Of a DNA stretch of 64,000 nt, positions 1 to 64,000 are shown one piece after another. Every line of letters starts with the position of its first letter. The first letter of the stretch is position 1. The notes under the pieces are model-generated. The model saw only the letters and a program-made list of their open reading frames with translations. It was not told where the DNA came from and ran no database searches. A program made the translations under genes and the position numbers. Location: assembly GCA_001661515.1 (NCBI GenBank), contig LUVW01000015.1, positions 205,553 through 269,552 on the forward strand, read 5' to 3'. Source of the stretch: Capniomyces stellatus. Lineage: Eukaryota; Kickxellomycota; Harpellomycetes; Harpellales; Legeriomycetaceae.

Positions 1-518
1 ACCAGTTTTTAAGCACAATTCCGCACGCAACTCTGGCCCAGGACATAAACCGCACTGCTGAAATCAATTTAGTCAAGTGTCGAGTCGTGTGAATAATGTT
101 GTAAATAAATGCTTTTTACCATCTTGGCTATACAGCTCGTGGTGCAATTCTTTAAAATTAGACTCTAGCCATTGTTCGCACTTTTTTCTTGCAGTTCCAA
201 ACTCGCAATACTGTTTGGTTATTTAAAATACAGTTGACATTGTTGATTTTGTATCCAATTCAGTAAATTAATTGGCATGAATTACTCGGCTTTATTCATA
301 GAAAGTGTTTTTTTCGCAAACGGAACATATCATGTACGTACCTCTGGAGGAAATCCACAAACTAAAACAAAATCATATAATATATTTAAGATATTTTTTT
401 TAAAAACAAAAAAAAAAACATGCTATTTCAGCGAATACAGGGTTAAGCTGTGTTTGTATTAGAATTGAATCTTACCTTCGCAGTAAACAATTTCGCGAGA
501 TACAAGCTCCTCAGACAT
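1..518 (-). CDS. TMA22: Density-regulated protein DENR/Tma22, N-terminal part (truncated by window edge)
   Basis: Translation factor that pairs with MCT-1/Tma20 on the 40S subunit and promotes recycling and reinitiation. Exons on the minus strand: 518-476, 361-342, 210-120, then at least one more running off position 1. Joined, the start reads MSEELVSREIVYCEVCGFPPE then YCEFGTARKKCEQWL. This is the hallmark DENR N-terminus, with a YCxVCxxPPEYCEF-type cysteine cluster that may bind zinc. Introns 1 and 2 are GTAAGA..TAG and GTACGT..CAG and keep frame. The next donor, GTAAAA at 119, is less certain, and I could not fix the following exon. The SUI1-like C-terminal domain lies outside the window. 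Identity is secure from the cysteine pattern; the last boundary is not. Confidence 0.8.
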
Positions 519-1194
519 GGTATTAATATTTGTTGTTTTTTATTAAATTAATCTTTTTAAATCTAATTCAAAAAAACTGAGATTTAAAGGGTTAAAAGGT
601 ACAAATTGATTTATTTTTATTTTTATCGGTTTAGTGATGTTATTTACTTGCTTTCAGTTGAGTTAAAATAACTGTTGTGGGTTTTAACAGAAAACGAAAA
701 CGAAAACAGAAATTATTGTTTTTTTTTCGCTTTTTTTTTTTGCAATAGCTAATTAAATACCTGACTTTTTTCCACTTTTCCGCTAAAAATTTCTCTAGAT
801 TGGTTCATTTCTGATTGGCAATCATTAGGGATTCTAGAGTTGTAATATAACATTCGTACCAATTCAACCAAATAAGAAAAAACAGCAGAAATAATTCTTC
901 AACCAACTCTATCTCAGACCTAGAAACCAACCAGAACTCGGAGAGACATTCCATTCTTTACAATACTCACCACAGTATAATCGTAAATAGCAGTATACTG
1001 GCGTTTGGTATAAGAACTTGTCTTTGCATTCACTGATTTTGTACTTGCCGAACATAAATGTAAATACCCAAAGTTAACTGGAATACCGAATCGATTTTTC
1101 TGTAAAACGACACGTTGCCTCTAGCTTATTTTTTTTTCAAGTCAGAATCCCTTCTTTTAATAATTAGCGAAATTTTAGATTGAAGCAGGCTAAA
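519..1194. other. Intergenic, divergent promoters of TMA22 and NAA38
   Basis: AT-rich spacer between two divergent genes, with several poly-T and poly-A runs (for example around 719-740). No open frame with family resemblance and no convincing TATA box or operator. Confidence 0.5.
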
Positions 1195-1602
1195 ATGAAT
1201 ACAGATTGCCAAAATGCTGACTTTTCTAAAGAGAGTATGCTTTCGGTACTCCAGAGCTTCATTAACAAAAAAGCCAACATTATAATAAGCGATGGTCGGC
1301 AGTTTCTGGGCCACTTTATTTGCGTAGACGATAAGCAGAATGTAATACTATCCAATTCAACCGAGATTCGGAATGGTAAATCTAATATGTAATAAATAGA
1401 TGGTCGATTTGGAGAGCTGATAATGGTGTTGTGTTTGGTTGCGGTAAAGTGCAAATCAATTTTCACAGCAGCAATTGTATGCATCGTGCTGTAATTATAC
1501 TTGTATATTGTACTTGTAGGTCGCACACGGAAGGTTGGGATAGTAATGTTGCCCGGGATTCATATTATGAAATTTAGTATTGAAAAAGATGTTTACAACT
1601 AG
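1195..1602 (+). CDS. NAA38: Naa38/Mak31-like Lsm-fold auxiliary subunit of NatC N-acetyltransferase
   Basis: Small Lsm-fold protein; in other eukaryotes Naa38 joins Naa30 and Naa35 to acetylate protein N-termini on the ribosome. Exons 1195-1375 and 1520-1602 (GTAAAT..TAG), 87 residues. Sm1-type motif: SDGRQFLGHFICVDDKQNVI, then the exon-2 strand VGIVMLPGIHIMKFSI, which aligns with the RVLGLAMVPGHHIVSIEV end of human NAA38. An in-frame ATG lies 15 bases upstream at 1180. I chose 1195 because it has A at -3, whereas the upstream ATG follows TTTTAG. Alternative: another Lsm protein such as Lsm8, but the GHFIC..NVILSN pattern and the PGxHI turn fit Naa38 better. Confidence 0.75.
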
Positions 1603-1907
1603 AAATCACTCGGGCCAAGAGTGAGATTGTCGGCTTATGGCAGCATATTTGCACCAATTATGTTTTATACTTTAGATTTATTTATCATTACTTTGCTAAT
1701 GTGTACTTAATACATTGTAGCTTTATTTACTTTGGCTACTATTGCTACTTGGGTTTTTTTCTTTTAGGAAATAGTGATTTGGATTATTATAAGAAGAATA
1801 AATGTTGAAAGTAGTTTAAAGATGCTAGCCATACTACTGTATTTGACTATAAAAGCAGGAATGGTAATCAAGGAAATGATTTGTTAATCTCGTTTGTTTT
1901 CAGGTTA
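1603..1907. other. Convergent 3' spacer
   Basis: Tail-to-tail spacer between NAA38 and the NDUFA2 homologue. It is T/A-rich and should contain both poly(A) signals. No coding content seen. Confidence 0.5.
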
Positions 1908-2563
1908 TTAATTAAGTGCTTTCTGTTCGGTGCTTGTGACTAGCTCCTTGAATCTATTTCCTACTTCGGCTTCAGATAGATTCTCAAGAACGATCTTCTT
2001 CTCTACCCCTTTTTCTACGTCGAATTAAGGTAATAAAACAACATTTAGTATATTGCAGCTCGGGGGTGAGGATTGTGGTTGGATTAAGCAAATTAAAAAG
2101 AATAAGTGTCTGCTATTTTTATTATATCTTAATTATGTACAAGTTAATATATACATACCAAAGCGCGCAATAACACGGTTTTCGACATTAGTAGCCTCTC
2201 TGATCAAGATTGGGATCCCAGGATTTGCTGACTTGATGTCTTTATATTTGTTTAGAATGAAGGATCTAAGTGAAATTCAAACATTGAAATTCGATTGTTA
2301 AGATTGCGAACACCAAGTCAAAGGCTTTTATAAAGCAAATACGCATATATATATATATATATATATATTCGCTTTATCTCAGAGCTTAAATTGATATACT
2401 AAAAAAGTGAACGTGTAAACATGGTTTATAAATATTAGAGTGTGTGATAAATCCAGAAATTAAACGAGTGTTGTATTTAATGCAAGTACCTCAATCCTTG
2501 GCTTGATGGAGATGGGGAAAGATGAATTCTTACTTCTCTTAAACTTTTTACAAAGACATTCAT
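1908..2563 (-). CDS. NDUFA2: NADH:ubiquinone oxidoreductase (complex I) subunit NDUFA2/B8
   Basis: Accessory subunit of the matrix arm of mitochondrial complex I with a thioredoxin-like fold. Exons 2563-2490, 2265-2159 and 2014-1908, 95 residues (human 99). The start MNVFVKSLREVRIHL matches the LREIRIHLCQ start of human NDUFA2, followed by SFILNKYKDIKSANPGIPIL, matching ..KKANPDLPILIREC, and the C-terminal stretch VLENLSEAEVGNRFKELV. The cysteine after RIHL in the human protein is a serine here, and the second CxxC-like cysteine is alanine (REAT), so the redox pair of some homologues is absent. Intron 1 carries an (AT)n tract at about 2346-2368. Both introns end in TAG. Confidence 0.9.
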
Positions 2564-3396
2564 TTTGCAGTATAGAATTTAGAATCTGTAGTTTTTAGTG
2601 TCGTTTTTCGAGTATTCACCAAGAGTAAAGCTAAAGGAGTAACTGAGAATACTTTGTTTACTAATTATTTATTGTAACAATCCATATCATACCACCGCTT
2701 TTAGGGTAAGGTTTTTAGCCAAATAAGGGCGTTTAAGTTGGTGAAAAAATATCTGTTTAAATACTGACCAATAAATCGAGTTTCACTATCTATTAGCAAA
2801 AACCATTCAAAAACGAGAAAAGTTGAGCAAATAAAAGCGAGATTTTTTTTTTGATGCGAAATAAAACTAGTATTTTTCTTGCTCAGCTTTAAAGTGCAAA
2901 CTCGGATTCTGGCAATGCGGAAGCACCACAAAGGACCAGCGTAAAGCACAAAAGCACAAAAGCACAAAATGTAGAAATGTAGGTATTTTAATTATAATAG
3001 TCACAAAAAAGAGAAAATGGCACACGGCTCTGGTGAATTGTGGGGAATAAACCAGCTGAGCGAGTATTGACAGACCTGTTTTAACTAAACAGATAAAGAC
3101 CAGGATTAAATGAACAAGATATAAGGATCCAAATATATGTAATCAAGCGTGACGATATACACATGGGCTTTTCAATAGAGTTGCCCACCAAAAGCTTCCG
3201 GTAGTTAAATTTGAGTGTGGTTATTATTTTCCAAACCGTGCATAAAACCCAAAAGATAAACCCGCACAATGTTAATAGATAAAAGTCAGTAAACAATAGA
3301 CATTAAACTTTAGGCTTTAGATTTCAAGTCAAATATGTAAAAGTAAAAGTATAAATAAAAGTATGATAAAGCTCGGAAAGTAAATGTTGTTCAGCA
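2564..3396. other. Intergenic, promoter of NDUFA2
   Basis: Spacer between two co-oriented minus-strand genes. Short open frames on the minus strand (2701-2967, 3081-3296) lack family resemblance and look like chance in AT-rich DNA. A short repeat of AAAGCAC occurs near 2944-2968. Confidence 0.4.
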
Positions 3397-4403
3397 CTAT
3401 CTGCGAACTGTAGAAAATCTCTCAAGCTCAGACATATCAACCTCTTTTACAACAGAGACATTGGCATATGGGATATGGTCCAAGTATCTATAATGACATT
3501 GAATAATTATGTGTGTGTGTTTGTGTGTGTTTCAATCCAGTATTTAAAAGAAAAGGCAAACACCAAAAATCAAAAATCAAGAAAGATAAACCAAAAACAA
3601 TTATATTGCCAATAAACCACGTAAATACATAATAAACAGTAAAATCAATAAACCAAAAACATGCTAAAAACATGGAAATAGTTGTACTTACGGTGGGTTT
3701 ACCAAGCGAATTGGCCTACGGTAAATGGCATCCTCTTTCTCTAGCAGGCTAAAATAATAAAAGCAGCAATGAAACACAACGCGTTACAAACAACCAGTAC
3801 GAAACAGAGCCATGCAGGTGGATAATACATTTAATCATGTCGGCTTGAGCGATTTAAAGTTGTAATTACATGTAATCTGCTTGTCTTCCGATTCTAGGAT
3901 CCGATTCCTTCATAGTTTTAATGTCCTCGTTTGGATTTCTCATAAACTTTTCAATAAATCTCGTTACCGGATTTTCCTATTTCAAACAAGTAAAATAAAA
4001 AAGAACGGATGAGTTTGGGGATTGAAATAAATAGACAACAAAGGCAGGTAATTATAGTATTCACAATGAGAAACAATAATATAAATTTACTTGTCCTTGC
4101 TCTGAAAGATGTTCTTCGACTTGGATAAAAGCAGCCGATGACACGCATAGCACTAGGGTTGCTTTCCACCATTTACCACCTAGTATAAAAAAAAATAACA
4201 AAAAAAAGGAATCAGAAAAAAAGGAATCAAACTTGACCGAAAAGACGATAAACAATAAAAAGAGCTGTTTATAGCAAAAAAAGAATAATCAATAAAACAT
4301 TTTTACCATCAACAGGTGCAGGTCCAGCATTAGAATGAGCAGATCGAATGCTGAATCGCTGGAGTCTGGGTGCGGCTCGAACTATTTGTCTAATTTGAAA
4401 CAT
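3397..4403 (-). CDS. Small mitochondrial single-pass membrane protein (possible respiratory-complex accessory subunit)
   Basis: Five exons on the minus strand: 4403-4307, 4179-4091, 3976-3870, 3748-3692, 3487-3397, giving 146 residues with every junction in frame and every acceptor ending TAG. Residues 1 to about 25 are rich in R, S and A without acid (MFQIRQIVRAAPRLQRFSIR), typical of a mitochondrial presequence. A single hydrophobic segment follows (KWWKATLVLCVSSAAFIQVE). The soluble tail includes DPRIGRQADYILLEKEDAIY and RPIRLVNPPYLDHIPYANVS. This layout suits a complex I or cytochrome oxidase accessory subunit; a distant relation to the fungal 17.8-kDa complex I subunit is possible but unproven. 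The neighbour downstream is the complex I subunit NDUFA2. Gene structure is fairly sure, function is not. Confidence 0.7.
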
Positions 4404-4621
4404 CTTTTGAATTTAGGATTGAAGCTAAAAGGATAAAGCCGTTAGACCTTTTCTTTAATTTTTTTCTATTTCCAATATTGCGGGATTTGTTTTTCTGTTT
4501 ATTATTATTGTTTTAGTTATTGTATCAGTAGGTATTTAGCTCCCTTTTTCTGCTTTTTTTCTGCTTTTTTTCCACTTTACAAATTAAGATTACTTGAGCC
4601 TACCAATAGAAAACGTTCAAA

Positions 4622-4981
4622 TCAAAACTGTTTGCCCATTGGTCCTAGATTTATCAATGCCAAAGAATCGTTAAAGCCATTTCCCGAGCATATTAGTGTC
4701 AGTTTTTTTTCCACCGCCATAACAATTTTTTTTGTTGTAGCTGTTAGCCAGAAGATCCAGCTTAGCATGGAACTCAAGCCAGGAACGATACCGAGTGCCT
4801 AATAACACAAACAGCAAACTTCTTGCTTTAAACACTTGGCTTGATCAGCAAGAGGTTCAAAAATAAGGAAAAAAAACCTTGCTGTGCGTGTCTAGCTAAC
4901 GGATACTATAGCCAGATAACCACCCGATGTGTGGATATGAATTGAGCTTGGACAAACCAAAGCTGCTAATGTCATTGACAT
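4622..4981 (-). CDS. Possible two-exon small membrane protein (uncertain)
   Basis: On the minus strand an ATG at 4981 opens a 25-codon exon (to 4907). A GTATCC..TTATTAG intron joins it in phase 0 to a 59-codon open stretch (4798-4622), giving 83 residues. The middle is hydrophobic (GGYLAIALGIVPGLSSMLSW), like one membrane span, followed by a basic tail. I recognise no family. Other strands and frames of 4730-4870 are also open, so chance is a real alternative. The donor is weak. Treat as a candidate only. Confidence 0.25.
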
Positions 4982-5332
4982 TGGTATTGTATAAATGTAA
5001 ACCGTGTTTTTAAAGTCCAGTAACGCTACTAACCACTAAATCAACTTGGCTAAGTAAAATTTCAGCAAAAAAAAAACAAAAAGCAAATAACAAAAACAAA
5101 AAGCAAAATAAAAAACAGAAGTATATGCGAAACTCTAAAATCGATCAACAAAATGGTTGAATAGACTAGCTAGCGTTTGTCATCCTGATGTAGTCAAAAC
5201 GAATACTTTGAAACAAAATCACACCCAGGGACTTATCCATTCAAAAATAAATGTGTAGAGTAGAAAAGTACTATCCGTCAAGGAGAGATTTGTATCAACA
5301 AAGATTGGTTTGCGGAGTCAGATTAAAGAATT
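4982..5332. other. Intergenic
   Basis: A-rich spacer with CAAAAAGCAAA-type runs near 5070-5115. It lies 3' of the UPF0538 gene. Nothing coding seen. Confidence 0.4.
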
Positions 5333-6202
5333 CTACCACTTTAGCACTGGATTTTTAGAGTATGTATCGTACGCCTCATAATTAAAAAACGACAGTTCGG
5401 TTTCGTTTTCTAAGAAAAAATCGGCATAAATAGCGACAATGGGTTAAGATCAGCTTTTGCTTTGGTTTTATGTATTTAGGAAATGGCAATATAGGCTCTT
5501 ACTAATCCCACAAAACTCGAGAGTCGAACTTTTGTCTTTCAAAAATCCTTCGTTTTCCAAGTTTATTATCAAGTTCTGCGTCTACAAAGACATTCAACAA
5601 CACCAATATTGTATCAATAACCCGTACTTTCTCTTTTCTTTGATAACCAGGAGAAATGATAATAAATGGTACAAAAACATTATCAGACCAAAAAAACAAT
5701 GAAATCAGCAGTAGTTTCCGCTTACCTTGTGGCCAAAAGCATGGCTGTATATTTTCAGCAAATCTACATTTCCAATAGAATATTGTTGTTGCTACTGTAA
5801 AACTTGCTTCAATACAAAACTCATTAAACCCCATTCCACCTGACCCAAGTGTCAAGCTTTAAATTTGAACCATACAAAAAGCAACATAATCGCGCCACTT
5901 ACCAAAACTGACGTTTCTGTAAGGCAAAAAACCCGCCCTCTCACTGATTTCTATTTAGATCAAAGTATAATTCAGTACCGTACCTTAGAAATAATAATAC
6001 AAAGCGAGGAAAAAGCCAGAAAATAAATATCAAATTTTCAGGAAATAGTCGTTTGGATTTCAGTACCTTTTTGACAAATGGCCTCTAGCTCCTTCACAGT
6101 TGTCGTGGCAAGGTCGACTTTGAGAATCAGGTTTTTGCAAGTCTTGTACTCGAAGCTTTTGATTACCCTAACGGTAATAACACTTAAATTGGATTCCGAC
6201 AT
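5333..6202 (-). CDS. UPF0538 (C2orf76-like) protein
   Basis: Conserved eukaryotic protein of unknown biochemical role. Five exons on the minus strand: 6202-6067, 5950-5903, 5763-5726, 5581-5503, 5409-5333; 125 residues against 126 in human C2orf76. Matches along its length: start SVITVRVIKSFEYK (human VTITVRLIRSFEHR), LPYRNVSF, DLLKIYSHAFGHKTQNLIIN (human [20 protein letters not shown]), KDKSSTLEFCGI, ETELSFFNYEAYDTYSKNP and a C-terminal tryptophan. Exon 3 is only 38 nt. All four acceptors are TAG. Family assignment is firm; function is not known for the family. Confidence 0.9.
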
Positions 6203-7026
6203 TTGGCTTATTGTAAAATTAATTCAAAACGCTAATTTATATTGTTTATAAAAGAGTTGTGTATTTTAAGCTCGGTATCTTTTTTTGGCGTTAAATGAGG
6301 GCAGTTTAAATACTCAAAAAAAAGGCTGTTAAAAAGAGCGCATCAAACAATTCTGAAATTAAAAAAAAAAAAAGAACTACCAACTAAGTTTAAGAATAAT
6401 GTAGAAGGAACTGACAAAAACAATTAAATAGGTAAAAAAAAAAGAAAGTGTCAGGTGGTGAACCAACTAATCAAATAAACTATATTAGCTACTGGTATAG
6501 GCCAATAGAGAGCTATGCATCCTCATCCCAAAACGGACAGTGGGGTTCCGAACATTGGCTGTTGTTAGTTTTTATTAAATTGAATAATGATTGCATTGAT
6601 ATTGAGTAATTCCACAAGTTGCGGGATCCCCCTCTCTCAATAAAAGAAAAGCCACGGATCTGATAATAAGACCAAGTCTCCCAGTCATCCGCGCTCCTTT
6701 CCAAAAACTTGAACAATAATAGCTATTATTGAGCAAATAAATAAGCAATGGAGTAAAAAGAAGAAAAGAATGAGATGATTAATTACGAAAATATACAAAA
6801 TTTATAAAATGTAAAGGCATTAGGTATAGTCTCAACTTGAGAATAAAAGCCTTGCAAAGTCGCAAATATTTGTACTGCTGGGCGACATCTATCCGATACT
6901 AAAATATATTAAAAAGTAAAGTATATTAAAAGATACTAAATCATACCAAAACACACTAAGATGTATAAATCATACTAAAAGATACTAAAAGATACTAAAA
7001 GATACTAAAAGATACTAAAAGATACA
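6203..7026. other. Intergenic with an unexplained minus-strand open stretch (6513-6716)
   Basis: Spacer between the UPF0538 promoter and the CTK3 3' end. The minus strand is open over 6513-6716 (68 codons, with SADDWETWSYYQIRGFSF) but has no ATG and an in-frame stop just upstream. It could be an exon after an AG acceptor (TTCAAG), a remnant, or chance. I do not call a gene. Confidence 0.3.
6971..7025. repeat. 10-bp tandem repeat (AAAAGATACT) next to the CTK3 stop codon
   Basis: About five perfect copies of a 10-bp unit ending two bases before the CTK3 stop codon. Degenerate AAGATACTAA-like copies extend upstream to about 6895. On the CTK3 transcript the unit reads AGTATCTTTT, so it lies at the start of the 3' UTR. 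Confidence 0.85.
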
Positions 7027-8283
7027 CTAAATAAGCTCTTTTCGACTCCGGTCCAACTCCCGCTGAGTACTTATCCAGTCGCTTAAGCACAAATCAGACG
7101 TAGCCTCCCACGTATCTTCAAACTCACGCTCGTCAACATCGTCCGGTTTTCTAATCCAGGAGCTTTCTCTCAGCTTCTTATGCTACACCACCATTGCCAG
7201 TAAAAATTAGCTTGTACGACTGAAGTTTTATAAACCAAGCAGCAACGATTAAATTGCACATGGTGAATTATTCGAAAGAAATACCTTTTCTCTGTCCTCT
7301 TCGATTTTGCGAATCACTTCGTTCTTTTTGCCTTCTGCGGATGGATGTGCAGCTCTACAGATTAAGTTTGGTATTTTGGTATTTTAGTAGTTTTGACTTT
7401 TGTCTTTGGCGCTTATCTACTTGTCACAGGGACAGAAAACAAAGACAAATTTGCCATCTGTGTTGACCCAAGCAATTATCTGTTTACTTACGACATATTT
7501 CTTCCATTGAACAGCTTCAAAAGTTTGTCTGTAACCTCTTTAGTAAAATGCTCTTTTTTTCTCCAATTCAGAACAAGCTAGCACAGTTTAGCAAACAAAA
7601 ACAAAATAAAGCGAATGGAATTTTCAAATTCAAATTCATGATATTGCCATCTAAAGCAGAGAATTCAATTTAGGTTTGAAATATGGCCATCTTAAAGCAA
7701 CGCAGTCATCCAACAATTCGCATTTATCTTTACTAGGCAGCAGGCCACCCATAAAGCTAAAGCATCCTCTGAATTTCCGGACGCGGATTTACTATGCTGC
7801 AAAAGAAATACTAGTAGATATGCTCACCTTTTTTGATATACTTAGATTGCCGTCACCTTCAGCTGTATTAGGAATAACACCCTCAACAACCTCCAATATT
7901 ATAGACTCAAACACTTGAACCCAGTCAAATTCGCCCTTCTTTGTCTCCTTATCGCATATTGAATTGATTATATACAGTATATTTATTCGACTGGGTACCG
8001 ATGCCTACACATATATGATTATTGTACTCTTACAACTCTGTATTCTTTGGTGGCATAAGCAATTCGAAATCAACTATTTTCGTAAAGGACGAGCATATAA
8101 TTCTCATTACCCCAAACTTACCTGCTCAATCTTTTCTAAAATACAATCGCTCAAATTCTCGGCCAGCTTTCGATATCTAATCGCAAACTGTGTTATTCTG
8201 TCAATCACTTGCTGAGAAGAGGTTAGATTTTGAAGCATGTTCATGAATGCCATTCGAACCTCAAAAGGGTCTAGGAATTCCAT
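7027..8283 (-). CDS. CTK3: CTD kinase complex gamma subunit Ctk3/Lsg1 (CID-like domain)
   Basis: Non-catalytic subunit of the CTDK-I / Lsk1 complex, which phosphorylates Ser2 of the RNA polymerase II CTD. Five exons on the minus strand: 8283-8122, 8004-7828, 7577-7492, 7354-7285, 7182-7027; 216 residues. The N-terminal CID-like domain starts MEFLDPFEVRMAFMNMLQNL, matching the MDPFEVRMQF start of fission-yeast Lsg1. Next come RINILYIINSICDKE (family NILYxIDSLCE) and LVLNWRKKEHFTKEVTDKL. The C-terminus has HKKLRESSW and EFEDTWEATSDL, the conserved acidic tail. All four acceptors are TAG. The ATG directly abuts a GAAGAAAA tandem repeat in its 5' UTR. Confidence 0.88.
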
Positions 8284-8290
8284 CTTTTTT

Positions 8291-8333
8291 CTTTTCTTCT
8301 TTTCTTCTTTTCTTCTTTTCTTCTTTTCTTCTT
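8291..8333. repeat. 8-bp pyrimidine tandem repeat (CTTTTCTT) in the CTK3 5' UTR
   Basis: Roughly five copies of an 8-bp unit directly upstream of the CTK3 start codon. On the transcribed strand it is a purine tract (AAGAAAAG). Confidence 0.8.
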
Positions 8334-9040
8334 TTTTTCTTTATTTCTTTTTGAACCAGTTGTGGTTTTCGTGTTTCTGAATCTATATCAGCGTTTGTAC
8401 TTGCACCTGTATCCGTACTTGAGTGTATATCTGTGTCCAAGTATGCGTCTATATGAGTATGTTTCTATGTATTTGATCGTGTGTTGATTCTGTTTAGTTT
8501 ATTGTTCTAAACCCGGACTAGAAAATAATCTAAAGAACAGAAAACGAGGAGTAAGGAAAAATAAAAAGTTACTCAACAAAATATTAATTTAACAGAAAAG
8601 TTGGACAAAAAATTGAAATTGTTCATAAAATTACAAATATTATTCGTGGAAAAGCGTTTAGTTAAGTTTGGAAATCAGCTCCTGAAAAGAAACAAGTCAA
8701 GCCTGGATGTGGTTTAGGTAATTTGGTGCCAATTTAATTAGCAAATCAAAAGTGCGCATTGTTTCAAGTTGATATTTTCAAAATCATATTCAAAAAGCGT
8801 TCTTTCACTTGTACTTGACAGCACCTTTCCGATTATACATGCTAAAAAAGGGCAATTGATATTTAAGCAACTACAATTCTATTTAATTAAAATAAACATT
8901 CGACTTTTGCTTTCTTGATTTCACCAATACCTAATTTTCCGGTTTTCAAATAGCAGAAGGAAAGGAAAACAAAAACAAAACAAAAAGAATAGCTAATTTA
9001 AAACCCAAATACCAAATTCCTTACTAAATTATTCCACGAC
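8334..9040. other. Intergenic, divergent promoters of CTK3 and the epimerase gene
   Basis: AT-rich. A TTTCTTTTCAG-like acceptor on the minus strand near 8683 followed by a short open stretch to a stop could be a terminal exon, but I found no matching upstream exon. No TATA box stands out. Confidence 0.4.
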
Positions 9041-9810
9041 ATGTTTGCTGCCAGGAGAGCTATGCTAAGCAGACCTTTACAAAGGCTTGGATTTTCCAGC
9101 AAAGCCAATCTGAGCCCAAGTATTATGGAGTTGGGCAATCTCAATCACGTTGCAATAGCAACAAAGGATATAAAAAAATCCTCCAACTTTTGGAAAAACG
9201 TTATGGGCGCCTCCAAAGTTTCAGAAGTAGTGGTAAGAACCTGTCTGTACGTAAATACGGTCTAGTAGCTTTGTTCTGCTGACTTTTACCATATTTTCTC
9301 AGCTATAGACAGATAAAGACAAGAAAACATTTCCAATTCCTCAAATAGCCTCAGCCGGAGCATGGTGTGTACACAGTTTTTGTTGAGCTTGGTGAGACAA
9401 AGATAGAGCTACTGGAGCCGATTGACGAAAAGAGCCCTATTACAAAGTTTCTTGAGAAAAACGCGGATGGCGGAATCCACCATATATGCATCAATGTAAT
9501 TTTTCACAATTAAAAACTCTGCCTATTTGGACCACACCTAATTTATCCGAATACAACTACTGACTTGCTGTATATTTTTCTTTTGCCTATCGCCCATTGT
9601 AATACGTTTTTTAATTGAAAAAAAACATGAATTTCTCGTGTTTACTTGTTCTAGGTTGAAAGCATTGAAAAGTCAATAGAGAACATCACGTTGAAAGGCG
9701 TTCGGGCGCTTGGTAAACCCAAGATTGGTGCTCATGGATTGCCTGTGGTCTTTTTGCATCCTAAGGATTGTAATGGTGTCCTGGTTGAACTTGAAGAACA
9801 TAAAAAATAA
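9041..9810 (+). CDS. MCEE: Methylmalonyl-CoA epimerase, mitochondrial
   Basis: Interconverts (2S)- and (2R)-methylmalonyl-CoA between propionyl-CoA carboxylase and B12-dependent methylmalonyl-CoA mutase, in the matrix. Exons 9041-9232, 9349-9495 and 9655-9810; 164 residues. A basic N-terminus (MFAARRAMLSRPLQRLGFSS) suggests a mitochondrial presequence. The vicinal-oxygen-chelate fold follows: LNHVAIATKDI (metal His), KIELLEP, GGIHHICIN (metal His) and KDCNGVLVELEEH (metal Glu). The motif LGKPKIGAHGLPVVFLHPKD is typical of the family. Introns GTAAGA..TAG and GTAATT..TAG keep frame. The enzyme is missing from most Dikarya, which helps place the organism. Confidence 0.93.
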
Positions 9811-10168
9811 TAGGAGAGTAAATACCAAGTCGAAATAACATGGATGATGATATTAGCTTTATTTGGACTCTGTTCTTTCTTTCTTTTGTTTAGTTTGGTC
9901 TGTTTGAATTTTAAGACTATGTATTTGTTATTTGGCGATATACCGATCACATTTATTCTTTTTACACGGCATCAATATATCTTTTTATTGGATTAACAGG
10001 GACAACTATAGTCCCAGCGCTATCTCATCCAAGTACAGTTGGGGAATGTTTTGGAACAACGCAACTGTGTTTAAAATAAAATTTGAAAAAAAAAAATATT
10101 CGCTACTATTTAAAATAATAATAATAAGAGTATCGAGAGATGTATCTTAAAGTTTGGAAATGTAACAC
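9811..10168. other. Convergent 3' spacer
   Basis: Between the stop codons of the epimerase and PPIL3 genes. T-rich then A-rich; no coding signal. Confidence 0.5.
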
Positions 10169-11845
10169 CTAAATTTTCTCTGCTATGGGATTGGCATGGA
10201 TGGTGATTGACTTGATCCGAATATCCTTCAATGGTCTATAACTCCCATCAACAGCCACCTTTTCGATACTGTCTAAAGTCGTGTCTGCACCATCGATCAC
10301 TCTAGAATAACGGCATCAACAACAATAAAAACAACAATAATAATAATTGTAAGTGTAATTGTAATTGTAATAGCAATTGCACTAATAGAGTATACAGCTT
10401 TCAGAGTTGTGTCTAAAGTATGCCATGTAACTTAATTATTTAAAAAAAAACCAGGCTGGAGTATGGTTAAACTTTGTACCTTCCAAAAATTGTATACTTG
10501 GAGTCTAAAGACGGCTGTTTGTCATAGGTAATAAAAAATTGAGATCCATTTGTGTCTGCTCCTGAATTTGCCATGCTAACAACACCGCGGTCGCTATGCT
10601 GTATATTTATAAATTAAAGTTTATCCAAGCTGCTAGAACAAAAGCAAATGATGTTTGCAAGACCTCGAAAGTAAATTTGTTGACTCTGAGGTGCTGAAAG
10701 CGTACTTGCCACCAACTTAGGCTTAGTGGTTGGCAAAACAACGAATGCTGCCGCAGCCACAAAAAATGGGTAAACTTAATTCGATATTCATAGAGAAAAA
10801 TGAGAAGGGTTTAGAGTATGTGTTACCTTTAGCGACGACCTGATCTCGTCAGGATACTTTTTTCCCCATATAGAAGTCCCGCCCTTCCCCAAACCAGTCG
10901 GGTCTCCCATCTATCAAATAAAAAAAGCGCTTGAAAGTATTCTGTGGACAACAAACAAAGCAAGATAGAGCACGTAGAAAATAAACATGCCACAGTGATG
11001 GTATATCTACCTGTACTATGAACCCCTTGATGTTCCTATGTAAAAAAATTGATCACAACAGTAATGTGTTCAGTTTTGGTCATTCTACTAGCGATACACT
11101 ATTCTTTTTAGATCACATTGGTCTTGGAAAGCTTCAACTATCCTCCAAATAAGTTTAAAGTTGTATTTTACAAACACGCCAACACAATACCTATGTATGA
11201 TACATCCGTTATAATACCCGCTGGCACATAATGCTAAGAAATTCTGATAAACATAAAATAAAGTTATAGATCGCTCCAAGCTCCCAAATTTGGTTTGAAC
11301 AAATGTTACAAATATATTATTCAATCAAGCAAAACCAGGCCAAGTGTAGTTTTCCCGTCCCGTGAAGTCACCCTGGATTAACAGCGCTGGCCAGCGATTT
11401 TATGCGGCTACAATAAGCTTTCGATAAAAATGCATTAAAAGTTACCTCAGACGATTTAGGCACCTCTTCGCAAAATATTTCGAGTTTCAAATCGCCCAAG
11501 TTTGTATGTATAGTAACCGACTAACAAACAATCACACAGCATAAAACATAATGTTGAATTAGGGGTCGATTTTACCAATACGTTTGGCAAAGTTTACAAA
11601 AAAAAGTCGTGTTTTCGATTTGAATCTTGACCAGAATAACGCTTTAATGTAAACTGTTGAAAATTCGCAAATTCTATCTTTTATTCTTAAAGTAAACTCT
11701 CTTCAACCAGCTCGATGCAGAAACTCTTCAACCAACTCAACACAAAATTACTTTACCAATTCAATATATTTAATAAAAATGTTCGGACGCTCTTGACTTG
11801 GCGTATTACTAGAACAAGTTGTTTGTGGCTATTCAGACTCACCAT
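10169..11845 (-). CDS. PPIL3: Cyclophilin-type peptidyl-prolyl isomerase PPIL3
   Basis: Spliceosome-associated cyclophilin. Minus-strand exons: 11845-11843 (start codon only), 11520-11446, 11243-11191, 11035-11011, 10910-10827, 10598-10480, 10301-10169; 163 residues (human 161). It matches human PPIL3 throughout: [90 protein letters not shown] and ITIHANP. The usual FMVQTGD motif is FIVQMGD. The catalytic-type arginine in the IIHRN loop and FFITYDKQP are kept. The first exon is inferred: no in-frame ATG precedes TCGGTT in exon 2, and the nearest start followed by a good donor is ATG-GTGAGT at 11845. Exons 2-7 are secure. Confidence 0.9.
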
Positions 11846-12193
11846 TATCAAAGCAGTACACCTTCAATCGTCTTTCTTGGCTTTTTGCGAATTAATCTTA
11901 CTTGAAAACTAAAGGACAATTAACTTTTTCAATTCCAAATTTATTCCTTCAAACAAACCGTTGAAGCGATAAATTTCGTAAAAAAACAAAAAAAAAAAAA
12001 CATAGTAGAATCTGACTCGGTTAGTTCAGACAAACTTTGTGCAAATTATAATTATAATTTATTTATTAATTGATCAACACAACCCAACTCGCGTAAAATA
12101 ACGAGAGTGTAAAAATATGAATCTATTTTATATTAAAACAAACTACTTGGTGGAATTTATTGCTAGTGTTACAACCTATACTTTACAGTACAG
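11846..12193. other. Intergenic
   Basis: Spacer between the inferred PPIL3 start and the 3' end of the Siw14-type gene. AT-rich with no open frame of note. Confidence 0.4.
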
Positions 12194-13132
<939 letters not shown>

Positions 13133-13387
13133 TTGCTTCTTGGTGTACTTGTACCTGAGCTATAAGTTTAAGAAATTAGTAGCTTGGAAATGAAGTGGGA
13201 AAAAGTATGATATTATCTTTTATTATATGCCTTTTTTTGGACACCAAGTTGAAAGAGTTTGTAAATACTTTTGGACTGAAAACCATTTATCTCGCTTTGT
13301 TTAGTTTGAATTGGTATTGTTGAATAAAAATTTTAAACTAAGTAGCAACAAAAAAAAAGTGACAGTTCTAATAAAAGAAAACCACCA

Positions 13388-13639
13388 ATGGAAAGAAAAG
13401 AAAATCAACTAGGGCGAGTTCAACTTTTAAATTACAAAGATGGAAAAAACAGCACTTTTCAAGTCAATTTCCATGAAAAAATTCAACCACAACCACCAGC
13501 TACTTGCCTAGGTTACCAAAACCAACACCCTCTTGGTAACCAACACTCTCCTGGTAACCAATACTCTTCTGATAACCGACACCCTTTTTACCCTTTATAT
13601 ATGTCTGCTTGTTTTTTTTCTATCACTAGCGTACTCTAA
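13388..13639 (+). CDS. Uncertain small open frame with short Asn-Gln repeats
   Basis: An ATG in a favourable context (ACCAATGG) opens 83 codons. The middle encodes degenerate six-residue repeats (NQHPLG, NQHSPG, NQYSSD, NRHPF) from an 18-bp tandem repeat, and the end is hydrophobic. I recognise no family. The minus strand is also open across the repeat, so coding is unproven. Confidence 0.2.
   Translation: MERKENQLGRVQLLNYKDGKNSTFQVNFHEKIQPQPPATCLGYQNQHPLGNQHSPGNQYSSDNRHPFYPLYMSACFFSITSVL
13520..13590. repeat. 18-bp tandem repeat, about four copies
   Basis: Degenerate copies of AACCAACACTCTCCTGGT. The 18-bp period keeps reading frame on both strands. Confidence 0.8.
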
Positions 13640-14102
13640 CAGGGTCTACCTTAAGTCTCTTTTACTCGGCTTGGTGAATGAATATAGCGAATATTGCTGG
13701 TGAAACCAATGACAAGTAAATGGGTTTACATCTCCAAACACAAGTCCTACCCACACCTGATTCCTTCTTTCGTATCTCCTAAAACTATACACACCGAGAA
13801 ATTATAAAAGCACATTGTACTTGCATACACGTATTTGGTAGCAGCGTTTTAGCGACTTTACATGATGTTTGGCAAAGCTATGCACCGGCTTAGCAGGAGA
13901 CATGGCTGCTTGTATGTTTACTTTAAAAAATGTATTGGTTTGTGCTTAAGATACGACGAGTAAGCAAAAACTGCCAGCGAGCTCCATAAAATACATTGGC
14001 AACAATCAAAAGCAGAGGATAAAATAAAATATTCGAGTATTATAAAAAAAAATGTATATCTACATAAATAGGGAACCAAGGGCATGACGATGCTTATTGT
14101 GT

Positions 14103-15293
14103 TTATGAATAATTATAGCCTGCTTCGTAAAGCTTGTCTATTAACTCTACGGCTCTTGAGTGGACATTTTCTACTTCTGTAGAGTTGTAACCGTGCATTT
14201 CTACCCAGTGTGGATCAAGTTTGGCAGGATAAATCATACGCGTATTGTTCTTGTTGGCAATGGAAAATGGCCTAGTTCTAGCATTTGGTGGTTTTTGCTT
14301 TGCGTATAGTGGAAAGTATGTTTTGAGTACATCGTCATCCAGCATCTTAATGTCGCTGATATAGCCATTACTTGCATCACCCTCGGCACCCCCATCTTGT
14401 CTTTTCATGAAATCGCTTCCCACTTGCTCCAGGGAATCGTATTCATAACACATTCTTCCATAACCTAGCTCCATAACCGTGTTAACGGGGACATTGTATA
14501 AGCTAATGATATTATCTAGCGACACGGCATCAATCCCATCCGGTCCAGGTCCATCGTATTTCCACAAATTTTCTGGGCTCTGTTTTTGCCACTTCCACCA
14601 CAGCCTATCCAAGTTGCAATGATGAATCATAAACGAGAAATCGTTTGGCGAATACATAAAGCTCAGTTCCCCTCCCAGCCCCAGATGAACAGACCCATGG
14701 ATAGAGTACTCGATGTCATTCCGTAGGTTAGCTAACGTTCCTGATCTTTGAAGAATTGACTCAATAAATGGCGGTGAATACCAAGGTTGGATTCTGTCTC
14801 TCCCATCGTTGTATATTCGCTTGATGCAGTGTATCTCGGGGTATGTGGCTAGCCAGTTTGCTTGTACTCCGTCTATCAAGCAGTCATTTACGGGGTCACC
14901 GTTTCCGCCTATGTATTTGGATGTCAGCACCTCGCTGTTATGGGGTTCGCTGTAGTCTCTGGCAGAATCCCAATATGGCAGTGCAAACTCAGGGTTGTAT
15001 GTTCTAGCTATTCTTTCAAAATCGTAAGTGTATATGCGGTGAAAGGGCATAAACATAGAGTTTCCATGAACTTTGCCAAAGTATTCCAAATGCGTTCTAG
15101 CAAACCAAGCAAACCACCCATCGTCCCTCATTGACCCCAATGTGACTTTATACTCCTCCCATACCCTAGGTTCAATAGACCTAACCTCGCGCCTTGTAAT
15201 AAGTTTGGTACATGGCGCTTGTGTCTGCTGTGTGTATGCTAGTTTTTGCAGCATTAGTATGCATAGTGCAGAAGCGTTTATTGTCAGCTTCAT
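14103..15293 (-). CDS. Secreted tyrosinase (type-3 copper protein)
   Basis: Probable phenol oxidase, which hydroxylates monophenols and oxidises catechols, used in melanin-type wall chemistry. A single 396-residue exon starting at 15293 with an apparent signal peptide (MKLTINASALCILMLQKLAY, cleavage probably near TQQTQA). The CuA site is formed by His residues in RTHLEYFGKVHG and MPFHRIYTYDFERI; the family motif is usually P-W-H-R, here P-F-H-R. YWDSARD follows. The CuB site is SIHGSVHLGLGGEL and FSFMIHHCNLDRLWWKWQ. Length fits short secreted fungal tyrosinases without a C-terminal lid domain. It has no intron although nearly every neighbour has several. A related catechol oxidase or hemocyanin-type enzyme cannot be excluded. 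Confidence 0.93.
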   Translation of the reverse strand: MKLTINASALCILMLQKLAYTQQTQAPCTKLITRREVRSIEPRVWEEYKVTLGSMRDDGWFAWFARTHLEYFGKVHGNSMFMPFHRIYTYDFERIARTYNPEFALPYWDSARDYSEPHNSEVLTSKYIGGNGDPVNDCLIDGVQANWLATYPEIHCIKRIYNDGRDRIQPWYSPPFIESILQRSGTLANLRNDIEYSIHGSVHLGLGGELSFMYSPNDFSFMIHHCNLDRLWWKWQKQSPENLWKYDGPGPDGIDAVSLDNIISLYNVPVNTVMELGYGRMCYEYDSLEQVGSDFMKRQDGGAEGDASNGYISDIKMLDDDVLKTYFPLYAKQKPPNARTRPFSIANKNNTRMIYPAKLDPHWVEMHGYNSTEVENVHSRAVELIDKLYEAGYNYS

Positions 15294-17081
15294 GTTGATT
15301 AAAAACTTGGTTAATACCTACCGTTTTTTCTTTTGTAACAATGCTAGCAGTACCGTTTTTTCTGTATATACGTGTTTGTATTCGTAGCTTGGTTGAGATG
15401 AAACAAAAAACAAACGGCTTTATGACAGTAGTTATGTACTAGAATTAATTTAATTTACAATTTTGTTATATTCTTGTTCTAGTGATTGCTATGGTTTATT
15501 TGTACTAGTCTGTGTCTATTTTTCATTGCTGAAAGAAAAAAACAAGATTCAAGAAAATTCAAACTCCTTTTATACAGTTGCCGCTCTGGGCATACTTGTA
15601 CTTTTCAAATTCAGGTCAAAAATCATATGATCTCAATGAGCTTCAAATTATAAAAGATGATGCCAGGCTCCAATAATGGACAAAAAGCTCTTCATTATGA
15701 ACTCTGAGTGTTTAAAGTTCATCATTGTAAGTTTTGTGGTTTCAACAAGAGTAGTATATATACTATTAGAATGTGCTGGTTTATATTGGCTCAAACCGAG
15801 TTATTGCATGGTGCTAAAGTTATAATACAAAAGTATTCTATTCCATTTCTCAGCTTTTAAAGGACAATTAGAATTTCAATTTGAAACTCAATCAAACTGA
15901 TTTATTTAATTGTAAGGTAAATTACCGCTTAACAATTATGTTGATAATGGCTTGTTTACTTGTTTAAATGGTTGTGTATTTTTGCAATGATCCTACTATG
16001 GCCCATTGTTTGGCTTATTGTTGGCTCTTTTACCTCAATTTTTTGCTTTTTTTTTGCGTCGATATTCGTATTGTGTGTTTTTAGCTATTTTCTAAATATG
16101 GTTGTTTTTTATTACTATATTAGTACTAATATATGGTTACTTTTGTCTGCCCTGCTTTATGGGATCGCCAAATAAAGCTACTTGCCTTTTTAAATACACA
16201 TTCAATTAACGCAATGGGCTGCTATTAGTTGAGATATAGCGCCTTTTTTAAAAAAAGAAAGATAAAAGATGAGAATCAAAGACCCTTCCGAAGGCTCAAA
16301 TTAAGAGATTTAGTAATATATCGTATGATCTTTAAACTTCCACAAAGCTATATTAAAAACCATCAACACAGGTGGCGCATATTGTACTACCATTGAGCTT
16401 GCCATTATTGATGATTTGTAACTCAATCGATATTAAGGCGATCATGATAGTAGTGCAAGGATATTATTAGCTTGGTATGAACTCTCCATAGCCGTGTATA
16501 TTCCATAATAGTCCACAATAGCCAACCATACGTTTGTCCGAACCAACCTAAAATATACATGGGTTTATACTTGAAACACATACTCAGTTGTGTATATAAA
16601 CCACAAAGCGCCACACTATTTCCACTATACATGTGTTTGGCCGGCTTGCCTGATTGTGTTTTAATTAGAAATACCTGACGTGCAGGATAAATCTAGAGTG
16701 GATGGGTTTATATCAATCCCTTTGATAAATGCAATAATTGCTTTTAAGTGTTTTTCATTCTGCTTGAAGATGTTGATGTAGACTATAAGGTATTAGACAT
16801 TCAATTATCAACATAATGAACTCGTATCAATACGGTCGCATGTTGCAATATCTTGAGTGATACTATAGCATGTCATGCCATACTATAAACATAGATTGTT
16901 GTACAATTGAATCCCAGGTGGAGTAGCCTTAGACATTACACAATAACCCAAGTTAATTAAGAATCTAGTGGTTCACGAAGTTTGATTCAAGCTGTGGTGT
17001 TAAATGTGGATTACCAAAGTTAAGGTGTTTTTCTTATTATCTACTTCCCATTACAAATAATCAGTATAAAACTGTTGTATG

Positions 17082-17135
17082 CCCATTATTTACCCATTAT
17101 TTACCCATTATTCACCAAGTATTCACCCATTATCC
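17082..17135. repeat. 11-bp tandem repeat (CCCATTATTTA)
   Basis: About three close copies followed by two degenerate ones. It lies just upstream of a small open frame beginning at 17152. Confidence 0.75.
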
Positions 17136-17807
17136 AACAATCAACCAAGCTATGTATAGTTCATTGATACAAAATATGTGTAACTTTATAAAACTGGTTC
17201 TGGTGTGTATTGCAGGCTCTTTACCGCATCTAGCTATTGTGACTCTGGTTTATATGAATTCTTACTATCTGAAGCTCTTGTATATACAAAAGAGTCGCTA
17301 TAATATTACCTACATTAAAAGCTTAACATCACAGGCAGAAATACATGACGTGTACTGCTAATCAGTAACAAGCAACAACAATTGTTTTGTTAATTATTTT
17401 TTATCAAGACTAAATATGTCGGTTTGAATAATAAAATATTTCGGGTTTTATTTCAACTAATATATATATGCCGGGTTTTAGTATTAAGGAAAAGGTGCAT
17501 TGTTATTCTTTATAGTCACTGATTTTACTCATTTACCCTGAATACAAGACCCTTCACCCACCCATTCTACTACAATAATAGTTGTGCCAACTCAGTACAA
17601 CTTTTTCTTTGATTTAAATAGTAACCCTATTAGCTCTTTATGAGACTGAAATGACCAACTAAGCAGATTGTAACTAAAAACAGTATCCAATTTCAATAAA
17701 AATAAAATAAAAACAGTATCCAGCTCACTTGTCTCTCTATTTAATCATGTACATTTGAACGACAGAGATTATACAGTTGGAAATTTCCTTTTAGGTCTTG
17801 GGCGTAT

Positions 17808-18015
17808 TTAATTATTGAATATACGTTCTACGCCAAACTCAACCTTCCGCCGTTTATGCTATATTAGTTTTTAAAGAAAGCAAAAAAAAAGTGTCATTTT
17901 GAAGTATTTTGGTAAAGAATCTCTAAAATTATTGAGAAAACAGCCAATAATGAATTTAACACAACACAAACGGCGTAGGGCTCAGTTTGGCTTATAGCGT
18001 ATATTCAATCATTAA
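17808..18015. repeat. Imperfect inverted repeat element, MITE-like
   Basis: Two arms of about 51 bp (17808-17858 and 17965-18015) are reverse complements with about nine mismatches by eye. The outer ends read TTAAT(T/G)ATTGAATATACG, and both ends carry TTAA, which could be a target-site duplication. The 106-bp centre has no coding capacity. This is the form of a non-autonomous DNA transposon. No second copy was noticed in the window. Confidence 0.6.
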
Positions 18016-18228
18016 TGGATAGCATTAACCTGGTTATAATAAAACTATCTACATGCCTAAAAATTAACGCAGTTGAATTCCCAACATATTTTAAACACAA
18101 CTACAATGGGGTTAAATGTTTGTCTCAAGCACTTGACAAAACAAACATCAGGAAAATTACTAGGGAAACTCAGATACACAATGGACTTGCAAAAACAGTT
18201 TTAAGTTCAATATAGTTTTGCCTATTTC

Positions 18229-18297
18229 GACTCTTTCAACTCTTTCAACTCTTTTATCTCTTTTATCTTTTTCATCTTTTTTATCTCTTTCACTTCT
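18229..18297. repeat. Pyrimidine-rich imperfect 9-bp repeat (ACTCTTTCA and variants)
   Basis: Runs of CTCTTTCAA and CTCTTTTAT. On the minus strand it encodes charged low-complexity residues within a small open frame that I do not accept as a gene. Confidence 0.7.
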
Positions 18298-20272
18298 GTT
18301 AAATCTGCAATGATGACTGTATTTATTGTCCTTTAGATTGATCGTGCGGAAATTCAACAATCATTGATTGTCAACATAATCTAGTTTATGTTAGCTCCAA
18401 ACCTCGTAGAAACCCGGCAAATCACATATCAGATATACGTTCCTAGCTTTACGCCATGACTGATTGGTGTACAACGGAAAACATACTTTATTCCTATTTG
18501 CTCGTGGTATAGACTGTATATTACAGGATTAGAATCCAAGTATCAAAAAAAAAGATACAAATAGCAAAAGTCTCGATATATCTGGCTCCCATGACTTTAC
18601 TCGTGGCGATTCCAGCTGCTAAAGTCCAAGATAACCCGCGTCTTACTAATGGAGTATTTTGTTAAAATGTTGAATGGTAATTACACGTAATAAATTTCAG
18701 CTTTGAAATGCGCACACCACATAACCCCATATCATGATACCATGATACAAAGCTACTTTGAAGCGGGGTCCCAATCAAACCCAACTTCAAATATTAAAAC
18801 GATAAATTATCAAAATCAAATATTAATTTTAATTCAAACTCGCATCTAAGATGTGTGTCTAAAAAATAATCAAATAAATAAAACACGTCAAGATCAAGCT
18901 GATTAGCTTTAAAGATTGAAGGCCAAACGTTGGAATTGCAGGCGTTGGCATCCAAAGTTATTACATATCTTTAATGGAATCAGTTCCGTCAATAAAACCA
19001 TGTTTAGCTAGATTAGTAGGACTTGAACACCTAAATTGCCACACTGCTAGTATAAAACAAAGCGAATTAAACTTGATGACAAAACTTGTCCCTAGAAATT
19101 AAAACAGATTTGTGAGTGTGTTGAAAAAAAAAACTCACTAGCCAACTGAGTGGGCCAAGTATTAAAAATAGCATATATATTTACACTCGATCAAATATAG
19201 TCCTGAACGTCATGATTCAAGCTTTGAGCGTTGCAAATCAAATGCCAAGCAGAAATGTGTTAATCACAGCAACCACCCGCTACCCCCATCCCCTTCCCCA
19301 ATCTCAACACATGTTTGTTGTTTAGTCAAAACTGTGCAAATAAAGTTTTAAATATTTTTTTTATTTGAGTGCCATGATCAATGCAAGGGCAATGAACTAT
19401 CAATGCAATTGGAAGAAAAGGAAGGGGGTGATAATGTAAAAACCAACACTAACCCTAACAGCATTGGATTGTTGATAAACTCAATATAACATTTATTCGG
19501 GTAGTCTAGACTATTACCCGGGAGTTCTGCCCAATGCCAATATTTCAATGTTGAAAAAAAAACACTTTTATTGATAAGAAATAAATTAAATACAACCAAC
19601 TCGAGTACTTGAAAAATGCAGCTAAAGGGTCTTTTAGGAAACCACGTAGCTAATATTGGAAAATGCAATGACTCGATCGTGGTGTTGACAAAATTAATTG
19701 GGTGCATACAAGTCGGTAAGCGTTTGCAAAAGCATGATGTGTATCTGTGCTGGCATCAAAATCTCTATTGGTACCTTTACCACGTTTTGGGACTGTATGC
19801 TACGTTTATGTTTTGGTAATTGGGCATTTAGAGCTTTAACACAATAAAGTCCCCAATACACCATCGATGTTTTTGGAGCCCATGAATGGTGCATATATAC
19901 TTTTTTTTAAAAAAAAAAATTAGATTACTACAGCCAATTTTTAAAGCCTAATTGATATTAGAACTTGATCCTTTTTTTCTAGTTGTAGGTGTATACTACG
20001 ATATATATATACAGCTATTACTTGTGATTATAGTAGTAACAATAAACTGACAGTGTGCCAAGTTTATGACATATTTTTTTTATATATAAACGGCGAGTCT
20101 AGTCCCTGTCTGCTTTTGAATATAAATTAACACCATTTAATTTCCAAAAGATTACTCAAACTTCACATAATAGAACGTGGAGTCTGTATATAGAATAGCT
20201 TTTTTTTTTGCTTATATCTTTTTTGCTTTTAATTCAGATTAATATTTAGTATCAATTTTTTATTATTATTTT

Positions 20273-20357
20273 ATATAGATATAGATACGATACAATATAG
20301 ACACATATATAGATATAGGTATAGATACAGATACATATATAGATATAGATAAAGATA
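20273..20357. repeat. ATAGAT/ATAC microsatellite upstream of the HSF-domain gene
   Basis: Imperfect hexamer and tetramer repeat ending about 50 bp before the ATG at 20407, so probably in the 5' UTR or core promoter. Confidence 0.75.
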
Positions 20358-20406
20358 TCAGTTAAGTAAAGTGATAATAAAGTGACGGCAAAGAAATAAT
20401 AACAAC

Positions 20407-21271
20407 ATGACGGGCCAAAGCAAGAATAGCCCAGAGACAAAGAGCAAGCAGAATTTCAGCATCGATGAAATGTGTCTACTGGGGCTTACAACAGGGGTTC
20501 CAGACTTTGTAAAAAAGCTATTCAGGTAAAAATTCAACGGCGCCAAGAAGACCATATAAAGCAGATTATTGCGTCTATTATGAATTTATTATACACTGTG
20601 TGTGTGTTTTTTTTAAAAAAAAGTATGTAAATATGTAAAAGCACTGATGACTGGTTTGATTTGAACTAGTAATTCAACATGATAATGTGTAATTACATAG
20701 GATTCTAGAGGATGATTCGTATCACAACATAGTGCTTTGGGGAGACAAAGGCGACAGCTTTATAGTGAAGGACCAGAACGAGTTCTCCAAGTATGTTTTG
20801 CCTCAGCACTTTAAGCACAACAACTTTGCAAGTTTTGTTCGGCAGCTTAACAAGTACGACTTCCACAAGATAAAGAGTACTGAGGAAAGCAAGAAGTATG
20901 GCGACACTATATGGGAGTTCCAGCATCCTTGTTTCAAACACAATCGTCCAGATTTGCTAGAAAGAATCAAGAGAAAGCCACCACTTAAATCAAGGCTAGA
21001 GTCGAGTATAGAAAGGCGGTCTGTTGGAGAAAGCAGCGGATCAGGGGTATCAGAATCAGACTTCTACTTGATCACTGAAGAGCTGCAGACACAGATACAC
21101 TTGCTTACCCAGTCAAACAACCAAGCCACAAATTATTTAAACCAGCTCTCAAAGCACTACCAGTTTATGTCGGATGAGATGAACAGTCTTAAGAAAAATA
21201 TGCAAACTCAGGACCAGTTGATGGCAGAGTTTTTCCAGTATGTTGTTGGTCAAGAGAACAGAAGGGGCTGA
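20407..21271 (+). CDS. Skn7/Prr1-like HSF-type DNA-binding protein lacking a receiver domain
   Basis: Transcription factor with an HSF winged-helix domain. Exons 20407-20525 and 20701-21271 (GTAAAA..TAG); 229 residues. The DNA-binding domain spans about residues 28-130: GVPDFVKKLFRILEDDSYHN, VLWGDKGDSFIV, then VLPQHFKHNNFASFVRQLNK and YDFHKIK. Ending the recognition helix with NKYDFHK, rather than NMYGFRK, is typical of Skn7/Prr1, as is LFRILEDxxYxxIVLW. Residues about 165-215 form a heptad-like coiled coil (EELQTQIHLLTQSNNQATNY onward), matching the HR-A/B oligomerisation region. The protein then stops. Skn7 and Prr1 are 500-620 residues with a C-terminal response-regulator receiver, and none is encoded before or after this gene. 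Stress-responsive regulation is plausible, but phosphorelay input would have to come from elsewhere. Confidence 0.87.
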
Positions 21272-21952
21272 GTGGTGTGGGGTTTGAGCCGCTTGGATGA
21301 TAGGTGTTGGGGAGGAGGGGGGGGGCGTCGAGTACGTTTGTGTGTATTTGATATGGATAACAACAGCCGCAAGTGTATTTCTTTATATATGTGTTTGTAT
21401 ATGCGTTTAAGGTCGGTCTAGTGTACTGATTGGTGTTATACACAACTCGTTGATATACTTTGTTTTTGTATTTATGGTGTTATTTTTAATACAATAGATT
21501 AATAAAAGTCGAATGTAAATATTTCAAAGGCGGAAAACAAGTGATTTGGTGAATAAAAAGTTGGTTTATATTAGTTGTAATTAGACTTAACCAATGAGCG
21601 CCGAGTAAATAGCAAATTGGTTGTATTGAAGTGTATTATTGGGTACATTTAGTGATTCTTCACCATTCCTAAATTTTATTATGGTTGTTGGCTTTTTAAC
21701 TTTATTGAGCTGAACAATGTTTGGAAAAAAAAAAAAGATGAAAAAATTAGAAAGTTGGTAGATTTGAAGAAAATAAAAGTCAAGAAATCAATAACGGGAA
21801 AATCATGAATGAAACGAAATTGGTACTTTGAGAAAATAAAAGTGGTAAACTTTGGTTTTATTGTATTGAATTCAAAATTAGTTGGTCAAAAACAGCGCTT
21901 TGATAGATCAAGAATAAGAGAAGAATTTGAAAAGAAATTGATTACAAAGAAA
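21272..21952. other. Intergenic between the HSF-domain gene and MetRS
   Basis: Contains a G-rich tract at about 21309-21325 just 3' of the HSF-domain stop codon (strand G-rich, a possible quadruplex). Codons are open upstream of the MetRS ATG from about 21809 but look like 5' UTR. Confidence 0.4.
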
Positions 21953-24611
21953 ATGTCATCGGAAACAGGAGTAAAAGAGATTAGGTTGGTAGTCAATGGA
22001 GCCTTGGCATCTACCAATACAGTTGCGGCTTCAGGACTGTTGAAGGTGTTTGTGGCAGCTAGTTTGGAAGGTGTTAAAGTGAATGTCGAAACAGCAAAGG
22101 ATAGCAAGAACAAGCTTAATTTTTGGGGAGTGATTGAGGGGAGAAACGTATTGGATGCAAATGCTATTGTTAGGTAATTGTTTTATAAAGTTATATACAA
22201 CAGATAGTGGGGAAGTTTTTTTTTTTTTGAGGGTGGGGGTAATAATTGAATTGAACAAGAGAAACAAGAGAGGCGAGAGAGACAAGGGAGGGAAAGTGGT
22301 AATTGACAAGAGAATGGTATGGATAAATAGGTACATTTACAAGTTTGGGCAACAAAGTATTGCGAGCCGAATAGATCAAGAATGGATCTTGGAATGGGAG
22401 GAGAAAGTGTTGACAGGACTTTTGGACAACAGGGCGGGGGAGGAGCAGACGATTTTTTCAGGGGTGGAGCAAAAGCTTTTGGAAGGGTTGGTTAAAGTGG
22501 GGAACAATGCAGCGTGTGTGGTAGTGTTTGCGAGTGTTTATGATATGGTGACAAGAATAGGGGAAAAGGATCAAGAAAAGTACAAGCTTACGGTTGAAAT
22601 GTATAAGGAGCTTTCAGGGAATGAGAGGGTCAAAGAGGCGATAGGGAAGTACTTGGAAAATGTAAGGAAGCTGTTGAGAGATGGAAAGGAAGATACAAAA
22701 ATAAGAAGTAAAAATAAAGAATGAATGAAAGGAAATAAAGAAAGAGTAGATAATGAATGAATGGGGATACTAAGAAGAGAATGAAAATGGGTGGTGGTTG
22801 AATAGACGAAGGAAGTGCTGATAAGACGGGAGCCAACAGAGGAAAACCGATCGGTGAAGGAAACGGCTATTTGTGGATATGACAGTTCAAAGAAAGTGGA
22901 GGTGAAGAAGGGGGAGCGAAATGTGCTGATTACATCAGCTCTTCCATACGTGAACAACATTCCGCATTTGGGAAACATTATTGGGTCAGTATTGTCGGCG
23001 GACGTGTATGCAAGGTATATGAGGGCAAGGGGGGTGAATGCGGTGTACATATGCGGGACAGACGAGTACGGAACGGCGACAGAGACAAAGGCGCTGGAGG
23101 AGAAGGTGAGCTGCCAGGAGCTGTGCGACAAGTACCACAAGATCCACGCGGAGGTGTACAAGTGGTTTGGGATAGGATTTGATTACTTTGGGCGAACGAC
23201 AACAGAGAATCAGACAAGAATTACGCAAGACATGTTTTTAAAGTGTTACAACAACGGGTACACGTTGACAGAGTCGGTACACCAGCTGTACTGCGAAACG
23301 TGCAGTAGGTTTTTAGCAGATCGATTTGTTGAGGGGACGTGTCCAAAGTGCGAGTATGACGGGGCTAGGGGAGACCAGTGCGACAAGTGCGGGCAACTGA
23401 TCAATGCGGTAGAGCTTATTTCGCCAAAGTGCAAGCTGGACGGTAACCAGCCAATAGTCAGAGAGTCGACGCACCTGTTTTTGAATCTGGAGAAGCTGCA
23501 GGACAAGTGCCAGGACTTTGTGGACAAGTCGTTTGCCAGGGGTCAGTGGAGCTCAAACGGACACATTATAACGCGATCGTGGCTGAACGAGGGGCTGAAG
23601 CCGCGCTGCATTACTCGAGACCTGAAGTGGGGCGTTCCAGTTCCGCTGGAGGGATTTGAGAGCAAGGTGTTTTATGTGTGGTTTGACGCGTGCATTGGGT
23701 ACATTTCGTTGACGGCCAGCTACACGGACAAGTGGGAGGAGTGGTGGAGGAACCCTGAGGAGGTGGACCTGTACCAGTTTATGGGCAAGGACAACGTTCC
23801 ATTCCACACTGTTGTGTTCCCGTCAACTCAAATAGCCACTGGCGACAACTGCACAATGCTGCACCACCTGTCCACCACCGAGTACATCAACTACGAAAAC
23901 GGAAAGTTCTCCAAGTCGCGCGGTGTTGGCGTGTTTGGCGACAGTGCAAAGGACACCGGAGTTGCGCCTGATGTGTGGCGCTACTTTTTGCTGTCCAACA
24001 GACCAGAGTCTTCAGACACCCAGTTTACCTGGAATGAATTTATTGCAAGAAACAACAACGAGCTGCTTGCCAACCTCGGAAACTTCTGCAACAGAATCCT
24101 CCGGTTTGCCGACTCAACTTCCAAGTACGCCGGAATACTTCCTGCCCCAATTCCCGCCCTCATTTCTGCCCACCAAACTACTGAAACCAACGAAAGTCTT
24201 CTAATTGCCGACATAAACGCCCTGCTCGCCAAGTACAACTCTGCCCTTGATGCTGTCAAGATCAAGTCCGCCCTCAAGCTTGCTATGGAGATCTCTGCAC
24301 GAGGAAACCAGTACTTGCAGGACTCCAAAATCGATAACGCCTTGTTCACCAACTCCAGACCTATTTGCGACTCTGTTGTCTATGTCTCGGTCAACTTGGT
24401 CTACTTGATTTCTGCTGTATTTTCCCCATTCATGCCCGGAACTTCCTCCCTTATTTGCCAAATGCTCAATGCTCCCCCCAGGAAAATCCCCGACTCATTT
24501 ACTTTTGACCTGAACCCTGGCCATGTCCTTGGTCTCCCCACTCTACTCTTCACCAGAATCGATGAGAAAATGGCTGATGTATGGAGACAAAAGTATGGCG
24601 GCTCTCAGTAA
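21953..24611 (+). CDS. MES1: Methionyl-tRNA synthetase, cytosolic, with GST-like N-terminal region
   Basis: Charges initiator and elongator tRNA-Met. Exons 21953-22173, 22331-22661 and 22806-24611; 785 residues (yeast Mes1 751). Residues 1-184 resemble the GST-like appendage that docks Mes1 on Arc1 in yeast. The class I core shows PYVNNIPHLGN (HIGH-like signature, near residue 237), a zinc module with paired cysteines (YCETCSRFLADRF, TCPKCEYD, QCDKCGQL), FYVWFDACIGY, MGKDNVPFHTVVFP and GKFSKSRGVGVFG (KMSKS loop, near residue 550). The second donor is the internal GTAAGG at 22662, since reading on reaches stops and only this joins the catalytic frame in phase 0. Synonymous codons are G-rich in the first half of exon 3 and C/T-rich in the second. 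Confidence 0.95.
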
Positions 24612-24820
24612 TCCTTTTTCTTTTTTTTAAACTATTCTTTTTCTTTTTAAAAAAAAAAAAAAAACTAATCTTGTTTTATTCGTTTTTAAATTAATAATAA
24701 TAATAATAAAAGTAAAGTTAAAAGTAAAGTAATATTGAAATAAAATGAATTTATTTTATTTTTTAATACTAGAGTTTATAAACTATCTCATAGCAAGTTT
24801 ATTCTCTTCCTTGTTTGGAC

Positions 24821-26131
24821 TTATTTCGATAGTAATAGCGGATCCTTTCCTCCAACACGCGCAATCATTTCGCGAGGAAGCTTGTTGTCCAGGTTTGGCA
24901 AGTATGTTGGGAATGGTGGGATGCTGTCTGATGGGAACTTGTTGACCAGGTTCTTTTTAATCGCATCGCGAACCTTGACAATTCCACTCTTGTTTCCTGG
25001 AACCGATCCCTTCACGTAAATAACGTTCAGAACCGTGTCGATTTTCATCACCGTCAGCTCCATCACTGTCACTTGCTGGTTTCCCATCTTACCCGCCATC
25101 TTCTTTCCTGGGAACACTCTTCCTGGATCTTGATTCTGTCCTGTTGATCCTGCTGTTCTGTGTGATAACGATGCTCCGTGCGACGCTCTTCCTCCTGCAA
25201 ATCCCCACCTCTTCATTACTCCTGCAAATCCTTTACCCTTACTATTTTAACCACCAAACAACCATATCTCTATCAGTCTCAAAAACTAAACTAATTCAAA
25301 TCAAATCAAAACTAAATCCTACTGCTGTCCCCACTTATACACTATTCTCATATCCTTTTTTTTCTCTTTTACCTTATTCCGGTAACATCAACCCGTTGCC
25401 CCACTACAAAATGAGCTGCTGTCAGCTTTGTCCCTGGTGGCATAACTGCGTCTGGAGTCACAGGAAACTCCACAATCTTTGACCTAACTGTTGCACCATG
25501 CTTCTTAAAGTGCCCCAAAACTGGACGTGAAACTCTTCCTCTCTTTGCAAAGCCTCCCGAAACCTGCAGTCTTGGGAAGTTTTTGTTTGATGTGTTTACT
25601 ACACTCACCACCTCAACTCCCTCCATCTAATAAAGTTTAAACCCCATTATTTTAATTTATCCAAATCCCCCCCCCCTTTTTTTCTTTCTTCCTTCCTTTT
25701 ATTGGAAGCCCCAAATCTACTATCAATCAACTAGTATTTTTATAAACTCTTACTTGCAACACTGTAACCGGAACTCTAACGCCCCATTCATCCCAAATCG
25801 CTGTCATTCCCTTTTTCTTTGCAATAACCCCAACCCTGACGGATTCTGGTGTCCATTTTCTTGGCTCGATATATCGATTTACCTTTTCTTTGCTTGATCC
25901 CTTGCCCCCATCTAAATTGGCTGCTTTTGACTCTATTTTCTCTTCAACAACCTGTGATTGTGTTGGTTTGGTGCTTGTTGTGTATTTTCTTGAATCCGTC
26001 GATTTCAACCCAAGTTGTGCAAACTGGCTGTTCAGCCCTACCAAACTACTGGATGATCGGTATAGTTTTACATTTGCTCTTGTCGAATTCAAAATCGATC
26101 TGATCCCCACTTTTGTTGCTAGGATACTCAT
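24821..26131 (-). CDS. MRPL9: Mitochondrial large-subunit ribosomal protein uL3m
   Basis: Mitoribosome large-subunit protein near the peptidyl-transferase centre. Minus-strand exons: 26131-25754, 25626-25373, 25241-24821; 350 residues. An arginine- and serine-rich N-terminus ([20 protein letters not shown]) is a likely presequence. Diagnostic uL3 motifs: [95 protein letters not shown] and [15 protein letters not shown]. The [18 protein letters not shown] segment marks the bacterial/mitochondrial branch rather than cytosolic RPL3. Both introns end in TAG. It converges with MES1 across about 210 bp. Confidence 0.95.
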
Positions 26132-26766
26132 TGCTATTGATCTCGGTTTGATTCGTTGTGTACTCGGCTATGCCTTATTTGTATTCCTATGCCCGTTATC
26201 GTAACTGATTTTGATAGTAATTATCTCTACCGTTCACAAACACCAGTCAATCCTTATTTCCTCTATTTATTCTCTAACAATTACTTTTATGCCAAATAAA
26301 AGATAATCAAATAAAATAAATCGAAATAAATTGAAAAAGATAAAGTGTTCAATCTAATATCCGTTTTAACTTGTAAATATTATTTGTATGTCGATTCAAG
26401 GTGTTTGCCCTACGCTAGCACCTATTATCTTCTTTCTTGGTTCCAAGTCTCTTAATTGACCCAACTTGATCAATTTTTTTTTTCTTTTATCTATTTTCTC
26501 TATTCCCTATTTCTCTGTTTCTTTTTTTTTTCTTCATTTTAAAAAAAAAGCATTTCAATAATTAAACCGTAAACCAATTTTTTTATTTGCTGATTCGCTG
26601 TGATAATAAGAAAAAAATTATTAGAGTCGAGATTTTTTTATTTTTGCTTGTTTTGGCAAATTGCTTTTTCTCACAAATCCAACACAAAGAATGGTTATTT
26701 AAAACAAGATAAAATTGACGGTTTAACCCTCCCAACATTCAAACATATCCTGGCAGTATCATGGTT
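26132..26766. other. Intergenic, promoter side of uL3m
   Basis: Mostly T-rich on the + strand with several runs of eight or more T. A + frame at 26600-26896 overlaps the antisense cysteine-rich gene and is discarded. Confidence 0.4.
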
Positions 26767-27150
26767 CTATATTAGGGGCAGAATAACAAATACTATTGAC
26801 AGGGGAATAATGCTGGTTGACTTGCAATTTAGAATTGATGGGGTAGCATGGCCTTCAGAAGAGCTGATGTTTGAATGGTCAATAAACTTGCCATAAATCT
26901 CCAAAGCAATACATTTGGATGCACATTGGGTGCTGTCCAGCTTTCCTTCAATGGCTTTATTCTTCTCGCACTGTTCTCTACACTTACGGATATTCTCGAC
27001 CTTGTAATCGTCCACTGGCGAGTAGTCAAAACATCCAAACACACACTCTATGTTGTTGAAGTCTGAATTACACTTGCTCTTTATGCATTCGTTGTCAAAA
27101 TGAACCGCATACGTAACACCTGAAAAAATCAGAATCACTAGACCTTTCAT
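26767..27150 (-). CDS. Small secreted cysteine-rich protein with a GPI-anchor-like tail
   Basis: Single exon, 127 residues, ATG at 27150. The N-terminus MKGLVILIFSGVTYA is a clean signal peptide. The mature part is acidic and basic with paired cysteines (NECIKSKC, IECVFGCFDY, IRKCREQCEKN, STQCASKC), giving nine Cys before the tail and one in it. The C-terminus is hydrophobic and ends the protein (STSIIPLSIVFVILPLI), as in GPI-attachment signals. TATATA-like boxes lie just upstream on the minus strand (about 27175-27210). I recognise no named family; the size and Cys spacing suggest a wall, adhesion or host-interaction protein. Confidence 0.75.
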   Translation of the reverse strand: MKGLVILIFSGVTYAVHFDNECIKSKCNSDFNNIECVFGCFDYSPVDDYKVENIRKCREQCEKNKAIEGKLDSTQCASKCIALEIYGKFIDHSNISSSEGHATPSILNCKSTSIIPLSIVFVILPLI

Positions 27151-28875
27151 TTCAAGTTAACTTGATTCTAAACGTGATATATACTAAAAATATCTACGGT
27201 GTATATATATTTCTTTCTGATGTGTATGTGTAAAATGAATACAAATCAAACTATGAATTCTTTCGCTGCTATTGTTCTATTTATGTTATTAAGAAAATGA
27301 TCTCTGGATGTCTGCTCTACAGAATAGTCAAGTTAACTGTCCTCAGAGCTGCCATTTAAATCAAAATCAATGTACTACTTTAAGCTCTCAAGAAAGCAAG
27401 AAAGAAAAAAAAACCCCCCCTCGCTTCAGCTTATTCAAAATACCTGCAAGCACATATACAAATAATAAACTACCATTAGCTTGAAACTTTTGAAAGGAAA
27501 TAAATAAAAAAAAGTAAATGTTGACAAACCAAAAATAAAGTTTTTGTATTTGTAAACTAAAATAAAAAATAAACAAACAATTTCAATAATAAAAAAAAGA
27601 AAATAAACAAACAAATACACACCCAAAAACATCAATAAAATGGGATATCTCCAAACAAACCCCCAAACACAAGTTGGGAAAAAGAAGGCAAAACAATAAA
27701 TAATAACTGATGCTTTGGTTTGGGGGGTGCACAGTTGATAGATGTCAACTGACTCATAATCTTATCTTTGCTGTGTTAAACTTGTAACATGAGCATTCTT
27801 TTTTTTTTCTCCTTCTTGCTCTATAGAATGTGTGGCATTTGCACCCAAGTCAATGCAGCCAAATTACACTTTACCTCAACAAAATACGAGTTATTTCGTT
27901 TTCGTTAAATATGATGTTATCTTATGAACATATGCCTTGTACGTAGTTATATGTATATATATACAACTATGTCAAACTGTAGGTTTGAAGAGTCTTGATT
28001 CCTGGAATTTAAATTGGCTATGACTGGCCTTGGTTCTGATTCCTGATATACATATTCAGTTTGCATACTTGTATATTTGCTTGCTTGTGTTTTACCACTT
28101 TCATTGCCACTTTCTTTACCTCCTTCTTTACCATCTTATTTACCATTTCTCTCAACTTTGGATATTAAGAACGAGTATATGAAATGTGTTTGTGTTAATC
28201 GTGGCCACAACGCTGTAGCTAAAAATACCAATAAAATAATAATTACAATATACAATCAAGAGGCTGTTGGTGTGCATATGAACTCGTGGAATTGTTTGTG
28301 ACACAGTGCATAGTACCAAAGCGCATGGCCATCGCTTTAGCTTCCAAAGCATGGTACGATGTTTATAGCATGTGGCGCCTATTATGCGGTGTGTGAAGTA
28401 TGTTTTGAAAGGCATTGACAGTCATCAAACAAACGTCTTTAGTCAGAGTCGCATGCATGTACGCGGTGACTTATCATTGCTTACCATAACCACGTCTGCA
28501 TTACCAACATTGGTGCTTTTTAGACCATAAATAACAACCAGGTTGATACTGGTACTGCTAATTGATAGGGCTGACAATGCCAAAATAGCAAGTGATAGCT
28601 TTTTTATAAAGTGTTGACAAGTGGGGGGGAGGGGGAGCCTGGTTGATACACATTAGCTGAATAAATACTTTTGGGGTTTTATACACAGCGATAAATATAC
28701 TTGAGTATATATATTTGGGTTATGAATGGGGTTAAAGGATGGGTAGGGGGTATAAATACGACAGAAGAACCTTCTTCCCAATTAACTCAAGACTTGATAT
28801 TTAAAAAAAAACATATAAAATCAAAGTACTGAAAAGGATTAAAAAAAAAAAAAAAGTATTAGAGTTTATTAAATA
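27151..28875. other. Intergenic 1.7 kb
   Basis: Low-complexity A-rich (27,400-27,700) and mixed sequence. Short frames (28077-28301, 28152-28415) overlap on opposite strands and include CTTT-type repeats. No gene called. Confidence 0.4.
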
Positions 28876-30042
28876 ATGACGGACCACAACACAACAAATT
28901 TTATGACGTTGACGAGATACGTCCTTGAGGAACAAAGAAAGCATAAGGATGCAAATGGAGATCTCACACTGTTAATATCGTCACTACAAGTGGGATGTAA
29001 ATTTGTCGAATCGGTCGTTCGCAAAGCAAGCTTGATTGACATGTAGGTTTAGTTTTTGGGTGATTGTTTTGATGATGAAAATAGCCTTTTGTGTGTGACG
29101 GTAGCTTGTAACATTTTTTTTAATGATTTGATCTAAACTTTGTGAGTATTCAATGTCAACAATAGGATTGGTGCCGAGGGCAGCATGAATGTGCAGGGCG
29201 AAGACCAAAAGAAACTGGACGTGCTTTCAAACAAATTGTTCATACAGGTGCTGGAGAGTTCAGGGTCGGTTGCAAGCATGGTGTCGGAAGAGAACGAAAA
29301 TGTGATAAAGGTGGAAACAAAGAACAAAGGAAAGTATTGTGTGGTTTTTGACCCAATTGATGGAAGCAGCAACATTGACACAGGAGTGAATGTGGGAACC
29401 ATTTTTGGGATATTCAGGGAAAAGGTAGATGCAGTGTCGGAGGAGGACAACTACTTGGTTTCGGGAAGTGAGATGATTGTGGCGGGATATTGCATGTACG
29501 GGTCATCGTGCAATCTTGTTATAACGATGGGAAACCATGTGGTTAACGGATTTACGCTTGATTCGGCGCTGGGCGAGTTTATACTGACAAATCCAAACAT
29601 CAGAACGCCGAAACGAGGAAACTGCTATTCGATAAACGAGGGAAACTATGCAAACTGGGACGAAGCCACTAAAAACTACATTGACTCGCTAAAATCGCAC
29701 TACGAAAGCGATGTAAAGAGCCCTTATGTGGCTAGATACATTGGGTCAATGGTTGCTGATGTACACAGAACATTAATTAATGGTGGTGTGTTTGCTTATC
29801 CAATCGATAAAAGAAACACGTCAGGAAAGCTCCGCACGCTTTATGAAAGCTTTCCAATGGCGTTTTTGTGTGAAATGGCTGGTGGCAGAGCAACGACTGG
29901 AGCTAAACGCATACTGGATATAGTTCCAACCCATATACACGACCGCTCGCCAATATTTTTAGGCAGTGAAGAAGACATTCTGGAGGTTGAAGCCCACTTC
30001 AGGATGTACAACCATGTGCTACCTGCCGAGTTTATTGAATAG
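28876..30042 (+). CDS. FBP1: Fructose-1,6-bisphosphatase
   Basis: Gluconeogenic enzyme that hydrolyses fructose-1,6-bisphosphate to fructose 6-phosphate in the cytosol. Exons 28876-29042 and 29166-30042 (GTAGGT..TAG); 347 residues. Motifs: KKLDVLSNKLFIQVLESSGS, the metal site VFDPIDGSSNIDTGV with MVSEEN upstream, AGYCMYGSS, YVARYIGSMVADVHRTLING and AFLCEMAGGRATTG. The usual R in YVGSMVADVHR is kept. The odd donor GTAGGT is supported by the in-frame junction LIDMIGAEGSMNVQGED, which matches the family INLYGIAGSTNVTGD. It converges with phosphoglucomutase, which handles the next hexose phosphates. Confidence 0.95.
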
Positions 30043-30347
30043 CGTTGTATCTATACTTCACTTTATTTATTTATTAGTTTATTTATTTGATAGTTTATTT
30101 ATGTTTACTTTCAAGTTTGCGGTTGGCGGATAGCCTACAGTGTTTGTACTTGTGAAGAAGAATATATTACTCGAGTGAGAACAAGAATAAAAAAATATAA
30201 AAAAGAAAAAAGGGGGTTATTTATTTCCCAAAAATCACGAGTATCAAAAAGAAAAAGAAAAAGAAAAAGAAAAAGTATATTGACAAATAAAGGGAGGGGG
30301 GGGGAAGAGAGGGAAAGGGCGTAGATGGGTTAAAAGAGGGAAACGGA
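30043..30347. other. Convergent 3' spacer between FBP1 and PGM
   Basis: Contains a (GAAAAA)n run near 30250-30275 and a G-rich run near 30291-30320, then the PGM stop codon. Presumably both polyadenylation regions. Confidence 0.5.
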
Positions 30348-34249
<3,902 letters not shown>

Positions 34250-34957
34250 TTACTGATTCTTGCTTTTGCCTTTGTCACTTTGGCCATTAAATTTTGAAGA
34301 TGGCTTTAAGCCCAAGTGGCCTTGTTTTGCTTTTTGGTTGACTGCCGAACCTTCATGGACTGACTTGTCAAACCTTTCAAGAATGTTAAAAGGACGCCCT
34401 GAGCTGCTACTAGTGCCAGCTTTTCGTTGGTTGACTGCCGAACCTTCATGGACTGACTTTTCAAACCTTTCAAGAATGTTAAAAGGACGCCCTGAGCTGC
34501 TACTAGTGCCAGCTTTTCGTTGGTTGACTGCCGAACCTTCATGGACTGACTTTTCAAACCTTTCAAGAATGTTAAAAGGACGCCCTGAGCTGCTACTAGT
34601 GCCAGCTTTTGGTTGGTTGACTGCTGAATTGGCATATCTCGATTGGTCAGTTGGCTTCCTAACGTCATGAAGAAGGTTGGTTGTATCTCGTGATGATACA
34701 TTTAAGCCTGATTTAGAGCCGGACTTAGATTTAGGCTGGCTACTCCCAGAGCTGGTATGCTTGTGATTACCAGCACTCCAGAGTGAGTTGGAAGGACGAC
34801 TAGACGAGTTCCCTGATGAGCCGCTTTGGTTACTGTGCGCATTAATCATTGATCTGTCTGAAGCGGAGTCTCCTGGAAGCGGCGTAGGATTGACTGTGGT
34901 TGGAATTAGGCTGGCCAAGCAGATGCCCAATATGACACGAATATTTAGGTTGTACAT
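34250..34957 (-). CDS. Secreted Ser/Gly-rich protein with three 31-residue tandem repeats
   Basis: Single exon, 235 residues from the ATG at 34957. Residues 1-28 form a signal peptide (MYNLNIRVILGICLASLIPT). A low-complexity Ser/Gly/Asn/Lys region follows, then three tandem 31-residue units containing NQRKAGTSSSSGRPFNILER, with variants only at a few positions, then a basic tail ending KGKSKNQ. No cysteines are seen in the mature part and there is no membrane segment. Repeat identity at DNA level implies recent expansion. I recognise no family. A wall-associated or host-facing repeat protein is plausible; the repeats have no dibasic KR sites that would make a peptide-precursor reading compelling. 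Confidence 0.75.
   Translation of the reverse strand: MYNLNIRVILGICLASLIPTTVNPTPLPGDSASDRSMINAHSNQSGSSGNSSSRPSNSLWSAGNHKHTSSGSSQPKSKSGSKSGLNVSSRDTTNLLHDVRKPTDQSRYANSAVNQPKAGTSSSSGRPFNILERFEKSVHEGSAVNQRKAGTSSSSGRPFNILERFEKSVHEGSAVNQRKAGTSSSSGRPFNILERFDKSVHEGSAVNQKAKQGHLGLKPSSKFNGQSDKGKSKNQ
34350..34628 (-). repeat. 93-bp tandem repeat, three copies, coding
   Basis: Copies 34350-34442, 34443-34535 and 34536-34628 differ by only a few substitutions (for example GACTTG against GACTTT, TTTTCG against TTTTGG). Each encodes one 31-residue unit of the secreted protein. Confidence 0.95.
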
Positions 34958-36059
34958 TGTCAAGTCTTTTGTAGATTCTGTTGATAACACTTTTTTACTT
35001 GTTGATTTTTATTTTCTGATTTTTGTTTCTGGTATTTGAATATATCAAATATTTGGAACTGATGGAATGACTTTTAAAGAAAAGAACTGTGCAAACTTGG
35101 TGGGTTTATATACAAAAAAAACATTTGATTGCGACTTGGTGCTTTAACCAATATTTCAATATGGACTAAAGTATCAACTAATTATAACTCTAAAGTTGTA
35201 ACATTTCGTTTTTAATTCTAATATAGTTTTAAATGGAACCGACTGTGTTTATAGGTTCATGGCTACAGATATTATGGCCAGCTTTTTAAGAATATTTATC
35301 AAGTATCATTTCAAGAACCAGAACGTTATCTTTGCAACATAAATGGGGTAAGTTGCTTGAAATTGGGGCAATCTATGCACAGATATGTACAAAACACGTC
35401 CAAAATCGTCAGACATGTCACATTATCAATCCTGTTACAGACTATGTTACAAAATAATAATGTTGGATGGTTTTGATGGTGTTGATTTGGTCTTTTTTTG
35501 AAGGAGTCAATCAGAATGTTGTCCAGCTAGGTTAAAGTACCTGATAGCAAAATCACGAGAAAAGAAAAAAATCGAGGAAAGAAAAAAAAAAAAAGCAGAA
35601 TTGGCGAGTAAAAAAGTATTGCAAAGTGTTGTCGAATAAGAGTCGAGAAATGTGTTTAAAGTAAACAATAAAAAATAAAACGAGAAAAAAAAATGAAAAC
35701 AAAATAAAACGAAAATGAAAATGAAAATGAGAAAGTGGGAAAGAGGATCCTTTAGGATACAAATAACGAGAAATTACAAAGAAAAGAAAAACACGCATGA
35801 TAACAGGCCTGATATTTACCAGTCAAAACAGCTATTAGAGCTGCAAAAATAATATATAAAAAATATTGACGTTCCAATAGCTTACTTTTAAAGTGAAGCG
35901 GGTTGTTTTTATAGGAAAGAAGGTCAATAAATTTTTACTAACTTTTAGTGCTGCAGATTGATTGAGATTGAAGTCGAAATAGTTGGGATTACTTGTTTTA
36001 GAATATAAGCGAAATAGCGTTGTTTGGGAATACATTCCGAGAAATTGCTGTTCAAAAAG
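34958..36059. other. Intergenic, divergent promoters
   Basis: Between the secreted repeat protein (minus) and the RBBP4-like gene (plus). It includes A-rich low complexity and GAAAATG repeats (about 35693-35730). The minus frames there (35553-35798, 35835-36191) are composition artefacts. Confidence 0.4.
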
Positions 36060-37712
<1,653 letters not shown>

Positions 37713-38049
37713 CTATATATTTGTCTATTTATTAACCGATTGCTTCTTATAATCACTTATAATCACTTTTATTATTATTATTATTGTTTTGTTTTGTTTT
37801 GTTTTGTTTTGTTTTGTTTTGTCTTTTATTTTTGTTTCTAGTAATTAAGAGAAAGAAAAATTATTATATATTTGTTATGAACGCTGTAAAAGCCCAACCC
37901 TGTTTGATATTGTATACATATTCATCCAATTCTGAACTTTTTTGATTAAACAAACTGCCGATTAAAAGTGTAAGGTAAACCCGAACACTGCTTAAAAGTC
38001 AGTTTCGGCTTTTGCTAGCTACAAACTACTATGTAAACAACCAGCACAG
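37713..38049. other. Convergent 3' spacer with a GTTTT repeat
   Basis: Between the stop codons of the RBBP4-like and MATH-BTB genes. About eight copies of GTTTT lie at 37785-37822. Confidence 0.5.
37785..37822. repeat. (GTTTT)n pentanucleotide microsatellite
   Basis: About eight tandem copies directly downstream of a short (ATT)n run. Confidence 0.9.
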
Positions 38050-41000
38050 CTATCTGCGCGGCATAAACCTAGATAAAGAGGTAAGGTCAAGTTTTTTAAG
38101 CGCAATAACAACGGATGCGTTCTGCTGATTATCTGTGTGCTGGCCATGTAGTGGGAATGACTCGACGGCCTTGTCAAAGCTCAGGCTGTTGGGCCGTTTG
38201 GCTTTGACGGAGTTATTGGAATGGTTTATTAGCGTTTTGGCATTTAATGTTTTGAACTTGTCTGTCTCCTTGGCGTCTGGGCTATGGCTGAGCTGCTGGT
38301 TTGTGTTTGAGCTGATGTCCGTGTTCTGGGGTTTTCCTTGACGAGCATCCTGGCTAGAATTAAACGCGTGGTGTCTATATGCCTCCAGCAACAAATCATT
38401 CATTATTGGGCAGCTCATAGCTTCCTCGCTTCGTTCAACAGTGTTCAGCAGGAAATATTTATTCATCATAGGGAACCTAATCAGGGGCAGGAGATCCTCA
38501 AGCGCTGCTCTTCGCCCATCCAAAACCGCCACTCGCATACTTGGCGACATCGGCGTTGACAGTCCTGGGGACAGAAACTTTCCATTGCTCGAACTGTTTA
38601 CCATAAACTTGCTGAAGTCACCGCTAGCGTAGTCATAACTCGTGCCGTTTGCGTTGGTGTAACCAAAGTCGTGGTTGTTGCTATTGGCTACACCCCCTGC
38701 TGTGACAAACATTGACCTGGACTTGTAAGAGTCCTTTCTCTTTGGCGAGTTTGGTGTAGACTGCGAGTGTAGAAACGAGTTTCTGCTTGGACTTTTGTGT
38801 CGACTTGGATATGGAATAAAACTGGCGTTTAAGTTTAAGTTTAGATTTGGGCTTAGAACTGGGTCCATTTTCGAGTTTAGCATGTTAAAGCTCTCTTTTA
38901 TCGCAGCTGACTTGGACTTTGGCCTAGTCTTCAGCTTGGGAGCCTCGAGCGGGTACGAGCCATAGCTTTCACTCATCACACGCTTTTCCAAGCTCTTGCT
39001 TTTAAGGCGCATTGGTATTGGTACATGGAACGCCTCTCCGCTATAGCTTACCAACTCGATCTCATTGTTTTCGTCGACTTGGATTGTCTTGCCGCAGCTA
39101 CTGCTTGATTTTGCCCTGCTCAACATGCTGCTTCTAGCAGGCATATTCGGTGCTAGCGACTTGGTCGTTTTTATTGGCTTTGAGAGTCTTGGTGATTTAG
39201 GCACCTTTTGCGACTTTATGAATCTTGGAAACTCGGGTGTCTTTGCTGACTCCAAACTATCGCCACTCTCCCCATCAAACACTACCCACTCCATCAGCGC
39301 TAAAAACAGATACTCCTCGCTTACTTCCAAATGCTCAATTATCAAAAACTCCATTAAACACTCCAAACTCGCCCAACAGAAGCCAGTCGACTCAAGCACC
39401 AATGATGGGTTGCTTTTGCAGTAGTTTTTGCAATACCTTGACGTTGACAATGAGTTGTGCTTTAGCGATAGCTCCCATATTTCCCAAACCGTCGCTGCAT
39501 TGACCAAAAGTCTCAGCCTGCTCCAACACAAGTCTACCAGATCCAAAACCGCAAACTGGTCTGCACACTTCAGCGTCTCGACTAGCTCCGCTGTTGCCTC
39601 GCTCTTGCTGGCCTCGCTCTTGTCAGTACTAGCAAGCTGGTTCCCCGTTGCTGTTGATGGTGAGGTTGAAAACGACTGCGATGCTGAAGCCTCCGTGTAT
39701 GGGCTTTTCTTGTGTGCATCGCCCTTTATAGTTGGCTTTACCTCCATTCCTCCTATTGTGAACAGCCCCGCTACTCGTGACACCTGTATCTCGCCTAGCT
39801 TAAAACAGTCTTTGTGGTATATGAACTCTATCATTCGCATTACAGCTGAGCCCTCAACCTCTCCAAGAAGCACTTTGTTTTCAAACGACTCTTGCATCCC
39901 GTTGTAAAACATCGCTTCAAAAACCGGTGATGCCTCCACTAATGCCTCTCGGTGCGCCCATACATATATAAAATCTGCCCCCGGTTTTCCGCCCTTATCC
40001 ACCGCCGCATCTGACTCGCTGTTTTCGTTTCTACCTTTATCAAAACCCCACTGGCCTTCCTTTTTCACTCGTCGATACCGCCGACTAATTCTTCTCGTAC
40101 TCTCCTTCTCCAGCCCGTCAAGAACATTCAGCGCGTTTTCAAACCCATCCTGACTCATCCTGTCCAGACTGTTCAAATTCCTTGTGTTTTTGAAATCGTC
40201 ATTCTTCTTCTCTATTTGCAAACATATATCAAACGGCAGGCCCCAGTATACCGAATATCCTGGTACTGAAACACTAAAAGCTTCCAAGTGCCTTTTAACC
40301 CCATCCTCTCCCAAATCAAACACGTCTGCCTTATAATTTTGCTTTCTATTCTCACATAAACTGCCACTCTCTTCAACACATCGATCCTTAGTACAGCCGC
40401 CGATATCCGACTCATCAATATCGTCCTGGTACACCTCGCTAAAATCAACTATCTCGCTCCCCTCTTCAACAGCAAACTGCTCGAATTCAAGAAATCCGGT
40501 TTGATACTTTCTAGGCATTTTTTGCAACATTCTGAACTTTGTCACTAGCTGAAGCGTATCGTCCTTAGCCAACATGCCGATGTCCTTTTCTTTTAAAAAC
40601 TCTTTATCGCCCCATATACAATTGTCCTTGTTAAACCACACCATTGCCTTGCTTGTGATTCTATCTGACTTACTCTTGACTCTCTTGTCTGTAGCATCAG
40701 GGTTTATATCAGCTTGGAATATCAATTCCACCTGCCTTGAAACATCCTTGCTATCTACATCTTTTTCGCTACCCCTAACTTCTTTTAGCTTGTCGTCTCT
40801 GTTGTTGCCGCCGTTGTCACTTGGCAAGGTGGAACTGTCAGTTTTATTATCACGCTCAATTTCTTCTTCGAACGACAGGTACAGCGCAATTCTCTATATT
40901 TAAACACAACATTGTTTATAAAATAGAAACAGAGGTGTTAGCAAGCGTATATTTCACTATCTACATCATACTATTTACTAGTACGTGTCATTACCATTCC

Positions 41001-41393
41001 ATCAGCACATTTCTCTTTCACTAGCTTGCAGCTCCATTCAGCTTCGTCTGCTACAAACCCTGGACTACTGTGAACAATGTCGCAGGGTAATTCATTCCAT
41101 CCATTGATTTGCCATCGATACACGTACTATTACACGGAAAGAAGAAGAAAAGTATATACACATATTCATATCAACACAGTGCGACTGACTCTAACATTTG
41201 CATGTGGAATTGAACTCCTTTCTTTTGTATATGCATGTTTACGTATATGTATGCGACTAGAACACACAATACATACCTGCGAGTTAGTTCCAACCATCTC
41301 AATGTACTGCTTGGATAGTGCGTTTTTATCCGCAAGTTTATAATTATGTTTCCCTTTGTAGCCTGTTTTGTTTCCAACACCACCGCTTTTCGC
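38050..41393 (-). CDS. MATH-BTB-BACK-like domain protein with long low-complexity C-terminus
   Basis: Likely cullin-3 substrate adaptor. Minus-strand exons: 41393-41277, 41126-40995, 40893-38050; about 1,030 residues. The first exon has no ATG except in EMVGTNSQ, so either that ATG starts the protein or a start-codon exon lies upstream (an ATG-GTAAAG is at 41724-41722). N-terminal part: YVYRWQINGWNELPCDIVHS then MRIALYLSFEEEIERDNK, a MATH-like sandwich interrupted by inserts. BTB core: WAHREALVEASPVFEAMFYN, then VLLGEVEGSAVMRMIEFIYH. The BACK-like part has CADQFAVLDLVDLCWSRL and NPSLVLESTGFCWASLECLM. The C-terminal third is Ser/Pro/Lys-rich and probably disordered. Coding-strand purine content falls from 5' to 3'. 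Confidence 0.85.
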
Positions 41394-44300
41394 CTAGTAG
41401 TGTATTTTTTTTGTTTCTATTCTGTTATTGTTTCTATTCTGTTCTGTTCTGTTTCCGTTTGTGTTATGTTTCTGTTCTGTTTCTATTCCTTTCTATTCTG
41501 TTTCTGTGTGTATTGAATGTTATTTTGGAAGGTGTAGGCAACAAGTGGAAAATGCATAAAGCTAGTGTTTGTCTATCTTTCTGCCTGTTGGGTATTTATG
41601 TGATGTGCCTAGATACTAGAGTACCGTCAATGGTTTGTTTTTTTTTTCCTTCGTTTACAGAGTATCACTGTAGGAAGTCTATTTATGCTATATTTGGAAC
41701 TTTAAACTTTATAGTCTTTACCATGTTACACTTGCTTTTTTAACGAATTAACCCTAATTTCGTAGTATCCATAGAAGAAGAAAAAGGCATTAGTAGCAAA
41801 CCAGCTTTGTTCAAAAACGAATTAATTGTCATATAACCACTTTGGCTGTTCTGGATATTCTATTTATATATACCTCTACTAATCCTGTGTTGCTTTGTTT
41901 AACGTCAGTCTTTTATAAAATCAAAACAAATTCAATCTCAATTTATTTTAATTGTCTTTGCTTGAGTTTTCACACCTATTTATTCCTCGCTCGTTAATTT
42001 GATTCTACCAACTGCTACTTGATTGATAAATTCCAGGTTAATTAAGCTCGCTTTTTTTTTCTTTCCGTTTTTCGAGAATTTGCTTCTTAACAAACTAATC
42101 TCAACAGATTAAAGCTGCTATTACTCGTTCTTTCATTCGTGAGTTAGTCACACAACGTGTCGCTTAATTATAATTATTTACATGTTTTTGCTACGTTATA
42201 CAGAGTTTGTGCTATTTCAAGTTTTCATCACTTTTGCCTTTTTAATTGAGCAAATCTGTTTATTAGTTAATTCGTACAATCGGGCTTCTTAATTAAATGT
42301 TTAAATTCTAAACAGTGTTTCTTTTCAGACCAATTTCTGTATCCAGGTGCACAATTAGTCAATATACTTTTTCTTTTACACTTAATTCCACAATTCCGCA
42401 TTTCAAGCCTTTTTATTTATTTATGTCACGCTTTAAGCTTTTAGATTTCCTCTAAACCAACTTGCTATTCAACTTCTATGCACTCGTTTTCTTTTGTGTT
42501 TACACGCCAAAAATTAACTGGGGCTCATGCTTATTTTTCCCTTTGAAATAATTGCCAAAAAGTCCAAGCTATAGCTGATTCACCATGTTTTATCCCATTG
42601 CAAGTGATTCACTCGTATTTGGATGTATAATTCTAAGCGAAATTTTACAATAAAAAAAAGGTTTCGGGCGAATTGCTGATCAAAAATACCATTTGATTCA
42701 GTCATTTATTTAAGTGTCATCTAAATTTGGGATCTTCATCCTGCAAACATAAATAGTTTACTAGCAGGGGAAAATAAATAAAACGTTCAACTACAACAAG
42801 TCTTGTAAACGCATAAACGGGTTGAGCTTTGTAAGTACGTTTCCCGTCACTATTGCATAAAGCAACAGCTATTTGTTGCTTCTATACTAAACAAACCCCT
42901 TTCCTCAAGTGCTTTATTTGCATACTTTGTAACTTTTAAATAACAAATTTTCGAGTTTTACAAATGGAAATCGAATACAATGATAAAAAATAAAGAGGAC
43001 AAACTGATTCAGTGTAATATTTGTTTGATTATAGCGAAACAAGTAACAACAAGCCCGTAACGTAAACGGCCTGTACTTGGCAAGGTATGGATAGAGATGT
43101 GAATAAAATCAATACAGTAAATAAACATTGTTTTGTATTTTATTGTTTGCTTATGAATGATAACTCATAGTTCAAGTTTATGGATTTCAAAGATTAGTTT
43201 AAGCCATAGTTTAATGTAAATATTGTAATGGTACGAGTTTAGTCTTTTTTTTTCCACTAATCAGCTGAAGGTTAAGAATATATGTCTTTTTTTATTACTG
43301 AAATAAATATATACATTTTTATTATTGAAATCAAGCGTTTTTTTATATTGATGAACTAGGGTTAATCAATTTTGATCAGCATAAAAACAATCCACTGATT
43401 TAGTTCAAAAAAAAAACACGATTCACCAACACAATACTTGATGTACTCGGAAATAATGATTGAGCCTATTTGCTTTGTAATTCTGAGTTCAATCAGAAAG
43501 AAAATATTCCAACTTGAATTTTTTTTTTGCATTCAAAATTGGTAAAACCCAAACAAGTGCAAAAACAATGTTATATTTAAGAACATCAATGTCATTGTTG
43601 CCATCAATGCTTTTGTAATGTTTTTGTAATATTATCAAGCTATGGTGGAATAGAACCAGTGTTATCAATTGATTTGTTTATTTAGACTTTACTAATTATC
43701 AGAAATGAAAAAATATATATATCTCCTCCATTTCAGTATTCTATTGACTGAGCACACCACAAGCTTGCTAAAGCAGTAAATATTTGCAGACAAAAAGTAT
43801 TCAAACGTACCTAGGCATTGTGCCGTTATTGTATTGCTTTTGCACCAAGTCCTAACCATTCCATATTATCTGTTCTATAAGAACAAAGTGCCGATACCAT
43901 GTCTAGTTGACTCAGAGTTTAATGAGATTGAGCCACCACTGATGTTACAAATCTGTGGCCTAGCAATTACCAATAGTGCAAAGTAGTTGTTTGAAGTTAA
44001 ATTCCAAGATTACAAAAACAAAACTAAAAGACAGATGATGCTATAAAGGGGTATATTGTGCAATAAAAAGTACAACATCTGTACCATCCTGAACCTAAAT
44101 CATCGTATTGCGACAATACTTTGTAGAAATTCCAACTTGACACTGATTTCCAAGATCAGTGTTCTAATATCACCAACTCCACACTAAATAAATTAATGAT
44201 TTATTCCTTTTCAAGACCATGCTTTTTTTATTAATTGAACAAAATTGGCAATAAGGAAAATATCCAATATACATCAAAAAAATGCAAGCCAAAGTAAATG

Positions 44301-44544
44301 GGCACAACAAATACAAAATGTTTTAAATGGCCATTGTAGAAACTTGTCTAGAGTAGATTTAATGTTTGTTGAAGAGTGGAAGATTGGATTTATTAGTGAG
44401 TTCGGCGTAACTATGGAGGTTCTGCTATATTCCTTACTAAAAATAACTAATGAACAAGAGCAAAAAACCAAAAGACCAAAACAAACTGTTTTTATGAACA
44501 TAATTTTGGGTTTGGGGACTAGTGAAAACCAAAAATTTCAGCGA
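41394..44544. other. Gene-poor 3.1 kb upstream of the MATH-BTB gene
   Basis: Starts with TTCTATTCTGTTCTG-type repeats (about 41417-41510). The rest is AT-rich. Two open stretches on the plus strand near the tRNAs (43780-43986 and 44245-44574) are discussed as findings; neither is accepted as a gene. Confidence 0.4.
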
Positions 44545-44626
44545 GTCAGTGTGTCCGAGCGGTTAAGGAGATAGACTTGAAATCTATTGGGCTATGCCCG
44601 CACAGGTTCAAATCCTGTCGCTGACG
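44545..44626 (+). tRNA. tRNA-Ser (UGA)
   Basis: A complete cloverleaf with a long variable arm. The 7-bp acceptor GTCAGTG pairs with CGCTGAC; D arm TCC..GGA; anticodon stem ATAGA/TCTAT with loop CTTGAAA (anticodon TGA). The variable arm is TGGGCTATGCCCGCA and the T arm CAGGTTCAAATCCTG. No intron. Discriminator G, as expected for serine. Confidence 0.95.
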
Positions 44627-44633
44627 ATATCTT

Positions 44634-44704
44634 GCGTAGATGGTTTAGTGGTATAATTGCCGCCTGCCACGCGGCAGACCCGGGTTCGATTCCCGGTCTA
44701 CGCA
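44634..44704 (+). tRNA. tRNA-Gly (GCC)
   Basis: A 71-nt cloverleaf. Acceptor GCGTAGA pairs with TCTACGC, discriminator A. Anticodon stem GCCGC/GCGGC with loop CTGCCAC gives anticodon GCC. T arm CCGGGTTCGATTCCCGG. It starts seven bases after the tRNA-Ser, and the spacer has no T run. Confidence 0.96.
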
Positions 44705-44708
44705 TTTC

Positions 44709-44723
44709 TTTTATGCTTTTTTT
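44709..44723 (+). terminator. RNA polymerase III terminator of the tRNA pair
   Basis: A TTTT begins five bases after the tRNA-Gly and a T7 run follows at 44717. The Ser-Gly spacer ATATCTT has no TTTT, so this is the first good terminator for both tRNAs. Confidence 0.75.
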
Positions 44724-46544
44724 AATTTTTTTTTTACATAATTAATTTTTTGAATTTATTAAAGCATAACAGGTTGCACAAGGTTATTTTTTTTCCAGAC
44801 TGGTTTCTAGTAGTAACAAGATGAGTGGTAGTAATGAGGTGAAGGACTGGAAAATAATTTGAGATGTGGCTTATAAACCAACAGACTTACAACGGCATAT
44901 GGTGTTGTCAAGCTGTAGTGGTGGGGTGTGAAAAGAATGTTGTTAAATAGCTAAATAGGTTGACCAAAACGTCTATGAGGAGCAGTTTCTGACAATTCGT
45001 AATTAATTGCGAAAACCTATAATCATCAAAGAGCGTGTACATATTTAGTGGATTAACTAGGAATGATGTCTGGCTATACGAGGTATATGCTAATCATACA
45101 ATGTTAGTAGTGTTATTACAAAGGTTGGACAGGATAGGTAGTAGAACCAAACACGATAATTCAAATATAATTTAAAAAGAAATGAGTAGCCGAGTAAATG
45201 CACAGAGTAGCGAGGCATTGAGGAAATAGGGCAATGAAAGTTAAAAGGTCTAAATTTGGTTGGAGGTTAATTTAAAGAGTCAATTCTGAACAAAAGTAAT
45301 GGGAATGAAATAAAATAATGATGTTATAAATTAATAAGAAAAGCAGAAATGAAAACAAAAAAGACCAATTGGATGTCAGTGGAAATATTCAAGTGAACGA
45401 GATTTAAATGAGAGAAATTAAAACTGAAAAAAAAAAGGTGTAATAAATCGAACTGGTCAGCGAATAGCACAGTTGGAGGGTGATTAAATTGGTTGAATTT
45501 TAAAAAAACAAGTGAGATTTGTATTGTAATTGAGTTAAAATAGGTAAAAGTAAGGTAGATAAAATAAACAAAATGATAAATTTGAGAAAAGGAAGAGCAA
45601 GTGAAAGAGGAGTAATTGGATAAAACCGAGTTGGGAAACAGAAATCAATACCAGAATATCGAAAGCAGACCAGAGCAAAAAAGAAAGGAAGAAAAAAAAA
45701 GGGAAGAAAAATTGGAAATGTGCAAAAGTGAAAATTGAAAAGAAAGGAAAATGCGGTAAAGAAATACGAAAACAAAACAAAAAATAAATAAGCGAAAAAC
45801 ACCATCAGTTTACACATCAGAAGAAGGCGTGGTGAAAGTTCAAACAGAGCAAAAAGAATTGGATGTTGTTATTTCGACTTTTGAAAAAAAAAAAGACGAA
45901 GATAATTAAGAAACGAATGAATAAACCAACGTAAATAAAGCTAAAAAAGAGTGTTGGTATTTACATTAAAGAACGATAGTGTTTATCATACCTGTATATT
46001 ATACAAGCTTTTATTTCGTTGGTGATAGTTTTTGTTTGAACATAAATGCGGGTTGATTCTGTTTGGTAATTAAGGATAGAAAAGATCGACTTGGATGTTG
46101 GCGGAAATATATCACAGCAAAAGAGAAAGGTAGTATACAATATAATAAAACATCAAGCCAAGGAACGGAGGAAATAAGAAAAGAAAAAGATCAGAACCGG
46201 ATACAAGCAAACAATAAAGTGTACGGGATCAGGGAAGAAAAAAGTAAATTGAGAATTGTAACTTTAAATGTAAATAAGACAAGGAAAACAGAGGTATTGA
46301 GCATAATAATCAAGTACAGAGACACGTATAAAGAGGTATTTTTTTTTAAAAAAAAGAGAGGGAAAATAGCTTGATTCAAAACTAATCAAAACAAAGTAAA
46401 CTGGTAAAAGTAAATAGCAAAAAGTGGCGAAACAGTAAAAGGATATATGTATAAATAAATTCAAAACAAAAGCGCAAACTCACAAACTCAGTAAACGACG
46501 GGGGATAAATAAAAAGGGCGATATAAACAAAAGAGCAAGAAGAG
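44724..46544. other. Intergenic 1.8 kb upstream of the kinesin gene
   Basis: Purine-rich on the + strand (about 45150-46540), which produces spurious hydrophobic frames on the other strand. The frame 46063-46374 is likewise low complexity. A long purine-rich 5' UTR is possible. Confidence 0.4.
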
Positions 46545-49500
46545 ATGGCAAAGATAATAAAAGCAGGGAGAAGGGGTCCGTTGAAGAGAAAGGCAGCAAT
46601 AGCAGCAATCACAGAAATAAAGGGCAGAACACGAAAAGCAGCCAGCAAGGCAGTAAAGTTTGCCGATATAACAGATGAGGAAACAACAGAGATAGATCCG
46701 AAGCCGGGGCGAATGAAAAAGCGTAGTGATAGCGTAGAAAGCTGGGAAAGTTCGAATGGGGAGTTTGAAGGAGAGAGTATTGGTATGGAGGTTGAAGAAA
46801 ATAGGTTAGCTAGCCAACGAGGAACTGATACAGGGAATGGTTCGGTAAGAGTGACGAGAAATGGAGCGAATAGGATGAGCAGCAGGAGTCAGAATACAGA
46901 TATGATTGAAAACGAAGAGATTGATGGTAGCGTGACATTAAATGAGCTGAAAACTTTACAAAACAGACGAGTGGTTCCGCAAAAGAAGCCGGTATTGGCA
47001 CATGGCGTTGGTTCTCCATTGATGATAGGTAGGCCACCAATACATCTAAACAGCATACCATACAATGGTAATGGTGGGTCGACAGCAGGGTTAAGATCAG
47101 GTAGAAATACAATGAACAGCAGTAGTGCTGTTAATGGAGGTGGAAAGGGATTGGTGGATGGTGGGGTTGTTGGAGTGCAATTGGGTGTTGAGGGAGATGG
47201 TGTTGTGGGATCGAATGGGGCGAATCCAGCGCTTTTCAGCCCTAAAGGAGGGAGTCTGCAGCAGAATGGAATTGGCAGAGATTTCAATTATACGCCAAAG
47301 AGAATGGGTATATTTAGCCCAACAGGAGGAGCAGGAGAGTTTCTGAGAGGAACAGCGACAAAGACACCGTTTACAAACAGAAAGACCATAGCAGAGTACA
47401 GTCCGCTACACGACCCGATAGAGGTAAGTATAGATAAAAGGATAAATAAGAGGATAAATACTAGTATAAATAAAAGGATGTAGGAGGGGGGGGAATAGAG
47501 GCGTAAAAGGAAAAAGAAAAGAATAGAGAAGGAATAGATGTAGTAGCTAAATTGATTGGATAATGGAACAAATAGACGTTTCTAAAGCTGAAGCCGGTGG
47601 TAGAGGGAGACACAGAGGCGGCTCTGATGGAAATGAATGGGCAGGATAAGACGGGATCAAAAACCAACAACCAGTTGGTTACAGTTGAAATGAAGGTGTT
47701 GGGAGATAAGGAGATAGAGATCATCAAGCAGACAGCGGATTTGAAGAGCAAAAGAGAAAGGTACTTGTTTGCAGGAGTGCTGACGGATAAATTAGGAGAT
47801 GACGGGCTGTACAATAGGACAGCAAAAGAGCTGACGAAGAAGGTGATTGGGGGGAAGAACTCACTGTTGTTTACATACGGGACAACGGGATCAGGAAAGA
47901 CATATGCAATGCAAGGGACGGGGACGCAGCCAGGGCTGGTTTTTAGGTCGCTGAGCGAGATAGTAAAGAAGATTGAGGCGTTGAACAGGCGTGGAATATA
48001 TAGCAGAAACAAAGGAACAGGGGTGATCTACGAGGATGGATACTCATTGAAGCCAAAGTATGCAACGCAGGTGGAATGGAGCAAAGACCCGCGGGTGGTG
48101 CAGCCAAATATCAGGGAAATTGTAGGAGAGGAAAAATGGATATCGACAATCAATGGGTGGTTTGTAAAGGAGGAGGGGGAGGCACTGGATACAGACTCAG
48201 AGGACGAGGAAGTGGACGAGTTTGACGACAGTAGGATGTACAGGTACAGTTTGTACCTATCGTACTTTGAAGTGTACAATGAACAGGTGGTTGATCTGCT
48301 GGACTTGGATACACTGACAAAGGCGTCAGAGGATGAGGAGGCAGGAAAACTGCAGAAGGGGGCAAAGTCGCGTCGGGGTAGGGGCAGGGGTCGAGGGGGC
48401 GCGTACAGGCTGAATGCAGAGACAGGCAGAGGGGGGAATAAGCAGACGTATGAGGAGATAGCAGGGGTGGAGAAGAAGGCGTTGGGGCTGAGAAGCGAGA
48501 CGGGAAAGGGAATAAACACGTTTGTTGATGGGCTGACAGAAATCAGAGTGGCAACGATAGAGGATGTGGTGAGGGTGTTGGTGCACGCGCAAATGAGAAG
48601 GAGTGTGCATGCAACAGGACTAAACAGCGCAAGTTCGCGCAGTCATGCAATATGTGTAGGCAGGCTGGTGAAGTGGAAGAGCACGCATGACCTGGTGCCC
48701 TTGGAGCCTATTCCTTTGGCGGCAGAGATAACGTTGAGCACGCTGACTATGGTGGATTTGGCGGGGTCTGAGAGGGCAAAGTCGACGAGGAATGTTGGGG
48801 ACAGGCTGGTGGAGTCAAGCAGCATAAATCTGTCGTTGATGGCGCTGAAGAGGTGTATGGATGTGCTGAGGTTCAACTCGGAGGTAACAATTGAGCAGAT
48901 GCAGTTGGTTCCATACAACGAAAGCAAGCTGACAAGGCTGATGCAGCCGTCGCTTGAGGGCGGAGCAAAGACTGTGATGCTGGTGTGTGTGGACCCGCAG
49001 CAGCTGAGCGGGGCAGTTCGGGGTGTGGGAACGGGGGAGACTCTGAGTGTGCTGGAGTTTGCACACGTGGCGAGCACGATTATTCTGAGCGCAAAGCAGA
49101 ACAAAACAATAACAAAGGCAGCAAACGCCAGTTCAAATGGGCTCGAAACAACGCCTGGGTTTATGTCGCCAACAAAAAGCAGGGGACAGCAGGGGCTGGG
49201 AGTGATGACGCCAACAATGATGCAAAACAGCAAGCTGAGAGGCGAGAGTAAGCTCCTGCTAGCCAGTGCCAGGAAGAACGCTTTAGACTTTTTTGAGGCT
49301 GAGGCAAGGCCTGTGAAGGCAAGCAACTTTGGAAATGGTAGGTATGGGCTAGGTCACAGCCGAGGTAACAGCTCGGACGAAGGAGGTGGCAGAAGAGGAA
49401 GGGAAAGCGGTGAGGGTGAGCCTGATGAGGACGATTGCCACATCGACTTGTCGCAACTGATTCTGGCAACCAACTCGGCAAGAACATCAATGGTTGGGGT

Positions 49501-52500
49501 GGAGACCAAGCACCAGAACAGCAACCAATTCCAAGTCCAAGCTCAGATCCAAGCCCAACTCCAATCCCAACTCCAAACCCAGGCCCAAGCCCAGACTCAG
49601 ACCGAAGCTATAGGAATGGTATCGGGAAATTCCAGGGAAAAAGAGGTAAATCCGTTTTCAATGGTAGGCGTCAAAAGAACTGCTGAGGCAGCTGTACAGA
49701 CCGATGTTTTGCCTAGTGATCGGAACTCGGGAAGACTGGACGAGTTTGGGTCAAGTTATACCAAAAGAATGAAGGTGGATGAGGATGGCGGCTGGAGAGC
49801 AGCATTCAGTAAGCATAGGTTCGGCAGCAATAGCAACTTTAATAGCAACGGTCACGTGGTGTATAGCTTCAGCAAGTCGTTTGGCAAGATTGTTGGGCGA
49901 GCCAGGAGCAGAAGTTTCTCAGATCTGAATGAGTTTAGCCGGGAGCTACCAGGAAGTGAACCAAACACGATTGCTACCAAAAACTCTATTGATAGTGGCA
50001 GCAGTAATGCTGGAAACAATAATAGTAACAGTAACAGTGGTGGTGAAACCGAGGTTGAAGGTTTGATTCTCAAGCAAGTGCCTGTGATTTTAAAGCAAGC
50101 CAAATTGCAAAAGGAAAAGGCAGAGAATGAGCTTGAAGTGATGAAGAGCGCAATTTTGAAGCAGGAAAACAGGATAGCCAAGTTGTTAAGCGAGCAAGAT
50201 AACAACAAAAGAACGTTTATCAAGTATTCAGAGGAGCTGCGAAAGACAGCAGAAATGGCCCGGAAGGTGGCAAACGAAGCGACCCAAAAGGCATCGCGTG
50301 TGGAAATTGAGACGAGACGAGAGGTGTCGCAGTTCTACATGGACAGGGTTGAGCAGGTGTATGTGAAGTTTGGTGAACAGATGAGAGACAACAAAATCCT
50401 GGCTGAGGAAAAGTCTATAGAAAAGATAAACCTGATGGCCAAACATCTTGACCAGCCAGAGGCCAAACTGCTGAACCAGAGAATTGTCAATGGCGCCGGT
50501 AGCAACCGTACAGTTGCCACTGTTGGTTCCGGCAGTGGGCCTGGTGCGCAAGAGCACTTGCGACAGCAGGAGATAATCAAAGAAATGGCTGCCCAAAGCG
50601 AAATGATAACCAGAGAACGCGACATGCTGCTGAACCAGCTAAGGGAACTAAAAACCAACGAGGTCAAAACCATTTCCCAGGCATCGCTGTACAGCCACAA
50701 CATCATAGACAGCGTGCTTGAGCTAGAGAATACAGACCAGAGCGAGAGCGGGCGTGTTGACAGCACGAGCGATGCTGGTACTGGTGCTAAGGACCAAATG
50801 ATTGAGTGTGTAGAACATATTGTACACGGTACAGATGATGCACATAATGTACATAGCATACAAGAAACTGAGGGCGATGCGGATTTGTTTGAAAAGTACG
50901 ACATTGCATTCTCGTCGCCAAAGGAAAAGATTTCGCATCTAGAGAGCATCAACAAGATCAACAGCTGTGCATCGTCGTTTAAAACAGTGAACAGCGACTT
51001 TGGCGAGAGTGTTGAGGATTTAGAAGCACAGCCACGTGAACAGAGCAAAAACAAGGGCCAGCGAAATGTATTTGAGAGGATAATGAAGCCGTTTAGTAAA
51101 AACAACAGAAAATCGCCGGTACTGAAAAAGAAGACCCAGTTTTTAAAGAGAAATAAGGAGACGGCGATATTGATGAAGGGTACGGAGCCGATGGCAGGAG
51201 TAAGGAGAACTGAGAACAAGCAGCCATTTACTAACGGGTCAGCGGAAACGGGCTATACAGCGGCTTTGTATGGCTACGACAGGGCACCTGAGGTGCCGAT
51301 TGATGTGGTGAAGAGGAACAATCGGGTGTCGAATCTGGGATTTGCAGACAAGGCGAATATGGAGATTGAGAAGGTTATAACCAAATCGGGGTACAATAGA
51401 AGGCATAAGCGGTCGTCTTCGCTGATCAAGTTGCCATCCCAAGGAGCAGCAGCAGCAGCGGCGGCGGCAGCGGCAAATGTTCCAGGCGTAGCAGCAAGAG
51501 GTGGAGGCAAACGGCACTCACGATCCAATAGCCACGAAATCAAAACAAATGGTAGTGGCAGTACGGGCGTGGAGGAAGACAGTTATATGATGGACTTTAG
51601 TGAAGAGGCGAAACTGGTTTTGAACCCAAACATGAGTCCTTCATTTGGATACAAAAGCAGCAATGCAAACGGTGCAATAGCCAATGGGTTGATTGCTGAA
51701 AAACTGGCCAATAAGGGCTCGAATGTCACAGTCAACAACGTTTATGGGCCCAATGGCACAAGCAACTCAAATAGAGCAACAGGAGCAAACATTCCAAAGT
51801 TTTCGTTTGAAAACGTCAACCAAAAGACATCAGGATTTGCTGGTAAAAGCGGAGGCAGGGCTGCGGGTGCAAATGGCGGGTTGGGTGCAGGAGAGGCAAA
51901 GAGGAGCGATTCGGTCCAAGGAAATTCAGTGTCATCAAGAGCATCGACGTCAAACAGCAACACAAACACATACTCTAACCTATCAGTATCATCAACGTTG
52001 CAGTCGATATACAGGCCCAGTTCAACTGAGTTTGCGATTTCATCAAGCCCAAGAAACTCGGTTCTGAGTGGGCGGGAAAAGTCGGTGAGTAAAGGGTCAG
52101 CCAAGCCGAGGGGCAAGACGGGCAAGCTGGTCAAGGTGGGCAAGCGAAAGAGCAGCTTGAGTGTGAACAGGAAACTGTCAATAGTTCACCGAAGCAGTGC
52201 CAAGAATATGGCGTATAATGGTGCAGTGGGGAATATGGGTGGAGGCGATGGGGGAGGAGTGTTTAGCTACAGCGCGAGCTATGGGGGAGGTTTGTCAAGT
52301 GTTTCGGTACTGTTGCCTGTCCAAACCAAGGTTAATGCTGATATGGATATGTGTTCAACTGACAAGCGGTCAGAGTTTTATGGTGGTGGTGGTGGTAGGG
52401 GAGAAGCGGTGATGATGGAGACTGAATCCGGCGAGATGTTTGGTAGCAATAAGGGCAGTAATGTTGCGAGTAGTTTTGGGGGAGGTGGCGGATTGTCGAG

Positions 52501-52723
52501 TTTGTTCCAGTTTGGGAACAATTCGAGGGTTGATCAAGTGATTAGCAATTTGAACGACTATACTAAGAGTAGAGGTGCAGGTGGGGGAAATGTTGGTGGT
52601 GTGGATGGCAAGTTGGTGGGCAAGGAGAAAGAGCTGGGGAAGGAGAAAAAGTCCAAGAATGAAGGGTTTATACTATCGCCATTGCGGATTTTGTCCAAAT
52701 TTAGGAACAAAAAGCAGCAGTAG
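46545..52723 (+). CDS. Kinesin-6 family motor protein (KIF20/KIF23/Klp9-like), very long
   Basis: Mitotic spindle-midzone motor in other eukaryotes. Exons 46545-47423 and 47576-52723 (GTAAGT..TAG); 2,008 residues. Residues 1-290 are a basic Ser/Gly-rich extension. The motor begins near DPIE/TFLKLKP and has P-loop TYGTTGSGKTYAM (about 394), switch I LNSASSRSHAI, switch II TMVDLAGSERAKS and VPYNESKLTRLMQPSLEGG. Long inserts split the motor: an acidic one (ALDTDSEDEEVDEFDD) and one rich in GRGRGR before switch I; such inserts are the kinesin-6 signature. A Gln-rich tract (VQAQIQAQLQSQLQTQAQAQ), a coiled coil about 1125-1330, a poly-Ala run and a long Ser/Gly tail follow. It is about twice the usual kinesin-6 length, mainly disordered sequence. 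Confidence 0.88.
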
Positions 52724-53384
52724 AGTTTTTTTTATTTATTTCTTATTTAATATTTACGTACTACTAATCAAAATCAAGCTATACTTTTTATCTATTTACT
52801 TTATTTTTTTGACAACTTTTTATTCTTTTTGTTTTTTATTGGTACTATTTTTTCCCTTTTTTTTACATATTTATTTGGTTTATTTGAGAATAAATAAATT
52901 GATTCGAGAATCAAAAGGTAATAGAATTTAATAGAACAAAATAAAATAAAAATTAAAGGAACTGTAAAAATAAAATATAACCAAGATGATAGTAAATAAA
53001 GCGGATCAATCAAAACTATTTATTGCAAAATAGGAAAAAAAAAAAGCAAAAGCAATAGCAAAAGCAAAAAAAAAAGAAAAGAAAATCGCTAGTTTTAATA
53101 ATAAATCAGAGCTAAATAAATAAATAATCAAGTTAAATTGAAATATTTTGGAATGAAGGGAAGGAAAAAAAAACACATATACTTGAAGGTTTAGTTTAAA
53201 AGCCAGTAAGGAAGTAAAAAAAAAAAAACTGAAAGAGTAGAAAATCAGAAATAGTTTAAATTTGTAATCTTGAATCAGAAAATAAAATAAGAAAACTAGA
53301 ATAAAATAAGCAGATTCAAGTTATACACCAACGACAGCAATACCAAAGTACAAACAAACGTTTCAAATCAACATATAATACACA
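52724..53384. other. Intergenic between the kinesin gene and CCT4
   Basis: T-rich after the kinesin stop codon, then strongly A-rich (AAAAGCAAAAGC-type runs) up to the CCT4 start. Presumably 3' UTR, then promoter/5' UTR. Confidence 0.45.
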
Positions 53385-56014
53385 ATGTCAGCTGCCACTG
53401 CTTCATCTGCGTCAAGACCAGTAGAATCTTCATACAAAAACAATGAAAAACCAATGCAAGTTCGTCTCAGCAACATTGTAGCAGCTAGAGGTATGTATAT
53501 CAAAAAGAAAAAGAAAAAGAAAAAGAAAAGAAACAGAAAAAGAAAGAAAGAACAGAAATAATAAGAAAAAAAAAAGTCCGGCAACGATTCCAGTGATATT
53601 CTTGATTGCTTAATCGCAACTACACTTGGATTACTGGTTGTGATTACTGATATACTAATCCAAGATTATTTTATTAATTATTGCTATTATCTTTATTTTT
53701 GATTTATTTAGCTGTTGCCGATGCCATCAGAACAAGTTTGGGTCCCCGTGGACTTGACAAAATGATTGAGACTGGACGCAAAGAAGTTGTAATCTCCAAC
53801 GACGGTGCTACAATAATGAAACATATTGCTGTTTTACATCCAGCAGCCCAAATGGTAAATTCAGCTATGCCAATGTATACATTTGTGACTACTGTTAACG
53901 CAACACTTACAACACAATCTCGCTGCTTGTTTGTTTGTTTGTTTATTTTCCATTTTAACATATATTGGGTCGCTATTAATCTGTTTTTTTTTAGCTTGTC
54001 AACCTATCAATGTCCCAAGACTCTGAGGCTGGAGATGGAACCACTTCAGTTGTTGTGTTTGCTGGAAGTTTGTTGTCCGCTTGCGAAAGATTATTATCAA
54101 AAGGTAAATAACACCACTGCTTGTACAAGCCTTCCATTTTATAAATACGGCAGTTTTTGTTACTGTTGATGCTGTTGGCGCAGCTAAACTAACAGTTGAT
54201 TAAATCCCTTACTATCCCACTTGCAATAAATCAAGGTGTCCATCCAAGCAGAATTGTCCAAGGTTTCCGCAACGCCTCAAAGGCAGCCGTAGAGATCCTG
54301 GAGTCGATTTCAATTCCTGTTTCTTTGGAAGACCGGGAATCGTTGTTGAAGAGTGCATCCACTTCGCTTGGATCAAAGGTAAGTCTAGCTAGATGAATCA
54401 AACTCCTTCCAAGTATGCTATACTACCATTAACACAAGTGTAGCTTTTAACAATAACACAAACTATGATTGAACTCAAATCTAGATTGTCAGTCAGTACT
54501 CCTCGGTCCTTTCGCCAATTGCTGTGGATTCGGTTCTTAAAGTTGTTGACCCCAAAAACGAACAAAACACCACTTTGGATGATATCAGAATCGTCAAAAA
54601 AGTAGGTGGAACCATCGAAGACACCATGCTATCAACAGGCCTTGTCCTCAACCAAAACGTCATTACTTCAGCCAATGGCCCAAGACGCATTGAAAAGGCC
54701 AAAATTGCTTTGATTCAGTTCCAGCTATCACCACCTAAACCAGATGTAATTATCAACATTTTATTACCACATTAGTATTGACCCTGACTGTGTGTATTAA
54801 ACTTAAAAAAAAAGAAATGTTTTGATTTGTCATTGTTGTCAAAATTTGTTATGGTTGTCAAAATTTGTTATGGTTGTCAAAATTTGTTATGGTTGTCAAA
54901 ATTTGTTGTGATTATTATAACTGTGTGTTTGTAGATGGACAATCAAGTGGTTGTCAACGACTACCGCCAAATGGATCAGATTCTTAAAGAGGAACGAACT
55001 TATCTTTTGGGCCTTGTTAAAAAAATCAAAAAGGCTGGATGCAATGTTTTGTTGATCCAAAAGTCCATCTTGAGAGATGCTGTCAACAACTTGTCACTCC
55101 ACTTTTTGGCCAAGTTGAAGATTATGGCTGTTAAAGAAATAGAACGTGACGAGGTTGAGTTTTTGTGCAAGGTAAGCTGAATCATCTAGTTATTTTAAAC
55201 CATAATATAATATATTGTACTGCGTTAAAATGTGTTCTAATAAATGAAATGGCGGTGATAAATAAAATAGACTTTGGGTTGTAAGCCAATTGCTGATATC
55301 GAGTCATTCACTGAGGACAAGTTGGGATCAGCTGATTTGATTGAAGAAACAGAAATCAATGGAGCCAAGTTTATGCAAGTAACAGGAATTAAGAACCAGG
55401 GAAGGACAGCCTCGATAGTTTGTTTCGGATCAAACAACTTGATCCTGGAGGAGACAGAACGATCGCTTCACGATGCGCAGTGTGTGATTAGGTGTTTGGT
55501 GAAAAAGAAGTCGTTGGTAGCTGGTGGCGGATCACCCGAAATAGAAATCAGTCAAAGGCTGATGGAATTGTCAAAACTGCAGACTGGATTTGAGTCGTTG
55601 TGCTACAGCTCTTTTGCCGAGGCAATTGAAGTCATTCCAACAACTCTTGCGGAAAACGCTGGGCTTAACCCCATTGCCATTGTTACCGAACTGCGTAAAC
55701 GACATGCTGACGGCGAAAAACACGCTGGAATTAATGTGCGCAAAGGTACCATCACCAACATTGTTGACGAGAATGTCCTGCAGCCTCTCTTGGTTTCTAC
55801 CAGCATCATCGAACTTGCAACCGAAACTGTTTGTATGATCATGAAGATTGATGATATCGTAAGTAGCCCTCTCATTCAATACCCCCTCCTTTTTTCTATC
55901 ATTGTTACTGCTATTGCCCATTATTCTTGTCTGGTCCTTTATTATTGCTATAGATGGAATGCCGCTAAACTTTTGCTTTATTTTTATCTGTTTACTTAGG
56001 TGCAAACCCGCTAA
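53385..56014 (+). CDS. CCT4: T-complex protein 1 subunit delta (CCT4)
   Basis: Subunit of the cytosolic TRiC chaperonin that folds actin and tubulin. Exons 53385-53490, 53712-53854, 53995-54103, 54236-54378, 54485-54745, 54935-55171, 55271-55858 and 56000-56014; 533 residues. Motifs: [50 protein letters not shown], the ATPase loop [36 protein letters not shown] (delta type), [25 protein letters not shown] and [20 protein letters not shown]. Delta identity comes from KPxQ(V/I)R near the start and the QxR C-terminus. The last coding exon is only 15 nt (VQTR and stop). Six acceptors end TAG; exon 4 uses AAG. Confidence 0.96.
54836..54910. repeat. 19-bp tandem repeat inside CCT4 intron 5
   Basis: Three full copies of AAAATTTGTTATGGTTGTC from 54841 plus partial flanking copies. 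It fills the centre of the intron and lies clear of both splice sites. Confidence 0.9.
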
Positions 56015-56362
56015 AATAAAAATCGCTTATTTACACTTGATAAATTTATTGCTTCCATCTTGGATTTTATTATTTCTTGTTTTATTATCATTTTAAAACA
56101 GCCTTTTCTTATCTTTACTTTTGCTTTTCTCTTATTTTACTTTACACCACCTATTGTTTTCTTTTCCTTAAATTTTATTTAAAACCAATACAAACAATGA
56201 TAACCAACATAGTATTAACGACCGGTTTAGCCGGTAAAGGTTATAACCACTTTTTTTTTTTCCCACCAGAAAACATTGTTTTATTTATATATATATATAT
56301 TTGTATTGATCTAAAGGCAAGACATATAAAACGGGACATCAATGTAATTCATCTGACAAAGT
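56015..56362. other. Convergent 3' spacer
   Basis: Between the stop codons of CCT4 and the RlmN-like gene. T-rich with a short (AT)n run near 56286-56300; no coding signal. Confidence 0.5.
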
Positions 56363-58261
56363 TTACAAGCTTTCCAAGTTCTTCTTGCTTAAAACATTGC
56401 TTTTCAGTTGTCCGCAAGCTGCCAGTATATCCGACCCTCTCGGTGTTCTGACTGTAGCCGAAACTCCCTTCTGATCCAAGATATTCAAAAACTCTGCTAC
56501 CCTGTTTGCTCCAGATGGCTTGAAAAACGATCCTGGCCAAGGATTAAATGGTCTATTATCACAGCAAGGTGAATACTACATCAGATTGAATCATATTTAT
56601 TTATGTTATATTTCGTTTGTTGAAGGCTTACATTAGATTCACATGCGATGGAATTCCTTTTATCAGTTTTGCAAGCCGCAACGCATCTCCGTCAGTATCA
56701 TTAACATTATCCAACAGCACATACCTACACATACATATACATATACACACGTACACAGTTATATTTAAACGTCCTAGCTCACACATAAACACATAAACAC
56801 ACACACACATAAACACACGCACACATATAAACCAAACAAAACTATTGCCATATATTCCAAACTCTTACTCAAAAGTCACTCGCCGGTTCTTTTCTTTGCT
56901 AACTTCACAGAAATTCCGAATACTGCTCATCAGCTCGCTAATCGGGTATGTCTTGTTTATTGCCATCAACTTTGACCTCAACAGGTCATTTGTTGCATGC
57001 AACGATATCGCCAACTGCACTCCCAACTCTGATCCCACCTTCTCTATCAATGGTGCTATCCCGCTTGTCGAAACTGTAATCTTGTGTGACCCCAATCCAA
57101 TTCCATCCTTATCCGTCAATATCTCTATTGCCTTCTTTACCTGTCTATAATTCAATAACGGCTCACCTATAACCACACAACCACACAATTTCGTTTATTA
57201 CATTTCTTTACTCTATTCTTATTACTAGCAACTTGCTTTTTTTCTTTCTTTACTACCCATCTATTGCTTTTTTTTTTTTTTTTTTTTTTTTTTTTNNNNN
57301 TTTTTTTTTTTTTTTGCTTTGCACTTACCTTGCCCCATAAATACTATATTTGTTATCATTCTTGGTTGGTTTGGTTTCCTCTTAAAATCTGCTAAAAAAT
57401 GCGCTGCTGTCATGTACTGCCCCAGTATCTCCCCGTACTTCAAACTTCCAAGCAGTTTCTGTGTCCCCGTATGGCAGAACTTGCAGCTCAACGAACACCC
57501 TATTTGCGACGACACACACAACGTCCCCCTTCCTGGCTCTGGAATGAACACTGCTTCAACCACCGTTCCCGCTCTTATTATCTCATTAGCGTCATCTCCC
57601 TCACTCTTTACCCTACTCGCCTCGTCTTTCTCTACACTCTTTAACACATCTTCTACTAATTTTTCACTCTCTTTATTCCCTAGTTTCTCTAATATGTCTA
57701 TCTCTCCCTCTATCCTTTCACCCTCGCTTTTCCCCTCATCATTATCTACTGACTTTGCTCTAGTAGCTCTTTGCTCTGGCCGTTTAAATCCTACCAACAG
57801 CTTCTTTGTTCCATCCACCGAAGTCTGTGTATTAATCGTTGTCCCATAATTTATAGTATACTTGCTTGATAGCTCATGTCTCATTTTATCCGACAGGTTT
57901 GTCATTTCGCTAAATTCAACCGCACCTAATGAAAAAAAAGAGTTGTTTTTGCTTTTATTTCTACTCACAATCTCGCTTCCCATTTCATTTATCTCTACTT
58001 CGTTGTGAAGCCTGCATAAACCTGTACAAAGTAAAGCACAATGCATGTATTTCCCTACTCACCTTTCTTATATATCCATTCGTAAATCTGACGTGATATA
58101 TACGGCTTCACGTTGGCTATTTCATTTCCTATCTCCTCGTTTATCTCCTCTGCTCGCAACCCCAACAGATTCTTCTTGCTAACCACATTTCTGTCCTTTG
58201 AAATTGTCGAGTACAACTTTCGGGTAATTCCCCCTATTTTACACCTTTCAATCGTTTTCAT
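56363..58261 (-). CDS. RlmN/Cfr-family radical SAM adenosine-C2 methyltransferase
   Basis: Bacterial RlmN methylates C2 of A2503 in 23S rRNA and A37 in some tRNAs. Minus-strand exons: 58261-58063, 57925-57329, 57166-56869, 56724-56632, 56552-56363; 458 residues. The start [20 protein letters not shown] is basic and could be a presequence. HhH-like N-domain: [34 protein letters not shown]. Radical SAM cluster [18 protein letters not shown] (CxxxCxxC), then [63 protein letters not shown] and [17 protein letters not shown] carries the C-terminal catalytic Cys of RlmN, so the enzyme should be competent. About 65 charged residues (from [10 protein letters not shown] to [10 protein letters not shown]) are inserted between N-domain and core. 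All four acceptors are TAG; an assembly gap lies in intron 2. Confidence 0.92.
57268..57315. other. Poly-T tract with a 5-N assembly gap (inside an intron)
   Basis: About 28 T, then NNNNN at 57296-57300, then 15 T. It lies in intron 2 of the RlmN-like gene, so the coding sequence is not affected. True tract length is unknown. Confidence 0.95.
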
Positions 58262-58993
58262 GCTCTCTGGTTGCTCACTCTTTTTGGTGTTATCTTGTTG
58301 ATACTTGGTTTCCAGATATTAAATTAAGTCATTACTCTGCCTTACTCTATTTCCACTCTTCTAACTATGCGTTTTATACTACTCGGTCTGCTATTGAACC
58401 AAACCACTTTTAGTTTTTTTTTTTTTCAAATCTTGGAAATTTTTTTTTTCAATTCCCAATTCTCGATTTTCACTTATTAATTCTGAAATTCACCCTGATT
58501 ATTTTTTGGTTGATCCAACTTTCAATTTGCCAATTTTTTTCAAGTAAAGAAAATATTTATTCAACTTTAACTTCTAAAACCCAAAATCCCACTCAGTTCG
58601 ACATTTAAACAATAGGCCGTTCTTGTAACGCTTTTACCTAGTCTTGCTCGCTTGTTTTTTTTTTTTTTTGCTCCGGACATTTTTCAGTACTGCTCTTCCA
58701 AGGTTTGTACATTTATCCTGTTTGTTCATGCTTTGTATGCTTTTAATATGAATAATCACAGGTTAATATCCAATTGTCATTAATAAAAGTTTTATAATCA
58801 TCCAATAGAGTCGTATTTTCACTAACTATAATATCTTTAAAAAATATTTCGATTTCAAATAAATAAGCAAGTCCACTGAATTTCATGGGTCGACTTAATT
58901 TAATTACTTTCAAGGAAATGGCTAATTTTCAATCACTTAATTTTCCACCTAGTAATTTTCTTCAATAAAATTAATCTGAATTTACGCTTGGTT
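58262..58993. other. Intergenic upstream of the RlmN-like gene
   Basis: T-rich on the + strand with several T runs longer than eight. No frame worth calling. Confidence 0.4.
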
Positions 58994-59185
58994 TTAAACA
59001 TTTTGGTCACCAATTTCTAGTGTTATCGTGCTCGGTTCAGAAAAGTTGAGTCGTTTATTCCCTTTATTCAAATCGTTATAAAATTTTATAAAGCATAAAT
59101 CTAGCTTGGAAATTTTACAATCCGAATCTTGCTCCAGCTTACCATCAACGGTGAAGAAGTAGCATCTTGTTTTTTTTTTCTTCAT
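58994..59185 (-). CDS. Small hypothetical protein, 63 residues
   Basis: A minus-strand ATG at 59185 opens a lysine-rich frame (MKKKKTRCYFFTVDGKLEQD, then KISKLDLCFIKFYNDLNKGN) with mixed, non-repetitive composition ending at 58994. It lies 90 bp from the divergent start of the serine palmitoyltransferase small subunit, so the two may share a promoter. GTAAGC at about codon 16 could be a splice donor, but reading through stays open. No family recognised. Confidence 0.4.
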   Translation of the reverse strand: MKKKKTRCYFFTVDGKLEQDSDCKISKLDLCFIKFYNDLNKGNKRLNFSEPSTITLEIGDQNV

Positions 59186-59275
59186 TACGGTTTTCTACAT
59201 TCGATTTTTTTCAGAGGAAAACAAACGAGTATTAAAACACGATAACTGAATTGGCAAAATATAAATCGAATCAAA

Positions 59276-59783
59276 ATGTCGTACCCAAATGCCAAGAAAA
59301 ACAACAACCCTTATAACGGAGAGGCTGCCTATGTCAAGTACGAAAAGAAAGGCGGAAGGGGAATGCTGGAGAGAATGCAATTGATTTATGAAACCACTAC
59401 CGCTTTATATATGCTCGAGCCATGGGAAAAAGCTATTGTCAGTAAGTACTCCAACACATTTAAACTTAAACCATAACTCTCGCTTTACCGTTATTACTGA
59501 CGTTGATTTGAAATTTGCACTATTATCTATTATCTATTCCTTATTTTTTATGCCATATCTTATATTTGTTACTCCTCATTCTCTACTACATATTCCTTGC
59601 TATCTGTCTCGCACATTATATTTCTTTTTGCCAACACCTCACACGACTATTTATGCTTATGTGTATCCAATGTTAGATGTTTTTGTGCTTTCGCTTGTTG
59701 TATTCTTTTTCTACTCTGCGGTCGTCATTTTCCCTTCACAGATAAATTTCATGTACAAAAGGGCATGCGAATACTTGTTTTGA
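59276..59783 (+). CDS. SPTSSA: Serine palmitoyltransferase small activating subunit (ssSPT family)
   Basis: ER membrane protein that binds and stimulates serine palmitoyltransferase, the first enzyme of sphingolipid synthesis; human ssSPTa and yeast Tsc3 have this role. Exons 59276-59441 and 59677-59783 (GTAAGT..TAG); 90 residues. The core YETTTALYMLEPWEKAIV matches human ssSPTa YQYLLVTALYMLEPWERTVF almost residue for residue. After the intron comes one membrane span (LSLVVFFFYSAVVIFPSQ), matching the human span before FMPQH, and the tail NFMYKRACEYLF. The N-terminus is hydrophilic and slightly longer than in human. The acceptor was chosen at 59676 because only this one joins the membrane span in frame. 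Confidence 0.9.
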
Positions 59784-60598
59784 GCAGAAACCTGTCTTGG
59801 GCTGCTGCGATATACCTGTGACATTTCTTCTGCTCAACATTCAGCTTCTAACACCTGCATGTCCATTATATTTGCCCCCTTTACATTTTCTTATTTGTTT
59901 ATATGCTTGTTTAATCTTTTGGTGTACTAAATTCAATACAAGTATACATAAATCTATTTATTTATATTTATATTTATATTTATATGTATATGTATATATA
60001 TATATAACTTGGTATACATGCACATATCAATTACTTTATATCAAAGCTCAACTGTTACTATGATACAAGTTCAATTTTAGTACCTGTTTAGTATTTATTT
60101 TTTTATGTTTTAACATTTAAAATTAGTTACATCTACTTGCAATGTCGAATGGCAAACTTGGTTCAGAGCATATCACCCCATTAATCGGACAGTAATTATT
60201 AATTTACTTCTTCCAAGTTTGGTTAGTGACTAACATTATTAATTACGTTTGGCCAATAAAATCATCAAGCTTACAAGGGCTTGAGCTTTTGAATCGCATC
60301 GTTACAACTATTACTGAATTTGAGCAACGGTTTGTTTGATAACGTAGCGTTCTCAATTTGTTTTAGAGCCATGTTTCATATTTCCCATTTAATTCCAAAC
60401 GCTAATCGTAGATATCCGAGTTGCTGATTGTATTCGAAATTACACTGTTCGATTTATTCTTGATCTTGGTATATAAATACCTATTTAGACTGCAGTTTCG
60501 GGTTTCAGGTTTCACTTCAATCTTTTGATTTATTTTGTAGACTTTCTGCATAATTATTTATTCTCTGAAATTAAACCAGAACACAACTAGTTAATAAG
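59784..60598. other. Intergenic, promoter of the QPRT gene
   Basis: Contains (TTTATA)n and (TA)n runs at about 59950-60004. No gene recognised. Confidence 0.4.
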
Positions 60599-61970
60599 AT
60601 GTTTTCCAACCTTTTATCCGAATCTATCACGCCTATGGTTTCTGCCTGGTTGGCGGAAGATATACCTTCTTTTGACTATGGAGGATATGTTGTTGGTAGC
60701 GACATGAAGGCAGCCACTTTGTATGGAAAAGATAATGTAATTTAGAACAAATGTCACTGACTATTACTAAAGTACAATTCATTATCTAGAGTTTGAATAT
60801 TTAAAACAATCCAAATTCAAATTCAAATTTATTTTATTGTGTGCTAGCGTTTTAGTTTTGATATTAATTTTATAAATTTTACGTATAGGGCGTGCTTGCA
60901 GGTGTTCCATTTGTAAACGAGGTGTTTAAGCAAGTGGGTTGCACGTAAGTAACGATTCGAGCTTGATTGGACCCATCGCTATAGCGCAATTAATGCATTT
61001 TAAATTTGTAAATGTTGTTTCTTAACCTTATTGTTTATGTTTGACCGTGCAAAATACCAACTATTTTAGCATTGAATGGTATTTGGAAGAGGGAGAGGAT
61101 CTTGAATTAGATAATGGAAAAATGGTGGTTGCCAAGGTACAAGGCCCAGGTTGCAAAATTCTTCAGGGGGAACGAGTGGCGCTGAATATACTAGCGCGCT
61201 GTAGCGGTATTGCCACGAGGGCACGGCGTTTAAGCAAGTTGGCAGAGCAGCACCAATACAAGGGCTTTATTGCTGGGACTAGAAAGACCACACCAGGTAA
61301 TTTCAACATATAAACCTTGCCTTGATATCAGGTGTGTACTACCCAAAGTCTTACTAGTCTATCTGGAATTTACTTTGCAATTATAAAAATAAATGCTGGT
61401 GGTGGTGTAGGTTTTAGGCTGGTAGAGAAATATGGGATGCTGGTTGGGGGGATTGACGGACACAGAATGGATCTGTCATCAATGATAATGTTAAAAGACA
61501 ACCATGTGTGGGCTACAGGATCAATTACAAACGCTGTTGCATCTGCGAGAAAGGCTGGTGGATTTTCAATCCAGATCGAGGTTGAATGTCAATCGATTGA
61601 CGAGGCAAACGAGGCGATAGAGGCTGGTGCAGACATTGTGATGCTGGATAACTTTGTTCCCCAAGATATGAAAATAGGAGCAAAGTCGGTTAAAGAACAG
61701 TGGGCAGCTAAAGGCCGTCGGGTCCTCGTAGAAGCTAGTGGTGGCATTACCGAAGATAGTATTGCAGATTATTTTTCACCTGGTAAGATACTGCTAAACT
61801 TTAAACGATGTTAATATTTGCTGGTGTTGCTGGTGTTGCTCCCAGATGTATTATATTGGCTTTTTAATCGATTAATATTTGGTATTATAATAGAAATCGA
61901 CATCATTAGTCTTGGTTCAGTTAGTCAAGGAGTGCCTCACATCGATTACTCGTTAAAAATAAACCATTAG
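60599..61970 (+). CDS. BNA6: Quinolinate phosphoribosyltransferase (nicotinate-nucleotide pyrophosphorylase)
   Basis: Converts quinolinate and PRPP to nicotinate mononucleotide, the entry from the kynurenine pathway into NAD. Exons 60599-60736, 60889-60944, 61070-61296, 61411-61782 and 61894-61970; 289 residues (human 297). Motifs: [46 protein letters not shown], the substrate loop [72 protein letters not shown] and [19 protein letters not shown]. Catalytic and PRPP-binding residues (K in KDNH, E and C in EVEC, D in MLDN) are present. All four acceptors end TAG. Confidence 0.95.
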
Positions 61971-64000
61971 ATTTACGGCAATATTAGCTACGATTGTATA
62001 TCTTGAATTTATCTGCCATTTTATTTTGCTTTTCAAAAGAAAAAAAAAAAAACAGCTACGGCACACTTAAACACGCTTTAATCGCGTGTATGTTATTTTT
62101 GTTATAATGCCAATTAAGTATGGTTTTGGTGGTATGTACAGCTTTTGATGTCTACAATCCGTCAAATCAGGATGTTTGTAAATGTATGTGGCTAAATCTG
62201 TATGCTTGGAAACGCATCCTTCTTATCACGGTCATGCCACAACGATAAAATGGGGCTTCAAGTCTCGTTACAGTCACCTAATTGGCGTTACACTTATCCC
62301 CGCCTTCTTGCTTGTATTTACTACAGTTATTTTGCCTAGTTTGGGACTCTAGACAATTAAAAGCTGGCCATTGTAAACAGACAATGGTAATTGCCCGACT
62401 ATTTCTATCAGCTTCAAACCGAAAGCCATAAACAGTTACACACTGTGCCTACTTGAAAGCATGGGTTTGTTGGTATATCATCGATTAATTGTTTTGCCGA
62501 GTAAACACCCTTGCTTGATATGGCAAATTTGAATCTTGAAATCTTTAAATAATGAGTTTTGCGTTACAACATTATAATACAATATAGCGCACCTTTATAG
62601 AACAAGAAAATCACGCTGATTAATGTGGTCCCGGGGCGTTTAACTAAACACCTTGTAGAACATAGTGTCATATTTAGCCAATATAGCGTGATTTCTTTAA
62701 ATTCTTATTTGCCAATGCTTGCAGTCAAGTCATGCGGTTTATTGAAGCTCACAATTGAATTGTCTTTCTTTTATTTTACCAACATTACTTGGCGCTAGTA
62801 GGTATACTGACAGGCTTTAGTTGAGCTGAGGTGCTTCATTGTACAATGTGGATAGTTATTTATGTAATTAATATCCGCTCTGTGAGTGAGCGTGTGTGTA
62901 TTGTGTGTGAAGAGATTGTGTATGTGAGGAGAGTATGTATGTGAAGAGAATATGTATGTAAGGATAATATATTTTAGATTGTAGATATTGAAAAAAGCGT
63001 ATCTAGTGTGAAGCTGTTTTAGGTCATATTGGTAACACCACGTATCATGTCAATTGCTTTAATAATGTGATCTGATGTTGAGAATAGACATATCCAGAGC
63101 TAATGGAGCTATAGTGTAGTGGATGGAAACTAGTTTGGGCCTGATTATTTCCTCTCGGATGTTTGTGCTTTTTGGCTAGGTTGTAGAAGCGAGACCTAGC
63201 GAAATTAGATACTAGAAACTCTTGTTTGTGTTTTCCAAGCTAGTGACAAACTTATTTCCCAAGTAATTTAATCTAATAAGTTGTATATTCAAGAGTAAAA
63301 GTAACTTTCAGTTAGTTTGAACGTGGTCCGCTATTTAATGATCAAGCTGCTGGAGAAATGTGTTGTTCCTCCGCTCATGTGATTGAATGGCAGATTGAAT
63401 CCCTCTTATTTGGCTTGAATTTGGTTTGTCTTTTGTACTGGCATAAAGATGAATAATGAGAAATGCTTTACAAAAACAGTGTATGATTGGGTTACAGAAA
63501 AGGCATGGAAATTGAATGACAATTTATAATTAACTAATGTTAGAGGCCGAGAGGAAACGAAATCTTTTCCTTCCTTTACCAGCATTGTCCCCAACAAAAC
63601 AAAACTCAAAACAAACAAGTTGCCAATTTACTCGTGTATATTGGCAATGAAGGAAAAAAAAAATTCAAATTCAGTAGTAAAAAAGGTAAATTCGATAAAA
63701 ATAAAAGTAAATAGTTCGGAAAAACGGACTTTTTTTGGCCAAAAAAAAAAAAAAGTGTTGTTTACTTTATAAAGTGTGGGTGATAGGGTGAGTGGCCTGA
63801 AGTGTTGGGAGCTGGATAGGTTGGGCTAGACTCTAAAGTGATGCTGACCATCAAGGGAGTCAACTATACATCTTATCGGTACGGTTTGGTAATTGGTTAT
63901 GATGGCGCTAGTAATAAAATGCAGCCAAATGCAGATTCCTAGTACAAAAATCAAACTTTTACTCGCTTAGAGCTTAAGGATTCAAGGCGGAATGACAGAA
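61971..64000. other. Last 2 kb, no recognised gene
   Basis: GTGTATGTGAGGAGAGTATG-type degenerate repeats lie near 62880-62970. A + strand ATG at 63841 opens 34 codons and could be a first exon of a gene beyond the edge (GTAATT after TACGGTTTG). The minus frame 63406-63618 is unsupported. Confidence 0.35.

Follow-up and report, generated by a model that had tools for sequence, protein, structure and literature searches.

An intron-split RlmN gene of a Harpellales-like fungus belongs to a fungal and amoebozoan clade nested among alphaproteobacterial RlmN proteins

RlmN is a radical-SAM enzyme, best known from bacteria, that methylates adenosine in RNA at carbon 2 (m2A). The bacterial enzyme is described as acting through a methylated cysteine: a second SAM turns the methyl group into a radical, C2 of the adenine is attacked, and another cysteine resolves the adduct; in E. 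coli, m2A is given as arising at A2503 of 23S rRNA and at A37 of six or more tRNAs (PMC9692996; PMC7694415). According to one of these reviews, Met176 stabilises the cysteinyl radical (PMC9692996). Cfr (PDB 9p0p) shares the radical SAM superfamily and the type of mechanism with RlmN but methylates C8, not C2. Among eukaryotes, the Toxoplasma protein TgRlmN is described as tail-anchored in the outer mitochondrial membrane, which ties a eukaryotic RlmN to this organelle (PMC5749711). Duan et al. (2024) reported that RlmN-like proteins occur in some fungi only, most fungi and animals being without them, and placed the fungal proteins in a clade VI near alphaproteobacteria that was described as exclusive to fungi (PMC10838301). 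In the titles and abstracts covered by our literature search, which had subscription papers outside its scope, we found m2A reported from bacteria, from chloroplasts and from the cytosolic tRNA of plants but not from mitochondria; m2A in fungal or amoebozoan mitochondria and an amoebozoan RlmN clade were likewise not found there.

The window, by which we mean the whole stretch of 64,000 nucleotides analysed here, is part of a 1.08-Mb contig in an assembly of 24.5 Mb and carries an RlmN gene of five exons on its minus strand (Table 1). Splicing and translation from ATG to stop yielded a product of 458 amino acids whose gene limits, 56363-58261, match at both ends those of an earlier sequence-only reading, and all four introns are of the GT...TAG form, with the TAG acceptors that this reading had named. 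The only run of N in the window lies within the second intron. The product reaches 337.7 bits against the RlmN model TIGR00048 (cut-off 290, E 6.9e-101) and also exceeds the cut-offs of the RlmN_N domain PF21016 (44.8 bits, cut-off 24) and of PF04055 (58 bits). Its best PDB match is E. coli RlmN 3rf9 (E 5.1e-77), to which the core aligns over residues 188-452 of our query. Together with the CxxxCxxC cluster, whose cysteines correspond to E. coli C125, C129 and C132, and with Cys442, the TIGR00048 score bears out the claim of a complete RlmN-type protein. The reading had also named a GQGEPL motif, which is present but better worded as MGQGEP, the bacterial form being MGMGEP. Compared with E. 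coli RlmN (3rf9, 3rfa, 5hr6, 5hr7), the window protein thus has in common the family, the cluster cysteines, both catalytic cysteines and M176; it differs by a Gln at Met178, an N-terminal extension, a loop of 76 residues in place of five and a nuclear, intron-bearing gene.

Table 1. Features of the RlmN gene and its neighbours, in window positions.
Feature	Position	Strand	Basis or content
RlmN exon 1	58063..58261	-	ATG at 58261; presequence-like N-terminus and RlmN_N domain (PF21016, residues 31-91)
Codons 1-27, basic N-terminal extension with possible processing motif RKLYST	58181..58261	-	Charge count and motif
Intron 1, 137 nt	57926..58062	-	Splicing
Exon 2	57329..57925	-	Loop insert, Cys203 (E. 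coli C118), CxxxCxxC (C210, C214, C217), MGQG
Loop insert, 76 codons, residues 112-187, Lys/Glu-rich	57564..57791	-	E. coli RlmN: 5 residues (98-102)
Codon CAA of Gln265, counterpart of E. coli Met178 in MGMGEP	57330..57332	-	Alignment map; split among 310 proteins
Intron 2, 162 nt	57167..57328	-	Contains assembly gap 57296-57300
Exon 3, radical SAM core	56869..57166	-	Splicing, domain match
Intron 3, 144 nt	56725..56868	-	Splicing
Exon 4	56632..56724	-	Splicing
Intron 4, 79 nt	56553..56631	-	Splicing
Exon 5, C-terminal part, Cys442 (E. coli C355) in AACGQL, stop	56363..56552	-	Splicing, alignment map
Neighbour CCT4 (T-complex delta), C-terminal coding part	55271..55860, end approximate	+	PF00118 E 5.2e-59
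Neighbour serine-palmitoyltransferase (SPT) small subunit, first exon	59276..59441	+	PF11779 E 5.5e-8; donor from sequence

RlmN is nuclear and native to this fungus because it lies between CCT4, found downstream in tail-to-tail orientation and with T-complex protein 1 subunit delta as its top PDB matches, and the SPT small-subunit gene, which stands head to head about 1 kb upstream. These PF00118 and PF11779 neighbours, together with the four introns, sustain the earlier argument from position against contamination. It is hardly credible that the sequence stems from bacterial contaminants, is a dead gene or encodes a resistance enzyme of the Cfr type. Its identity of about 55% to alphaproteobacterial RlmN over the core would suit contamination, which is however rejected by the spliceosomal-type introns, the fungal neighbours on a 1.08-Mb contig and the clade that the protein occupies in our trees, while a dead gene is at odds with zero in-frame stops over 458 codons and with the retention of all catalytic residues. 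Identity as Cfr was rejected as well, since three Cfr models scored far below their cut-offs (183.8/530 for NF000424, 179.3/468 for NF011024 and 178.8/550 for TIGR04432). A search of the assembly with TIGR00048 matched only the five exons of this gene, and a second RlmN was not found by it.

A database protein of Smittium mucronatum (P0005) has the start of the SPT small subunit fused to RlmN, and the two genes are apparently neighbours in that species too, but on the same strand, whereas they are head to head in the window; this suggests that either the genes stayed linked through an inversion or the gene model was joined wrongly. Four Coemansia RlmN models (P0014, P0021, P0032 and P0037) carry an attached ubiquitin-conjugating (PF00179) or HD domain and are probably fusions of neighbouring gene models.

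The window protein stands out by its loop, in which residues 112-187 replace residues 98-102 of E. coli RlmN. Measured between two conserved patterns, which leaves out the 60 of 311 proteins that do not match them, this loop has 86 residues and is the longest of 251 proteins; the median is 16 and the maximum 23 in 175 bacterial-type proteins, and the median is 17 in 76 MGQGEP proteins. Because the next longest loops come from Furculomyces (46), Smittium culicis (31) and S. mucronatum (30), the loop appears to have grown within Harpellales-like fungi. A retained intron is an unlikely source of the insert, as its 228 nt hold no in-frame stop, whereas 12 and 13 stops occur in the two remaining frames. 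The chance of zero in-frame stops was 0.0023 in shuffles, the stretch has a single GTRAG donor, and relatives carry smaller inserts at the same place.

How widely is this enzyme distributed? A protein search with the window protein scored 7998 relatives, and among the best 120 listed the top matches were from Smittium culicis, Furculomyces, Martensiomyces, Coemansia and Kickxella. Next came Basidiobolus and fungi of the Mucor, Mortierella and Umbelopsis types, with alphaproteobacteria and one Dictyostelium interspersed at lower ranks. Altogether three protein searches were run, each with the best 120 of about 8000 scored matches listed, so that absence of Dikarya or animals from these lists proves nothing. 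Those with the Dictyostelium protein and a mixed profile added dictyostelids, Arcella, two Balamuthia proteins and a transcript whose name suggests Physarum, along with two eukprot proteins, which were used in the trees, and metagenome proteins. The rarity implied by the sequence-only reading was overstated: orthologues occur in many early-diverging fungi, and a fungal clade is already in print (PMC10838301), which is why a fungal RlmN as such is not new. Against the refuting case that this reading had set, orthologues routine across all fungi and of known function, the outcome is divided: they are indeed frequent in early-diverging fungi, but are reported to be absent from most fungi and have no known function.

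The window gene is an ordinary intron-split RlmN and a new member of this known fungal family. Its nearest relatives are RlmN of Smittium culicis (P0001) and Furculomyces boomerangus (P0002), both genera of the Harpellales, with which it forms a clade supported at 100/98 to 100/99; identity to the Smittium protein is 61% over the kept columns, and the loops measure 31 and 46 residues in these two species as against 86 in the window. Judged from our own sampling and not from the rows of the published tree, the window protein almost certainly belongs to clade VI of Duan et al. (2024), which is likewise fungal and close to alphaproteobacterial RlmN (PMC10838301). The published clade is called fungi-only, and the main text of that paper makes no mention of Dictyostelium or of any word beginning with amoeb- (PMC10838301); here, amoebozoan proteins fall within the same clade, with dictyostelid, Arcella and Balamuthia proteins as sister to the fungal ones and with MGQGEP common to both.

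This motif divides the family. Among 310 fetched proteins, 86 carry MGQGEP and 224 MGMGEP, and every named fungus and amoebozoan belongs to the former. By a count of the listings, the 86 comprise 57 named fungi, nine named amoebozoans, one protein labelled Schistocerca, five eukprot entries and 14 unnamed proteins, while all named bacteria listed fall among the 224; MGMGEP was also found in 142/142 bacterial loci (113 + 29, a few being one gene twice). In the window protein, M176, both glycines and the glutamate of the bacterial MGMGE are kept and M178 alone is replaced by Gln. A loss of the radical-stabilising Met176 was considered and rejected on this numbering, and we treat Gln at Met178 as a lineage variant.

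Our trees revealed that fungal and amoebozoan RlmN form one well-supported clade nested among alphaproteobacterial RlmN. In five trees with differing bacterial sampling, the fungal rows formed one clade (with two unlabelled rows inside it in the 40-row tree), the window protein lay inside Fungi, and Fungi and Amoebozoa-type rows were united. This joint clade comprised 31 rows in the first tree (99/97) and 31 in a second one (98, quick method), for which 16 of the 30 earlier alphaproteobacterial loci rows had been exchanged for others; it was recovered again with ten gammaproteobacterial-type outgroup rows (31 rows, 100/99), in a fourth tree (40 rows, 99, quick method) and after masking the middle residue of MGxGEP and omitting two long rows (29 rows, 100/99). 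A long actinobacterial-type outgroup row that had fallen among the alphaproteobacteria in the second tree was omitted from later ones. All 15 of 15 fungal rows formed one clade at 100/99 among the alphaproteobacteria, and Amoebozoa as a group were weakly supported in some trees (87/74 in the masked tree, no resolution in the second). As to bacterial neighbours, 586 loci were confirmed in the genome collection with search patterns biased to the type of the window protein, and the best 80 of these were all from Pseudomonadota and nearly all labelled alphaproteobacterial; 229 of 289 alphaproteobacterial genomes match the search profile.

Because RlmN of fungi and of Amoebozoa fall together among alphaproteobacteria, our data favour one old, endosymbiont-derived origin, for which the mitochondrial ancestor would be the simplest source, although the donor cannot be identified from the tree. 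Two broad forms of a separate origin of the fungal and the amoebozoan genes were rejected by AU tests whose constraints were chosen after viewing the trees: uniting Fungi with all alphaproteobacteria apart from Amoebozoa gave p 0.001, and uniting Amoebozoa with all alphaproteobacteria apart from Fungi gave p 0.003. In its place, an early fungus or an ancestor shared with Amoebozoa might have received the same enzyme by transfer, from a Rickettsiales-like or other alphaproteobacterial endosymbiont, or one of these eukaryotes might have passed it to the other. We regard this as rather unlikely, although horizontal transfer has been proposed for eukaryotic RlmN generally (PMC10838301). A protein from a Rickettsiales MAG (P0218) was sister to the eukaryotic clade in the first tree (97/93), and grouping Fungi with P0218 alone was not rejected (p 0.075), so Fungi might have obtained their gene independently from a donor of this kind. 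However, P0218 lost this position once more alphaproteobacteria and gammaproteobacterial outgroups were added, the broader constraints on separate origins failed, and Fungi and Amoebozoa-type rows were sister or one clade in 5/5 trees. The alphaproteobacterial backbone is poorly resolved, with the branch order among alphaproteobacteria largely without resolution, and mitochondrial descent is therefore not separated from an old transfer. Of the two ancestries that the sequence-only reading had left side by side, mitochondrial or by transfer, the single fungal and amoebozoan clade thus favours an old endosymbiont or mitochondrial origin, with the donor left unnamed.

The N-terminus of the window protein has 7 K/R in its first 25 residues and resembles a mitochondrial presequence, as the earlier reading had hinted, although the 2 D/E in the same stretch speak against one. 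Beyond this gene, the first 25 residues average 4.13 K/R and 1.36 D/E in 85 MGQGEP proteins, compared with 2.28 and 3.03 in 218 MGMGEP proteins, and a net charge of at least +3 was observed in 67% of the former and 3% of the latter (p = 1.3e-25, not to be taken at face value as the sequences are related). The motif R-x(1,2)-[YFLC][AS][AST], set after viewing the sequences and which we take to be a consensus like that of mitochondrial processing sites, occurs in 20 of 55 MGQGEP extensions including that of the window (shuffle mean 5.1, maximum 12 in 500) and in one of 114 bacterial-type extensions (shuffle mean 1.0). It is missing in the remaining 35 of the 55, among them Smittium and Furculomyces; 31 of 86 MGQGEP and 104 of 218 MGMGEP proteins, which have no extension of at least 14 residues before a recognised core start, were left out of this comparison. 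In their composition, the extensions of the fungal and amoebozoan clade look like mitochondrial presequences and support import. By its description, the tail-anchored TgRlmN of Toxoplasma is set apart from the window protein, in which the presequence-like segment is N-terminal (PMC5749711). COX1 was not matched in the assembly, and the same control query was matched in 8 of 14 genomes. An enzyme acting mainly on A37 of cytosolic tRNA, as has been proposed for plant RLMNL3, would accord with the description of m2A in plant cytosolic tRNA and of an RlmN-like protein excluded from chloroplasts (PMC10838301). Such a role seems improbable here, since RLMNL3 was placed in another clade, III (PMC10838301), and since the basic, often acid-free extensions point to mitochondria.

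Gene structure, family membership, conserved catalytic residues and the place in the fungal and amoebozoan clade among alphaproteobacteria were computed directly. We consider it probable that this nuclear gene is functional and encodes a mitochondrial RlmN which makes m2A and is of alphaproteobacterial, probably proto-mitochondrial, descent. The putative presequence would carry the protein into mitochondria, where, by analogy with the bacterial enzyme, one SAM would methylate Cys442 and a second would be cleaved at the 4Fe-4S cluster held by C210, C214 and C217, turning the methyl group on Cys442 into a radical. This radical would attack C2 of the target adenine to form m2A, with Cys203 helping to resolve the adduct. 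Likely targets, again judged from bacteria, would be A37 of mitochondrial tRNAs, the position equivalent to 23S A2503 in mitochondrial rRNA, or both. The history would most likely be that of one gene in the common ancestor of fungi and Amoebozoa which was later lost in many lineages. More tentatively, and with somewhat less than even confidence, we propose in general that a proto-mitochondrial RlmN with Gln for Met178 persists in early-diverging fungi and Amoebozoa, where it still makes m2A in mitochondrial rRNA and tRNA, and that it was lost in many other lineages.

If the mitochondrial reading is true, some fungi and amoebae bear a bacterial-style methyl mark that yeast and animals lack, located at or near the mitochondrial peptidyl-transferase centre. 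The value of this mark would then be testable in eukaryotes, with a bearing on the mitochondrial effects of ribosome-targeting antibiotics, and one more gene would be traceable to the mitochondrial ancestor. The window gene itself looks like one of the ordinary housekeeping-type genes that a Harpellales-like fungus has, coding for an old inherited enzyme and not a genome oddity. What is new beyond the known fungal RlmN is the ancestry shared by fungi and Amoebozoa, the Gln signature, the presequence-like extensions and the longest loop.

Further radical SAM proteins encoded in the assembly include LipA-, HemW- and MiaB-like ones, in keeping with a fungus in which several bacterial-type enzymes have been retained. 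The HemW-like gene (C3:412386-412862) scores 239.7 bits against TIGR00539 (cut-off 205.4; L001). A methylthiotransferase gene of the MiaB/CDK5RAP1 type is split at C6:318337-319604 (L002, L005, L153-L155), with exon matches to TIGR01574 of at best 139 bits, each exon being below the whole-protein cut-off; its product would act on A37 of other tRNAs.

Two database entries deserve mention. Balamuthia mandrillaris has two different RlmN proteins (P0185 and P0200), perhaps one per compartment. An RlmN labelled Schistocerca gregaria (P0236) groups with Arcella-type amoebozoan sequences and possibly comes from a contaminating amoeba of the locust, a suspicion only, for which a literature search yielded no proof. 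In the window itself, numerous short A/T and TA/CA simple repeats lie around and inside the introns between 56235 and 59175, including the run that contains the sole assembly gap, and two adjacent tRNA genes, Ser(UGA) and Gly(GCC), were detected on the plus strand at 44545-44705.
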